Assembly: GCA_964023275.1 (NCBI GenBank)
Contig: OZ029919.1
Span: forward strand, 7,230,903-7,294,902
DNA from: Norana najaformis
Taxonomy: Eukaryota; Annelida; Clitellata; Crassiclitellata; Hormogastridae
DNA: 64,000 nucleotides
Reading direction: 5' to 3'
The translations under genes were made by a program, and so were the position numbers. Below, in pieces: positions 1 to 64,000 of the stretch (positions within the stretch are counted from its first letter, which is position 1; every line of letters starts with the position of its first letter). The notes below the pieces were generated by a model. That model did no database searches. It was given only the letters and a program-made list of their open reading frames with translations, and was not told the origin of the DNA.

Positions 1-624
1 GCATCAAATTAAAGGTCGTTATATCAGCTACAACTGCTCAAAAATTTACATTTTTAGCTTTATTAATAATTTCGTAAAACTACTGTACTGAATATGTATC
101 AGTTTACAATGATTTTACAGTTGTTGAACCTCACGACGACGGAAAATTTTTAAATTTAAATCTTTCTTAGCAATACGCCGTACGCTGCTTCGCGATATTC
201 CTGTCTCGCGCTCAATCTCACGAGGACTTTTGCTTGTGCCTGGATTATCCTCTTGGCTACAGATCAATTCAGCTACACGAGCGATGTTGTCAGCGGTGCG
301 TGCCGAACGAGGACGGCCAGTAACAGGTTTACGTTTAGAACTTGCACTCGCGTCAATTTGTCTAATTAATCGGTTGAGATTGTTTTTACTCCAGTTTCTA
401 GCAGGAAATTCATTCATCATTTGATATGCATTTAAATGTTTTTCAATTCTTAAAATTCGAATCAAAGTCCTGTCATCTTCTGTTAACGGCGCCTTGATGA
501 AATTATTGTTTACGTCAGAAAACAAGGTAGGTGCGGTACACAATAATTATATGGCGCGTAGTGCAAGCTACCGTAATGAAATTTGTCGGACTTATAGCCG
601 ATATAACGACCTTTAATTTGATGC
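1..624 (-). mobile_element. Internally deleted mariner/Tc1-type DNA transposon with both terminal inverted repeats
   Basis: Bases 1-28 and 597-624 are inverted copies of each other with one mismatch (the outer part reads gcatcaaattaaaggtcg), so both ends of a DNA transposon are present. Between them lies one minus-strand open frame (115-543) for the N-terminal half of a mariner-type transposase. A full-length mariner is roughly 1.2-1.4 kb, so about half of the element, including all of the catalytic DDE/D domain, is missing. The window starts exactly at the left repeat, so the left target-site duplication cannot be seen; the right flank reads attaag. The copy is non-autonomous but could be mobilised by an intact relative. 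Confidence 0.85.
115..543 (-). CDS. N-terminal DNA-binding part of a mariner-like transposase (truncated)
   Basis: The 142-residue frame starts with ATG 54 bases inside the right terminal repeat. Residues ~20-62 form a first helix-turn-helix region, residues 76-83 are a GRPRSART linker resembling the AT-hook-like linker between the two DNA-binding modules, and residues ~86-128 form a second helix-turn-helix with SPREIERETGISRSSVRRIA. This layout matches the paired-like DNA-binding half of mariner/Tc1 transposases, which binds the terminal repeats. The frame stops at QQL, just where a full protein would continue toward the catalytic DD(D/E) domain, which is absent. There is no internal stop in the retained part, so the deletion may be recent or the fragment may still be made. 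It cannot catalyse transposition itself. Recognition is by family pattern, not a database search. Confidence 0.8.
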   Translation of the reverse strand: MCTAPTLFSDVNNNFIKAPLTEDDRTLIRILRIEKHLNAYQMMNEFPARNWSKNNLNRLIRQIDASASSKRKPVTGRPRSARTADNIARVAELICSQEDNPGTSKSPREIERETGISRSSVRRIAKKDLNLKIFRRREVQQL

Positions 625-1020
625 ATTAAGCATACACTTACTTGCTAAACTGCCTAAGTTATAGGCCTTCAAAGTTGAACAAATACTTCTGGCCCACCCT
701 GTACTTATATGTACATACACACCTAAACACAGGCATTCAAACACATGCAGACATATGCATTTAGATAACATGTAACATGCATACAAATTTAGGCATATCT
801 TTACACATCACTTAGTAATCTAAATTTTGGTTTGTCTGGACAGCTTGCCTCATTTGCAACAATTAGCAGATCTTTTATTTGTTAGGTCCATGTGAGTCGT
901 TTAATTCGATTAGGTTAGACCTGTGCTGGTCACTTTTTACAATCAACTGGCGTAGAATGCTTTTTCGAGGCCATAAATAAATTTTCAAATACAGCTAACA
1001 CATATGCAGGGTTTTTGGAA
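625..1020. other. Unique-looking non-coding DNA
   Basis: Between the mariner relic and the next simple repeat I see no coding signal. The stretch 705-800 is rich in ACATGCAT/ACATAC-type words typical of degenerate CA/TA microsatellite. Confidence 0.4.
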
Positions 1021-1036
1021 GGTGTATAAATCCTTT

Positions 1037-1240
1037 GATACATGAATACATGCATACATATATACATACATACATACCTGCAGAGAGAGAGGGAGAGAGA
1101 AAGACAGAGGGAGACAGAGACAGACAAGGAAAGAAAGAGAGAGGATGAAGAGAGAGAAAGACAAAGAGAGAAAGAATAAGAGAGAGAAAAAAAGAGAAAG
1201 AAAAAAGAAAGAGAGAGAAAGTGAAGAGAGAGATGGGGAC
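1037..1240. repeat. CATA and GA-rich microsatellite
   Basis: Bases 1040-1080 are (CATA)-type repeats. Bases 1081-1235 are almost pure purine, mainly GAGA/GAAAGA. Three overlapping minus-strand frames rich in S, L and F cover this tract and are artefacts of the polypyrimidine strand. Confidence 0.85.
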
Positions 1241-1249
1241 ATACATTCA

Positions 1250-4065
1250 AACATATCTTGCCTGATTTCCAATGAGTGACGCCTCCCTCTGTGTCACAGT
1301 TTTTCCTACAAGCATGTGTACCTGTTACGCACTGCCATTTTGAGCTCCATCATGTCCCGATGATGACGAGCGTTAAGTCTACGTCGACCACAAACTGGAA
1401 CCATCTTGATTGGACTGCGCTGGTAATAATTCTGTCAAGTCTGATGCAGAAGATCTGCACAATTTGCTGGAAGTGACTGTCGGCCCTTGGATTGGAATAA
1501 AACCTGTCGCCCGCGGACTGTTCATTAGAGTATAGCTCCCCCAGTTTTATCGATTCCACCAAAAATCTCCAGCTATGCTTCTTTCCACATTCTTCGAATT
1601 AATGTCTGCTATCAGCGAATACTAGTATTGGTAGACTTATCACATTTGTAGTGTGGCTACAGAGGAGTCATTGTGGCTTACAGACAGTTAATATAATTTA
1701 ATTTAATATGATGTAATGACTTATATACCACCATTAATACAGTGCATCAATTATTAGTCACTTCTAGTGAAATGGTAGCCAAAATTATATTACATTGAAA
1801 AAAAACAGTCGATTTTCAGTAAGTCAAAGAAACCAGAAATCAAATTACTGCAAGTAAGCAAGCGGAAACAGATGAAGGGTTGTATCTGTTGGTACTTTCG
1901 AGTTCTTGGACCTGGTGGTATGCCACAGATTTGAGTGGCCATTATTATTGTTATTTTTTTATTTTGAAGGACTAAGCCTCAACGGAATGATAGAAAATTA
2001 TGGGTGGGAGAATCTTGATCTGAAATTGTTACTTTTATCTCATTTCACTACTAATATATTTCTTATATTTGAACAGTTCCTATTTCTACTGACAATGTGT
2101 CAGTCGATGAGACTAAGCAATTCTGTGTGAAAGATTTGCTCAAGGTTTCTAGTCATTGCCCATCTCAGGAAATACTCAAACCAAACCTGCAAATGTTTAA
2201 CCAGTGAATTAGTCGCCATTCGCCAATGTATCATGTGGCCTACAGCAAGACATTACTGTGACCTTTATAACAATCTCTAATGTGCAAAGCATTATTGTGG
2301 CCTTTATGACGATCAATTTGACTAGCAGTCAAAGAATATAATTGCGTTTCCTCCTTTTAGTGCCTGCTCATAACAAACACAACCTTTAAGAATCCATATT
2401 CATGCATTTGACAGAGCATCCTTGCGAGAATGTGCATAAAATTTGTGGTTTTGCATGAAACGATAAAACATTTTTACGCTGTATGATAATTCTAGGAAAA
2501 TTTAATTGCATGGTTTCTGATGCGATGGGAACCTTTTCTGTGGAGACATGGAGAGGTTGTTCTGGAAAGCCGGAAATGATGTCAAGATATGTGTATGAAT
2601 ACATTCCAGCACACACTTGCATGTATATATACATATGAAGTTATATACAGTAGATCCACAAATTTGTACTTATATAAAAAAATGCATGCAGTTACATATA
2701 TATGTACATATGCACATATTTAGATTCATGTGTGCAATTGTATGTACATACATGCGTCATGCGTGCATGCATTTACATGTAGATGAGATTTTAATGCTAC
2801 TGAAGATCACAAAACTTTGAATAATTTTAGTCTGATACACCAGTTAGATTTTTTGCCTAGAGCTTTTGTTTTCTGCTGGTAAAACATCAGTTTCGACGTA
2901 GAAGTAGTGAATGCAAACTTCTATCTGTGAATTGTAATGTTTTTAATTTTGTCTTTTGTAAAAAGTCGGTAGAATGGATTTGGTGGGGGGAACTCCACCA
3001 AAGTACAGCCAGGGGTCGTTTGTCTCCATTAATCATAGTAATAGGCTGACTATCCTAACAAGCCAGCCGATGCGCGCATGAATGTTGTGCTGGAGAATGT
3101 GTTGTCAGTGCTATTATTGAAAATATATTAATTAGTAATTTGAGACTTGCTATAATAAAATGCCCCTTATCACCCTATTAGAAGATATGTGACTTGACGC
3201 TGTGTTTATCCGAACATTAACATCGTCCCTATACTTTGTGAGGTGTAGGCGGAGTTTATGCGTGTCTCTAGCCCTGTTAAACGTTATGTAGCACCTGTCT
3301 AATTACTTCTCAAATTAAATAAGTAAGTAAATAATCAAGTACTTGTGTGCAGCTGAAGCATGCACCAAAATTCGATTTGGCAGAATATATCGTATCAAAT
3401 AGACCTTAGATGCCAGAGATATACCTTAGATTCCAGCAATATCGCATGAATAATATAATAGAAGTGAGTTCTTTGCACTTGGCCAGGGAGGGGATCGGGA
3501 AAAGGGACAGAGATGGGGACAGGGAGAAGGCGCACACAGGCAAATATGTTGTCTATGTAATAATATGCTTAGACAAGTATGTATGTGCATAGTACTTACG
3601 TGCGTGTTTACTAGTTAGTACGTACATACGGTCTGCCAGATTGAATAGCTGTGCATGCTTCAGTTGCTTATACTTATTTATTTACTTAGTAATGCAATGA
3701 ATTGCTTAGAAAATGAAGAGGTACTTATATCGAAGATGATAGCCTCTGATCTGAGATTATGCAGAGGTTAAATATGTGATCTACGTGAATTTCAAATGAG
3801 GGCCCAGGATTTGAGCAGGTCACAGATGTGAAAAGCCAACGCATTAGTTGTTTGGATGTTGTGTCACTTGCGTCGTTTCACACTGATTTAGGGGTAATGA
3901 ATGTATGTTATTAAAATGCTGACAATTTTAAAGCTGAGGTCTTGTATGAAGGGCTGTTACATTACTATATTATTTGGTGACGAAGCTTTAGTTTTAGATA
4001 CCCTGCAAATGTAAGAAATGCTGAGGGCTTTATGTAACAATATACAAGGCTTAGATGCGCATACA
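1250..4065. other. No recognisable gene or repeat family
   Basis: Several 60-107-codon frames occur but none shows a known domain, biased codon use or a partner exon with clear splice sites. Bases 2590-2780 are enriched in ATGTACATA-type alternating sequence. Around 3315-3340 there is a short AAGTAAGTAAATAA run similar to the tail of the family H repeat. Confidence 0.35.
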
Positions 4066-4069
4066 TCAG

Positions 4070-4137
4070 TAAGTAAGTAAGTAAGTAATGCATTTGTTAA
4101 CACGCCATATGTCCATCGACTGAGCGAGGAATCGTAG
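4070..4137 (-). mobile_element. Family H repeat 3' end with (GTAA)n tail
   Basis: A run of GTAA repeats is followed by taatgcatttgttaaca, then a GCCATATGTCCATCGACTGAG-like core cut at the family boundary. The same core follows a GTAA run at 15230 and 63001 and occurs inverted at 19500. By analogy with the LINE ends here, the tail repeat marks the 3' end, so the element would read on the minus strand. The GC-rich sequence to 4280 is not shared with the other copies. Confidence 0.6.
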
Positions 4138-4566
4138 GCGAGGGGGGCGGCTGTTCGCCCTCCGCCCCTCTTGTGCCGGCGCCCCTCAGACCAGACCCGT
4201 GCATGGTGGACGGCTAAATTGTGGCGCCCTCTGGAAATGCTCTTGCCTCCCACGCAAGTATAGTCCTGGAGCCGCCGCATGAAACGCTATTGTGCCTCAC
4301 CTATTAATTCGAAGCGGTTAATGTACGGAAAGAGACAAGCGAGCGGCGTTTTATTTTTATTTTATGATAGGGTGTTATGCGCCACTAGAATGTTTTATTG
4401 TAGCAAGTCTTTCAAATTATTACTTAATATATTTTCAACAATAACACTGATCGTAAATTCATGCGCTGTGCCGGTGGGATACTCATTTTACTTCATTTAA
4501 TCGAGATGAACCACCCCCGGATATACATTGATGGATTTTCAAACTCAGCGACAGCTTTGCCGCTAT
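4138..4566. other. GC-rich patch, no gene recognised
   Basis: Bases 4138-4280 are unusually GC-rich (ggcgaggggggcggctgttc). A minus-strand frame passes through but is arginine/histidine-rich without a domain. It could be the body of the family H element. Confidence 0.3.
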
Positions 4567-5315
4567 CTGGTGAATAATACGAAGTCCAATAGAGGATGTT
4601 TACAAAAAACCATATATAAATTAAAAATTTTATTTCATGTTATGTTAAGACGTATGGTATTTTAAGTTCGTTATTATATATGATTTAATAAATTTCAGTA
4701 TAAATATCGTGTAAAAAGTGTTTATTATTAATAATACCAAACCAAGCGGTTAATTTATAGTTCCAAATGAAAGACCCCATTTTAATCTGAAATCGTTTTG
4801 AACTTAATGAACATGCCACCTGGTGAATATTAGGGAACTAAAAAGGTCTTTTACAAAAAGCGTTATATAAAAAGCCGAGCTACTTTACCGACATATGCAT
4901 TCCACTTAGACTTAATATCTGAACAAAACAAACATGAGATCAGTCTCCTGCATGTATGACCAACAGTTTGTTCCAACTTACTAAAAAAAGACGTGTGGTT
5001 TCTGTGCTGTGTCACAAACTGGTCAACATCTATAGAATTCACTGCCACCAGCTTTGAGAGACCCTTCTCTTTCCCTTCTTATTTCATTTCACAAATAAGT
5101 GAAGACTCGTCTTTTTCCAGCTACCTGCGCTTGTGAGGTGAATTCATACATAAGCACGATATAAGCATAACAGTAGTACAGAGTAGTATTGATACAAATA
5201 ATAATAACAATAGCAATAATAAGGTTTATTTCATGAAATGCTGAATATGAAGTATTTTAAGTTTGTTAATAAATATTTCACACATTTCAATGTAAATATA
5301 ATTTAACAAATTTCA
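4567..5315. repeat. Two interleaved diverged direct repeats
   Basis: A segment at 4567-4620 starting ctatctggtgaataata recurs diverged at 4815-4870 (ccacctggtgaatatta), each followed by a TTTACAAAAA...ATATAAA block. A second pair is 4630-4720 and 5228-5315, both with ATTTCATG...TATTTTAAGTT...TTTCA. Both pairs flank or enclose a LINE family E fragment, so they may be parts of a larger old element. Confidence 0.45.
4945..5160 (+). mobile_element. LINE family E 3' fragment, C-terminus of ORF2 plus 3' UTR
   Basis: This aligns with the reverse complement of 8788-9004 over its whole length. Shared landmarks in order are CAACAGTTTGT.CCAA, a run of seven A followed by GAC(G/A)TGTGG, CA.CATCTAT.GAATTCA, TTATTTCATTTCACAAA, and TTTTTCCAGCTACC followed by GAGGTGAATTCATA. 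In the 8.8-kb copy this segment still reads as a LINE ORF2 C-terminus (FSYAGPHLWNSIPPDLR). The copy here has lost its frame and is 5'-truncated, as expected of target-primed LINE insertion. Confidence 0.7.
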
Positions 5316-5419
5316 TATTAATAACCTTACTAACTGTAATTCGGCTTTTTGGTTTACGGGAATACAGTGGAACTGGATGTAAGAGAACTTCATGAACTTC
5401 ATTGCACATCTGCATCTGT

Positions 5420-5720
5420 GCTTCTGGAGCATTCCACATTTTTCAACAGTGGACTCTTTGCCAGTAACTGATAGAGCATTTCACCTTTTGAATGGAAGAC
5501 CCTTTCACCAAAAACTGGTGGACTATTCTGCGTGTTGAATGGTAGACCTCTCTGCCAATAACTGGTGGAACATTCCATCTTTTGAACAGTGAATCTTTCA
5601 ACCAATTACTGATGGAGCATTCCACTTTCTGAATGGTGGACCATTCCACCAATAATTGGCATAGCATTCCACGTTTGCAATGGTGGACTACTCCACCACC
5701 TGCAGTTGTTCTACTCCACC
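5420..5720. repeat. ~47-bp degenerate minisatellite with a hairpin in each unit
   Basis: Six or more diverged units recur about every 47 bases, with GCATTCCAC-like landmarks near 5428, 5475, 5523, 5571, 5618 and 5665. At least two units hold a perfect stem: ggtggaccattccacc at 5635-5650 and ggtggactactccacc at 5682-5697. Overlapping frames on both strands are repeat artefacts. Confidence 0.75.
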
Positions 5721-5869
5721 ACCTGCAGTTGATTGTTTGGTTGCATCCTATCAACTGGCGGAAGTTCAAGATAAATATTGGTGGACCAGTGGGACCAACA
5801 AAATTGGTGGAACCTTCCACGGATTTTTTTACAGCGTCGTAGGTCACTTATTTCCGGTAGAACAAGCCT

Positions 5870-5962
5870 ACATTGACCTCCTCTGTTTCTGTCTCTGTCT
5901 CTCTGTCTCTGTCTCTGTCTCTCTGTCTCTCTGTCTCTGTCTCTGTCTGTCTGTCTCCGGTG
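5870..5962. repeat. (TCTGTC)n/(TCTC)n microsatellite
   Basis: Pyrimidine-rich tract of tctctgtctctgtctgtc type. It generates three overlapping S/L/V-rich or R/D/Q-rich frames that are not genes. Confidence 0.85.
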
Positions 5963-6137
5963 GCGAACTTTATGAGCGTAGCCGTTTCCACGATGCGACG
6001 CCGAGCTATTCTTTCCTGGGCCTTCCTCCATGCTTACGAAGGCCGAAGTTCAGATCTCCGAGATCGTTCTTGGCTGCAGTACAGCTCTGCCATATTCCCA
6101 GAACCTTATTCTACACGGTAATGATACACTTTAACGC

Positions 6138-6359
6138 ATGAAAAATTACACTTAAGGATGGAAACTGATTCCGTTGTCATAGTTTGCGTATCATTACAGG
6201 GTAGAATGAAATCATAATATGCTAAAATGATGACAACGCAAAGTGTATTATAACTGATTGCGTTGTCATCGTTTTAGCGTATTATGACTTTATTCCACCC
6301 TGCAATGATACGCAAACTATGACAACGGAATTAGTTTCCTTCCTCGTGTAATTTTTCAT
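6138..6359. mobile_element. Foldback/palindromic MITE-like element
   Basis: The two halves are inverted copies over about 105-110 bases each. Left landmarks are atgaaaaattacac, ccgttgtcatagtttgcg, tatcatt.cagggt and catgatgacaacgca-like sequence; the reverse complement of the right half carries the same blocks in the same order, including GTTGTCATAGTTTGCGTATC without mismatch. The element is therefore nearly all terminal inverted repeat with a centre near 6249. It has no coding capacity. No clear target-site duplication was identified, so the family is unassigned. Confidence 0.75.
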
Positions 6360-6362
6360 CTG

Positions 6363-7585
6363 TTAAAATAAATTTTTACAATACTGTAAACAGCGCAGAA
6401 ACATGTTCACATCAGTTTTAGTAAGGAAGGTAAGCTGAGAAAATATGCATTACAGTTACAGGCAACCAATAATTGGATACAGTATGCCATGTTGCAAAAT
6501 ACAGTCGTAGTAAAGTATGGTTCTAGTATGCAGACAAAAGAGTGGAATTTGTGCTAGTAAAAATTATCATATTGAATCCAGTTTGTTGGAGATATTCAGT
6601 CAGTTTCTGCATATAAGATTATGCTGCTGATCATGCAGTAAATTAATATTAATAACAACAAAATAATGTTTTATGTAATATAATATTTCCAGATATTTAT
6701 AAACGACATTGGTCCAGTGTATCTTTTGTTCCTGAGGTGCTGTATCTTCCTTGGGTAAAAAAATTCCCCAAGAGCAACATCATATGTAGGATTATGAATC
6801 CCATATGTCAGTATTCCTATATAGGTCTCATTCGTGTTCCTACTGTACATACGGAATAACATGGGCCCATATGTGGGGCTTATGAATTATTACAACATCC
6901 TTGTATGTGCTTCATGGGTCCTACATATGATGTTGCCACTGTGAGCGATATGTACTAAACAGTAATGCCATCAACAAAAATAATAGTATATGTAGCTCCA
7001 AAACACCCAATTAGAAACTCAGGATGTAATTACCCGTCTTGAAGAAAACTGTCGTAGTCTTGTTTTTCCCTGAGCATAGTTTTTGTTTACAGAATTTAGA
7101 GGGCTTGGGACATACGTCGGCAGCCGTTATTGGCAGTTTATGTCAAAGATTACTCCTTCATTAGGCGCATTGGCAGGCAGGCTGGCAGTGGCGGTCTTTT
7201 TCTTGTGGATTGGCAGGAAACGACGACTGCATTGGCAGACGGCTGACGGAAGAACAAGATACAATTATTAGGACTTCGTGAAATAAGTCATATTCTACGT
7301 CCATCCAGATTCCAGCTTGCCGAGATGGTGAAATTTCCGGCATGTGAGTTGTTCGGGCTTTTTATTTGTTGGAAAAATTGGACCTGTGAAGGAGGGAGGG
7401 ACTGAGGAGGTGGAAAGGAGTGTTTTATGAATGTTTGGAGGATTGGTTGTCTGGTTTATTGTTTGCTTGATTGACCGACTGGCTAGCTGGCTGGCTGACT
7501 GAACAGCTAACAATAAGTGGAGATGGAAGGAAGAAAGGAAACATGGAAAATAGGATGGAATGGGGAAAGAAAAACAGTAGTATAC
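6363..7585. other. No recognisable gene
   Basis: Only short frames with unremarkable composition. Around 7160-7245 the words GGCAG/TTGGCAG recur, and 7460-7500 has GGCTGGCTGACT simple sequence. No domain, RNA gene or mobile element was identified. Confidence 0.35.
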
Positions 7586-7587
7586 AA

Positions 7588-7900
7588 GAAATGTCTCATC
7601 AATTCTAATGACTTCTATAGCGCCATTATCATAATGATAGAGGCATAAATCAATGGTCACTTAGGCAAAACTATAGTTTTACATGGAGCAACCATTGTTA
7701 TTATTATTATTATTATTATGATCATCATCATCATCGTCATCATCATTATCATCATCATTATCATCAGTTAAACAGCGGGAGAAAAAGGCAGAAAAGAACT
7801 AAATTTGCTTAAAAGAGGCCTAGATGGACTGAAGACTGAGAGGAATGCCAGGTGGAAAAACAGGTGGACAAATACTCGGGAAGAACTGGGAATGGCTATT
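7588..7900 (-). mobile_element. Degenerate LINE 3' end (family D-like tail)
   Basis: The plus strand reads attctaatgacttctatagcgcc followed by CAT...CAATGGTCACTTAGGCAAAA, matching the antisense tails of family D at 9011 and 14430 (GACTTCTGTAGCGCC ... CAATGGTCG). Upstream in LINE sense (to about 7860) the minus strand has a tgg-cat-tcc stretch that may be a decayed W-N-S motif. A (TTA)n/(TCA)n microsatellite at 7695-7765 interrupts it. Confidence 0.45.
7695..7768. repeat. (TTA)n and (CAT)n microsatellite
   Basis: TTATTATTA followed by CATCATCATCATCGTCATC. Confidence 0.85.
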
Positions 7901-7904
7901 GCTT

Positions 7905-8510
7905 AGCCTTAAAGACAGATTGATTGTATGATTCATTGATTGGCAGATGGCTTAATGAATGGCTGAATGGTTGGATGCATGGATGACAGAACTTGCTTTA
8001 AGGATGAGTGGTCATTTCATCCGCTGGGCTGAGCATATAATACGCGTGTGCTCTTGCAAGACTTATTGGCAGAGACATTTTTCAACTGGTATTGTCTAGT
8101 CTTTTATCTCCAGTCGAAAGGAAGTCCATACAATAGCAACGCAACCATCGTTCATTCTTCATATTTTCATGCTAAGCATGCCGGTGATCTGTTTGTCGTT
8201 ATATCTGACCATTTACCATTTCTAGATGAACTCCGTTGATCATCACATCCACGTTTCCTTGATTCATGCCGTTTTTTTCCGGGCCCCATTCAACTGGATA
8301 AAATCCTCCATGGCCAGGTCTTCATTTTTGCCCAGTAATTCGTCATGACAGACAGATGGCTTAATATTGCTATCAGTTCTCTTTTTGCACATTGTAAGCA
8401 TGTTTAAGCTTAACTCATAGCCATTCGTCTACTTGTTAAGGTTTCATGCTGTGCTAGTTTAACTGGTATAAACTCAGCTGATATTCCAACAAGGTCTGTT
8501 GTTAATCAGT
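7905..8510. other. No recognisable gene
   Basis: A short GAATGG/TTGG simple tract lies at 7930-7985. The rest shows no motif that I can name. Confidence 0.3.
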
Positions 8511-8514
8511 TACT

Positions 8515-8786
8515 TATATTGCTCTAATTTATTTAAAAATTCCTCTTTAACAGATCCTACGCTGACACCCCTTCTTCCTCTTATCTCTCCCTCCTCTCCA
8601 ATCCCAAACACCATCCCCGTAGCTACCACACTGTCTCTCTGTCTGACTTTTGGATTTTGACCTGGAACTGAACCCTTTTGCCTGTCGATTTTGTTTTGAC
8701 TGAGCGCCTGTGAATAAGCTGGTCCCCGCAAGATGGCTTTCGTTGGTCGCTGTAGAAATCTCGGAATTACGATTACGGTTACAATT
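8515..8786 (+). mobile_element. LINE family A 3' end (5'-truncated)
   Basis: This is the 3' part of ORF2 and the 3' UTR of a LINE that recurs at least seven more times in the window. Landmarks are a 'TCCTAC.CTGA' coding block, CCAAACA.CACCC, GACCTGGAACTGAACCC, TTTTGTTTTGACTGAGCGCC, TGTGAATAAGCTGGTCCCC, and a GGTCGCTGTAGAAATCTCGG end followed by the tail repeat ATTACGATTACGG. Related copies still encode L-K-x-x-L-F-x-R-S-Y-P-D-S just upstream. It abuts a minus-strand LINE tail to tail. Confidence 0.75.
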
Positions 8787-8787
8787 A

Positions 8788-9004
8788 ATTTATGAATTCA
8801 CCTCAGAAGCATGGGTAGCTGGAAAAAGATAAGTTTTCAATTGTTTGTGAAATGAAATAAGAGAAAGAGAAGAACCCTCAAATCTGGAGGTATTGAATTC
8901 CATAGATGTGGACCAGCATATGAAAAGGCACGGAAGCCACATGTCTTTTTTTGGTAGGGTGGTACAAACAGTTGGCCAGTGGAGGTAGATCTTAAGTTGA
9001 TCGA
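8788..9004 (-). pseudogene. LINE family E ORF2 C-terminus
   Basis: On the minus strand this reads in frame through GQLFVPPYQKKTCGFRAFS and YAGPHLWNSIPPDLR before a stop at TTTCACAAACAATTGA. The A-G-P-x-L-W-N-S-(L/I)-P block is the typical C-terminal signature of CR1/L2-type LINE ORF2 proteins, downstream of the reverse transcriptase. The reverse transcriptase itself is missing: the copy is 5'-truncated and meets the tail of family D at 9005. Its own 3' end faces the 3' end of family A at 8786. Confidence 0.75.
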
Positions 9005-9626
9005 TCTAATCTATTGACTTCTGTAGCGCCGTTATCCTTATTCCTTAAGGCATTGATCAATGGTCGTTTAAAGTGAAGTCGTAATCAAAATCTTAATCCA
9101 TTGGAGAAGCCAGGTCGAAAACCTTTAGGTCGGAGAAACCAGAAGTTAGGCTACGATGGGTAAGCAAGTTGAAACAGATGAGTCTTAAGTTTAGACCTGA
9201 ATGACATCAATAAACTGACAGAAGGAACAGAACATGACAGCGAATTCCAAGGGCATGGACCAGCAGCCAAGAACACCCTAGACCTAACACTGTTCTGGTA
9301 CGAGGCATAAAAAGTCAGTGTCATAGGAATAGCTAGGCATCATCAGCATACAAGTAGTAGTCAAGAGTGCTGTCAGTAAATAGTGACGGGAGTGCAGTCG
9401 TATATTATCTAAACAGGAGTGCCCGCAGAACAGAACCTAGTGGAATGCCACAATTCAAGACAGTAGGTGCAGAAGTGAGTTGGTACATGTGAACTGACTG
9501 AGTGAGAGGGTGCAGTTAAGATGTGAACCAACGGAGAGCATGACTAAAAAGACCAAACCAATGTTCGAGTAGGTGAAGAAGTGTGACGTGATCAACAATA
9601 TCAAAAGTGGCAGACAGGTTTATCTT
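9005..9626 (-). pseudogene. Internally deleted LINE family D with reverse transcriptase motifs A, B and C
   Basis: Read on the minus strand from 9624 down, the frame gives NLSATFDIVDHVTLLHLLE (motif A, the aspartate of F-D), then after an in-frame TAA, NCGIPLGSVLRALL (motif B; the usual form is GVPQGSVLGPLL) at 9456-9420. At 9362-9339 comes YYLYADDA then TAG (motif C, Y-A-D-D). Only about 40 bases later the C-terminal signature AAGPCPWNSL appears (9283-9238), followed by SFRSKLKTHLFQLAYPS and a stop. The region normally separating motif C from the C-terminus, several hundred codons, is deleted. The 3' end is CAATGGTCG...GGCGCTACAGAAGTC with a TAGATTAGAT tail. The element is dead. Confidence 0.8.
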
Positions 9627-10135
9627 GCATTATATTTATTCAACACTGAGTGGGAAATTATGGGTTTCTAACTTTCTAGTTAGCAGGTTGTTGACATTTA
9701 GGTTTTCTGACTGAGCCAATGTAAATACAATCAGTCTTTCCCTAGACGAACCCCATATGGACAGTGAGATATTTGGGACTATGGGAATGTTGGTGAAATT
9801 GAGAAGCCAGACTCCATATGCTGGTGAAAGATGTCTATTTGTTACGATTTTTGCTGGCAGGCTACATTCTTCCAGATGTGGGTGGCGATAATGCAGGGAC
9901 TTGTAATTACATGAAGGACTATGCACTGATGGACGTAGGGAAGGATGGGCGGACTGACTGGACGCCAGGTGGACATGCTGATTGCGGTTCCAGATTGACC
10001 AGGGGCTTTGAACTCGAGCTGTTAGCATCTATAGACAAGCAATGTTAAGATATGAGGATTCTGTTGTTTGGATTGAAAACAGTTACTGGGCAGGCCATAC
10101 AGATGCTGCCTGTCACTTATGGTAGGGATCAAGGA
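9627..10135. other. No recognisable gene
   Basis: Two opposed frames of 76 and 130 codons overlap here (9636-10048). Neither shows a domain. They may be chance frames. Confidence 0.3.
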
Positions 10136-10379
10136 AATAATGGTTCGAACCCTACTCTTATCTAGAAGTTTCCCATTGGACAGATAGCTTCGTATTCAGC
10201 CAATTTGCGCCTTTCTTCCGCCGGTGGTTTCATCATAAGTAATACATTTTCGAGAAAACTTATTTCATCCCGTAAGACACCACACCACAGACTTGAGCAA
10301 CGATACCACATGTTGCAGTTAATTAATGACCCCCACTCATCCGTCCCAGTCGAGGCAAAATCTCAAACGGTTTTCATCT

Positions 10380-10505
10380 GGTAAACTGAGCAGCCATTTG
10401 GCTCCGGTAGTCTATGGACTGGACTGTCAGTTGATAGGTCTAAGGTTCATTTCCTGCCAAGGGAGTGCAACAGTTCTCTTTCATCTGTGCTCGGTTAGAC
10501 CATTA
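10380..10505 (+). mobile_element. Possible tRNA-derived SINE head
   Basis: The stretch from 10397 contains a tRNA-like TGGCTCCGGTAGTCTATGG (weak A box) and aggttcatttcctgcc (10443-10458), close to the B-box pattern GGTTCRANTCC with two mismatches. No second copy was seen in the window, and a cloverleaf does not close, so it is not called a tRNA gene. Confidence 0.35.
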
Positions 10506-11160
10506 TAAGTAAGCCATAAACCACCACGCTGCTTCCGAAGTTAATGGAGATAAGATGGCGTGGGTGGGTCAGCTGGTTATCACGTCACAGGAGCAACAAA
10601 AAGAGGATTGCCACGTGCTTCCTGCCTCATTAACGACAATTAAGTCAACAGCAGCCAACATCCGAAATACACTGAGTCCTTGCGCCACGACGGAAATGGT
10701 TTCACGTTTTTATATGTGGAGTCTGCTAAGGTAAAAGAACGTCGGAACAGCAAACTAACTCAACTAACTATCTAATTGTCTACTCTTCCCCTCGTTTAAC
10801 TATATATTATTACAAAAATTGTAATTTTCACGCCACTATGCATTGTGATTGGAGGTGAGGTAGTGTGAAATGGAAGTATGGTAGGCCTAATACCAAACCA
10901 CCTATTCATGTATTAATCATATACCTACCTACTTACCTACCTACCTACCTACCCACCTGTCTGTCTCCCTCAGGATTGAATAATTAGGTTAGGAGTAAGT
11001 GAGAAACAGATCTCTGGAGGATAAGGCCTCGTCAGAGTTATTTATTATTGTTGTTCTTGTTATTTTACCCCAGGTAATAAGGATCCCTCAGGATTTGAAA
11101 AAGTTTATTTGTGTGTTGTTCTGGATCCTTTAACTTAAAGTTATCATAATCATAAAGTCC
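10506..11160. other. Non-coding; short CTAC microsatellite
   Basis: Bases 10922-10965 are (CTAC)n followed by CTGTCTGTC. The remainder has no recognisable element. Confidence 0.4.
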
Positions 11161-11171
11161 AGATTTCTTCA

Positions 11172-12288
<1,117 letters not shown>

Positions 12289-12421
12289 GGACCTCAGATG
12301 GCGTGGGGCCCATTCAAACGGGCAGGGGTGTTGAAGGACCTCACCCGATCAATTCATTGCGAAATGAGCAGGGTCGAGGCCATATGGTCGCTGTATAAAA
12401 CCGTGTACGTTTACATTTATT
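12289..12421 (+). mobile_element. Family B repeat 3' end
   Basis: One of five copies. Landmarks: GGCGTGG.GCCCATTC, gtgttgaaggacctcac, GAGCAGGGTCGAGGCCATA, then tggtcgctgtataaaacc and a TGTACGTTTACATTTA end. Other copies are at 32755 and 37381 (plus) and 31938 and 57320 (minus). The tail repeat ATTTAC and the GGTCGCTATAGAAAA end are analogous to the LINE family A end, so it is probably a LINE or LINE-dependent SINE 3' end. Confidence 0.7.
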
Positions 12422-12424
12422 TTA

Positions 12425-13410
12425 CGGTTTCTCGTCGGCTCGCACCTCCTGCTTTTTGGAAATCGCCTGCAACGAGTCCCGTGCGTTTCATTTTTGGCTG
12501 GTTGGCGGCCCGCGGGACGGCAAAGGTGCCAACTGTACAATAATGAAAGCGGCATAAGGTAAATAACAGCCCAATTTATCCATAATATAATTTAAGGTCC
12601 TGTATCCAGTGCCGACATTTCTGAATGCCTTGTTCTTGTGCTTTTATTACTTCGTGGGTTGGACTTTCTTATTAGTTTACTGGTGACATTTGCCCTTTTA
12701 CTGGTAATATTGTTGGAATTGTGATTTAACTGGCAGAGGTAAGATTTGGTAAATTAGTTGTACAGTTTGTAAATGCCTCATTAAGCAGTGGTAACTGAAC
12801 ATTGTAATTGGAGAAGAATAATTATGCATATTAATTAGTATTTAAATGATTATTGCTTAACTGATTATCAGTAGCAAAATCACTGTTGACTTACACGATT
12901 TTTTTATAATCTTAGAATTTATATTAGCTTCAGCTTTAAATTAAGTACATTACTTTGAAATTAAAAACCATTACCAGCTACTTCTGTCGGCACATTAGGC
13001 GAAATTACGTGTTTTATTCTCAGTGCTTGTGAGTTGCATTTTAACTCCTTGATCTGAATGGAAATTAAGTTGAAAAGAGAAAGGAGATGGGAATTGGATT
13101 ATTCCTAGCGTGTCATGAAAACCAATGCAGAAGGTTCTGGAAAGCTCGTTAGACCATAAAACTTCTTTGCTATCATGGATTTTACTCTGACAGAATGGGA
13201 CTATTGACTGAAGCTGAAGAATTTCATGAATCTGTTATGTACGAGTTACATTATGAACAATAGGTTGACAGTTCATCGCACAATTTCGCACAGTAGGTTA
13301 GTTGCTTCTTCTTAGGTGAATGAATAACTGTAAATTTATTTAATTAATTGCACATTACATAATTATGCCATCTGTAATCTACTTTTTGTCTTTTTAAGTG
13401 TTAATCTATC
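12425..13410. other. No recognisable gene, AT-rich
   Basis: Frames are short. AT-rich from 12800 to 13000. Confidence 0.35.
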
Positions 13411-13413
13411 ACG

Positions 13414-13640
13414 TAGTAATCGTAGTTGTAATCCCAAGATTTCTACAGCGCCCAATGAAAGCCATGTCACGGGGGCCAGCTTATTCACAGGCGCTCAGTC
13501 AAAACAAAATCGATAGGCAAAAAGGTTTGGTTCCAGGTCAAGATCTAAAAGTCATGCAATGAGACAACGTGGCTGCTACGGTGGGTGATGTTTGGGGTTG
13601 GAGCGGAAAGAGGGATAAGAAGAAGGAGGGGAGTATGATG
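13414..13640 (-). mobile_element. LINE family A 3' end
   Basis: The plus strand reads taatcgtagttgtaatccca, TTTCTACAGCGCCC, GCTTATTCACAGGCGCTCAG, then CAAAACAAAATCGATAGGC and GGTTCCAGGTCAAGATC, i.e. the antisense of the 8.5-kb copy. 5'-truncated near 13640. Confidence 0.75.
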
Positions 13641-13784
13641 CATTAGGAAAAATTAGATGTGTTTGTTCTTGTTCTTGCTGAACTTTAATGAAGAGAGAGC
13701 TGCTGATTGTTTCTCTTGAAGGAGAGCTATAAAAATTTCTGATTACAATTAAAAATTACAGTCTGATGACTGACTTCTTTGCCG

Positions 13785-13872
13785 GTCTGTCTGCCTGTCC
13801 ATCTGGCTGTCAGTCTTTTGGTCTTTTGATAAGTGTATTTCTCTTAGTCTCTGTCTTTCTGTCTGTCTGTTA
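13785..13872. repeat. (CTGT)n-rich simple sequence
   Basis: Repeated CTGTCTGCCTGTC, then CTGTCTTTCTGTCTGTCTG. Confidence 0.6.
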
Positions 13873-14069
13873 TATTGGAACATTCCATAGGATGGGATTG
13901 GGCTGTAAAAGGGTCAGGACACTGACGTAGGGAACCAGCAGTTAAGCTGTGAGGGAACCAGTGTTGAGTGATTGATAGAACAGTGGTAGAGACAGTCTTG
14001 AGACTATAGGTTAAAAGGCACGCGTTATGATACACTATAAAATATACTAAAACTCAGGCAAGAAATAAC

Positions 14070-14145
14070 ATGTCTGTCTGTCTGTGTCTGTGGTGTTTGT
14101 TTGTCTGTCTGTCTCTCTGTCTCTCTTTCTGTTGTCCCTTTTTAC
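14070..14145. repeat. (TGTC)n microsatellite
   Basis: TGTCTGTCTGTCTGTGTCTG and a similar second block. Confidence 0.75.
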
Positions 14146-14417
14146 ATCTCAGGAATGTACGTCTGTCACCCTGTGGTCCATAAACTTTCAATTTACAGTC
14201 CCCACTCTGTAATTCTCGTGAGACTTTCCATTGACCCCAGATACTGTTTAGTTCCCAACCCACTTTTCCTCCATCACTCCAGAGTTATTTGGCGCTTTTA
14301 ACCCTAACCCCATATGCTTATCTCCATGTCTTTCCACTGGAATTTGACGAGGGACCCATTCTGTTCGTCTCCATTGCCTTGAAGATTATCACAGAAGAAT
14401 AGAACTCTGCGCTTTCT

Positions 14418-14745
14418 AATCTAATCTAATCTAAGAACTTTTATAGCACCACTGCAATAATGCTTAAAGGATCAGTCGATGGTCGCAGCTAAGCAAAATC
14501 ACCGTCCAAGCCAAATTCAGTGGTGAGTCCAGTCGAAAAGCCAAGGGGGAATCCCAGAGTCACAGCGATAGCCTATGGAGGAAATGAGTCAAGGAAGAGG
14601 TGAGTTTTTAGCTGAGGTTTGAAGGCCGAAACAGACTTTGCCGAGCGAACATTTGCCGGAAGAGAGTTCTAGAGTCTAGGGCCACCGAAAGAAAAGGCAT
14701 TAATGCACCACTTGCATTGTTAGCAACCAACGGTGCATCGCATTG
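14418..14745 (-). pseudogene. LINE family D-like ORF2 C-terminus and 3' end
   Basis: On the minus strand the frame reads NAFSFGGPRL, a TAG where the family has W, then NSLPANVRSAKSVSAFKPQL and KTHLFLDSFPP before a stop. This is the conserved CR1/L2-type C-terminal pattern G-P-x-x-W-N-S-L-P...L-K-T-H-L-F, with a single TGG to TAG change. The 3' end is CGACCATCGACTGATCC...GTGCTATAAAAGTTC followed by four copies of TTAGA. 5'-truncated. Confidence 0.8.
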
Positions 14746-15034
14746 TGAATCGGGTTAGCCAATGCAAACAAGTGATTCATTTGTGTAACAATGCATGTAA
14801 TCCACCTGTCTTTGTCCTTTTCGAGGGATTAATGCAGGCCGTGACAGAAATCTGAATATCTAATTTCCACAATTTTTCGGATTTCTGTTGGAAACACGTT
14901 GATATAAATAATTTCTCATCGGAAACAAGAATTAATGGCACGGGATTTAGTTCGAAACTAGCAGCTTTTATCATTAATTTTGGCGATTTATTGTTTTGTT
15001 ACATATTTGGTCCTACAGATTAGATAAATCTATG
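14746..15034. other. No recognisable gene
   Basis: A 65-codon minus-strand frame without domain. Confidence 0.3.
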
Positions 15035-15126
15035 GTGGTGTTGGTTTCTGCTTAACAATGCTGTGTCATAACAAAGATGATTAATATCACCCTCCTCCTT
15101 TATCCAGCCTTGGGACTGGCACCACC
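15035..15126 (-). mobile_element. Family F repeat (possible RTE-type LINE segment)
   Basis: The reverse complement shares GGTGCCAGTCCCAAG.CTGG, ATAAAGGAGGAG, TAATCATCTT.GTTATGACA and CAGC.T.GTTAA.CAG.AAC with the plus strand at 31246-31330. Sequences of the CCAGTCCCAAGC..GGATAAA type occur, as far as I recall, in RTE-type LINEs of animals; that assignment is from memory and unverified. Confidence 0.55.
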
Positions 15127-15229
15127 AAAAAACGGCAGAGGCAGAGTTGATAAATCTATGGATCTAGCCACCTTGTAGGGTAGTTAGTAATCCTGCTGTG
15201 CCGCTCTAGATGGCGTTGGATTTTGTGTA

Positions 15230-15337
15230 AGTAAGTAGCAAGTAAGTAAGTAAATAAGTAAGTAAGTAGGTAAGTAAGTAAGTAATGCATTTGTTAACAT
15301 GCTATATATTTCCATCGACTGAGCAAGGAATCGTACG
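15230..15337 (-). mobile_element. Family H repeat 3' end with long (GTAA)n tail
   Basis: About 50 bases of GTAA/GTAG repeats precede taatgcatttgttaacatgc and TCCATCGACTGAGCAAGGAA. Same structure as at 4070 and 63001. Confidence 0.65.
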
Positions 15338-15339
15338 AA

Positions 15340-16550
15340 TCTGCCTTTATGCTACCGATCAAAATGTACATTACAATAGATTTAGTCTAGAAGTTACAGT
15401 TTACGGCTGTGTTTTTATGTGCAGCATACACACACTGCGATACGGAAGACTTATGGCCGACAGGGCAGCTGGGAATGCGGTTCAGCGGTCGCAGTCCCAC
15501 GCGAAAAGATTTACTTCTTTGCCTGGTCATCTTTTGTTGTTCTTACACGTAAGACCTTGGGCAGTCTGGCTTCCATTCACTGGCCGATAAACAGGCTGTG
15601 GTGCCATCCATTTCAGTGCATCCATTATCCAGAAGGGTCGCGACCTTGCGCTTCTAATGACGGTTCCCTTTCCGTTGGCGGTCCGTTTCCGCCCTGGTCT
15701 GTGATAATGGGCCAGGAGAAGGACATGTGGCTGGATCGTGCACATGCATGTGTCTCGTGACTGACTTGGCTATAATTAGAATAAATTTCCTGGTGAAAGA
15801 ATCGGTTTTCCTATTGATTGCACCGTTTAGGGTGCTGCATCTTTAGTCGATAGCTCTTAGACCGTCCTCACTTAGCCTTCCATGTTGTTCTTGGCTTCCA
15901 AACCAGATTTCTGTACTGCAAGAATCTATTATCTGGAAGATTTGAGGTGCAGTGATGTTTCGGTGTTTTGGTTGTACTGAAGGTGTTGGAGAGTTCCAAG
16001 GACTTCCTTTTTCTGACATGGCCATGAATGGCAACCGAAAGTGTGACTAGACAAGAAGTGTCAGAAACCCATATTTTAATAGAGTGCCTTGCAATTCCGA
16101 ACTGAAGAATTATTTATTTGTGTTGACCCAGCAAGTTGCTGTACTATAGAAATAGAAATGCTACAGAAAGGATGCCGTAGGTGGTTCTAAATAAAAGAAT
16201 ATTCCGAGTTAAACTGTTAAACAGTATTGTAATATGAAATTAGGTTATGAAATTGAACATAGACTTTGCCAAAATATTGTTGCAACATGGAGGTCTGTTC
16301 GGTAGTGTGCTTGATCTGTCATCCAATGATTGTGGATTTGAGCATGGTGAGTGGACTCCTTGTAAGAACTACTGCAGGTCCTTGGGGCAATGTTGGATTG
16401 ACATTTCACTTTGTTGCAAGACTAACCTTAGAGCAAATTTTGACACTTTGTGTTAAAGAGTTGAACTTTGTGAATTGTCATGGGTTTTTAAACTTTGTTC
16501 ATCATAGCAAATGTAAAATAAAGCCAGTATAAGTGACATTTGAATAGTTA
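15340..16550. other. No recognisable gene
   Basis: Overlapping frames of 101, 113 and 72 codons lie at 15285-15760, with no domain that I recognise. The locally higher GC of 15430-15720 explains the open frames at least in part. Confidence 0.3.
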
Positions 16551-16552
16551 AA

Positions 16553-16765
16553 GTTGGCTTGTAGCAGAGTGGGCTGGCAGCTTGGAGGAGAATCAATGCA
16601 CTTGGTTTTCACCTCTGCTTCTGGGGATCAAATCCCGGGTGACTTGTGAAATTGACAATTCGTTTGTTGTCAAGCCTTGCTGCCCATAGGGAAAAGTTGT
16701 CTTGCTACATGCCTGTTGAATAAACTCCCCCAAGAATTTTGACAATTATCTGACCCATCATGTGA
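16553..16765 (+). mobile_element. tRNA-derived SINE, family S2
   Basis: A box tagcagagtggg (16562-16573) fits TRGCNNAGYNGG fully. The B-box-like ggatcaaatcc (16625-16635) fits GGTTCRANTCC with two mismatches, about 60 bases downstream as in tRNA genes. Downstream, TAGGGAAAAGTTGTCTTGCT is shared with a second copy at 47640-47824 (TAGGGAAGAATGTCTTGCT). These are pol III internal promoter elements. The head is too diverged for a functional tRNA. Confidence 0.6.
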
Positions 16766-16804
16766 ACTCACCATGACTTCACCCCTTGCAATCTCTGCAC
16801 AGGT

Positions 16805-17080
16805 CTTTTATTCAAAACTGAAACCAGCCCTCTTCCGCAGATCCTACCCTGATTCGTCTTCTTCTCCTTATCTATCCTGCAGATCCAATTCCAAACATCA
16901 CCCATCAAATCTGTCTGACTTCCTTGCCTGCCTGACTCTTAGACCTTGACCTGGAACCGAACTCTTCTTGGCTGTTGATTTTGTCTTGACTGAGCTCCTG
17001 TGAATAAGCTGGTTTCTGCGGCTTATCTTTCGTTGGGCATTGTTGAAATCTCAATTTTTACGATTACGACTGCAATTATT
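16805..17080 (+). pseudogene. LINE family A ORF2 C-terminus and 3' end
   Basis: The plus strand encodes KLKPALFRRSYPDSSSS and continues to a stop after ACLTLRP, then shows the family A 3' UTR: GACCTGGAACCGAACTC, TTGTCTTGACTGAGCTCC, TGTGAATAAGCTGGT, GGGCATTGTTGAAATCTC and a TTACGATTACG tail. It begins immediately after a SINE in the same orientation. 5'-truncated. Confidence 0.75.
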
Positions 17081-17084
17081 GATT

Positions 17085-17470
17085 TTTCAAGCCCTGGACC
17101 ACAGTTCTGAGGCCTTTTGTTGAATTTTGAAAGATTTACATAGCAGTCGGTTGTGTTACATTACAGCATTTAATGAATTCGGTAAAGTTTACGAACAACA
17201 TCCTTATGACTGCAATGTCTAGCTGCCTAGTTGTCTCAGAACATTTCCTATGCAGCTCGCATGATAAATATCTTTAAAAAGTGACTACCTTAATGCTTTG
17301 GTAAGTGTGGATGGTTGCCGTATTTTGCAAAAATAAACTCTGTTGTGGAGTTCTTTCCAGTCACGTACACACAATTCCTGGGTGTAAACAACTTGTAATT
17401 GCAGCTCATGAATTAGCCAACAGCAAGTTCCCGGAAAAGAGCACGCAGCTAGTCCATGCAGTCATAAAAA
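17085..17470. other. No recognisable gene
   Basis: A 69-codon plus frame at 17305-17514 has no domain. Confidence 0.3.
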
Positions 17471-17473
17471 CAT

Positions 17474-17640
17474 TGTGCTATACTTTAATGAACTCACTAC
17501 ATTTTGTAATGTAGTGTAGCTTATGTAGTGTAATGTAAGTTACCAAAGCTTCACAATGTGCTATACTTTAACGAACTCACTACATTTTGTAATGTAGTGT
17601 AGCTTATGTAGTGTAATGTAAGTTACTAAAGCTTCACAAT
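17474..17640. repeat. 83-bp tandem duplication with a 9-bp hairpin
   Basis: Two copies starting tgtgctatacttta at 17474 and 17557 differ at only two visible positions. Each contains cactacattttgtaatgtagtg, written here as arms CACTACATT and AATGTAGTG around TTGT. Confidence 0.9.
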
Positions 17641-17644
17641 GCCT

Positions 17645-17905
17645 CACCAAAGCTGCATCAGGAAGTCGTTATTCCCCAGACTTACCATTATTTTGCATGG
17701 TCATCTGAATGTCTTTCTTTGTTCATATCTAGGACTAGAACTATTCTTGATGAGCTGGCTTTATCAGTTGCTGGACCTAAATTTTGGAACTCCCTCCCTG
17801 TGTCTGTTCGTTCTGCTCAGTCGCTTCTTTCATTTCGTTCTCAACTTAAAACTTACCTGTTTCAAACTGCTTAACCACCTTAAGCTGCCTCTGTGTCTAG
17901 TGGGT
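17645..17905 (+). pseudogene. LINE family G ORF2 C-terminus (single-copy form of the satellite segment)
   Basis: From 17715 the plus strand reads LFISRTRTILDELALSVAG, then GPKFWNSLPVSVRSAQSLL and SFRSQLKTYLFQTA before a stop. This is the conserved LINE ORF2 C-terminus. Bases 17671-17732 (attcccc..., then ggtcatctgaatgtctttct) align with 25518-25566 and with the unit and right flank of the 49.9-52.4 kb satellite on the other strand. Downstream, AAACTGCTTAACCACCTTA and GCTGCCTCTGTGTC match the other flank of that satellite. It is therefore the unexpanded relative of the satellite locus. 5'-truncated. Confidence 0.8.
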
Positions 17906-18645
17906 GACCAATCTAAGAGGGACAGTAAGATGCTAAGGCATGAAATGTTCATGGTGTTGTGAACATTGGCAGGCTGGCAAAAGAAGGGAATCGAGATGTG
18001 ATAGTTTCAAGATGTCATTCGTGTTTTGTATTAACGCTCCAAGAGGAAGGGAGAGTCCATGGATGCCTGTGGAGGGAATAAGCGAACTGGTAGAGGGCTC
18101 TTGGAAGTTATTCAACCTTCTACAAGGAGCATCCTAAATGCTGCATGTTCTTTAAATAAAATTCTTTAAAAGCAGAGTTCTATTAGCAGCTTTCTGTGGT
18201 TAGTATTACAGTAATTTTTGTGCAAGTTGAACTGTGAAAACTGTCTTGAAATGTAGGAACTGTCTTGCTTCTGTGTGAACATATTTCTTCATCAGTTGGG
18301 ATTTTGTGCTTCTTCTTTCAATGCAAACTGTTGAGAAGATTTATCTGAGGCTGACCGAGTGACAGATCGCTCGGCATAAAAGACTCGTCAGAGTGTGATG
18401 CATTAGGGTCCAACACCGGGTTTTTTGTAAGGTAACCAGTAGAGTCGCTGGGTAGTTTTCTGGTAATCTTACTCTGAAGTCCTAGTATTACTATTTGAAT
18501 TTAAGACACTTGTTTTTGTCAAGCTCTGCTTTTCTTGCACACCAAAAACAGTTGAAGAGGTTATTCACGGCTAATCTCGTGTTAACAAAGAATCAAACGT
18601 TGTTGATGGTTGAAGGAGGAGGTGGTGATGATGGTGATGCATGGA
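17906..18645. other. No recognisable gene
   Basis: Frames of 60-65 codons overlap on both strands at 17933-18137. No domain recognised. Confidence 0.3.
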
Positions 18646-18755
18646 GTGGTAGAGGAGGAGGTGGTAGTGGTGGTAGAGGAGGAGGTGGTAGTGGTGGTAG
18701 AGGAGGAGGTGGTAGTGGTGGTAGAGGAGGAGGTGGTAGTGGTGGTAGAGTTGGT
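18646..18755. repeat. 24-bp minisatellite, GGA/GGT-rich
   Basis: Four to five copies of a unit of the type agaggaggaggtggtagtgg (first 20 of 24 bases). The 24-base period keeps frames open on both strands, giving glycine-rich and tyrosine/histidine-rich chance proteins. Confidence 0.9.
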
Positions 18756-18947
18756 AGCGACTGGTTACAATTATTATTATATGTCTCGTTTTAACCAACA
18801 GAATGTTTGCAATGAAGTGTGTATATGTCAGGCACATGCTTTGCTAAAGTATTTGCAATGTAAAGTGTGGACAATGTAGTGTACATAACGTAATGATATG
18901 TATGAAATGTGAACACGTGCAGTGTTTTATTCTGTTAAGAACTGAGA

Positions 18948-19050
18948 TAATAATAATAGTGATAATAATAATAATAATAAAAATAATAATAAGACAATTT
19001 ATATAGCCCTGTAGCACAGCCGAGGCAGAAGAGAAGGGAACTGATACGCC
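18948..19050 (-). mobile_element. 3' end of the RT-family LINE, with (TAA)n tail
   Basis: (AATAAT)n is followed by aagacaatttatatagccct, GTAGCACAGCCGAGGC and AGAAGAGAAGGG, matching the 3' end of the LINE at 38088 (AAGACAATTTATATAGCGCC...CGGCCGAGGC). 5'-truncated to about 100 bases. Confidence 0.7.
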
Positions 19051-19329
19051 AGTTCTTGGTTCAGTGTTTACTCCGTTTTGGGTCTGACAGCTAACCATGC
19101 TGCCTGACTCTAGAGGAGCTATATAAAGATCCCTATGTGTACATATGTATATGCCAAGTGCATACTGTAGGCTTTTTTGCACTAACAGGGCAATGGAGAC
19201 CACATCAGTGCGTCTTATTATTTCATTTTGGTGTTGTGATATACCAGATTTTTCTGCAAATGTCTGAACCTTTGATTCTCTAGAAGACCATTCTGAACTA
19301 ATGACTTCTAGAGTATATATGTATGCATG

Positions 19330-19420
19330 TATCAAGATACTTTATGTAGCACCTTTTATTACATCACAAAGGCACTACGTACACTAGCCGAACGGTCAGT
19401 GATGGCCATGGCAGTGTGAA
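19330..19420. repeat. Possible short LINE-end fragment
   Basis: TTATGTAGCACC...CATCACAAAGGCACTA resembles TTATGTAGCACC...CTCACAAAGTCATT at 48965. Weak but repeated. Confidence 0.35.
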
Positions 19421-19499
19421 GATTAGCCACACATCACATATCATATGAATCAAGGAGACATGGTATCAATCATCGCTTTAAAGTGCACATGCATTTTTT

Positions 19500-19560
19500 C
19501 CTTGCTCAGTTGCTGGACATATGGCATGTTAACAAATGCATTACTTACATACTTACTTTT
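19500..19560 (+). mobile_element. Family H repeat 3' end
   Basis: Inverted relative to the 4.1-kb copy: GCTCAGTTGCTGGACATATG, then GCATGTTAACAAATGCATT and ACTTACATACTTACTTTT. Confidence 0.65.
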
Positions 19561-21045
19561 CCAGGTCATAGAATGAAAGGTTGTCCGTTTGTTTGATTGC
19601 AGACTTAGGCTTGTTTGCACTTCAGCAAAATGATTCTTCAGTCCTTAGGACCAGTCTTTTGACGTCTGATATTGATAGAAACTTGTGATAAATAAACGGG
19701 AATTCTGCCAAATTTAAAGTGTACCAGAGTGCCTGCCGCCATCTTGTTTTTGTAAGCTGCTGGGCTTATTACATTATCTTACCAGTGTTCAGAAATTCAG
19801 TATAGTGGGTGGAGCATTTTGAGTTTTCTTGCATGTTTCCTACACAGTTTTTGTGGTGTCACTTCATATGTTGTCGCTGAAAATGTTTTTCTATAGGGGC
19901 TTGAAAATGAAAAAAGTAAAAAAGTGGGGTGGGGTATAGTTTGGGGTAACTATAAGTTCCCCAAAAATTTTTGTAACAAAAACTAGACGGATGGATGGTA
20001 AGAGGAGATAAAATGCTAAAGAACGATGTTAATCTCATGTCTGTAGGTCAAGAACTGACTGAGTTATCACAACTTGAAAACTATTTTAATTATAGGGAGT
20101 TTTATCCAAATAAAATCTGGCAGAAGCCAGAATAAGGCCTAAAAATACCTGACGGGCAAAGGGTTAATAATAGTTTTGCAGTGCATGACTTATTTTTGCA
20201 CTGTACATTTAAAAGCTTTTCATCGGAAATCTTTCATACAACTTGATTGCGACTTGCTTTGGGTTAATCTCACGACAGATCTTAAGTCCTGAACATATTT
20301 TGTGTGTGGACCCATGCATTGCCAAAAGCGCTGTGCTCATCAATATCCATAGAGTCCTATCTTGTCCGCGGAGAGGAATTTATGTGGCGCCTGCAGTGTT
20401 GTAGGTTGTCATTTGCATTTTGACCGATTTTAGAGTGATTTGGTTGCCTAATGAGCGTTTAGTTGTCTGCCCGAGTCATTTCTTTTTGAGGCTGGGAAAT
20501 GGTGATTGCCTGCATTTGACATTAATGCAACTCGACCGCCGAAGGGAGCAGGTTTCTCTTGTTGGCTTTGACGTAAGTAGACACACGGTCGATTCCCCCA
20601 TAGTCGATGATGGTAAAGCTTCGGGGATGCTGCATGCCGTGGGGTGGGGTTTGGGGAGAGGGAACAGGGAGAGGTTCATAGCCCTGTCGTAAACAATCAT
20701 CCTAGTTTGCAGTGATCGGTGATCGTCTTTGACCTGTCAGATGTCCGAGGGGTGGAATATTGACACCGATTTGTGGGCGGTTTGAGCACAATAAAAACTC
20801 AAAAGTTTCATGAATCCTACTGGATTTTTTGCATATTGCAAGAAAATTGTAGGTGAAAATGAGCTTTTACAGTTGGTTATAAAGAGTTGCACATCAGTCT
20901 AAAGATCTAGCGACAGATGCAGAAGCCATTTTACCTTACCTACCAGGATGTCAGTGTTTTGGTTCATTCAGTTTTGTAGAGGCATTTGTGTATGGTTACA
21001 ATTTACATAAGTTGCAGTTTTTGCCTTTGTTTACATATCACACTT
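19561..21045. other. No recognisable gene
   Basis: Frames of 74-90 codons overlap at 20420-20700, without domain. A poly-purine GGGGTGGGGTATAG stretch lies near 19925. Confidence 0.35.
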
Positions 21046-21049
21046 TGAG

Positions 21050-21110
21050 AGTCTCACTCAAAGAAAGGCACTACATAAATTTCTGATTACATTACATTAG
21101 ATTACATCAC
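21050..21110 (+). mobile_element. Short LINE 3' tail
   Basis: AAAGGCACTACATAAATTTC, then TGATTACATTACATTAGATTAC. It has the family pattern GGCRCTAYA.AAATTTCT plus a TTAC-type tail. Too short to assign. Confidence 0.45.
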
Positions 21111-21114
21111 CCTT

Positions 21115-22195
21115 AGTTGAGTACAGAGGCCAGGGTTACCTCAAACTCTTCAGGGCCTTGGCGTTTGGCATTCACGTAGTTTTGAGATTTCAGTAACAAA
21201 GCATGGTTGAGGGCCACAAAATCTGGAAATTACCTGGGCTTAATTAAGGCAGCCTCCAAAGATGCCTGTGTTATATTGCAGCTTGTATGAGAGCCAGCTG
21301 TCTTAGGCATGAAAACTAATCTCTGTAACAGACACTGGAAGCCTACTTTCTAGTGAAACTAGTGTAAAGCATATCATCTGTTTATGGTTCATAATAATAT
21401 CCTGCTGCATGGCTTCCGTTTGCACTTTTGAACTTTGTAAGGGGGCTTTATCGAATTTCAGTTGTAGTGTATTGTATAAATATCGCATTACATGAATTAA
21501 GTTAACGGTACAGCTTCAGCTGGATTCCTGAATGTTTGGAATGGACTTATAATGAAGGTCATAAGCTGGGTATTACCCACGGATAATGAATGACACTCGT
21601 TGTGTAACAACCCTTAGTCGTGCTTCATACCCTTATGGTGAATAAGTAAGAAATTCAGCTGCTTTGAGGTTTGGGGTAAGAAAGGGGAAGCCGTCTTAGT
21701 CAATACTGAGTCACCCCAAAAGGTTGCAAGCTTGAAATCACCTTTCAGATAAGTTTCGTTTCTTCTTGTGGGGTTGGTTAACAAGCACTGGGGTTTGATA
21801 TCGTACCCTGGTTGGAAATTTATTAGATTAGATTAGGAGCAACGTTGTTGTTTAGTCATGCCTTCTGAACCCTCTGGCTCTGCGTGGTATGGCCCCTCTT
21901 CCGCGAGGGCAAGAATCGGATTTTAAAATTGCTGTTTTACTGCCTGCATGCGTCAAGCACATAAACCATGTCTAAAGCGTCTCCTTAATGTGATGGCTCA
22001 GCAGATCGGGATTTAGGAGTGTCGCAATGGGCTCAGGAATTTCTAAAGCAGCTTCATCATCTGTTATTTTATGTAATATGGAAGCCTTGAAAGAACATTT
22101 ATTTTCGGCTTTGACTGTCCTCATATTTAATTTTTGAGTAGAGAAAGGAAACTGTGAACTGGGAACGGAAGGCGAAAGGAAGTGAATAGAGACAG
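21115..22195. other. No recognisable gene
   Basis: Frames are short. Around 21771-21816 there is a ggttggttaacaagcactgg stretch followed by GGGTTTGATATCG, faintly tRNA-like but without a matching A box or second copy. Confidence 0.3.
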
Positions 22196-22196
22196 A

Positions 22197-22221
22197 CAGG
22201 CTGGCTGGCTGGCTGGCTGGC

Positions 22222-22285
<64 letters not shown>

Positions 22286-22310
22286 TCCACTGACTGACTG
22301 ACTGACTGAT
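22197..22310. repeat. (GGCT)n and (GACT)n microsatellite
   Basis: About 85 bases of GGCT repeats with one slipped unit (GGCGGCT) and then a CTGACTGACTGAC run. Three minus-strand frames reading ASQPASQP come from it. Confidence 0.95.
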
Positions 22311-23900
22311 ACACAGACAGACACTGAGACAATGGACAGACGCAGACAGACAGACCAACAAAGGCCATACAGACGCACGCAGACAGGCAGCCTGACGGGC
22401 AGACAAACGGAAGCAATTCTAGGAAGATGCAAAGACAGCAAGAGAGAGGCAATAGCTGGCAAACAAGGACATAGCAGGGCATAGCCGGGAATAAAGAGAC
22501 AGAGCGAAGAAGTGGCAAGACTGATAAAGACGAGGATAAGAGAGAAAGAAAGCGGATTTGAAAAGATTGCGAACGCATCCTTAAGTATCGGTGGATTCTC
22601 CAAGGTAATAAAGCATAGGGCTGCTCAATATTCAAAACAAACCGTTAGCCGTCGACGACTTCTGACGAATGGAGATTCATTATGGATAGTTAGCTTCAGA
22701 CGGACCGAGATGAATAGGTTTATATGATTCTTGGCCGACCGTCGAAGGAATTTTGCAAGCCTAGAGCAGTTTTTATCAAAGACGAAATATTCAGCTGGTT
22801 CAATGCTAAGTCCGGAGGATAGCGCAAGTGACTCGCTTCTAGAACATCCAAGAATCCGTTAAATGATTGAAATGATCTCTGAAAACAGAAGAAGTTGCCT
22901 AAAGGCGCCATACAAACTATTAAATTAGATTGCAGCAAAAAGCAGTAATGTAGTGTAGTTCTGATTATTCTGTGGTTCAGGTATATTTCCTTTTTGCTAA
23001 TACTTAGTTATTTCTGCTTTTTTACTGATTATGAGCAGAAATTAACTTTTAATGAACTTGCCTCAAAGTGCGAGGCAAGTACATGTACGTCTAATCCCAG
23101 AGGAATCAATCAGTAACCATTGGAGATCTCTCTTCTTTAAGATCAGTCCATTATTCACAAGAGAGTCCAGTATGAATCCGATGGTTAGAAGCTTGCCATT
23201 GTTTGACTTGAACACAGTATCTATATTGAAAAAATTTAGTTTTATTCAGAGTTGTTTTTTTAAAGGGTATATTAAATTACACATGGGTATAATTCCTGTG
23301 AAAATAACAGCCGCTAATCTTGTAGTGTTTCCTTTAAAAGGAATTGATGGACTGCAATGCTTCATATTTAGGGTAATTTACTTTCTTCCTCTTGCTGAGG
23401 GGTTTTACCCTACCCAACATTCACCCCATGGCAGGAAGTTCGCCAACACCTCATTAACCACAAATAGAAAGAGATTTAGTAAATCGTATCTGGATGTTTA
23501 GCTGCAGGCCAGTGGTTAGCTGAAATGTTTGGTCTGTTGAGTAATGCCGTTTGATTTGTATTTAGATGTCCATTTGAAGTGTTGGATCATTTTATAATTT
23601 CTTATTAAATTTTTTGTCTCCCAAGTAGGCCTAAAAATATTCAGCACAAGTTAAATTCGGGAGGAATTGTCTGAATTGTCTGTAGAAATAGACTTAAAAG
23701 TTCATAATATTTTATTTACTAAATTGTTCAGTTGCAGTGGCCAATACCAGAAGTTGGTAGAAGTTATTGCATCATATTTGGAAGAGATAAATTTTGATTT
23801 TACTGTGCAGTATATTAATTAGACTGATAAAGCTGTTTTTGTATTGCACTCTTTCTGTATCACCTATTTCCAAGTAGTCCTTACACTTCTTAAATTACTT
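22311..23900. other. No recognisable gene
   Basis: The longest frame is 149 codons (23052-23501, plus) and has no domain, no repeats and no support from splice signals. Bases 22311-22420 continue as CAGACAGAC-type simple sequence. Confidence 0.35.
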
Positions 23901-23906
23901 GTCACA

Positions 23907-24121
23907 CATGTCCATGTGTGGAATTGAGCTGGTGCTTGAGTTTTTGGTTATTCCAGTCTATTTTTTGGGAATTATTCCAGTGAAGGATGTTTTGACTTGG
24001 GAATTTGATTTAAGTTTCACTGGAATAATTCCTAAAAAGAGACGGGAATAACTAAACACTCTTGCACAAGTTCATTCCCGCACATGTACATGTTTTGACT
24101 TGGGAATTTGACTGAGGTTTC
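23907..24121. repeat. Inverted repeat (foldback) with the loop sequence repeated outside
   Basis: Arms 23907-23984 and 24016-24092 are inverted copies of about 77 bases; the inner 27 bases (ggaattattccagtga-type) are the best conserved. The spacer 23985-24016 (gatgttttgacttgggaatt...) is directly repeated just outside the right arm at 24089-24121 (catgttttgacttgggaatt...). No frame. Looks like a foldback element or a template-switch rearrangement. Confidence 0.75.
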
Positions 24122-24124
24122 AGG

Positions 24125-24990
24125 CGGTCGGGAAGTTTAGATATGCTGTTAATCTCCACAGACAGGAAGGGAATGAGCAGAGCCTGGCATCTGTAACTCA
24201 AGCCCTGGGCAGTGTCGTGTTAGCTTGCATTATAGATTATTAGCAGACCAATGTGGACCTGCGTCAAGTTATTGGCTTACTACGGCCTCCCGTGGGTGCT
24301 ACAGCCGTGGCCTTGGGGACCTCGCTGGAAGTCTCGTGGGCTGCACGGCCCGGTTTAGGTTTCAGAAGCGCCAATAATTGACAGAATGGTTTCTTCACAA
24401 TTGGCCGGGACCGCTGCTTGGCTCTAAATTAATTCCGAGGTCTAAGCCACCAGCGTCGGCGAATGAGTCGGCGACAGGAAATGCTCTCGTGTGCGCGGAA
24501 TAAGAGTAGCGCGGCTCCGACTAACGGGGAGCAGACAGCGTTGATCTGTCCGGTAGCTATTCGTACACGTTGACGGTTTGTCGGGAGGCTGATTTCGCGG
24601 AAATTGCTGTTGTAATTCGTCTGCTGTGAGCTGACTTCTTCCTACCGAACTTTTTAGTTTTTCAAAGAATTCTGGCAAGGTGGGTGTAGACGCTTGATAT
24701 TTGTTGCAAGAATCTCCTGCATTATTTAGTTGGTTTAGGTCATACTTACGCCCCTGGCCTGACCCCCTAGAATCTGATCTGGCTTCGGAACTGACCGTAC
24801 AATCTGGCTTTTGTGGAAGTATTTTGATATAGCGCCGGTCAATAAGCGTTTGCACGGCCCTGAAAAAATTAGGAGATTTTACGTAATTACACACTGCCTG
24901 TATTAGATTAAGGCATGTAATGACAGACGTTGATCAGCTTGTGATATCATTGTTATTGAAACTTACTATTGATGTGCATTTTCTGCTGTT
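24125..24990. other. GC-richer region with a 150-codon minus-strand frame
   Basis: The frame 24442-24894 (minus) has a mixed, non-repetitive composition, with LPEFFEKLKSSVGRSQLTA and ADELQQQF-like amphipathic stretches. I recognise no domain. It might be a chance frame in GC-richer DNA or a single exon. The upstream part, 24270-24440, is also GC-rich. Confidence 0.25.
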
Positions 24991-25002
24991 CGGATAAGTG
25001 GG

Positions 25003-25100
25003 GAATGCTGGCTGAATGGTTAGAACACTCGGCTTGTAACTCTGAGGGTATGGGTTAGAGCCTACTAGGTTAAGATGGGGGACCTAGAGCATGTTCACAA
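25003..25100 (+). mobile_element. Possible tRNA-derived SINE head, family S3
   Basis: tggctgaatggttagaacac (25011-25030) is close to a tRNA A box, and tgggttagagcctact follows about 35 bases later in the place of a degenerate B box. It runs into the 3' end of a minus-strand LINE at 25105, tail to tail. One copy only. Confidence 0.4.
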
Positions 25101-25104
25101 TTGC

Positions 25105-25600
25105 ATAGCGCCATCAGCTGATGCTTAGTCATTAGATAGTGGCGCTTAATAAATGTAGAACTGATAATATTAGCAATCTGCCCAGTTTCATGGAAACAGA
25201 TGGAAGGAAGGTCTGGAATTTTGCAAATGAGGTGGGCCTTTCACAAAGCTATTCATTTTGTCAAATGCACAAGGAATCAACCAGTGGCACATCAGAACTA
25301 AGCAGTAATCAGGTAATTTCCCAAAAGCTCAGTCCACAGAGACGGAGAGACGACCTACGGTGAAAAACCAGGTGAGAAAGGTAAGTCTTTAGCCGACACC
25401 GACATAACATAAGAGACCAAGACGAATGAACAGATGTGAGGAAAGAATCCCAAAATTTTGGTCCATCAATCAAAAATGGTCATTCACCATGAACCGCTAT
25501 TGTTCACGATACAATCAGAAAAAGGCAATCAGACGACCAAGTTGAATGGCTCTAAGTTTGGGGAATAAGGATTGATTTTAAAAGTAGCATTCTTTGGTAT
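25105..25600 (-). pseudogene. LINE family G ORF2 C-terminus and 3' end
   Basis: The minus strand reads IDGPKFWDSFLTSVHSSWSL, then LCRCRLKTYLSHLV, which is the G-P-x-F-W-N-S-L...R-L-K-T-Y-L LINE signature. Upstream in LINE sense, bases 25566-25518 (ATTCCCC...GGTCGTCTGATTGCCTTTTTCT) align with the satellite unit and its flank at 52.4 kb and with 17671-17720. The 3' end has a 7-base stem, AGCGCCA (25107-25113) with TGGCGCT (25140-25146). Confidence 0.7.
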
Positions 25601-26049
25601 ATATTTTTCTGGATCGCTCCTTGGTTTTATTTTTACTACTGATCACTAGATTTTGATACCAGTCAAGCATATTTCATTTGTTTTGTTATCTCATTTATGT
25701 CTGAAGCTGGCTTGTGTATGTTTTGACATGTGTGATTTAACACATTTGAATTTATGGCTCAATTATTAGTGTCAGTGGCTCATTTATCCATTTGTATGGC
25801 TTGGTTTCTCTGGTGCATTTATCAGTGCCTCTGGTTGGCTTGTTGATATGAATGATCAGTTTTGGTGAAAGACCACTCGTTGTTTTTGTCAGAAGAAAGT
25901 CCTTTGTTGCATTGACCTAAGACTCAGTGCATTCCAAGAGAACAGTAAATGAATCAATTTCGTGGTGGCTAGATCCTGAATAGTTTTATTTCATGCTTCT
26001 CTTGTCTTTTTGTTAATGCCACCGAATCCATTTTGGTCCAAATGATTGG
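25600..26049. other. No recognisable gene
   Basis: T-rich non-coding DNA. No motif identified. Confidence 0.3.
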
Positions 26050-26970
26050 CCCTAGACTTTTCACCCTCTGCTGGACAATTTCACTATAGGGGCTTTTCAA
26101 AGTGGTTTCAGTGTTCATTGCTTTGGCCTAGGCTTTTCATCCATAGCTGAACAGTTTCACTGTAGTGGACTGTTCAAAGTGGTTGCCATGTTGATTGCTT
26201 TGGCCTAGGCTTTTCATCCATTGCTGAACAGTTTCACTGTAGTGGACTGTTCAAAGTGGTTGCCATGTTGATTGCTTTGGCCTAGGCTTTTCATCCATAG
26301 CTGAACAGTTTCACTGTAGTGGACTGTTCAAAGTGGTTGCCATGTTGATTGCTTTGGCCTAGGCTTTTCATCCATTGCTGAACAGTTTCACTGTAGTGGA
26401 CTGTTCAAAGTGGTTGCCATGTTGATTGCTTTGGCCTAGGCTTTTCATCCATAGCTGAACAGTTTCACTGTAGTGGACTGTTCAAAGTGGTTGCCATGTT
26501 GATTGCTTTGGCCTAGGCTTTTCATCCATAGCTGAACAGTTTCACTGTAGTGGACTGTTCAAAGTGGTTGCCATGTTGATTGCTTTGGCCTAGGCTTTTC
26601 ATCCATAGCTGAACAGTTTCACTGTAGTGGACTGTTCAAAGTGGTTGCCATGTTGATTGCTTTGGCCTAGGCTTTTCATCCATTGCTGAACAGTTTCACT
26701 GTAGTGGACTGTTCAAAGTGGTTGCCATGTTGATTGCTTTGGCCTAGGCTTTTCATCCATAGCTGAACAGTTTCACTGTAGTGGACTGTTCAAAGTGGTT
26801 GCCATGTTGATTGCTTTGGCCTAGGCTTTTCATCCATTGCTGAACAGTTTCACTGTAGTGGACTGTTCAAAGTGGTTTCAGTGTTCATTGCTTTGGCCTA
26901 GGCTTTTCATCCATAGCTGAACAGTTTCACTGTAGCAAACTGTTCAAAATGGTTGCCATGTTGCTTGTTC
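26050..26970. repeat. 77-bp minisatellite, 12 units
   Basis: Units start cctaggcttttcatcca at 26127 and then every 77 bases to 26897, without length change; a diverged unit precedes at 26050. Each unit holds an inverted repeat, GAACAGT...ACTGTTC, with CACTGTAGTG at its centre. Two variants (ccatagctg, ccattgctg) alternate over much of the array. First and penultimate units share a variant end (TTTCAGTGTTCATTGC). Confidence 0.95.
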
Positions 26971-26999
26971 TGGCATCTCCTCTTATGCTTAGGGCATAC

Positions 27000-27264
27000 T
27001 AGAAGAGAGTCAGCCATAGGTATGAAGTGTTAGTGACTTTATTTTTCTTAGCTTGACCCTCACATAAGAGCAGGTAGCCATTCTTTTCCCTCACCATCTG
27101 ATCTAACCATCGACTGTGTACAGCCAATGTACTCGTATCTGAGTTCACCAGGGGGCGCAAGTGGAGCAGAAATGTTAAAACATCCTTCTCTTCTGGTGGA
27201 ATTTGAACCACTGACCTCTCGGTTGGTTGTCCAACTCACTACCTACTGGACTATGGCACACCCC
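27000..27264 (-). mobile_element. tRNA-derived SINE, family S1
   Basis: On the minus strand the head is gtgccatagtccagtaggta, with a B box tggttcaaattccacc (27208-27193 region) that fits GGTTCRAATTCC. The body has CCACTTGCGCCCCCTGGTGA, then CTAAGAAAAATAAAGTCACT and AACACTTCATAC. All these blocks recur in order on the plus strand at 54180-54470, so this is a dispersed SINE rather than a tRNA gene. The ~62-bp minisatellite begins 30 bases upstream of its head. Confidence 0.7.
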
Positions 27265-27294
27265 GGTAGATGCCTGTTCAGATTGCTAGTCTTG

Positions 27295-27728
27295 TTCTGG
27301 TATTACCTGTTTTGTTGAGGTATTCCAGAAGCTGACTATTCAAGCTACCTATGTTGTTCTGGTATTACCTGTTTTGTTGAGGTATTCCAGAAGCTGACTA
27401 TTCAAGCTACCTATGTTCTGGTATTACCTGTTTTGTTTGAGGTATTCCAGAAGCTGACTATTCAAGCTACCTATGTTGTTCTGGTATTACCTGTTTTGTT
27501 GAGGTATTCCAGAAGCTGACTATTCAAGCTACCTATGTTCTGGTATTACCTGTTTTGTTTGAGGTATTCCAGAAGCTGACTATTCAAGCTACCTATGTTG
27601 TTCTGATATTACCTGTTTTGTTTGAGGTCATCCAGAAGTTGACTATTCAGGCTATGTATGTTGTTCTGGTATTACCTGTTTTATTTGAAGTATTGCAGAA
27701 GTTGACGATTCAAGCTAACTGTGTGGTT
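27295..27728. repeat. 59-63-bp minisatellite, 7 units
   Basis: Units start ttctggtattacctgtttt at 27295, 27357, 27416, 27479, 27538, 27601 and 27664. Lengths alternate between 59 and 62/63 because of presence or absence of TGT near the unit end and an extra T in GTTTGAGG. Units become more diverged toward the right. A 93-codon frame across it is an artefact. Confidence 0.9.
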
Positions 27729-27739
27729 GTTCTGTTATT

Positions 27740-29015
27740 ATCTCAGTCGCTTGAGCTGCTTTTGTATTTTGATAATTCTACAAGAAATTTAAATCTGATT
27801 TTCATCCTAGCACCACGCAACCACCTGAGAACATAATCATCTCAATAACTGGCACGTAGCCAAAGAAATCAGAAGAGTTGTTTTTCATCTGGTAGGCTGT
27901 TACAGCAGTCGAGTTGTATTTCCCTCATGATTTGCATTAGATATTAATAGCATTGCAAAATAATGAACCAAAACTAAGCTGATTACATAATCCTTTTGAC
28001 TTAGAAACGATGTTTTTCGTGCTACCGAGCAGCAATATTTTTAACCCTGTAGATTTTTATCATTCTTATTTCTTTTACACGGCTTTTATCATGAACTTAG
28101 GGTGAATTTTCACTCATTACTTTACTATTACTGGAAGAAGAAGTAGGAAGCAGAGTATCTTGGATATATCAGGCCTAACTAATATGCCAGTGGCATGTCA
28201 AAGGCACTTTTTATCTCTCTGACATGTGAGGCATTACGATCATCTGTTTGTATGTGGTACTTATCGCCAAGTATCCACGATGCCCTGCTTATCTCCTATT
28301 TCGATTGCACATAGTGTACTCTGAGTAGTTTTCCACCTCAAACATGAATTAATATCCCATTAATAAGAATGAAATGGTTCGTTCTCTGCTTCCGTTTGTT
28401 TACACTTTGGATTGCTTTCCCATAAAAAGCGCTTTAAACGAATCGCTTCTTCTTTTCTCCCATCATCTGGAATGCTTTACTGATTCCTGAATGGTTTATA
28501 CAGATTGGCTTTTGTCCGCTAAGCCTTTGGTGATATTTTGGCCATTGCTGTCCAATGGACGTAATTCTGTCCAGTTTAGTAGGTGAAACCAGGCAGACGT
28601 CCTTACTTATCAGCATGTAATGTAAACTCTGTTTCATGGCTAGCCAGAATGTATTACTCTTTTTGTTCACGGTTTGTTGTATATAGTGAAGGTTGGACTG
28701 GAAGATCGGTGGAAGGGAGGTTTTGCATGCGGATTTATGCTTATAATCTTCATAAAGGTCTCCTTGTTGTCCAGTGAGGGGCCGAGCGGAGCATGACATG
28801 CATGGAAAATGTTCTGCTAGGGTCAGGCGTTTGATATGTTCGGCTGAGGTCTGTGAAATTGCTTATCCGAGATATGCGTTTGTCCCGATTTCACTCAGAT
28901 GAAGCTGTATCCCTTAAAATTAAGGAAACTGAAATACCATGAAATGGGGAGCAGCACGATTTCTGAAATTTCGTGTGTGGATTTATGAAATTATATATTT
29001 AATGAATGCATATGA
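27740..29015. other. No recognisable gene
   Basis: A 121-codon minus frame at 28434-28799 has no domain or repeats. No RNA gene seen. Confidence 0.3.
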
Positions 29016-29019
29016 ATAC

Positions 29020-29162
29020 TATGTATGTGTATTTCATTGATATACATTGAAAAACATACATCATGTATGTATTCATTGATTTTTGTGACTGTATGTGTAT
29101 TTTGTTGATATACGTTGAAAAACACACATACATGCATATAGGGATTCACTGCTTTTGTGATG
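29020..29162. repeat. ~70-bp imperfect tandem duplication
   Basis: TATGTGTATTTCATTGATAT...TTGAAAAACATACAT, ending in ATTCATTGATTTTTGTGA, is repeated as TATGTGTATTTTGTTGATAT...TTGAAAAACACACAT, ending in ATTCACTGCTTTTGTGA. Confidence 0.75.
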
Positions 29163-29217
29163 GTAAGTGCTGGTAAGGCTACCTATTTAGAATCTCTGAC
29201 AGGTTTTTAAAACGAGC

Positions 29218-29475
29218 TGTGTAATCGTAATCTCAAGATTTCTACAGCACCCAACAAAAGCTAAGTGACGAGAACCAGCTTATTCACAGGCGCTCAGTCA
29301 AAACAAAATCGATAGGCAAAAGGATTCGGTTCCAGGTCAAGATCAAGAGTCAGGTAGGCAGGCAGTCAGACGGCTACGGTGGGTGGTGTTTGGAATCGGA
29401 TCTGCAAAATAGGTAAAGGCAAAAAGAGGAATCAGGATAGGATCTGTGAAACAGGAGTGTTTTCAATTTTGAGTG
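29218..29475 (-). pseudogene. LINE family A ORF2 C-terminus and 3' end
   Basis: The minus strand encodes LKTLLFHRSYPDSSFC and ends at a stop soon after CRSDSKHHPP, then continues into the family A 3' UTR (antisense landmarks GCTTATTCACAGGCGCTCAG and GGTTCCAGGTCAAGATC on the plus strand) and a TTACGATTAC tail. 5'-truncated. Confidence 0.75.
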
Positions 29476-29479
29476 GAAG

Positions 29480-30535
29480 ACCTGCGGAGAGATTGCAAGG
29501 GGTGAAGTGTAAATGCCGATACATACATATATCATTTTGTGAGAAAAAAAATGGAGATCCTTTTACAAAGTTTAAGTGCATAGGCGTCTAAAATTGCGAA
29601 GTAGTGATAGTTGGAATTATATGAAAGTTCCAAGACATAGAATGGGGAGCCTTAAGAAAACCTTGGCTAGCATACACCTCTGCAGTCATCAACTATGATT
29701 ATGGCTATTTGGAAAGATGGAGGGCAGACAATACGTCTGTACAAATGTATTGTACGTCGTCTGTGTTTCCAATTGGCCGTAATTGCTAAACATTTTTAGA
29801 ACAGGAGAGCTGTTCCTTTTTTGGCAAAGTTGATGTTGTTTCCTTTGGAGTAAACCATTTTTCAGCGAAATGTCGAAGCACGTGCGCAAGTTTTTTAACT
29901 GCCAGGAGTAGAACTTATATGTTATTTTAATACAGCACTGTGATAGAATTGGAAACTTGATTTCCTTTTCTTTGTTTCTGGTCTGATATGGTTTCCTGCA
30001 TTCTTCATTAGACTGATGTGCATGTGAGTTACAGTTAGGAGAATAAGCTGTGAAGATTTCTTTAACACCTGAAAATCTTATAGCTATGTACAGTGTTGTC
30101 GGTTGGGTTTCCTGTGCTTGGGGACAAGACCCTAATTCTGCATCCCTGTGGCCAAATTCTAAGCTAAATTTTGAAAATTAAATGCGTTCAATTACTATTT
30201 TACTCCCTCGTTTTGCACACCTTTTACATGCATTACTTACTTACTTACTTCTCAGCCCTGCGCCCGGGTCAAATTTCCCTGCTGTACCCCTCACGATTCC
30301 CTTGGCTATGCATAACTAAGCTTAAGCATGTTAATACTAAACAAGGTAGCGCAATAAAAGCCGAGTCGAATTACTGTGTTTGCATTGAAAGCAGATCTAG
30401 TGGCTATAGTTTGAAAATTGGCTAATTTTAAACCATATTTATGAAGCTGTAAACCAGCTGAGTGTAGCTTATGTTGTTCAAGTGTTTATGTTGCTAGGTT
30501 GTTGTTAATGTTGTCGCGTGTTGCTTGTGTTCCTT
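29480..30535. other. No recognisable gene
   Basis: A short CATTACTTACTTACTTACTT run at 30230-30250 resembles the tail of family H, but the core is absent. Other frames are short. Confidence 0.35.
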
Positions 30536-30539
30536 TGTG

Positions 30540-30751
30540 AAGTAATAAACAATATGTATATATTTTATATAAAATACATGTACATTTTTATGTGTATTGT
30601 ATATTTTTTACATGTTTTTATTTTATATATTGTGCATGTTCATATATATTATTTATATAAATATATTTTATATTATTAAACATACATGTATTTTGTATTT
30701 TATATATTATACATACATGTGTGTATATGTGTATATATATATATATGTGTG

Positions 30752-30837
<86 letters not shown>

Positions 30838-30840
30838 ATC
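30540..30840. repeat. AT-rich tract ending in a long (TA)n microsatellite
   Basis: Bases 30540-30735 are TATATAAA/CATACATG-type sequence. Bases 30754-30831 are an almost pure TA run. Opposed Y/I-rich frames result. Confidence 0.95.
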
Positions 30841-30959
30841 ATGGGAGTCTGTCAGGACCGTGTGATTGATAAATGGGCAAATATGTGTGAAGTACAAAGA
30901 CGAAAAGATTTATGTCCTGCAAATGTTAAAGGTTTTAGTTTGGAGAAACAAATGTTGTT

Positions 30960-31245
30960 AAATTAAATTTCTCTGCTGGTCCGGATATTTGCCGGGGTCG
31001 TAACCCCTCGGCCATCTGTACCTCGGCCCTAGGGACCGGTTAATGAAGCGTATGCAAGGGCAATTGGGCAGTGCACTGTCGGGCGGGGGTGGCCTCCTTA
31101 GTAAGGGTATTTCGGCTTTTGTGCGGAGGCAGTAGCGGAATGAATAGTAAGAAGCCCATGTGATATTAAGTGTTGGGTATATAATGTACAGTGCATTGCA
31201 ATACAACACCCTACAACACCCAGAACTCCGCCACTGCCCTACTCG
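30960..31245. other. GC-rich patch next to family F repeat
   Basis: Distinct from its AT-rich surroundings. A minus-strand frame of 83 codons has a PPPPDS stretch but no domain. It may be part of the family F element, but the second copy does not include it. Confidence 0.3.
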
Positions 31246-31330
31246 GGCGGTGCCAGTCCCAAGCCTGGATAAAGGAGGAGGCCGACGCTAATCATCTTCG
31301 TTATGACACAGCGTCGTTAAACAGCAACTA
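31246..31330 (+). mobile_element. Family F repeat (possible RTE-type LINE segment)
   Basis: GGTGCCAGTCCCAAGCCTGG, ATAAAGGAGGAGGCCG and TTCGTTATGACACAGC match the reverse complement of 15035-15126 with few changes. Confidence 0.55.
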
Positions 31331-31334
31331 CACA

Positions 31335-31937
31335 ATACCACATCCATATTATCCTTTAGTGACCAATAGGGTCAATATATTTCATGTATTTCATGTTGTT
31401 ATAATGTCAGCACCTTATGTGTCATGAAATTGTTCGACTTGGTAATAAATTGATGAGGCTTCCGGTGAGTGCGTTTGTAATTTTACGAATACACTCTGAT
31501 TGGTTATGGAATACTTTCATCAGCTATTATTAAATTAATTAACAGCAGTGTCAGCTGTTGATCAAGCCATTCACCAGATTCCCCAAGGTTCCTGCTAATC
31601 TAGTTAGTAAATTAGACCCTGCTGGTATTATCATATCTTCGTGACCTGTCTCAACTCCCAAGAGCCCGATGCTGCCACGGTCAAACTGAATTGCTCCGTT
31701 TCCTTTTTGGTTCCTTCTCGGTATCCATGAATTTTAATCATCGTGAATGTTTGGCAATTTGCATGTTCAAATATTCGAGCAAATTTCATCAGACAGGCTA
31801 AGTTTGAATGGAAATGGCTGCAAAGGGTGAGGAAACGTGGGTTTTATTAATTAAAAATTTCACTGTCCAGTTGTGGCGCAAATTTAATGCCACATAAATT
31901 TAAAGTTGCCAGATAGCTCCTTCAAAAATATCGGATG
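31335..31937. other. Non-coding; candidate conserved element only
   Basis: Bases 31730-31915 contain several TTAATTA/TTAAAATTT words, as seen in homeodomain-bound enhancers, but also expected by chance in AT-rich DNA. No gene. Confidence 0.2.
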
Positions 31938-32070
31938 ATGTAAATGTAAATGTACATGGTTTTATATAGCGACCGTATGGCCTCGACCCCCTGCTCAATT
32001 ATTCAGTGAATTTATCGGGTGAGATCCTTCACCACCGCTGCCCACTTGAATGGTGCCACGCCATTTCAGG
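31938..32070 (-). mobile_element. Family B repeat 3' end
   Basis: Antisense copy: TGTAAATGTAAATGTACATG, TTATATAGCGACCGTATGGCC, GGGTGAGATCCTTCACCACC, then GGTGCCACGCCATTTCAGG. Matches 12289, 32755, 37381 and 57320. Confidence 0.7.
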
Positions 32071-32164
32071 TACACACACACATGGACCGTGCTAGCCCAA
32101 GTTTCAAATACTGAGCTCACAACAAAATAGTGAGAGAGTCTGGTCAAGAGTGTGCCAAGATTAC

Positions 32165-32445
32165 GATTTAGTTATCCTCCCATTAAGACATTACCTTTTC
32201 AAGAAATCCCACCCTGATCCATCGAATCCGCTCCCTTCCCATTTCTCTTAGCTTAAGCACAATCCACCCTAACAGTTCCGTTCTCTCTCTGGTCTTCTGG
32301 CAACCGGACTTGGTTCTTGACATGGCATGGCGTCTTTGGACAACTCCACTGATTTGACGCAGCGCTCGTAAATAATCTGTGCCCGGCGCTTAGCTTTTAA
32401 GTAGTGCTTTAGAAATTTTGAGTTTACATTATGATTACATCCAAA
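32165..32445 (+). pseudogene. Old LINE family A 3' end
   Basis: The plus strand keeps LRHYLFKKSHPDPS, aligning with L-K-x-x-L-F-x-R-S-Y-P-D-S of the other copies. The 3' end is diverged but collinear: GACGCAGCGCTCGTAAATAA, TCTGTGCCCGGCGCTT, GTGCTTTAGAAATTTTGAG and a TTATGATTAC tail. It is the most diverged family A copy that I can still place. Confidence 0.6.
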
Positions 32446-32459
32446 CAATTTTAGTGGCC

Positions 32460-32750
32460 TCAGAATTTATGTAAAATAAAATGATGTAAACTAAAATAAT
32501 ACTTATTTGAAGTTACATTTAAGAAGACATGATAGCTTGATAAGAAAGTTAAAAGAGAGTAGAGAAACTTAAGGTTAATAAAATAAAATACAGTAATAAT
32601 GTGGTTATGCCCCTTCCATTTTAAACAAGACCCTACTGACTCAATACAATATACTGAAAAGAAATTCAACTATAATAAAAGCAAATATAATTACAATTAC
32701 AAGCTCCTGGTAGGTCTATAAGCTTTAATTGCAGCACAGTGTAGAGCATA
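32460..32750. other. AT-rich, no gene recognised
   Basis: A 69-codon minus frame is F/Y/L-rich because of the base composition. Confidence 0.3.
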
Positions 32751-32754
32751 CCCT

Positions 32755-32857
32755 AAATGGGAGCGGTGGTGAAGGACCTCATCCGATTAATTCATTGAAA
32801 AATGAGTAGGTCAAGGTCATACGGTCGCTCTAGAAAAACGTGTACATTTATTTAAAT
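32755..32857 (+). mobile_element. Family B repeat 3' end
   Basis: GGTGGTGAAGGACCTCATCC, GAAAAATGAGTAGGTCAAGG, CATACGGTCGCTCTAGAAAA, then CGTGTACATTTATTTA. 5'-truncated compared with 37381. Confidence 0.7.
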
Positions 32858-32859
32858 AT

Positions 32860-33740
32860 TGCGCATCGGACTGGAAGTTATTCCATTGGCTATAGGGCGG
32901 AATAACATCAAACAGGCCGGAAATATTTTTATTCACAGGCGACTGGGGCTGCAATGCATAGTTATATACACGCTTAATATATATAGATCAACATCTACGG
33001 CCGTCGGCAGCAGAGAAACGTAGTCGCATAGAAACCAAATTTATGTAGCGCAGGCATCATGGCTGGCCTCCGTCATATTAACAACTGCATCGTTGTCTCG
33101 AAAGGCAAAAATAGTGGAAAGCGGTGTTGAATTTGAATAGCTTCAATAAAAATTTGCGAACTTTGACGGAAAGTAAAATACCTGACACTCGCGCGTGCCT
33201 GTTATTACGCAGTATTTTTCCGAACAGATGACAGAAATACCGGAACCTGAAATATGGCCGCAACTTGTCATGTTTTGTTGCAACATTTTCGACATGGATG
33301 AAGTGCTGCGGAGTAGAAACAATCGCACGGTACTCGTGCGACAGGGCACGTTTAAACGGCAAAACTAACTCTATGATGTGCTCGTTGGTTCCAAATTTTC
33401 ATACTTTTATTTGTAGAATATTTCTGACTGTTTTTGCGCATGAGAGCCCTTCATTTTTCGCTCAGCAGAATTCACCATCAGGTTCATTCACACACCCCTC
33501 GTTGCTTCCTAACTGCAATGTCCTTTTGCGGGTTGTGGATGGCCTGACGACCTGGCTTGAGCTGGAGCTCACTGTGTGATAAATATTTGGCCTTGAGTTT
33601 TCTCCCATCTGAAATTTTTCGTTGCTTTGGAGTTTCCTTGACTGGATAACAAACTGTTCTGCTGCGGACTGTTACCTGCCGTTGTTGCACTAAATTATTC
33701 TCCCACTGAGGAAGAGACGGGCAGACGTTTGCAGGTAGCG
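32860..33740. other. No recognisable gene
   Basis: Frames of 94, 68, 104 and 68 codons overlap on both strands at 33078-33690. None shows a domain, and they compete for the same DNA. Confidence 0.3.
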
Positions 33741-33757
33741 ACTGACGGACATATCGA

Positions 33758-33835
33758 GACTCTCTCTCTCTGTCTCTCTCTCTCTCGCTCTCTCTCTCCC
33801 TCTCTGTCTCTGTATCTCTCTCTCACGCACACACA
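33758..33835. repeat. (TCTC)n/(CACA)n microsatellite
   Basis: CTCTCTCTCTCTGTCTCTCT then CACGCACACACACAAAC. Source of an R/E-rich minus-strand frame. Confidence 0.9.
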
Positions 33836-34049
33836 CAAACAAGCATGTGCTGAAAGAGATTGGCAGACGTAACCAGGCAATCAGGCAGGCAGGCAGGTCG
33901 AAGGAGAGTTTGTGTGAGCTGGCGTCTAAATTCTTGACTCTGGAGATCGGGGGTGGGTGGGTGTGTGGGGCTTTGCCACGTGGGTGATAATCCACAAGTC
34001 ATTAAATATAATTATTGGTTTTCAACGCGCTGGCATCCATCCCCCTCTC

Positions 34050-34162
34050 CCTTCCAGGGATTCTTCGTCACTCCTGCAGTCCGGTCATCCCTCATTCCTC
34101 TCTACCTTCCGCTCTGCCTTCCAGGCACTCTGCCGCACTCCTGCAGTCCGGTCATCCCTCGA
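34050..34162. repeat. 67-bp tandem duplication
   Basis: cactcctgcagtccggtcat followed by CCCTC occurs at 34069 and 34136, each preceded by CTTCCAGG. The three plus-strand frames across it are artefacts of the duplication. Confidence 0.8.
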
Positions 34163-34164
34163 AC

Positions 34165-34970
34165 CCTCACTGGTTCCCCCGCCAGATCGTTCAGATCTTC
34201 CCTTTACCAATAACGCGGTGCGGGCACTTGTTGCGAATGCATTTGTAATTCAGACAATAGGTCTGCTTGAATAATGAAGTGAAAGGAAGGCCTCCTGTTG
34301 CGAAGTGACACGCTTCCATCTTCCGTTGCTCACTTCCGTCCAATTGCTCCCCGCTGGGGCTCCCCTACCTAGGCTATTCATCTCTCATGCTTTGCAATTA
34401 TCACAGCCAGTTTCATCCTAATGATTGGATTTGGATCACCGATCTGCGCAACTACTGGCGGCCATATTGCCTCTTAATTCCGCCATGAAAGGCAAATCGT
34501 AATTCTCAGGTCCCTGCCAAGCCACCCACCGATTTGAATATAAAGCCTTCGGCTGCACAGTTTCACCATGAATCATTAAGATGGAGTTGGCTAAACTGAT
34601 GCGTAGAACGATATAACAAGCTCAGCGGGTGAATTCGGGTTCCTGGAATTACTTTTAGCTGGCACGCCGACTGAATTGTAAGGTCAGGTCGTATTGGCTC
34701 TAACATTTTTTAAATCGTATTATGTTGCTTAATTCTTTTGCTGACCGGCATGACTATAATTATAGCCCTCCTACTGCAACTAAAAACTTGGGTATTATTC
34801 GTCTGGCCAAGGGTGAGCATATACATGTACATATTATCAGTACTTTAGAACTCGTCTTTTTGCGGAATGAATGAATATCTTGTAGAGGCGCTATATAGAT
34901 TTACTAAACGAGAGAGTATTTAGTGAATTCATAGACTGAAATAGGTCAGTTTGAAATATATATATCTGTA
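34165..34970. other. GC-normal, low-repeat DNA
   Basis: No frame of note and no repeat. This is one of the few stretches without any recognisable mobile-element sequence, so a regulatory role is possible but unsupported. AGAGGCGCTATATAGATTT at 34886-34904 looks like an isolated LINE tail end. Confidence 0.25.
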
Positions 34971-34974
34971 GTGA

Positions 34975-35055
34975 AGAGGAGGAGGAGGAGGAGGGGGAGG
35001 AGGAGGAGGAGGAAGTGGGGGAGGAGGAGGATAGGGAGGAAAAGAAGGGGGAGGA
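34975..35055. repeat. Polypurine (GGA)n tract
   Basis: GAGGAGGAGGAGGAGGGGGA and similar continue for about 80 bases with no pyrimidine except two T. Confidence 0.9.
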
Positions 35056-35059
35056 TTAA

Positions 35060-37380
35060 TAACAAATGTAATATAAATTTCTTAAATAAGACAGTGACAC
35101 TTTTATTAAAGAATAGTGAATCAAATTTAGCACTATGATGCAGCCAGAGTAGAAAGTACGAGAGACTGGCTTCTTTTCCTTAGCCTACGCATGTACGCAG
35201 AGGGAGCCAGTGGTCTTCTTGATTTAATCCTCGCATCCAGTGTCCTGTGATGTACTCATTCTGTAGATATCAGTATCCAGTTGAGTGTGTAGAGCTCGCA
35301 GCTCTGCAGATGAAAATAGTGACTACCATTTAGATAGGCTAAAATTGATCAAGTATTTTAAAACTTTTAAATTCTGAGGCACAGAATGTTAGGAGCAAAG
35401 TGAAATAAGCATGTAATAACTTGCCATCCAAGGAACAAAAAAACAATGATCTTGTTTGATTGCACTGATATGCATATAGGTATTGATTGCTTCAACACGT
35501 CTGCTAGAACGGCTTTATTCATAGGTGGCGTTGTGGAATGGCTTTACTTGAGTTGTAAACTTGATTCTTTGTAAATGCTTGATATCAGGAGATAGGAACT
35601 GCAGTAATAAGTGGAGGTAAACATGGTGTCATTCTGAATACCAGCATTTCAAGGACGTAAAATTCAGGCTGACTGCCGGCAGTCTGATCATATAGGCTAA
35701 AATGTCTGTCGTATGATGATGAAGATGATGATGATGGAGTTCTCTGCCCGCTGGCTTATACCACCCGGGGATGAAATGAGTGAGGTGGTTTCCGGTTACC
35801 TTCCTCACAGACATTTGTGGGTTATAAACTTGTCCAAGGTCGCAACTCAGTGGCTCGAGTCATATAGGCTTTCAAATCTACGATTATATGGACAAATCTC
35901 CTTGACCATCGAGACTGGAAACCCCATCATAATTATTATTTTCTTGATCTTGTTAACAAGCGAGCACAAGCTGTAAACATACGTTTGCAACCAAATTTAT
36001 TTGTGACAACTGTATATCTTAAGGATTGTTTTGTTACTTTTTCATGGAAAAGAATTGGCCATGACTCATGCAGATAACTGTAATCCTGATCATGTCAAAC
36101 ATAATCAGTGGTTTTATAGTCATGCTCTTCATTTTTGGAGGCTTTTTTATCTTTGTGAAGAGTCCTAGTGATATCATATTTCACATTCCAACATTGCTGT
36201 TGTGACGTTTCTGTTTGTTGAAGGAAATGTTCAGCGTTTTAGTAAAATATTCATTGATTTCTAGTTATGGTATTCCACGTTTACTGCCTGAGCAAGACTT
36301 TCATCATGCATTGCTCCTCCTTTTCATCCGTCCTTCCCTCATAACCGTTTTCATATTCTTAGATCTGCCTCTGCAGTTTCTATCCTCGACGTCTGAGCTG
36401 TCACCGTAAATTTGAGGGTAATTTTAAGCCCAGCCAACGCAACCGACACTGGTAATCAGCTCCGTTTTGGTTTTACGCCGACATGGTTGTTCATGTTGAA
36501 CCGTGCTTTGGATTTATTGCTTAGTGCATTTTCGTTTTACGACAACTCATCTGATCGAACGGATTAAGACTTCGTATGCGCATATCTGCTACAAGTTTGT
36601 ATTTCAAACTTTGTATAAGTCGCGCTATTGTTGTTGCGATTAGACAGCCATCTGGCGACTTTCAGCCATCGCGGTTAATGATGGCCGTAAGGCGTTTTAT
36701 AATAAAATAAATGCGATCGAAATATTTCAAGAGCGCAATTAACTGATGCCTTTAACTAAATCAAAAACACGCTGAAGTTCCGAGCTACGATGGGAATTTT
36801 TTAATCTGCTAATGTGTCCTAACGAGTTGTGTTAAACGTCGCTGGCGTCTGTATAAGTGGCTCGCAGATGTTCGGGAAGCGTGAGGTATGCAGGGACGCT
36901 ATAATTAATAATAGATCTGCCACCTGGTGACGGATGAAGAATATTATTTACTTTGAAAGAAACCTCGATTAGTTTTGTTGTTTTCTTATTATTGTTCTTG
37001 TATGTTAAAGCGGGGGCCTTTGGTCTCGTTATTCGTGTTATTCTTTTGCGATTATTTTGTTAGATGACCCCAGTGTTATGCCGCCGACCAGCTTATGACT
37101 TGGTCAGAGCTTTCTTTACTGCAGCAATCGTACAGCAACTGTTTGATTTGCTACCAGTATTAAGAAGATCAAAGCCACCAAACACATAAGCACAAGTAGG
37201 AGAACCGACGGGGATGACAGTAATAAGTTTGAATTTCCTGAAATCAAAATCTAATTTCGTTTTCTGTGTTTTCGTGGTCAGACCATTAAAGACTAAATGT
37301 GTTAGCCGAAGGGCATGAAAAAGAATTTTGCCAAAGAAACTCTTGTGATAGTTCATAATGCTTTTACACAGTCCATACAC
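35060..37380. other. No recognisable gene
   Basis: A short GATGATGAAGATGATGATGA run is at 35714-35735. A 137-codon minus frame (37093-37506) overlaps the family B repeat at its start and lacks a domain. Bases 36440-36930 are free of simple repeats. Confidence 0.3.
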
Positions 37381-37510
37381 GGGGACCTTAGCGTGGCGCC
37401 CATTCAAACGGGCAGCAGTGGTGAAGGATCTTACCTGATAAATTCCCTGAAAAATGAGCAGGGTCGAGGCCATACGGTCGCTATAGAAAAACGTGTACAT
37501 TAACATTTAC
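37381..37510 (+). mobile_element. Family B repeat 3' end
   Basis: The cleanest copy: GGCGCCCATTCAAACGGGCA, GTGGTGAAGGATCTTACC, AAAAATGAGCAGGGTCGAGG, CCATACGGTCGCTATAGAAA, then CGTGTACATTAACATTTAC. Confidence 0.75.
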
Positions 37511-37514
37511 CAGG

Positions 37515-38080
37515 TGAGTGTAAAATTAATGTAGCACCGCGCTTTAGGTCCAACGGTGAGAAGCATGACCAGGAATCATTAGGCGACCAGTTGCCACCTA
37601 ATTTCTTAAAACCTGCAAATTTGTTTTATTTTGACAGTGGCATTTGTACAACAGCCGCATTCAGTAGGCCTACTCAAGGCCTGAATTGTGGTACGGGGAT
37701 CAACTGGTGGCCATCTATGGAACCACAGAATGTGGCTTTCAGGGCCAGAGCAGTTTATCCTTGTTTCCTAGTGCAAACTGAAACAAAGGCACTGTTTGAT
37801 TGTGTATCATTATAGGTGCATGAGAAACGAAAGTCGCTTATCAGTGGAAGCAATTATAAGGGCTGACCGAATGACATCACCCACGCTGGATTGTAATGAG
37901 AAAATGATGACTCAGCAGAATTTGATAGCCTTCTGATGGAAGTCTCCGTGGTTTGTTTCAAAGCTGACCGGATGGTTTAATTGAGGGAGGAAGGGAAGGA
38001 GGGAGAGAGTGTAGCACGGAGGGGAGGTTGACGGATCAAATGATGATCAGATAACAAGCACAGGCTCTGTCATGTTAAGT
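37515..38080. other. No recognisable gene
   Basis: A 74-codon frame lacks a domain. A GGGAGGAAGGGAAGGAGGGA polypurine stretch lies at 37985-38005. Confidence 0.3.
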
Positions 38081-38082
38081 AG

Positions 38083-39789
38083 TAATAATAATAATAATAA
38101 TAATAAGACAATTTATATAGCGCCGTAACACGGCCGAGGCCGAAGAAAAGGGCGCTGTACATAAGTTCAGGCGACAATAGAAAATTAACTACAGTCATAC
38201 GATAATTTAAATAGAAACGTTTTAAGCCCTTTCTTAAAGTTATCCAAGGAGGGAGCATTCTTCACGTGGTCGGGAAGGCTATTCCACGCAGTGGGTCCGG
38301 CAATCGAGAAAGAGCTTTCGCCGAACCGCGTGGTAGACCTTGGGACCTGCAGATGGTTCCTCGACGAGGACCTCAGCCGACATCTGTTCTCATTATCTCC
38401 GACTCGAATACAAAATTCGGAGATGTAGTCTGGCATGAGGCCATTCAGTGCCTTGAAAGTGATCAGACATAGTTTGTACGTTATCCGTTGAGGAACGCGC
38501 AGCCAGTGCAGATTGTCGCGCAGCAGGTCACTAATATGATCGGATGGTGTCCGGCCGTAGATGACACGTGCTGCAGAGTTCAGCACTGACTGCACCCGAT
38601 CTAGCTGGCAAGCAGGCAGCCCCGATAGTAGGCTGTTGCAGTAGTCAACCCTGGAGACTATGAAGCTGTTGACCAAGGTGATGGCTGTCGAGGTAGGAAT
38701 CAGTCTGCGGATGGACTTTATTCGACGCATTTGATAGAAACAGCCCCGAACAAGTTGACTCACATGGGCCGACCTGGTCAAACAGCTGTCGAAGTGTACT
38801 CCAAGGTTGCGGATGGTGTCGGCTGGTCGAACTACTGCCTCGTTGACGGCGAATGAACTGTCGTTGAGTAGATGCTGACGTCGGAGAGTGGTGCACCATA
38901 GGAACTCAGACTTCGATGGATTGAGTCTGAGACGGTTGGAAGCCATCCACTCCGAAATGCGTTCAATACACAGCAGCACTCTCTGTTTCAACTCCGTGGT
39001 TTGCGTTGGCTCACAGAAGAAGTAGAGTTGTGTATCGTCCGCATAGAAGTGGTGGAGGAGACCATGGGCTTGTATAATCTTCTCCACGTCAGCTGTGTAT
39101 AGCACGAAGAGGAGGGGCCCGAGGACTGATCCCTGTGGGACGCCACAGGTGACCAGTCTAGGTGGTGTTGCCTCCCCGGCCAAGTGGACAGATTGAGTGC
39201 GGCCTCTGATATAGGATTCAAGCCAACTCAGCACTTCATCCTTGACTCCGAACGTGCGCGACAGACGCTCGAGCAGGATGTCATGGTCAACAGTGTCAAA
39301 TGCAGCCGACATGTCAAGAAGTGACAGAAGTGCTAGTTGGCCCGAATCGATGGCGTTAACTAAATCAGAGAAAACTTTAAGAAGTGCCGTTTCGGTGGAG
39401 TGGCCGCGCCTGTATGCAGACTGGAATCGAGGGAGAAGGTGCGATTCAGACAGGTACTCGGTGAGCTGTTGGTGAGCAATCCGCTCGAGCACTTTTGAGA
39501 TGAAAGTTAAGTTGGAGACCGGTCTGAAATTCGCAGGCGACGACTCATCGATTCCAGCTGTTTTAGGAAGTGGTCTGACCATAGCATGTTTCCATTTTGA
39601 TGGAAAGCGGCCGGTGGCAAATGAACAGTTAAACATCCGGGCAATAAAATTGGCCAACAGTGGAGCCGCCTCCTTCATCAACCATGCCGGAAGTATGTCA
39701 AGGGGGCACTGTTTCGCAGGTGACAATAGAATTACCTTGACGACATCTTCTGCTGTGATCGGTCTGAACTCGTGCATGCCCGGGGATGA
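38083..39789 (-). mobile_element. 5'-truncated CR1/L2-type LINE with intact reverse transcriptase
   Basis: The element reads on the minus strand. Its 5' end, at about 39789, falls inside ORF2, where TATA/CATA-rich flank begins, so the endonuclease domain and ORF1 are missing. Its 3' end is an ACAGCGCCC...GGCGCTATATAAATTGTC end with a (TTA)n tail at 38083-38106. A stem AGCGCC/GGCGCT (38119-38124 with 38153-38158 region) sits in the 3' end. Target-site duplication was not found. A shorter copy of the same 3' end is at 18948. Confidence 0.9.
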
Positions 39790-39990
39790 GTATATGTTTA
39801 CACATACAGATATATTATACGTATAAATATACATATATAGATATATGTGTCTGTAATCAGATACTAGTGTGGCCATAATGCAGATAGATATTATTGCTTT
39901 AGGTAGATCGTAAAGTTCGCCAACTGTGAATGTTTCAAAACTTTCAGTTTGGATTTTACGATAAATAGATAAATTGTAAAGGAAGACCAT
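38185..39990 (-). CDS. LINE ORF2 fragment: reverse transcriptase and C-terminal domain
   Basis: The 601-codon open frame has a LINE-derived part from about residue 69 (SSPGMHEFRPITAEDVV); residues 1-68 are flank read through in frame. In order: finger/palm start with SPANFRPVSNLTFISKVLER (150s-160s), motif A SLLDMSAAFDTVDH (223-236; aspartates 226 and 232), motif B GVPQGSVLGPLLF (283-295), motif C FYADDTQLY (315-323; the Y-A-D-D catalytic aspartates), thumb and connector with RLRLNPSKSEFLW (353-365) and IRNLGVHFDS (393-402), then the C-terminal signature FSIAGPTAWNSLPDHVKN (561-578) and FKKGLKTFLFKL (585-596). This is the CR1/L2 group pattern. A full ORF2 has an N-terminal endonuclease of about 250 residues, absent here. 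There are no stops or frameshifts, so the copy is young, but without a promoter or endonuclease it cannot move by itself. Confidence 0.9.
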   Translation of the reverse strand: MVFLYNLSIYRKIQTESFETFTVGELYDLPKAIISICIMATLVSDYRHIYLYMYIYTYNISVCVNIYSSPGMHEFRPITAEDVVKVILLSPAKQCPLDILPAWLMKEAAPLLANFIARMFNCSFATGRFPSKWKHAMVRPLPKTAGIDESSPANFRPVSNLTFISKVLERIAHQQLTEYLSESHLLPRFQSAYRRGHSTETALLKVFSDLVNAIDSGQLALLSLLDMSAAFDTVDHDILLERLSRTFGVKDEVLSWLESYIRGRTQSVHLAGEATPPRLVTCGVPQGSVLGPLLFVLYTADVEKIIQAHGLLHHFYADDTQLYFFCEPTQTTELKQRVLLCIERISEWMASNRLRLNPSKSEFLWCTTLRRQHLLNDSSFAVNEAVVRPADTIRNLGVHFDSCLTRSAHVSQLVRGCFYQMRRIKSIRRLIPTSTAITLVNSFIVSRVDYCNSLLSGLPACQLDRVQSVLNSAARVIYGRTPSDHISDLLRDNLHWLRVPQRITYKLCLITFKALNGLMPDYISEFCIRVGDNENRCRLRSSSRNHLQVPRSTTRFGESSFSIAGPTAWNSLPDHVKNAPSLDNFKKGLKTFLFKLSYDCS

Positions 39991-40140
39991 GACTGGTGAA
40001 TAGACAATATCAATGAATTACATGAAATTCGTTTATGTCAATGAAGACATAACAAGATTTGGACAAAACATGAGAAAAGCACTAGCTGTGACAATGACCC
40101 AAAAAATGGAGGTCATTTATTTGCACCAGTTGCCTCCCTC
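39800..40140. other. AT-rich flank of the LINE
   Basis: 39800-39850 is TATA/CATA-type simple sequence. No gene. Confidence 0.4.
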
Positions 40141-40157
40141 CAAATGGATGGCATCAG

Positions 40158-40245
40158 AATTGATGATGATGACAATGGTGATGGTGGTGGTGGTGGTGAT
40201 GATGATGATGATGACGACGATGATGATGATGACGACGACGATGAT
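40158..40245. repeat. (GATG)/(GAC) triplet microsatellite
   Basis: TGATGATGATGACAATGGTG, then GATGATGATGATGACGACGA. Opposed I/V-rich and M/T-rich frames result. Confidence 0.85.
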
Positions 40246-40249
40246 GACT

Positions 40250-42640
40250 ACGCGCTTATTTACATCCATATGTCTTATGCTATTGGGGCTAAGGCACAAA
40301 CACAGCCTCAATGACAGAATGCCTTTTAAACCTCCCAGCGTGCATTGGTACCTTGGTGGATGAAGCAGGGAGGCCTGAGTGGGCAGTGGGTGGCCTGGCA
40401 TTTTGTAGACAGTCACCCATCCAAATACGGTACTAACTTGAAGTTGCTTAGCTTGATTGTACCTGCTAGTGATCTGCCAGTGATGTACCATCAGCTTCTA
40501 GCTCCAGAAAAAGACTTGGACTAATACAAGCATGAGCAACACCATGTTTTGAAACATTATCTCTGGGACAATCTTGGAAAACTATTGATATTTTTTGTGT
40601 TACATGTTTCATTTCTACTGTGATACCGTTGTCATAGTTTTCTTGTACTATGAAGTACGTTTTGTTACATTAACTGTGAATAACAGGTATGTTCTTTGGA
40701 TGGTACAATTCTGATTAAAGCAGAAATCATCTAAGAACAACATTTAAGTTTACCACTTTCGGTACTCAATCTAATAAACCAGGCACAGTTCTAAATACAC
40801 CATTTTGAAGAATCAGTCGTTGTTGCCCACTGTGAGACAGTTTTGCATAAGGACTGACCATAGTAACGTCTGGCCGTAGGTTACGTTGAATGTACTTTAT
40901 GACCCAGACAATTACTGGTATGTCCATAAGTGCTCTTGATACATTAATGTCTGATATTTCCAGATATGAGGGTTTTCAGATTAAAAATGGAAAAATTGAT
41001 CTTAATGTCTCATTTACATGATTGTATTTCTCTGTTTGTGGTTTTAGTTACTGATTGGTATGAAAAGCATTCTGGCATACTAGTCTGTTACTTGTAGAGA
41101 CCTAGTGCCATTTATATTAACATTTTAAAGATTAGGTATTTCACACTTGAGCAAAAACACTTGGTTAGCTGAGTATAGTTAGCTGTCCAGGAGCTATCCT
41201 GAGCTTTTCTTGAACAATCTTCCAGCATAACTCTTACTGCAAAATGTTCTTTGACGAGCATTGCACAAGGTGCTGGTCAAGAAACATTTTGCAGTTACTG
41301 GCAAATTTTAGGTTTGTTACACAGTGCTTTTTGGAGATTTTTAAAGATGCTTTGCAAATTTGCAGACACTTTGAAAACAGCGTTTTGATACATTGGATTT
41401 TTATAGGTTCTTGTAATGTTCATTTGATTGGAAATGAGAACCAAAGACGGTATTTGTCTGCAGCGGGTGTCGTAAGAAGAAACTAACAAGGTTGGTTTTG
41501 GGAATAAACTATGCCAGCCCTGTTTGCATTTTTCCATAGGGACAACTTGGTGTTCTAAGCAGAGGTGTAAAAAGGCTGTTAAGATGAGTTGACATGGTCA
41601 GTTTTTTCTTGCCACATTAGCATTCAGAATGGTTTTTAAGTTTTTTAGTGAGATATCTGAATTGTGATAATGAATTAAAAATTCCATAAATGCATATGGG
41701 CCTGAAATAGATGCCATTAGCATTAGTCTTAATAATGTGTTGGGCTGTAAAAGCCTGGCCCAAGAAACTGGACAGCCTGTGTCATGAAGATGGTGACGCT
41801 GATTGCAGTGTAAAAACTGTCGAAAGAAAATACAGAAACTGCAGAAAATTTATTGCTTGATCTGCAGTGTTAGCCATGGTTGAGCTTACCATCAATCAGT
41901 TTCTGCAGACAAGTTACAGCAAATTGTAGAAACTATTCTGGCCTAGTTGATTTGGTACTATTTTCTTTGGCATTTTTAGTTGTTAACGGAAACTTCACTA
42001 TGACACAATTCTCGGACACAAATCTCAACTCAGTTGATTAGGCACAATTCAAAAAATTGGATACATCATTTTGGGGACAAAATTCTGATTGGAGCTTTGC
42101 AACAAGACCATTCTGTACCCAGAAAAAGAATGAGATTGATACAGCTCTGAGCAACAGCCAACTTTTCAAACTTTACTTCTGGAGCAGTTGAACATTGCAA
42201 CAAGACCATTCTGACAAAAACCATAGCTAGGCAAGCAGTCTTTGTAATGCCATTATTTTGATTGCTTCATGCTAATGAGACCACTATCGCTAGACCACTG
42301 GACAGCAGCTTGACACATAAGCAGAGACAGCTGTTGTTTGGAGTACAGAAGTTTGGAACTAAATCTTGGTTTTGTGATGTGCTTACAAATTGAATACGTC
42401 TGAATGTCCTGCTCAGCCGATGCTGTGCCGGGAGGAAATTGAAGAAAATCCCTCTGTTATAGGGTCTCAAGCTGTGGTATATTTATTTATCTTTTCCCTT
42501 CGACTTATTTTCCCTAGTTTTCTCGAGGACAGTAGTATGGCTCTGCCGTTGTTGGTAGTTTGAGCGGATTGTGGTGGTAGGTAAGGTGAGATAGGATAGG
42601 CAATGTATCGCTCATTTACATGCTAATTTCAGTGTTGGTA
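40250..42640. other. No recognisable gene
   Basis: Long T-rich stretch with frames no longer than about 80 codons. No LINE tail, SINE head or RNA gene seen. Confidence 0.35.
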
Positions 42641-42647
42641 GTCCTGA

Positions 42648-43108
42648 GGCATGGTCCTGGGGAAGAAGGGTCTTTTTGGCTTACGGTCCTTGGAGGCATG
42701 GTACTGGGGATGAAAGGACTATTGGCTTTTGGTCCTCAAAGGCATGGTCCTGGGAATGAAGGGACTATTGGCTTTTGGTCCTCAAAGGCATGGTACTGGG
42801 GATGAAGGGACTATTGGCCTTTGATCCTCAAAGGCATGGTACTGGCGATGAAAGGACTATTGGCTTTTGGTCCTCAAAGGCATGGTCCTGGGGATGAAAG
42901 GACTATTGGCTTTTGATCCTCAAAGGCATGGTACTGGGGATAAAGGGACTTTCGGCTTTTGGTCCTCAAAGGCATGGTCCTGGGATGAAGGGACTTTCGG
43001 CTTTTGGTCTGCAGAGGCATGTTCCTGAGGATGATAGGTCTTTTTGACTTTCGGTCTTCAGATGCATGATCCTGGGGATAAAGTTTGGTCCTGAGAAACA
43101 TGGTCCAG
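42648..43108. repeat. 46-bp minisatellite, about 10 units
   Basis: Units start ggcatggtcctgggga at 42648, 42695, 42741, 42787, 42833, 42879, 42925, 42971 and 43016, with diverged units to 43108. The period is 46, with one 47- and one 45-base unit. Outer units are more diverged than inner ones. Confidence 0.95.
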
Positions 43109-43184
43109 AGTTTGAAGGGTCATACACTGCAACAGCTAGCTTAACAGCTGTACAACTTATCCTTATGGATTGCATGGCTTGACA

Positions 43185-43255
43185 GCGAATTGTCAATTTC
43201 CTTGATGCAGTCAGATTCAAACTCTGCTGAATTAGCAGTCGGCCATCTTGCCAAC
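43185..43255 (-). mobile_element. Possible tRNA-derived SINE head
   Basis: The minus strand reads gttggcaagatggccgactg, then CTAATTCAGCAGAGTTTGAATC, resembling an A box and a B box about 25-30 bases apart. No second copy and no complete cloverleaf. Confidence 0.4.
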
Positions 43256-43259
43256 TACT

Positions 43260-43845
43260 GATGTTGTGTTGTTTCTGTCTTTGGCGTTCCTAATTAAACA
43301 AACGGGCCTAGATTACGCTCACTGCAGCTAATTGGTTTCATACTGAGGCATAACTTCAGATAAGGGTATGAAACCCCTTCAAAAAGAAAACAGCAGCTCT
43401 CCCTGCCGGAGGGGCTCAGCTTCTGACGTGTGCCTAGTATCGTATTGGTCTGGGCGGCTTTGTTAATTCATTTGAATCTCCAAGCTAGTTGTTTTCTTAT
43501 GTAGATATTCCTATTGGGTCCGTTTGGTTACCATTTCTGAGCAGTCATCAGTGGGCTGTGCAGTTCTGTTTACCAGAGGCTGTTAATTTTCGAGCCAGAA
43601 TTAATTGTAACGCAATCTCTTTTTAATTGAGTCCAAGTAATGAAAACCTTTGAAACTGCCGAAAGGGGCGTGAAATACCCTTTCTTTTCCAACCAGTGTG
43701 CCTCCGTTAAATGTCCCAAGGCTGCCAGTCTGCCTGGATCTCACCTCGACCGACCGGAGTTGATGCGTAACGATCTGAGTTGCTCACGGCGAGTGTCCGT
43801 CAGACATTTTCAATTATTGATCCTGCAAGTGAAGAAAGCACGAGA
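43260..43845. other. No recognisable gene
   Basis: An 81-codon frame (43640-43885) runs into the CAG repeat. No domain. Confidence 0.3.
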
Positions 43846-43849
43846 ATAT

Positions 43850-43925
43850 TCCGCAGCAGCAGCAGCAGCCGAAACAGGAGGATGATGGAACATTGTTGCC
43901 TCTGCTGTTGCTGCTGCTGCTGTAA
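43850..43925. repeat. (CAG)n and (CTG)n inverted triplet repeats
   Basis: GCAGCAGCAGCAGCAGCC at 43853-43870 and TGTTGCTGCTGCTGCTG at 43905-43922 are inverted with a spacer of about 35 bases. Confidence 0.85.
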
Positions 43926-43929
43926 GTGT

Positions 43930-44255
43930 GCCCGAGGCAACTTGTCGCACTTCCATGACTTCTGATGCGGGCTTCTGATGCGGGTATGCATGCAGAACTT
44001 GTTCTTTCTTGTCAGAAGGCGTTAGAAGCCTTGTAAAGAATATCGATGAATGGTTCCAGCCACTGACTGACCTTTACTTTGGTGCAAATGCAAAAACATT
44101 TTTCTTAGACCCAGAAGTGTATATTAGCTGCGGTTTAGATAGGTTGTGGTTGATTCCAAATGCTTTGTTGTTTCCCTTTAGTAGCAAAGGCTCATAAGCA
44201 AGTGCATCATTTGAAATTTAGTTTGTTGTCGAGCCATGGCATAATTATAGCAACG
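43930..44255. other. No recognisable gene
   Basis: A 62-codon frame at 44009 has no domain. Confidence 0.3.
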
Positions 44256-44256
44256 G

Positions 44257-44682
44257 TTTCCTTGTTGAAGAATGATTGTCTGTTGAGGAATGACTGCCTG
44301 TTGAGGAATGGTTGCCAGTTGAGGAATGGTTGCCTGTTGAGGAATGCCTGCCTGTTGAGGAATGATTGCCTGTTGAAGAATGATTTCCTTGTTGAGGAAT
44401 GATTGCCTGTTGAGGAATGGTTTCCTTGTTGAGGAATGATTGCCTGTTGAGGAATGGTTGCCTGTTGAGGAATGACTGCCTGTTGAGGAATGATTGCCTA
44501 TTGAGGAATGACTGCCTGTTGAGGAATGGTTGCCAGTTGAGGAATGGTTGCCTGTTGAGGAATGCCTGCCTGTTGAGGAATGATTGCCTGTTGAAGAATG
44601 GTTTCCTTGTTGAGGAATGATTGCCTGTTGAAGAATGGTTGCTTGCTGAGGAATGGTTGCATGTTGAGGAGCAGTTATCATG
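44257..44682. repeat. 18-bp minisatellite, about 23 units
   Basis: Unit of the type ttgaggaatgattgcctg. Variants include CAGTTGAGGAATGG and longer TTTCCTTGTTGAGGAATG units at 44257, 44387, 44424 and 44605. A block of several units around 44300-44400 is repeated in order around 44520-44615, so there is higher-order duplication. Periods divisible by three give LLRNDC and QQATIP frames on both strands; these are artefacts. Confidence 0.95.
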
Positions 44683-44689
44683 CAGCCCC

Positions 44690-45255
44690 TCACTGCTTTA
44701 GCAATTCAACTTTTAGGATGACGAGTCTGAGGAATAGTGGAAAATTGGATGGTTGGCTTGTAATAAATGATCCATTACCTTACATTACCCACATAGTACA
44801 CTTATTTTACCCTATTGTTAATATTTTAGGTGGGTCCAAAATGTGCTTTATAAATATCTGCTTACATTACACAACCTTGTCCACTTCGGCCTGAAATAAG
44901 AAAAGATCTGCTTTTCTGCAGCTCACCAAGATATATCTTTGGGAGGGGTTATTTATTGAGGAACTGAGGAAGACGTCCCGAGTCGAGCACATTAAATCTA
45001 AGACACATGTCCAGTGCTTCCGGCATCTCTTGAAATTTTTTTTGGCTCTCGGTTTGTGTCAGCGAACGAACAATGCGAATAGCGAACAATGTGAATAGCT
45101 GCACACGCCGAGATCTGTCTTAGCCAAGAAGATCTCTTTGTCAGGCTTCTTCAAACCAGGAATGCAAAGTACTTGACCCCTCAAAGGCTATTACATTCAA
45201 TGGCTAAAGGAAATAGAATTATAGTGATGACGATGAGGACAATGATAAGAATGAC
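44690..45255. other. No recognisable gene
   Basis: Non-coding as far as can be seen. Confidence 0.3.
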
Positions 45256-45261
45256 AGTGAA

Positions 45262-45385
45262 GGTGGTGGTGGTGGTTGTGGTCGTAGTCGTGGTGGTGGT
45301 GGTTGTGGTCGTAGTCGTGGTGGTGGTGGTTGTGGTCGTAGTCGTGGTGGTGGTGGTTGTGGTCGTAGTCGTGGTGGTGGTATTG
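45262..45385. repeat. 27-bp GGT-rich minisatellite, 4 units plus a partial
   Basis: Units of GTGGTGGTGGTGGTTGTGG followed by TCGTAGTC start at 45263, 45290, 45317 and 45344. The V-rich and P/R-rich frames are artefacts. Confidence 0.95.
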
Positions 45386-45389
45386 GGGA

Positions 45390-47045
45390 TGAAGGGGATG
45401 ATAACAAGGATGAGTATGTATACCAGTAAATTCTTTTTGGCTAATAAAGCTTTAAAGCATTCCAGGTAACATAATTTAGGTATAAATTAGAAAAAGGTAT
45501 GGGTGCATGTGCGATTTGAAAAATAGTATGAAATGGTTTTCGTGAACTACATCGAGCTGGCATTTAGTTTCCCCAATGGTGAATGATTTGGAAGGAGCTA
45601 TTTGTTTGGTTAATGTAGTTTTAAACCAGGATCTGCTAGGTTTAAGAGGACTTTCAAGCATGGATTATGATCTAAGGTTGTTTGTTTTAAACAGTATAAT
45701 CGATGGTCAGTTTGTGTACGAGTTTTTATGTAATTTGCAGCAGAGATGACTCTCTTTTGCCAACTGCAGGAGTTCAGAGTTGCTTTCTTGCTGTTAATGA
45801 ACATATTTTTGATTGTATATTAGTGGAGTTTGAAACAGTACAACATGTTAGTGTTGTGGCATCAGATTTTTCGTTTTCTGCATTTGTCACTCATTTCGTT
45901 AGATCGCTAGATCATTATTGGATCTTAAATCAGTGCAGCTGATGTGGGTAACAACTGTATTCGATGGAAATCGTCTTGGCTTCTGCTGGATCTTTGTATC
46001 ATTGTCTTCGTAATGGCGCCACCATTGTCGGGGGACTGGAAAAATAATAGCTTTGTGATCAGGTTGGATGCGACTGGAGAAGAATTCATCAGCGCTTGTG
46101 TTGCTTGGCTGTTTGCGCCGGATCAAGAGACACGTCTTTGTCCTTTTGGCTTAGTACGGCTGACCTTTATTTGCATTCCGTGGCACTTTTTGCAATTGTT
46201 CCGTACTCCCTGGATTCGACTGTTGTCTTCTTATCACTGGCCGTTGAGATGAACTTGAAATTAGATGAAAGGAGACCTTTGCGAAGGGCAGAAGCCGTGG
46301 CTGTAAATGATTTCAATCTTTCGGCAGATCGAAGTTTGTCGATAAATGCTAAGTGCTTTGTGTTGACTTGAAGTGTCACTCTTGAGCGATTTTGATCTTT
46401 CAGAAATGCCATTTTACAATGAGATGACATAATCATATCTCTTGGTATTACTTTTGCATTATGAATATGCTGTCAAGATAAGCTCTGTGGGGAACGGGTA
46501 CCCTGTCTCCCCCGGTGGATTTGCCTGTGACTTTTGCTCTGTCTTATTTTAAGTCTGTTCCATGATTCTTGGCAAATGCCATAGAGATTTTTAGCCCTGC
46601 ATGACAAAAGACGAAGGACAAAGTTTTTGCTTAATTCCTGCAAATATAAATCTCTGTTGAAATCAGCCACCTGAGAATTACGTTGCTGATGGTCTTGAGA
46701 CTGAAGATGCTGGATGCTGGATGCTAATAGGGCTTTGTAATTCGTCTTCTATAATCAGAGGTATACCAACTCACCTGTACACTCCAGAGCACATGGGGAT
46801 GCTATTTTTCCAGCCTAATTAAAGCCGGCTTGATTACCACACTTAGTCAAGTGTCTGCATTGCTTATATTACATCATGTTACTTGGCATTACATTATATG
46901 TTACGTAAGGTAAAAAGTATCTGCTATCTCTTGGCTTTTGATGAGACTTTTTGACTGGACTGTGATTACCTAATTGTTTCTCACTCCGAACTGATATCTC
47001 CTGTTGTAATAGTGCTATGGAAATCTCCAGACTTGAAAGTCTAAA
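45390..47045. other. No recognisable gene
   Basis: Overlapping frames of 75-102 codons lie at 45899-46436 on both strands. None shows a domain. Confidence 0.3.
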
Positions 47046-47050
47046 CTACA

Positions 47051-47200
47051 TTCGTAATCATAAGCTTGAGATTTTTATAGCGCCCAATGAAAGCCACGTC
47101 ACGGGGACCAGCTTATTGACAGGCGCTCAGTCAAAACCAAATCGATAGGCAAAAGGGTTCGGTTCCAGGTCAAGGTCCAAGAGTCAGGCAGAGAGACTTT
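47051..47200 (-). mobile_element. LINE family A 3' end
   Basis: Plus strand: TTCGTAATCATAAGCTTGAG, TTTTTATAGCGCCCAATG, GCTTATTGACAGGCGCTCAG and GGTTCCAGGTCAAGG. Short, 5'-truncated. Confidence 0.75.
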
Positions 47201-47204
47201 AATT

Positions 47205-47635
47205 TTACTTGACAACGTATTTACCAGAGCCTTTGTGTTTCAGTTGGATGTTAGGACAGTCATACATACACACCACACAACAGTCTTCGTTGAATAAGTC
47301 CACCTTAGCTTAACGGACTAACTAGACTGATTTGTGAACTGACCAGACTCAGCCTTCGTAAATTGAGTCACGCAGTGATGTCATTCTCTCTAATCATGAA
47401 CATAAAATCTGAATTTATTCAGGGCACAAAAACCAGATTGAAACAATGAACGCATTCACAGATCAAGATGAGGATGCTAAGGCAAAGAGTTTTGCAAGGG
47501 CAAGTTGCATTCTGGGTTACACTCCATGCAATTCTAATGCAATTAAATTTGGTTAAAAAAGCTTATGGAAAGGAACGTTTGTTAAATGCCCCTGTCAACG
47601 TTAGATCTCAGTAGAATGATCCCGGGGTTGCAAAA
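47205..47635. other. No recognisable gene
   Basis: No frame above 60 codons and no repeat recognised. Confidence 0.3.
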
Positions 47636-47639
47636 TCTT

Positions 47640-47824
47640 TCAGTTGATTCGGCCGATTTGCACGCAGAACAGCGGCAGTCTGACAGCAAGACATTCTTCC
47701 CTAAAGGTTAGGTACATGACTTTGCAACAAATCTATTTACCACCCCGAGATTTGAACCGTGGACATAAAGGTGAAAGGCAAAATCTCTTGGAAGTTATCT
47801 GTGTTCCACTCTGACCACTGTGTA
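47640..47824 (-). mobile_element. tRNA-derived SINE, family S2
   Basis: Minus strand: A box tggtcagagtgg (near 47820), B box cacggttcaaatctcgg (47761-47745), an excellent GGTTCRAATC match. Downstream TTTAGGGAAGAATGTCTTGC aligns with the copy at 16553-16765. Confidence 0.6.
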
Positions 47825-47829
47825 GTTCA

Positions 47830-49265
47830 AATATCCTTCCACCTCTGGTGACTGTTAATTATCAGACCATTGGTTGCTTCCTGTGACGTTTTTGCTCATA
47901 ATGAATAACATTATTTAGGCTAGCTTAGCCAGAGATTTGGGGAAGTACTTAAAGGCGCTATATTAAGTGTCTAGGTAACTAATCACCTAACTAAATGACT
48001 CCAGTTAGCGTCAGTACACTGATTTCAGTCTGGTGCAAAGTGACCATGATGCTAGAAATTCAAACATAAAATGACATAGTCTGAAATGGAGCATCAGAAA
48101 TTTTAAAATATTGCCAGTGCATCAAGTTGCTCTCTGTAAGAGATTTTTGAAAGCAAGACATGTATACGTTTGAGTAACGCCACGGTTTTCCGGGTGACCG
48201 AATTCGCAAAATAACATGTTTAATCAGGCACGAGGCAGATTACACGAGATAAATCAAGATATCATTATTTCCAAAGATCCTTGCTTTTTTGATCAGTTTA
48301 CTATGAGCGTGGCAGCGTCGTGTGTCTTTGTCGGCACTGCTTTTGATGTTCATGTCTTCATATTGGATTGCTATGATATGGTATTACGCACATTTGCTTG
48401 CTTCGTGTTACCTGCCTCCGTACCAACACTTGGCGTGGCTTTGGTCGTGCTATGACAAGGCGAAGTACGCCATTGGCGTGCTCTTTCAACCTGGGAATTG
48501 ACGACATCCCGCTTGGGATGTGGCCTCATGGCAAACATTTGTGCAGCGATGTGTGGCTGATGGCATTGTGTTTCCTGAAATCAGTCATGAGTTTTATGAT
48601 GCAACGACCTCCGTAATCTTGTCGACGGAATTTTGACCTCATTTGGCATATTCGAGCCTGAATGTAAACTGGAGTTTAACAATTGCATGATAACAATCTC
48701 AGAATTGATTTAATGAAATTTTAATCGATGCAGTATAAGTGAATAGGGCCGTTTCATAAAAGCTTCTTATGACATTGGGTCTGTTTTTTCTGTGGGAATT
48801 TTTTTAGACTTTATGTTATAATTATTATGTTGCAGTTTAGAATTATTTTTTTATAAATAGGAGATTTGTAAAGTAAGAGCAGTATTATTAAGTCTGCATA
48901 TGCCGTACTGTGCTTAGGCATTTATATAGTGCCCTTTTTATATGCATGTATGTATCTGAACAATTATGTAGCACCATTTAAGAACCTCACAAAGTCATTG
49001 AAACATGACTATCAAACACATCTAAAAAGGAGTCTTAAAGAACGCCAGTGTTTCTCAAAAGCATGATCAGAAAGCACAATCTTACCGTCTTTCAAATTTT
49101 GTCCAGAACAATTAATAGTCTAACTTAGAAAATTTTAATGATAAATTAGTCGAATGTCTGTTTTAAATGGAATTCTCTAGTTATTTCTTCATAAGGAAGT
49201 GGCTGCAAGTTTTATTTTGCTCCATACCATAAGATTTCAACCGAGCTTTTCCACAGGTTATGTTT
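47830..49265. other. No recognisable gene
   Basis: Bases 48200-48650 have mixed composition and 72-79-codon frames without domain. GGCGCTATATTAAG at 47935-47948 is an isolated LINE-tail-like sequence. Confidence 0.3.
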
Positions 49266-49267
49266 TT

Positions 49268-49357
49268 TTACTAAATACTTGAGCGACCATTGATTGTTGT
49301 CATGTGCGTTTTTACAACTGCGCTGTAGAAGTCTTTAGATTAGATTACGTTACATCA
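49268..49357 (+). mobile_element. LINE family D 3' tail
   Basis: GCGACCATTGATTGTTGTCA, then GCGCTGTAGAAGTCTTTAGA and TTAGATTACG. Same order as the antisense tail at 9011-9065. Confidence 0.6.
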
Positions 49358-49459
49358 AACATGCTTTGACAGCACAAGGTATGTCTATGGCACATGCTTC
49401 CTCTCTTGTAAATTCCACCAACCACCGAGCTTCTCTTTGTCGTGCTGCACATGCGCACA

Positions 49460-49543
49460 CTGCTTTATGAATAAGCTGGTCCCCGCGGCGCGGCTTTCAT
49501 TGGGCGCTGTAGAAATCTTGGGATTACGATTACGATGAATGCA
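49460..49543 (+). mobile_element. LINE family A 3' tail
   Basis: ATGAATAAGCTGGTCCCCGC, TTTCATTGGGCGCTGTAGAA, then ATCTTGGGATTACGATTACG. Only the last 85 bases are present. Confidence 0.75.
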
Positions 49544-49739
49544 TGTGTGGAGACTTCTTTTTGACACACAGACGTTTCTGAATAATGCTCATTCCCATTG
49601 CGCTATTCATTACATGCAGTTTTTAAACCTTGTGGGATGTGGTTTCGTTTTGCATTCAGCCACGGGTGTGAAGTGCTATTTTTATTAATTAGTAACTGAT
49701 ATCGCGTTGATATCACAAAAGATATGAACCGGTGGCACA

Positions 49740-52440
49740 CCAAAGCCAAGCCACTCTATCAAGTAAATATCCAGCTCAGCCCAATAAGACAGAAAGGCAG
49801 CCTATGGTGGATAAGCAGTTTAGAAAAAGCTTAGTCTTAAGTTGTGAATGAAATGAAACGAGCAACTGAGCAGAGCGATTAGATATAGAAAGAGAGTTTC
49901 AACATCTAGCAACCGAAAAAGCCCAATCACTAAGATGACCTGGTATGGCAAGAGAAAGACATTCAGATGACCTGCTATGGCAAGAGAAAGACATTCAGAT
50001 GACCTGCTATGGCAAGAGAAAGACATTCAGATGACCTGGTATGGCAAGAGAAAGACAATCAGATGACCTGGTATGGCAAGAGAAAGACATTCAGATGACC
50101 TGGTATGGCAAGAGAAAGACATTCAGATGACCTGCTATGGCAAGAGAAAGACATTCAGATGACCTGGTATGGCAAGAGAAAGACAATCAGATGACCTGGT
50201 ATGGCAAGAGAAAGACATTCAGATGACCTGGTATGGCAAGAGAAAGACATTCAGATGACCTGCTATGGCAAGAGAAAGACATTCAGATGACCTGGTATGG
50301 CAAGAGAAAGACATTCAGATGACCTGCTATGGCAAGAGAAAGACATTCAGATGACCTGGTATGGCAAGAGAAAGACAATCAGATGACCTGGTATGGCAAG
50401 AGAAAGACATTCAGATGACCTGCTATGGCAAGAGAAAGACAATCAGATGACCTGGTATGGCAAGAGAAAGACAATCAGATGACCTGCTATGGCAAGAGAA
50501 AGACATTCAGATGACCTGGTATGGCAAGAGAAAGACATTCAGATGACCTGGTATGGCAAGAGAAAGACATTCAGATGACCTGGTATGGCAAGAGAAAGAC
50601 ATTCAGATGACCTGGTATGGCAAGAGAAAGACAATCAGATGACCTGGTATGGCAAGAGAAAGACAATCAGATGACCTGGTATGGCAAGAGAAAGACAATC
50701 AGATGACCTGGTATGGCAAGAGAAAGACAATCAGATGACCTGGTATGGCAAGAGAAAGACATTCAGATGACCTGGTATGGCAAGAGAAAGACATTCAGAT
50801 GACCTGGTATGGCAAGAGAAAGACATTCAGATGACCTGGTATGGCAAGAGAAAGACAATCAGATGACCTGCTATGGCAAGAGAAAGACATTCAGATGACC
50901 TGGTATGGCAAGAGAAAGACAATCAGATGACCTGGTATGGCAAGAGAAAGACATTCAGATGACCTGGTATGGCAAGAGAAAGACATTCAGATGACCTGGT
51001 ATGGCAAGAGAAAGACAATCAGATGACCTGGTATGGCAAGAGAAAGACAATCAGATGACCTGGTATGGCAAGAGAAAGACATTCAGATGACCTGGTATGG
51101 CAAGAGAAAGACAATCAGATGACCTGGTATGGCAAGAGAAAGACATTCAGATGACCTGGTATGGCAAGAGAAAGACAATCAGATGACCTGGTATGGCAAG
51201 AGAAAGACATTCAGATGACCTGGTATGGCAAGAGAAAGACAATCAGATGACCTGGTATGGCAAGAGAAAGACATTCAGATGACCTGGTATGGCAAGAGAA
51301 AGACAATCAGATGACCTGGTATGGCAAGAGAAAGACAATCAGATGACCTGGTATGGCAAGAGAAAGACAATCAGATGACCTGGTATGGCAAGAGAAAGAC
51401 AATCAGATGACCTGGTATGGCAAGAGAAAGACATTCAGCTGACCTGGTATGGCAAGAGAAAGACAATCAGATGACCTGGTATGGCAAGAGAAAGACATTC
51501 AGATGACCTGGTATGGCAAGAGAAAGACATTCAGATGACCTGCTATGGCAAGAGAAAGACATTCAGATGACCTGGTATGGCAAGAGAAAGACATTCAGAT
51601 GACCTGGTATGGCAAGAGAAAGACAATCAGATGACCTGGTATGGCAAGAGAAAGACAATCAGATGACCTGGTATGGCAAGAGAAAGACAATCAGATGACC
51701 TGGTATGGCAAGAGAAAGACATTCAGATGACCTGGTATGGCAAGAGAAAGACATTCAGATGACCTGGTATGGCAAGAGAAAGACAATCAGATGACCTGGT
51801 ATGGCAAGAGAAAGACAATCAGATGACCTGGTATGGCAAGAGAAAGACAATCAGATGACCTGGTATGGCAAGAGAAAGACAATCAGATGACCTGGTATGG
51901 CAAGAGAAAGACAATCAGATGACCTGGTATGGCAAGAGAAAGACAATCAGATGACCTGGTATGGCAAGAGAAAGACAATCAGATGACCTGGTATGGCAAG
52001 AGAAAGACAATCAGATGACCTGGTATGGCAAGAGAAAGACATTCAGATGACCTGGTATGGCAAGAGAAAGACAATCAGATGACCTGGTATGGCAAGAGAA
52101 AGACATTCAGATGACCTGGTATGGCAAGAGAAAGACATTCAGATGACCTGGTATGGCAAGAGAAAGACAATCAGATGACCTGGTATGGCAAGAGAAAGAC
52201 ATTCAGATGACCTGGTATGGCAAGAGAAAGACAATCAGATGACCTAGTATGGCAAGAGAAAGAGAATCAGATGACCTGGTATGGCAAGAGAAAGACAATC
52301 AGATGACCTGGTATGGCAAGAGAAAAACAGTCAGATGACCTGGTATGGCAAGAGAAAAACAATCAGATGACCTGGTATGGCAAGAGAAAGACAGTCAGAT
52401 GACCTGGTTGAATTTTGATAAATCTGGGGAATGAGGATTG
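49740..52440 (-). pseudogene. LINE family G ORF2 C-terminus interrupted by a 32-bp satellite
   Basis: Left of the satellite (49740-49931) the minus strand reads LSDWAFSVARC, stop, NSLSISNRSAQLLVSF, then HSQLKTKLFLNC, which is the LINE signature also seen at 17715-17875 (GPKFWNSLPVSVRSAQSLL). Its 3' part AAACTGCTTATCCACCATA and GCTGCCTTTCTGTC matches 17866-17905. Right of the satellite, 52405-52440 (TTGAATTTTGATAAATCTGG and GGAATGAGGATTGATTTTAA) matches 25540-25580 of another G copy. So both flanks belong to one LINE and the array lies inside it. Confidence 0.8.
49932..52404. repeat. 32-bp satellite, 77 full units
   Basis: The unit is cagatgacctggtatggcaa followed by GAGAAAGACAWT. Starts run from 49932 to 52396 in exact 32-base steps (2464 = 77 x 32), so no unit has an insertion or deletion. 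Two sites vary: GGTATGG or GCTATGG, and ACATTC or ACAATC. GCT units are concentrated in the left 20 or so units. The last five units on the right have extra changes (ctagtatgg, gagaatc, aaaaacag). 32 is not a multiple of three and no long frame spans it. Confidence 0.98.
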
Positions 52441-53145
52441 ATTTTAAGTATTGTGGTTGGCCAGGGTTTTTAGTGCTGTGTAAACTTAAGCTCAGTTGGA
52501 AATAAATCATGATCTAAAACCCAACAGAGACTTGATCAAAGAAACTTGTACCAGAATCAGGGGCAGCATCCAAGCTCCACGGAAAATCAAGGAATTCACA
52601 GAACTGTTTACATTGTCCGGATTTGTCATAAAACAGCCAGAAAAGCACGGAGCAAAGGGCATAAAATCGGTTAAGTTTTCTAGGATAACAGACCTTATGG
52701 CCGATTGATTGCTGCCAAGATATGTTAAGCCTAACGAGTCTCGTTGCAGTTTTGTGCTGTGTCCGTTGCGAGCTTTTTCCACTGATCATTGTTTATCAAG
52801 TGGATGTTGGAGACAGATGATTTGGAATGACTTGTCCTAGAATTGCTTGTTTTGCTCAGTCCGGTCTGAGAAATCTGCTTCAATCAGTGACGTGAAAGCG
52901 CTTTTTGTAATGTTTACTACATAGATTGTACCGTTCCAATAATTTTAGTCTTTATTATAATATTTTGCCTCTGTTTGACTTGAACATGGATCATTTTAGT
53001 TGATTCGACGCATGTTTGATTCTAAGCATTACTATGAATAGCATATTGCCAGTGTTTTTTTAACATTGAATATTATTGTTGTCATCATCAACAGCATCTT
53101 CATCATCACCATCATCATGTCATTGTTGACCATATGCTATTATTT
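52441..53145. other. No recognisable gene
   Basis: Three overlapping frames of 70-91 codons at 52496-52789 on both strands, with no domain. Confidence 0.3.
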
Positions 53146-53149
53146 ATTT

Positions 53150-53637
53150 GTCATTGTTTTTGACATCATGGTAATATTATACATTGTTGACATCATGGCA
53201 TTAATTGTCATTGTTGACATCTTGGTATTATTTGTCATTGTTGACATCTTGGTATTATTTGTCATTGTTGACATCTTGGTATTATTTGTCATTGTTGACA
53301 TCTTGGTATTATTTGTCATTGTTGACATCTTGGTATTATTTGTCATTGTTGACATCTTGGTATTATTTGTCATTGTTGACATCTTGGTATTATTTGTCAT
53401 TGTTGACATCTTGGTATTATTTGTCATTGTTGACATCTTGGTATTATTTGTCATTGTTGACATCTTGGTATTATTTGTCATTGTTGACATCTTGGTATTA
53501 TTTGTCATTGTTGACATCTTGGTATTATTTGTCATTGTTGACATCTTGGTATTATTTGTCATTGTTGACATCTTGGTATTATTTGTCATTGTTGACATCT
53601 TGGTATTATTTGTCATTGTTGACATCATGGTATTATC
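53150..53637. repeat. 27-bp minisatellite, about 18 units
   Basis: Unit tgtcattgttgacatcttgg followed by TATTATT. Sixteen regular units start every 27 bases from 53206 to 53611; two degenerate units precede at 53152 and 53182. The unit is a multiple of three, so frames of 211, 177 and 162 codons stay open (LVLFVIVDI, SLLTSWYYL and MSTMTNNTK repeats). No flanking conserved coding sequence supports any of them. Confidence 0.95.
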
Positions 53638-53639
53638 TG

Positions 53640-54175
53640 CTAGGTTTATTCAGGTTTTACATAACTGCAATTCCACCAAAACATTTTTTCAGAATCTCTA
53701 AGAAAATTTTCATTACTGAACTGATTTTCAGTCCTTGAAAATTTCATTCCTTAATGGTTTTCCTAATAACCTTGAAGGTCGCAATCTTTTATACAAGTTC
53801 CTCCAGAAACCAATGCGCTCCTGCCCGTAACTTGTCTGAGTTTCTAAAACCGAAGAACTTCTTTGGAGAAGGCTATAAAGCAGAAATCCAGGTAAGCAGA
53901 CAAAGTCACTTGGGATTCCTACAGAAATTCCTTATCGGAATGACAATCTGAATAGAAACTCTTTGTTAACGTGATGGCCATTTGAAGAGCGCATAACAAA
54001 AACCCGTTTCTTGTTCAGCGGACGCAAATGGTGATCCCAGAAGATTGAAAATGCTAGATTTAACATCTTGAAAGAGCAGACACTATTGCAGCCAAAACAT
54101 TTCGAGATACAAATTGTGTTTTAATGAAATGCAGGTTGTGTGGCCTACAAGCAGACACCAATGTGGCACTTATCA
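53640..54175. other. No recognisable gene
   Basis: A 65-codon frame at 53754 has no domain. Confidence 0.3.
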
Positions 54176-54177
54176 AA

Positions 54178-54470
54178 ATTATGGTGTGTGCAGTGGTTTG
54201 TTGGTTACAATGCTGAACTGTCAACCCAGAGGTTTGGGATTCAACTCCCCATAAGGGCAGAAAGATATTTAGAGATTACTGTGCCACTTGCACCCCCTAA
54301 TGAGCTCAGCTGTAACATGAATACACTGACGATCAAGGGAGAGGATTATCAATCCTCCCTTATATGCCATAGCTGAGAAAAATGAAGTCACTAACACCTG
54401 GTACTAATGGGTGCCGCTCTGGCATAAGTTAGGGAACTTCGACAAATTTACGATTACAATTACAGTTACT
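54178..54470 (+). mobile_element. tRNA-derived SINE, family S1
   Basis: Head with gcagtggtttgttggttaca (A-box region) and gtttgggattcaactcccc (degenerate B box). Body blocks ACTTGCACCCCCTAATGAGC, AGAAAAATGAAGTCACTAAC and CGCTCTGGCATA match the minus-strand copy at 27000-27264. The 3' end is ATTTACGATTACAATTACAG, the same kind of tail as LINE families A and C. Confidence 0.7.
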
Positions 54471-54474
54471 CATT

Positions 54475-54905
54475 TACTTTACTTTTCCGTCAGTAGCAGA
54501 GAGATGGTCATGGGGTTGAAGGATGTTTACACTGAGGCAGGGATGCGAAAACAACCATAAATCAACTGCCTGGACAGTCTGCTCACAGGTTTATTGTCTC
54601 TTTCACATGATCCACTTGGGATTCCAACACACTGGACACGGAGGGAAGGCACACTCATAAACAATGAGCTACCACGGCACCCAGTCTGACAGGAGTGCCT
54701 GACTATAGGCCACAGTAGCAGTCTCCTGCTGTTTACCAAACAGTCCATGTCTAAGACTTGGTAGCCGATTGGTTGAGCCTTAGCCGTCTAACACGGAATG
54801 CAGCAACACCCTCTGAAAATGTTGCTGCCCGTGAGGACCTTGAGCAGGTCGTTCACACATAATTGCCATTGTTTCATGCTTTAGCGTTACATAGTGGTGC
54901 CTAAT
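54475..54905. other. No recognisable gene
   Basis: GGTAGCCGATTGGTTGAGCC at 54762 resembles an A box, without a matching B box. A 73-codon minus frame has no domain. Confidence 0.3.
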
Positions 54906-54914
54906 AACTGAAGA

Positions 54915-55000
54915 AGTAATAATAATAATAATTATAATTACAATAATTACAATTGTATTGATATGGCCGAGGATGAGGCCAGATTTTCTAGATACCCTCT
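54915..55000 (-). mobile_element. Possible 3' end of the RT-family LINE
   Basis: (TAA)n at 54918-54935, then ATTGTATTGATATGGCCGAGG and ATGAGGCC, resembling ATTTATATAGCGCC...CACGGCCGAGGCC at 38109. Confidence 0.4.
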
Positions 55001-55079
55001 ATCAGCTCCTACTATAAGTTTTTGCTCTTGAGGATTACACCTATCTTGGCCATAATAAAAATACTACTACAAATAATAG

Positions 55080-55105
55080 TGATGATGATGATGATGATGA
55101 TGATA
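55080..55105. repeat. (GAT)n microsatellite
   Basis: GTGATGATGATGATGATGATG. Confidence 0.85.
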
Positions 55106-55109
55106 ATCT

Positions 55110-56400
55110 GGCCACACTCATTTCAAAAGTAGTCAAATAAGCGATGCATGTGGTTTGGCAGTAAGCGAGGAAGCTGCATGCAGTGCAATCTGCATGTGTG
55201 CGTTGGCATCAGGTTTTGGAGAAAAGAATTGATGCGAGAAGCTTTTCTATGAGGAACCACATGATGCACACGAGAGATGCCTGCATCAAAAAAACTATTA
55301 TGCATTGCGACATGTTATTGTGCTGGTCGCATGTTTCGTCAATGGTTGATGGATGACGATGATGATGAACTGCATTTGTCGTCTCAAAGAGTCATCCTTC
55401 GAGCTCTGATACTTGGCAGCATGGAAGTATTTCTTTGGCAGACGGGTGGACGGATGGACACTTGGATGGAATGATAGACAGACGGATGCATGAATCTACT
55501 GATGGATGGATGGAGGGACGGAGGGACAGACGGTGGAATAATGCCAAAAAACAGAGGAGGATTTGGTATTGGGTTTGTTACTGGGAACGTAGCCAACGGA
55601 TTCTTCCAGGGCCTGGAAAAGGTGGAGAAGTTTGGTCATCTGGAAGCAAGGGGTCTGTGGAACATTAGTAAGTAAGGCTGTATTTAAATTGATTGAAAAC
55701 TTTTTATGTCTCGCTTTAGTCATTGCGAATTTTGGAGACCATTTTCGGATTTTCATTTTTTGATGCCGTTTGTGTTAGCCATCAGAAAATTTTTACTGAT
55801 ATTCTTATGCTGAGCACAATATGTTATCATCTTCCTAACATTTTTCTTCCCTTTTCAGATTTTCATGATTTCCTCAGGATTTTTTATAACTTTTTTTGTT
55901 AATTCTTATGATTTTTGTACCATTTTGATTTCTCAGGAATCTGAAGACCTAGTTTTCACTATGCAACCCTTACCCAGATCAGTTTACTGATGAACTCATT
56001 GGTGAACCCCATAAATAAAACCATGACCCGAATACCCGCGGGCTTGCCCTTGTAGCCATGCAACCGAATCAGATAGGAAGTTTACTACCTTGATTCTGTT
56101 TGGCTGCTGATTAATAAACGAATCTAACATTGATTTGCACTGGTTCAATTTCATCAGCCAAAGGATTTTTCTGCATGATTAGCTCAAGATATGAAAATAT
56201 CAGTTATCCTCTGGTAAACTATATTGACTCTTCCCAAAGTCCTGACCTGACACAGAAACTGATCAAGAAGCGGTTTGTACGGACTTGATTTGATATAGCC
56301 CAGGTGAATTAACTGATCTCTCAGATGCAGGTTTTACGCAGCACTGAGAATTTTGGAGATTTAGGTTACATTGCATTTACATTCGTTACGACTAAGTTGC
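55110..56400. other. No recognisable gene; GGAC/GGAT simple tract
   Basis: 55440-55535 is rich in GGACGGATGGA and GACAGACGG words, giving several short D/G/W-rich frames. The rest is T-rich without features. Confidence 0.35.
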
Positions 56401-56409
56401 GTAAAGTAT

Positions 56410-56826
56410 CGAAGTGATCCAACTGCCTTTGCCTTCAGACATACGAGTACAGGCTCTCTTTGGTTTGTGTTCTGTTGCAAATGTTCAACTTACGCCCTGC
56501 TGTCGATGCATGATCCTCTCTGATAAGGACAGCATGGGGTTTGAGATACTTCATTCATCACCCAGCTTAAGTCTGGTTTTGAATATAGACTCCATCCAGA
56601 TCAACCGTTTTCAGTCTACTCAGAATGTTCTTGTCGCCGTTTCACTCCTTTTCTCAAATCTCTTCACTCGCTTCAAATACCTGAACAAGTAGGATATAAA
56701 ATCTTGTCACTTAGCTACAGTTCTCTCCAATCCTCCCAGCCATCATATCTTCATAAGTTATTTACAGTTTAACCACCCCATTCTACCCGCGATGATTGCA
56801 GCCGGAGTCGAGTAGGGTATTCATAC
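56410..56826 (+). pseudogene. LINE ORF2 C-terminal region, frameshifted
   Basis: One plus frame carries IDSIQINRFQSTQNVLVA, like the L-x-R-x-Q-x-x-Q-N connector of LINE ORF2. Another, from 56711, reads SLSYSSLQSSQPSYLHKLF, like the conserved S-L-...-P-x-Y-L-x-x-L region upstream of the C-terminus. The two are out of frame, so the copy is broken. It stops abruptly where the minus-strand family C tail begins (56838). Confidence 0.55.
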
Positions 56827-56837
56827 ATATGTAACAA

Positions 56838-57070
56838 TTTTTGTAATTGTAATTTGAGATTTATAAAGCGCCTCCTAGAGGATAAACTCAACAGAGGTGC
56901 TTCCGACCCAAAAAAGTAAAATCACTGTTGAACGTACTGTTCAGTCTTCAGGCGCCTGCGGAATAATGAGAGGGGGTGAGAAAGGAGCTCAAGTCGCATT
57001 TCTCGAGGGAAACGATTCCAGATTTTAAGAATCTCTCGGTCACAGAAAGCTCAATAGACGATATATGTCA
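56838..57070 (-). pseudogene. LINE family C ORF2 C-terminus and 3' end
   Basis: The minus strand reads FCDREILKIWNRFPREMRL, then ELLSHPLSLFRRRLKTEQY and a stop. This aligns with W-N-S-L-P...S-x-F-x-x-x-L-K-T of the other LINEs. The 3' end is GAGGCGCTTTATAAATCTCA with an AATTACAATTAC tail; arms AAGCGCCTC and GAGGTGCTT form a stem. 5'-truncated. Confidence 0.75.
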
Positions 57071-57074
57071 TCAG

Positions 57075-57318
57075 AAGGCATTGCTGCTGCGTTTGACGAG
57101 TTAAATAACTCCACAAAACTCTCACATGGCTCTGCCGATGTTGACAGATACTGCAATGACTACTAATTATCTATTGTCTCACATTAACCCATGGTAAACC
57201 ATTACCTGAAGTCGTCGACATGGACTGAGTGAATCTTTTTGGAAATCTTGTTTGTTTATTCATTTTGTTTACTTTTTACTTTTTATTCTGTGTAACTGAT
57301 GTTTTGCAAACATAAGGG
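57075..57318. other. No recognisable gene
   Basis: Nothing seen. Confidence 0.3.
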
Positions 57319-57319
57319 T

Positions 57320-57420
57320 GATGTGAAATGTAAATGTACATGTTTTTCTATAGCGACTGTATGACCTCAACCCTTCTCATTTTTCAGTGAATTAATCAGG
57401 TGAGATCCTTCACCACCACG
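57320..57420 (-). mobile_element. Family B repeat 3' end
   Basis: AAATGTAAATGTACATGTTT, TCTATAGCGACTGTATGACC and GGTGAGATCCTTCACCACCA. Confidence 0.7.
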
Positions 57421-57605
57421 TGACGTTTGACTGCTGAAGTTTTAACCTTTCCACTTGAAATCCAGGGTTAGGATCTTTGTGCCCCGGATTATATCAACAA
57501 TTTCTTTTTTTCAGCTTGCATAAAGTGTGAATGAAATGCATATTCTGTTGTCCAATTGCTATTTCATGAGCATGTATTTAACGTTATCTTAATGTAAGCA
57601 GTTTT

Positions 57606-57667
57606 TATCTGGATGTATCTGGATATATATCTGGATATATATCTGGATGTATCTGGATATATCTGTG
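57606..57667. repeat. TATCTGGA short tandem repeats
   Basis: ATCTGGATGTATCTGGATAT and similar words recur at 10-14-base spacing. Confidence 0.8.
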
Positions 57668-57835
57668 CCCCACAAAGAGCACTTTATAAATGTCCAGATA
57701 TGTGCATATATCCCAGTATGGCTTCAGGTCTCATACAAAACAACGGTGCACAGTTTTTACGAGTGCGTTTATCCATCATTTTGTTAGGTGCATAGTTTAA
57801 GGCTTTACGTTGAACATGCATTGTGGCAGTTAATG

Positions 57836-57905
57836 TAATGTCTTGTAATCAGACATTTTTATAGCGCCACTTAAGAAAACTTCAGTGTCACTAGACAGCG
57901 AGTAG
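57836..57905 (-). mobile_element. LINE family C-like 3' tail
   Basis: TCTTGTAATCAGACATTTTT, then ATAGCGCCACTTAAG, like TGTAATCTGACATTTATAAAGCGCCACTTCAAG in the 61.6-kb copy (antisense). Confidence 0.55.
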
Positions 57906-57909
57906 GCTT

Positions 57910-58815
57910 TAATTACTAGCTGCATGGCTCTACGATGCACACGCATCCAATATTACGTGACATACTGGGATACAAAGTCCAAACACAGCAGTCAAAGGTC
58001 CACAGCATTGCCACCTGGCCGTCCAACCATAAATTCCCGGCAGGCTTTTGTTTCATTGCTTCCTTCACGCTGGTATAGCTGGTAGCTGCAAGTACTCTAC
58101 CACCAGCTAAAGTCACCAAGGTATGCCGGCCTACAATAGATAAATATGCTGCCGAAGGAAATGGCAGCAGCAGCAGCAGCAGCAGCGCTGGTTCTGAGAT
58201 GAGGTCATTATCTTCAGCAGCAGCAGCAGCAGCCCGGTATATCCACCGTCGCATCATAAATGTGCCCGGTTTCGTCATAATTTATTTGTAGAACGTAATT
58301 GCTGGTGATATTGGCGCTCACCTCACCGGAACCTTTGTGTTCTTGAGCGAATACGATGATTGATCGATGTATGCTTTTCAATCTTGCAATTCACCCCGCT
58401 CAAAATGGAGCAAGGGGGAACTCGACCCACCTGGAAATCTATGACCAGGAACCAACAAAATCCCAGAGTCACTGTTCCCTCATCATTATTGAAATGATGT
58501 TTATATAGCACTAGTTTCGAAATTGCCTCATGATCGTGGAGATGGCCGGAGAGTTTTTCGTATTTGTTGTTTAGACTTGTTGCGTGATATGGGTTCTTTG
58601 GTCTTTGACTTTCAAGTGACTGATTGCATCAAATGTTATGTAATGTAAAGAAGACCATTAATACAATACATGAAGCCTATTTCAAGAGCTGTCTTTTAAC
58701 CGGACTCGCTTAGTTCTTTTATAATCATGCAGAAGATATTATGCTTCTGTATTTGTTTTATGTCCAAGCTAAGGGAGGGAGGGGTCTAGGTTTAATATAA
58801 CTGAATTCATAAACG
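57910..58815. other. Two CAG triplet runs, otherwise nothing recognised
   Basis: (CAG)n at 58164-58186 and 58215-58232. A 120-codon minus frame (57916-58278) translates them as A- and L-rich runs and has no domain. Confidence 0.4.
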
Positions 58816-58818
58816 AGA

Positions 58819-59042
58819 TAATTAGGCATACTGTTCAGTGTTTAAAGACATAATTAATCATACTGTTCAGTGTTTAAAGACATAATTAGGCATACTGTTC
58901 AGTGTTTAAAGACATAATTAGGCATACTGTTAAGTGTTTAAAGACATAATTAGGCATACTGTTCAGTGTTTAAAGACATAATTAGGCAAACTGTTCAGTG
59001 TTTAAAGACATAATTAGGCATACTGTTCAGCATTTAAAGACA
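58819..59042. repeat. 32-bp minisatellite, 7 units
   Basis: catactgttcagtgtttaaa followed by GACATAATTAGG recurs at 58827, 58859, 58891, 58923, 58955, 58987 and 59019. It has the same period as the large array at 49.9 kb but an unrelated sequence. Confidence 0.95.
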
Positions 59043-59230
59043 TGTTTAAAGACATGTTATGCCTGTCATCCCTGTTACTTACCGTACATTGATTATATTT
59101 AAATCATTAACTGCAATTATCAGCATAGTATCAGTGGAAAGCAATATGCATGGGGCAGACAAAGGCATTAATTTGTTAACATAATCGTAATTGTAAGACA
59201 TTAATTTATTAGCATGATTTATGCACTCTT

Positions 59231-59437
59231 AATCATAAGCATAAGCTCCAGATTTCTACAGTGCCCAACGAAATCTAAGTTACAGGAACCAGCTTATTCA
59301 CAGATGCTCAGCCAAAACAAAATCGACAGGCAGGAAGGGTATGGTTCCAGATCAAGATCTAAGAGTCAGGCAGGCAGACAGTCAGACGGCTATGGTGGAT
59401 GGTGTCTGGAATTGAACCGGAAAGTGAGATAAGGGCA
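59231..59437 (-). mobile_element. LINE family A 3' end
   Basis: Plus strand: AATCATAAGCATAAGCTCCA, GATTTCTACAGTGCCCAACG, GCTTATTCACAGATGCTCAG, CAAAACAAAATCGACAGGC and GGTTCCAGATCAAGATC. 5'-truncated. Confidence 0.75.
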
Positions 59438-59439
59438 AA

Positions 59440-60560
59440 CCCAATACACTGACTGAATTGAAGATTCACACACAAGGCAGTGCAGTCGTACTTATGCTAT
59501 TCATTGCAAGCATATGCAATCTTTTTCAGTCGACATATAATTAGTTGGACCATTTATCTCTGAACGAATCTTAAACATTTCTTCATTACATGCTTCTTAC
59601 TGTTCTCCTAATCTTAAATCTTCCTTTTCAGTGACAAATGCAGACAAAACACCATAATTCAAATGCTCCCCTTACAGCAGTGCTTTACACATTCGACTTG
59701 GAATAGCCAATGCAATCGGCTACATACAGTTCATCAGTATCCTTGAGATTCTTTACTTGCGTGGACAAATCCTTGACAACGAAGGTTTCGTTTAGTCTGC
59801 GAGTTATTGTGACATTTTTGTAAGTTGTGATGAATGTCAACCAAACGAGCGTTTGGAAACGGTTGTCTGCATTCTCGTTTAAGTGCATCCTTTTCTAAAC
59901 CCGTCTCCGATAATTTGTCACTTGCTGGCACAGACCTCTCCCCAAAATAGTTTTTCTGGGGGCTAAAGGTCGTTTCTGGTGACAGATTTAACGTTCATCA
60001 GGAGTCATTCGTTGCATATTCTCAGCACAGATGGCTTCGGCGAAATCATTGCAGATTGTGACTTATTTGCACGTGACTTTAGGAGAAGCTACATTTCAAA
60101 AGAAAACTCTTCCTGCGCTTTCATCGGGTTAATTGAGTCCGTTTTATTCCCACCCACCCACCATATGATGTCCTACCCACCACCACCACCAACTCCCAGC
60201 CCCGAACCTGATACGGGTGCCTTCAAATGGATTTGTTTATGACAGGAAGCCCTATTAAAGATACATGAAAAGTAGCCAATCATGGCTTTCCGGTTGCCAG
60301 TCGGCCGACGATTGGCCTGGTTTGTCTCCTTGAGCTCCAAGACGCAAACGGAATTCTCTGTGGCACAAAGTTTTTAACGGTCGCAGAATCAGAATATCGC
60401 AGGCGCTGGTTAAGCCCGGACGGAAATGTCATAGGGTCAACTAGGGTGTCAGCCAAAGCTCTCTGTCTTTAGTCCCAGCATCGCACAAGTTACTTAGCGG
60501 TAGCTTTGCCAGAACAAATACTAAGCTCGAATTGCTAATTAGAGACGAGTGTGCGCGTGA
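59440..60560. other. No recognisable gene
   Basis: An 87-codon plus frame at 59979 contains PPPPPTPSP but no domain. Nothing else recognised. Confidence 0.3.
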
Positions 60561-60579
60561 TAGGTGTTTGTCACAATGG

Positions 60580-60885
60580 AAGACACAGACAGACACACCC
60601 ACATACGCACACATACACACTCAGACAGACTGACACGGACGTATGGACGGACTGAAACATGTAAACAGATAGACAGAGAAGCAGGCAGAGAGACAGACAA
60701 GTAAGACAAACAGACAGACACGGACGGACGGATGGACGGACGGACTGACTGACTGACAGACAAGTAAGACAGACACGGACGGACGAACGGACTGACTGAC
60801 TGACAAATGAAACGTGGACAGACAGACGGAGAGGCAGGCAGAGAGACAGACAAGTAAGACAAACAGACGGACAGACAGACAGAAA
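60580..60885. repeat. (CAGA)n/(CGGA)n compound microsatellite with a ~100-bp repeat
   Basis: GGCAGAGAGACAGACAAGTA occurs at about 60684 and 60837, with ACGGACGGACGGATGGACGG between. Three minus-strand S/V/C-rich frames are artefacts. Confidence 0.85.
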
Positions 60886-61059
60886 GAGCTTGCCTTTCCT
60901 GTCCACCGTCTTAGCCAAAACCCGTAATGATGGGAGGCGCAAACCATGCTGATAGAATTATGTCAGGTCATGGCCTGCATTACTCAGCAGCTCAGCTGAA
61001 CTTAATTGGAGCCCAGGCTTCACCATCCTTTAAACAGCAGCCGAGAAGAAGGTTCTTCC

Positions 61060-61072
61060 CCCCCCCCCCCGA
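61060..61072. repeat. Homopolymer (C)12
   Basis: Twelve or so consecutive C. Confidence 0.9.
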
Positions 61073-61199
61073 AAATTTACTGGGTTCCATTTCACTATCT
61101 GAGACCTAGAATTATAAATTTGGGCAAAAGTGGTGTTTGTTTACGTAATTAGAATAATATTGATAATTCCAGAACATTGTGCACAGTAATTATTGTTAT

Positions 61200-61445
61200 A
61201 ATAGTAAAAATAATATATATATATATATATAGTATAATAATAATAATTATTATTCTTCTTATTATTATTATTGTTATTATTATTACTACTACTACTTCTG
61301 TTATCATTATTATTTAGATTTAGGTAAACAGTAATAGTAGCAATAATAATATTATTATTATTATTATTATTGCTACATAAATAGTAATAGTAGCAATAAT
61401 AATAATATTATTATTATTATTGCTACTATTACTATTTACCTGACA
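61200..61445. repeat. (TA)n and (TTA)n microsatellites forming a large palindrome
   Basis: From 61322 to 61443, AGTAATAGTAGCAATAAT...ATTATTGCTACTATTACT folds on itself. The half 61379-61437 is alone an almost perfect palindrome, and the left part 61322-61372 is a tandem copy of it. Confidence 0.85.
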
Positions 61446-61561
61446 TAGAAATGATTTATCAATAAATAGTTTAGGGATATATGGATATTATTGCTGATAA
61501 TTATTATTGGTATGAGTATTTTTTGCTTGTATTGTCAGTATTTTTTGCCCAAGGTACGAAT

Positions 61562-61715
61562 GTAATTGTAATTGTAATTGTAATCTGACATTTATAAAGC
61601 GCCACTTCAAGGATAGACTCATCAGAAGCGCTCCCGACCCGAACCAGTGAGACCACTGGCAAATAATACAGACTTCAGGCGCTTGCGAAACTGCGGAAGA
61701 TTTCTCATTCGTCAG
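61562..61715 (-). pseudogene. LINE family C ORF2 C-terminus end and 3' end
   Basis: Minus strand: QFRKRLKSVLFASGLTGSG before a stop, then the 3' end GGCGCTTTATAAATGTCAGA with an AATTAC tail of four copies. 5'-truncated. Confidence 0.7.
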
Positions 61716-61719
61716 TATT

Positions 61720-63000
61720 AATATTTTTTGTAGAAATTTCATTATTGCAAAACAGTACAAATGATAATGATAATAATTGTAAGGATAATTATGAGGATGA
61801 GGAAATTGCAGAATCGGAGTTGGGTTCTGCTTGGAACATTCATAGTAAGAGTTGGCTGAATTGAAAACTGAATGAATCTAGCAACTGTTCAGTTTGAGCC
61901 TAATGTCATTTTCTGGGAGGCTTTGACGCCAATTTATGGACCGTTCCCGGGGAGATATATAAATCTTGTGAACATCATGGCCAAGAAATTATCTTGTTAC
62001 AGTAATGTGATGAGGGCTGCTGAGGTTGGCCCTGATGCTCCAGTGCTTACAAAGATGATTCGAAGACTTCCTTATTGTTGATGTTCTTCTTGTTCTTGTT
62101 CTTGAAGATGATGATGATGATAATGATACAGCTCCAAGTGGAAGACTTGTTATTGCCGTTGTTGTTGTTGTGGTGGTGGTGGTGGTGGTGGTGCTGCTGC
62201 TGCTGATGATGATGATATCATCGTGATCATCATAATTGTCATCATCATTATTGACAATTATATAAACTACTACTATTATTTATCCTGTTTGGCAATTGTC
62301 ACATTTGAAGCAGTTTACTTCATTAGGAATGAATTTTGATTTCAGCTTTCAAAATTCATTTGTCTTTTACTTTTTGAGAATTGTTAAATAGTTAGTATTC
62401 ATTTTGCAGTTACAGAATTTGTATTTGAACCTGCCTGGCTTTTTTATGAATGTTTTTTTAATTATTGTTACCTAATACTATGTTTATGTTTCCAAGTGTT
62501 GCATGAGTTTGTTTTATTGCATTTTTATGTGTTGCCCTCCAAGTCGTGATTTCTTGTAGTTATAACAATGCTTCTCGTTGTCCACATTTGCCTTAATTTT
62601 ACAATGGCCCTGAAAAGCATTGTTACAAAGAGTTGTAACGGTATAGTCTATTAGTCATGTGAGAATGCGATAACTATTGCTTATAGTCATAGAAACTTGT
62701 AATCTTCTGTAAGGTTTGTTGCACTCAGTGTTTGCAGCTGAATAGTATCCGTAATAAAAATCTGTTATTGTGAGAATGATTGCATTTCCTAAATATAGCA
62801 TTCAAGTTTGGCTTCAGTTTTCTTTATTTGCTGAATGAAAAAAATGAAGTAAATGATAGACAGCTCTGGATAACAATTGCAGTGTTTGTTACCTTGTGCT
62901 GGAGCATTGTTTATTCAGCATTAAAATATAACTACATTGAAACAGTAGTTGCGTGAGGCTGATAAAATACGAAGTATTTATAATCACAGCATGCATAACG
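61720..63000. other. Non-coding with triplet microsatellites
   Basis: 62105-62130 is (GAT)n, 62150-62215 is (GTT)n(GGT)n(GCT)n(GAT)n, and 62215-62255 is ATCATC/ATTGTC. No gene recognised. 62260-63000 is T-rich. Confidence 0.4.
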
Positions 63001-63063
63001 ATAAGTAAGTATGTAATGCATTTGTTAATATGCCATATGTCCTTCGACTGAGTGAGGAATCAC
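63001..63063 (-). mobile_element. Family H repeat 3' end
   Basis: GATAAGTAAGTATGTAATGC, ATTTGTTAATATGCCATATG, then TCCTTCGACTGAGTGAGGAA. Confidence 0.6.
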
Positions 63064-63340
63064 TGGTGTGGACAAGCACACAAACAATTAAATACATAAC
63101 AAAGCAAACAAAGGAAGATGCACAACCACAAAGACACACATACAGAATAACACACAGACATAATGATGTATTTAATACTAATAAGATCTTACCTAACGAC
63201 TTTGGCTTATCTAAATTTGTATTTTGCTGCTCTGAGTCAGAACATCTTGTGGTGCCATCCGTTACTCCTTCAGATTTTACAGTTTCTCGCCATTCTGCCT
63301 TCAGCTAGTATGGGAAAAGTATAATATCCAACCGGAGTTT
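63064..63340. other. No recognisable gene
   Basis: A 92-codon frame (63030-63308) overlaps the family H core and has no domain. Confidence 0.3.
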
Positions 63341-63341
63341 T

Positions 63342-63750
63342 GGCTGTCGCATAAATACCTTCTAGCTGCAGCGATCCTGTGTTGGCTGTCACATAACTAC
63401 CCTCTAACTGTAGCGATCCTGTGTTGGCTGTCACATAACTACCCTCTAACTACTAACAATCCTGTCTTGGTTGTTGCATAACTACCCTCTAACTACTAAC
63501 AATCCTGTCTTGGCTGTTGCATAACTACCCTCTAGCTACTAACAAATCTGTCTTGGCTGTTGCATAACTACCCTCTAACCGTAGCGATGCCGTGTTGGCT
63601 GTTGCATAACTACCCTCTAACTACTAACAATCCTGTCTTGGCTGTTGCATAACTACCCTCTAACTAACAATCCTGTCTTGGCTGTTGCATAACTACCCTC
63701 TAACCGTAGGGATGCCGTGTTGGCTGTTGCATAACTACCCTCTAACCAAC
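63342..63750. repeat. 42/43-bp minisatellite, 10 units
   Basis: Units start ggctgttgcataactaccct at 63342, 63384, 63426, 63469, 63512, 63555, 63597, 63640, 63680 and 63722. Two unit types alternate irregularly, one with CTGTAGCGATCCTGTGTT and one with CTACTAACAATCCTGTCTT. Confidence 0.95.
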
Positions 63751-63762
63751 GCGAGTTGTGGT

Positions 63763-63870
63763 TTTTTAAGGTTTCATTTTGTCTAAGCACCTGTTAATAA
63801 GCTGGTTTCTTGAGCACCAATGTTGAATAGACGTGTGGAATTTTGGTGTTTATCAAAGATTCAACCAAAT
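63763..63870 (+). mobile_element. Degenerate LINE family A 3' tail
   Basis: TTTCATTTTGTCTAAGCACC, TGTTAATAAGCTGGTTTCTT, then GTGTGGAATTTTGGTG. Collinear with TTTTGTTTTGACTGAGCGCCTGTGAATAAGCTGGT of the good copies (split here to keep it short). Confidence 0.45.
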
Positions 63871-63967
63871 GATGTCAGAGCAGAAATGTTCTACCTTTTG
63901 ATCAGGTATTTACTTCTTAACGGTGTACAGCGTTTTTACGCGTGCCTTTGTAACGCAGTAGGAATGA

Positions 63968-64000
63968 AATTACAATTGTAATTGTAATTTGAAATTTGTA
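63968..64000 (-). mobile_element. LINE family C 3' tail, cut by the window end
   Basis: AAATTACAATTGTAATTGTA then ATTTGAAATTTGTA: the start of an antisense family C end, as at 56838. Confidence 0.55.

Follow-up and report, generated by a model that had tools for sequence, protein, structure and literature searches.

A 77-unit minisatellite derived from a LINE ORF2 segment in the annelid Norana najaformis

With a 32-bp sequence repeated head to tail between two stretches of a single retrotransposon copy, the locus considered here raises the question of how a tandem array comes into being inside a LINE, i.e., what was duplicated, by which route, and whether this happened more than once. It lies in a window of 64,000 nucleotides (G000:C7:7230903-7294902) from an assembly of 608 Mb in 17 contigs; all counts below come from this one assembly, where repeat counts are lower bounds. 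The original prediction was of a 77-unit satellite born by amplification of a LINE coding segment. While the 77 full units of 32 bp and their LINE origin are borne out, the latter by collinear flanks, by LINE sequence at all 20 dispersed unit sites fetched and by the finding of no other array, "satellite" overstates what is one array of 2.5 kb at one locus, for which minisatellite is the proper term. This array very probably grew in place from an ORF2 segment within one inserted LINE copy, by a duplication almost free of homology and then by growth driven by homology.

The array and its two flanks

TRF delimits an array of 2,476 bp with period 32, 77.4 copies, 97% matches and a score of 4581 (Table 1). 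On the minus strand, 77 full units, which read GGTCATCTGA[T/A]TGTCTTTCTCTTGCCATACCA in LINE sense, are followed by a partial unit, AGGTCATCT. The form with A at position 11, originally given as the unit, is in fact a slight minority (38 units have T, 37 A and 2 C), and position 30 is C in 68 units and G in 9, variation at all other positions being rare. Both the A form of position 11 and the G form of position 30 become commoner toward the 3' end of the array (Spearman 0.35, p 0.002 and 0.36, p 0.001, respectively). Six of the seven rarer changes (four of the five distinct ones) fall within units 1-5, at the 5' edge, as expected at an array edge under unequal exchange. Units differ from each other by a mean of 2.7% in pairwise comparison. 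No clear higher-order structure was found in the array. Its longest repeated block spans 7 units, a length attained by 167 of 300 shuffles, and of 24 lags tested, 3 pass p 0.05 without correction; as such, individual exchange events are not visible. Each of the six frames of the array contains 26-30 stops, and the window gave no Rfam match at the gathering threshold.

Table 1. Coordinates of the array, of its junctions and flanks, and of related LINE features (window positions unless a copy is named)
Feature	Position	Strand	Description and basis
Tandem array	49933..52408	-	77 full head-to-tail 32-bp units and a partial unit; TRF, sequence, unit list, variant counts
5' LINE flank	52409..52507	-	ORF2 C-terminal part; strong to 52463 (blastn), to 52507 (tblastn)
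ACC directly ahead of first unit	52406..52408	-	Sequence and relatives in alignment
Truncated last unit	49933..49941	-	AGGTCATCT joined to LINE TAGTGATTGGGC; sequence, alignment
3' LINE flank	49677..49932	-	ORF2 end and 3' UTR; genome search and BLAST
Second window LINE copy	17666..17897	+	One unit; 88% identical to L042 (BLAST)
Third, older window LINE copy	25259..25578	-	One diverged unit; 72% identical to L042 (BLAST)
LINE-internal two-copy duplication	L030 1669-1761	script orientation	TRF
LINE-internal two-copy duplication	L039 5201-5864	script orientation	TRF
LINE-internal two-copy duplication	L041 5349-5480	script orientation	TRF

The flanks belong to one LINE copy and are collinear with it, in the LINE order that had been proposed. 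Both were aligned by pairwise BLAST with the same 4.9-kb stretch of a young copy, L042. Leaving out the unit, 54 bp of the 5' flank (52463-52410) match it at 87% identity (E 6.8e-14); for the 3' flank (49935-49677), identity is 73% over 272 columns (E 1.8e-39). Taken by itself, the part of the 5' flank beyond 52463 reaches a score of 38, inside the range of the shuffled controls, whose maximum is 42. The order before duplication was read from an alignment of 29 fetched copies from outside the locus, turned to one strand, that also included both sides of the array and the other two LINE copies of the window; relatives of the 5' flank were drawn from copies fetched by other searches. In relatives retaining the region, ...ATTCCCCAGACTTACCATTATTCAACC (or ...TTCTGCA) is followed by AGGTCATCTGATTGTCTTTCTCTGGTCATACC and this by TAGGACTAGAACTGTTCTTGGTGAACGGGC; the array locus has the left side of the relatives, 77 units, the truncated unit and then TAGTGATTGGGC. 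In most units the last bases, ahead of the AGG of the following one, are ACC, as they are in the sequence preceding the first unit, which gives a 3-bp microhomology at the duplication junction. At the 3' junction, about 41 nt comprising the remainder of the last unit and some LINE sequence are absent, TCT being common to both sides as read from the alignment; while the LINE 3' side does align there, the continuation into the LINE C-terminus that was first described is not seamless. The distance from ATTCCCC to GGTCATC (start to start) is 28 bases at the array and at 17671, as predicted, and also 28 in the 25.5-kb copy, for which 27 had been given and where the motif reads GGTCGTCTGATTGCC.

The region is rich in tandem arrays, at least 12 of period 18-83 being present in window 1-64000. 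When 12 window arrays were compared with the masked window and 54 loci, a test confined to these sequences and insensitive for short units, LINE matches to the unit were obtained only for the array at 49933-52408; the units of the arrays at 18646 and 45263 matched L026, and that at 45263 also one further place in the window. An 83-bp unit present in 2.1 copies at 17470-17641 ends about 25 bp ahead of the LINE copy at 17666. At 53144-53636, a 27-bp unit is repeated 18.1 times, 96% alike, with long frames open on both strands because the period is divisible by 3.

The LINE family and the dispersed units

When the genome was searched with the 3' flank, 2,263 candidates were obtained. Scores were computed for 40, and identity is 76-83% for the 39 that lie outside the locus. 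Searched with up to 3 mismatches, the unit gave 675 matches (313 + 362; 0 for the reversed-pattern control), all 77 array units among them, which leaves 598 elsewhere. Copies were fetched from both sources, i.e., 29 from the 3'-flank candidates and 20 from the unit matches, 49 in total. All 20 dispersed unit sites fetched, from 34 listed among the 598, contain the LINE; the unit thus has its homologue in part of a dispersed transposable element, and the unrelated contexts that would have spoken against the original prediction were not encountered in these 20. Over the LINE parts that match L039, 16 of the 19 other unit-fetched copies reach 99% identity or more, L040 and L041 are 91-96% identical to it, and L058 gave no match. 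Stop-to-stop frames of 1,078 codons or more are present in five of the 20, and the near-identical copies together with these long open frames indicate a recently active family.

The intact ORF at L042:3348-6668 encodes 1,106 residues (P0001) with RVT_1 (PF00078, 1.8e-35), Exo_endo_phos (PF03372, 5.6e-10) and Exo_endo_phos_2 (PF14529, 1e-9) domains, i.e., the apurinic-like endonuclease and reverse transcriptase of an APE-type LINE, and its C-terminal motif looks similar to that of the group CR1, L2, Rex1. Upstream of the endonuclease domain, residue 148 of P0001 (L042:3348-6668) marks a 2A/StopGo-like DVEINPGP; work by Odon in 2013 is said to have described 2A sequences in APE-type LINEs. The window also holds a 610-aa open frame of another LINE at 38185-40017 (-), 42% identical to P0001 over 534 aligned positions in tblastn, and more ORF2 pieces of related LINEs at 9157-9623, 14576-14698 and 8816-8968 (-).

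The unit begins at codon 1046 of the L042 ORF, about 60 codons before the end of ORF2. The copy bearing the array is older, its coding flanks being 78% identical to L042 (151/193) and the best-scoring sampled relative of its 3' flank, L021, matching at 117 of 139 positions, i.e., about 16% different. This host is a diverged, 5'-truncated fossil, so that the segment in the array is coding by descent only; the 32-bp unit shifts the reading frame.

The original prediction called for units to be counted per copy, and the counts are none beyond the first in the 49 fetched LINE copies, two in the copy L064 and 77 in the array. L064 (G000:C8:25830700-25831060; TRF period 32, 2.0 copies, 93% matches) contains exactly two units and, within the mismatch limits searched, is the one place outside this locus with a junction between units; no other unit array was found. 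Junctions between units were searched in several forms. For CTTGCCATACCAGGTCATCTGA, 82 matches were obtained, namely the 77 of the array and 5 elsewhere at 3 mismatches (control 1), none of the latter tandem. For CTGGTCATACCAGGTCATCTGA, 4 of 81 matches lie off the array (control 1), i.e., the tandem L064, the LINE copy L065 without a second unit, and L066 and L067 without a LINE match. CTGGTCATGCAAGGTCATCTGA gave 14 matches (control 4), the exact one, L064, which was fetched, and 13 at 3 mismatches. Paired cores 32 bp apart gave 117 matches (control 11); the 100 listed comprise 76 in the array, L064 and 23 others, which are not unit-like between the cores. The core followed by any triplet and AGGTCA, with up to 3 mismatches, gave 82 matches (control 0), i.e., 75 in the array, L064 and 6 others. 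Five of these 6 were judged from their matched letters only, four having the native single-unit context and one, on C13, being a lone unit in which a short stretch after CATACC is deleted; the sixth, L068, was fetched and is a single unit with a deletion beginning immediately after CATACC. Altogether 10 junction-like off-array matches were fetched (5/5 for CTTGCCATACCAGGTCATCTGA, 4/4 for CTGGTCATACCAGGTCATCTGA and 1/6 of the new ones of the any-triplet search), and L064 is the 1 tandem among these 10.

A laxer TRF run on the LINE parts of the 49 copies (55,003 bases) likewise returned no period-32 repeat, and only weak repeats of period 15-27 with 63-78% matches. Old, heavily mutated dimers would be missed by the junction and TRF searches. 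Within the mismatch limits of the junction searches, the assembly holds no second array and one dimer; instead of the many arrays, or tens of kb and more, of a satellite family, it has one array of 2,476 bp. Other parts of the LINE are duplicated in two copies in 3 of the 49 (46 bp in L030, 331 bp in L039 and 66 bp in L041; Table 1), possibly the seeds of future arrays.

A probable route from one duplication to 77 units

A 5'-truncated APE-type LINE copy would first have inserted at the locus. Later, a 32-bp stretch of its ORF2 may have been duplicated in situ by local break repair or template switching, with the 3 bp of homology given by ACC, and the resulting 32-bp homology would then have allowed growth to 77 units and their uniformity through unequal exchange or slippage. 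A single microhomology deletion, at TCT, could have trimmed the 3' edge. The outcome would be a neutral single-locus minisatellite that serves neither the LINE nor, on what was observed, the host. That units differ by 2.7% and the 3' flank by about 16% from L021 indicates turnover of the array after insertion. Unequal exchange would also agree with growth by way of the 32-bp homology and with the greater variation at the 5' edge.

As for the first step, the sequence shared at the initial duplication is 3 bp in the array and 1 bp in L064. A start by slippage between direct repeats of 5-10 bp flanking the segment, according to the Haber-Louis model, is unlikely; although relatives have ACC at both segment ends, and near-matching ACCAGG/ACCTAGG, ungapped sharing stops at these 3 bp and 1 bp, and no flanking repeat of 5-10 bp was found. 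The longer GGTCAT repeats in the segment are spaced 22 bp, not 32, and match instead the 22-bp deletion of L015. With shared sequence below 5-10 bp, end-joining break repair or template switching appears the better guess.

It could also be supposed that a LINE lineage already possessed two or more units and that the array copy retrotransposed with its repeats, since L064 has the same 32-bp segment twice. The two copies, nonetheless, are not near relatives. L064 ranks 37/53 by flank score for the array and the array 44/53 for L064, over equal stretches, which makes two duplication events likelier than one. The breakpoints are compatible but the upstream triplet differs, the junction being CAT|GCA in L064, with GCA on both units, and CAT|ACC in the array. 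Further dimers were not seen either among the matches examined, which for CTGGTCATGCAAGGTCATCTGA were limited to the exact one, and inheritance of a ready-made repeat is thus very improbable. An assembly artefact, i.e., a collapsed or falsely expanded repeat, is scarcely credible, for although the unit number is that given by the assembly, variants at positions 11 and 30 are interspersed and trend along the array, and the flanks are collinear LINE sequence.

Growth in place from a single duplicated segment, the reading preferred here, has to accommodate one observation contrary to its simplest form. Compared with the young LINE, the commonest unit has 31/32 positions identical, whereas the coding flanks of the same copy are 78% identical. 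In five copies with flank identity of 78-83% (L020, L010, L030, L016, L014), unit identity is 75-88%, so that the array unit has retained more of its sequence than expected from simple drift; the chance of such preservation is roughly 0.4-2% by hand arithmetic. This comparison used 38 of 51 rows, 13 with too little flank or unit coverage being dropped, L033 (unit 66%) and W25 (unit 72%) among them, and L058 (flank 66%, unit 94%) was set aside, having been fetched via its unit. Either the copy was intact there at the time of duplication, or its sequence was held by homogenisation.

The repeated duplication of the same 32 bp is the most interesting part of the case. Since each junction triplet is that copy's own upstream triplet, both duplications fit a start at -3 and an end at +29 in LINE coordinates. 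By hand, 3 duplications in 49 copies extrapolate to roughly 140 among the 2,263 candidates; with starts and lengths assumed evenly scattered, one of these would match the array in start and length with a chance of about 1-3%. As the search targeted this junction, the shared breakpoints are no more than suggestive. They raise the possibility, which seems less likely than not, of a built-in seed site, i.e., a fixed ORF2 stretch of 32 bp prone to break and duplicate between identical end points in copies not closely related, repeatedly planting dimers able to grow. Besides the start at -3 and the end at +29 that the array and L064 share within their ambiguity, L015 is broken here, by its deletion between its two GGTCAT, as is L068, by its deletion after CATACC; L064 and L068 came to light in searches aimed at exactly this junction, so the count is biased. 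A hairpin was considered for the segment, which is flanked by the inverted repeat CAAGGT/ACCTTG in the young LINE, and was rejected, 109 of 200 shuffles folding as well as the DNA (z 0.22).

Comparison with known systems

A literature search made without the organism name found nothing on this array. With 598 other unit matches, a two-unit copy and a 77-unit copy in one genome, the case is unusually complete; relatives fix the order before duplication to the base. It separates the first step of satellite birth, a duplication with almost no homology, from later expansion, and offers a concrete place to ask why one LINE stretch seems to duplicate more than once. The conversion of transposable elements into tandem repeats, including from LINE ORF2, is already published (PMC9659126, PMC3389668), which makes this locus a further case of a known route.

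According to the human survey of Ahmed and Liang (2012), repeats derived from transposable elements make up 23% of minisatellites and 5,747 of 5,932 clusters are single-locus; known initiation models likewise explain only 6%, most starts lying outside slippage models, and the hotspots named are regions within AluS and LTR12, that of LTR12 being ascribed to repeats pre-existing in the element (PMC3389668). The present array resembles these repeats in having grown in place within one element copy, and differs in host and LINE and in its 77 units, many more than the means of 2.3-2.4 reported for Alu (PMC3389668). In the Haber-Louis model, the origin of a minisatellite needs flanking direct repeats of 5-10 bp (PMC6947457, PMC3389668); here too a short segment was apparently duplicated and then expanded over its own homology, but in place of such repeats there are 3 bp. 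Monomers related to LINE ORF2 are also those of chicken HinfI (CR1), Phodopus PROsat and seal Pvc20 (L1), which are classed as satellites, unlike the one array of 2.5 kb described here (PMC9659126). Satellite-like arrays of Pacific oyster Helentrons similarly lie inside a mobile element, but Helentrons are reported to carry and spread them, whereas no other sampled LINE copy has an array here, bar one dimer (PMC7492417).
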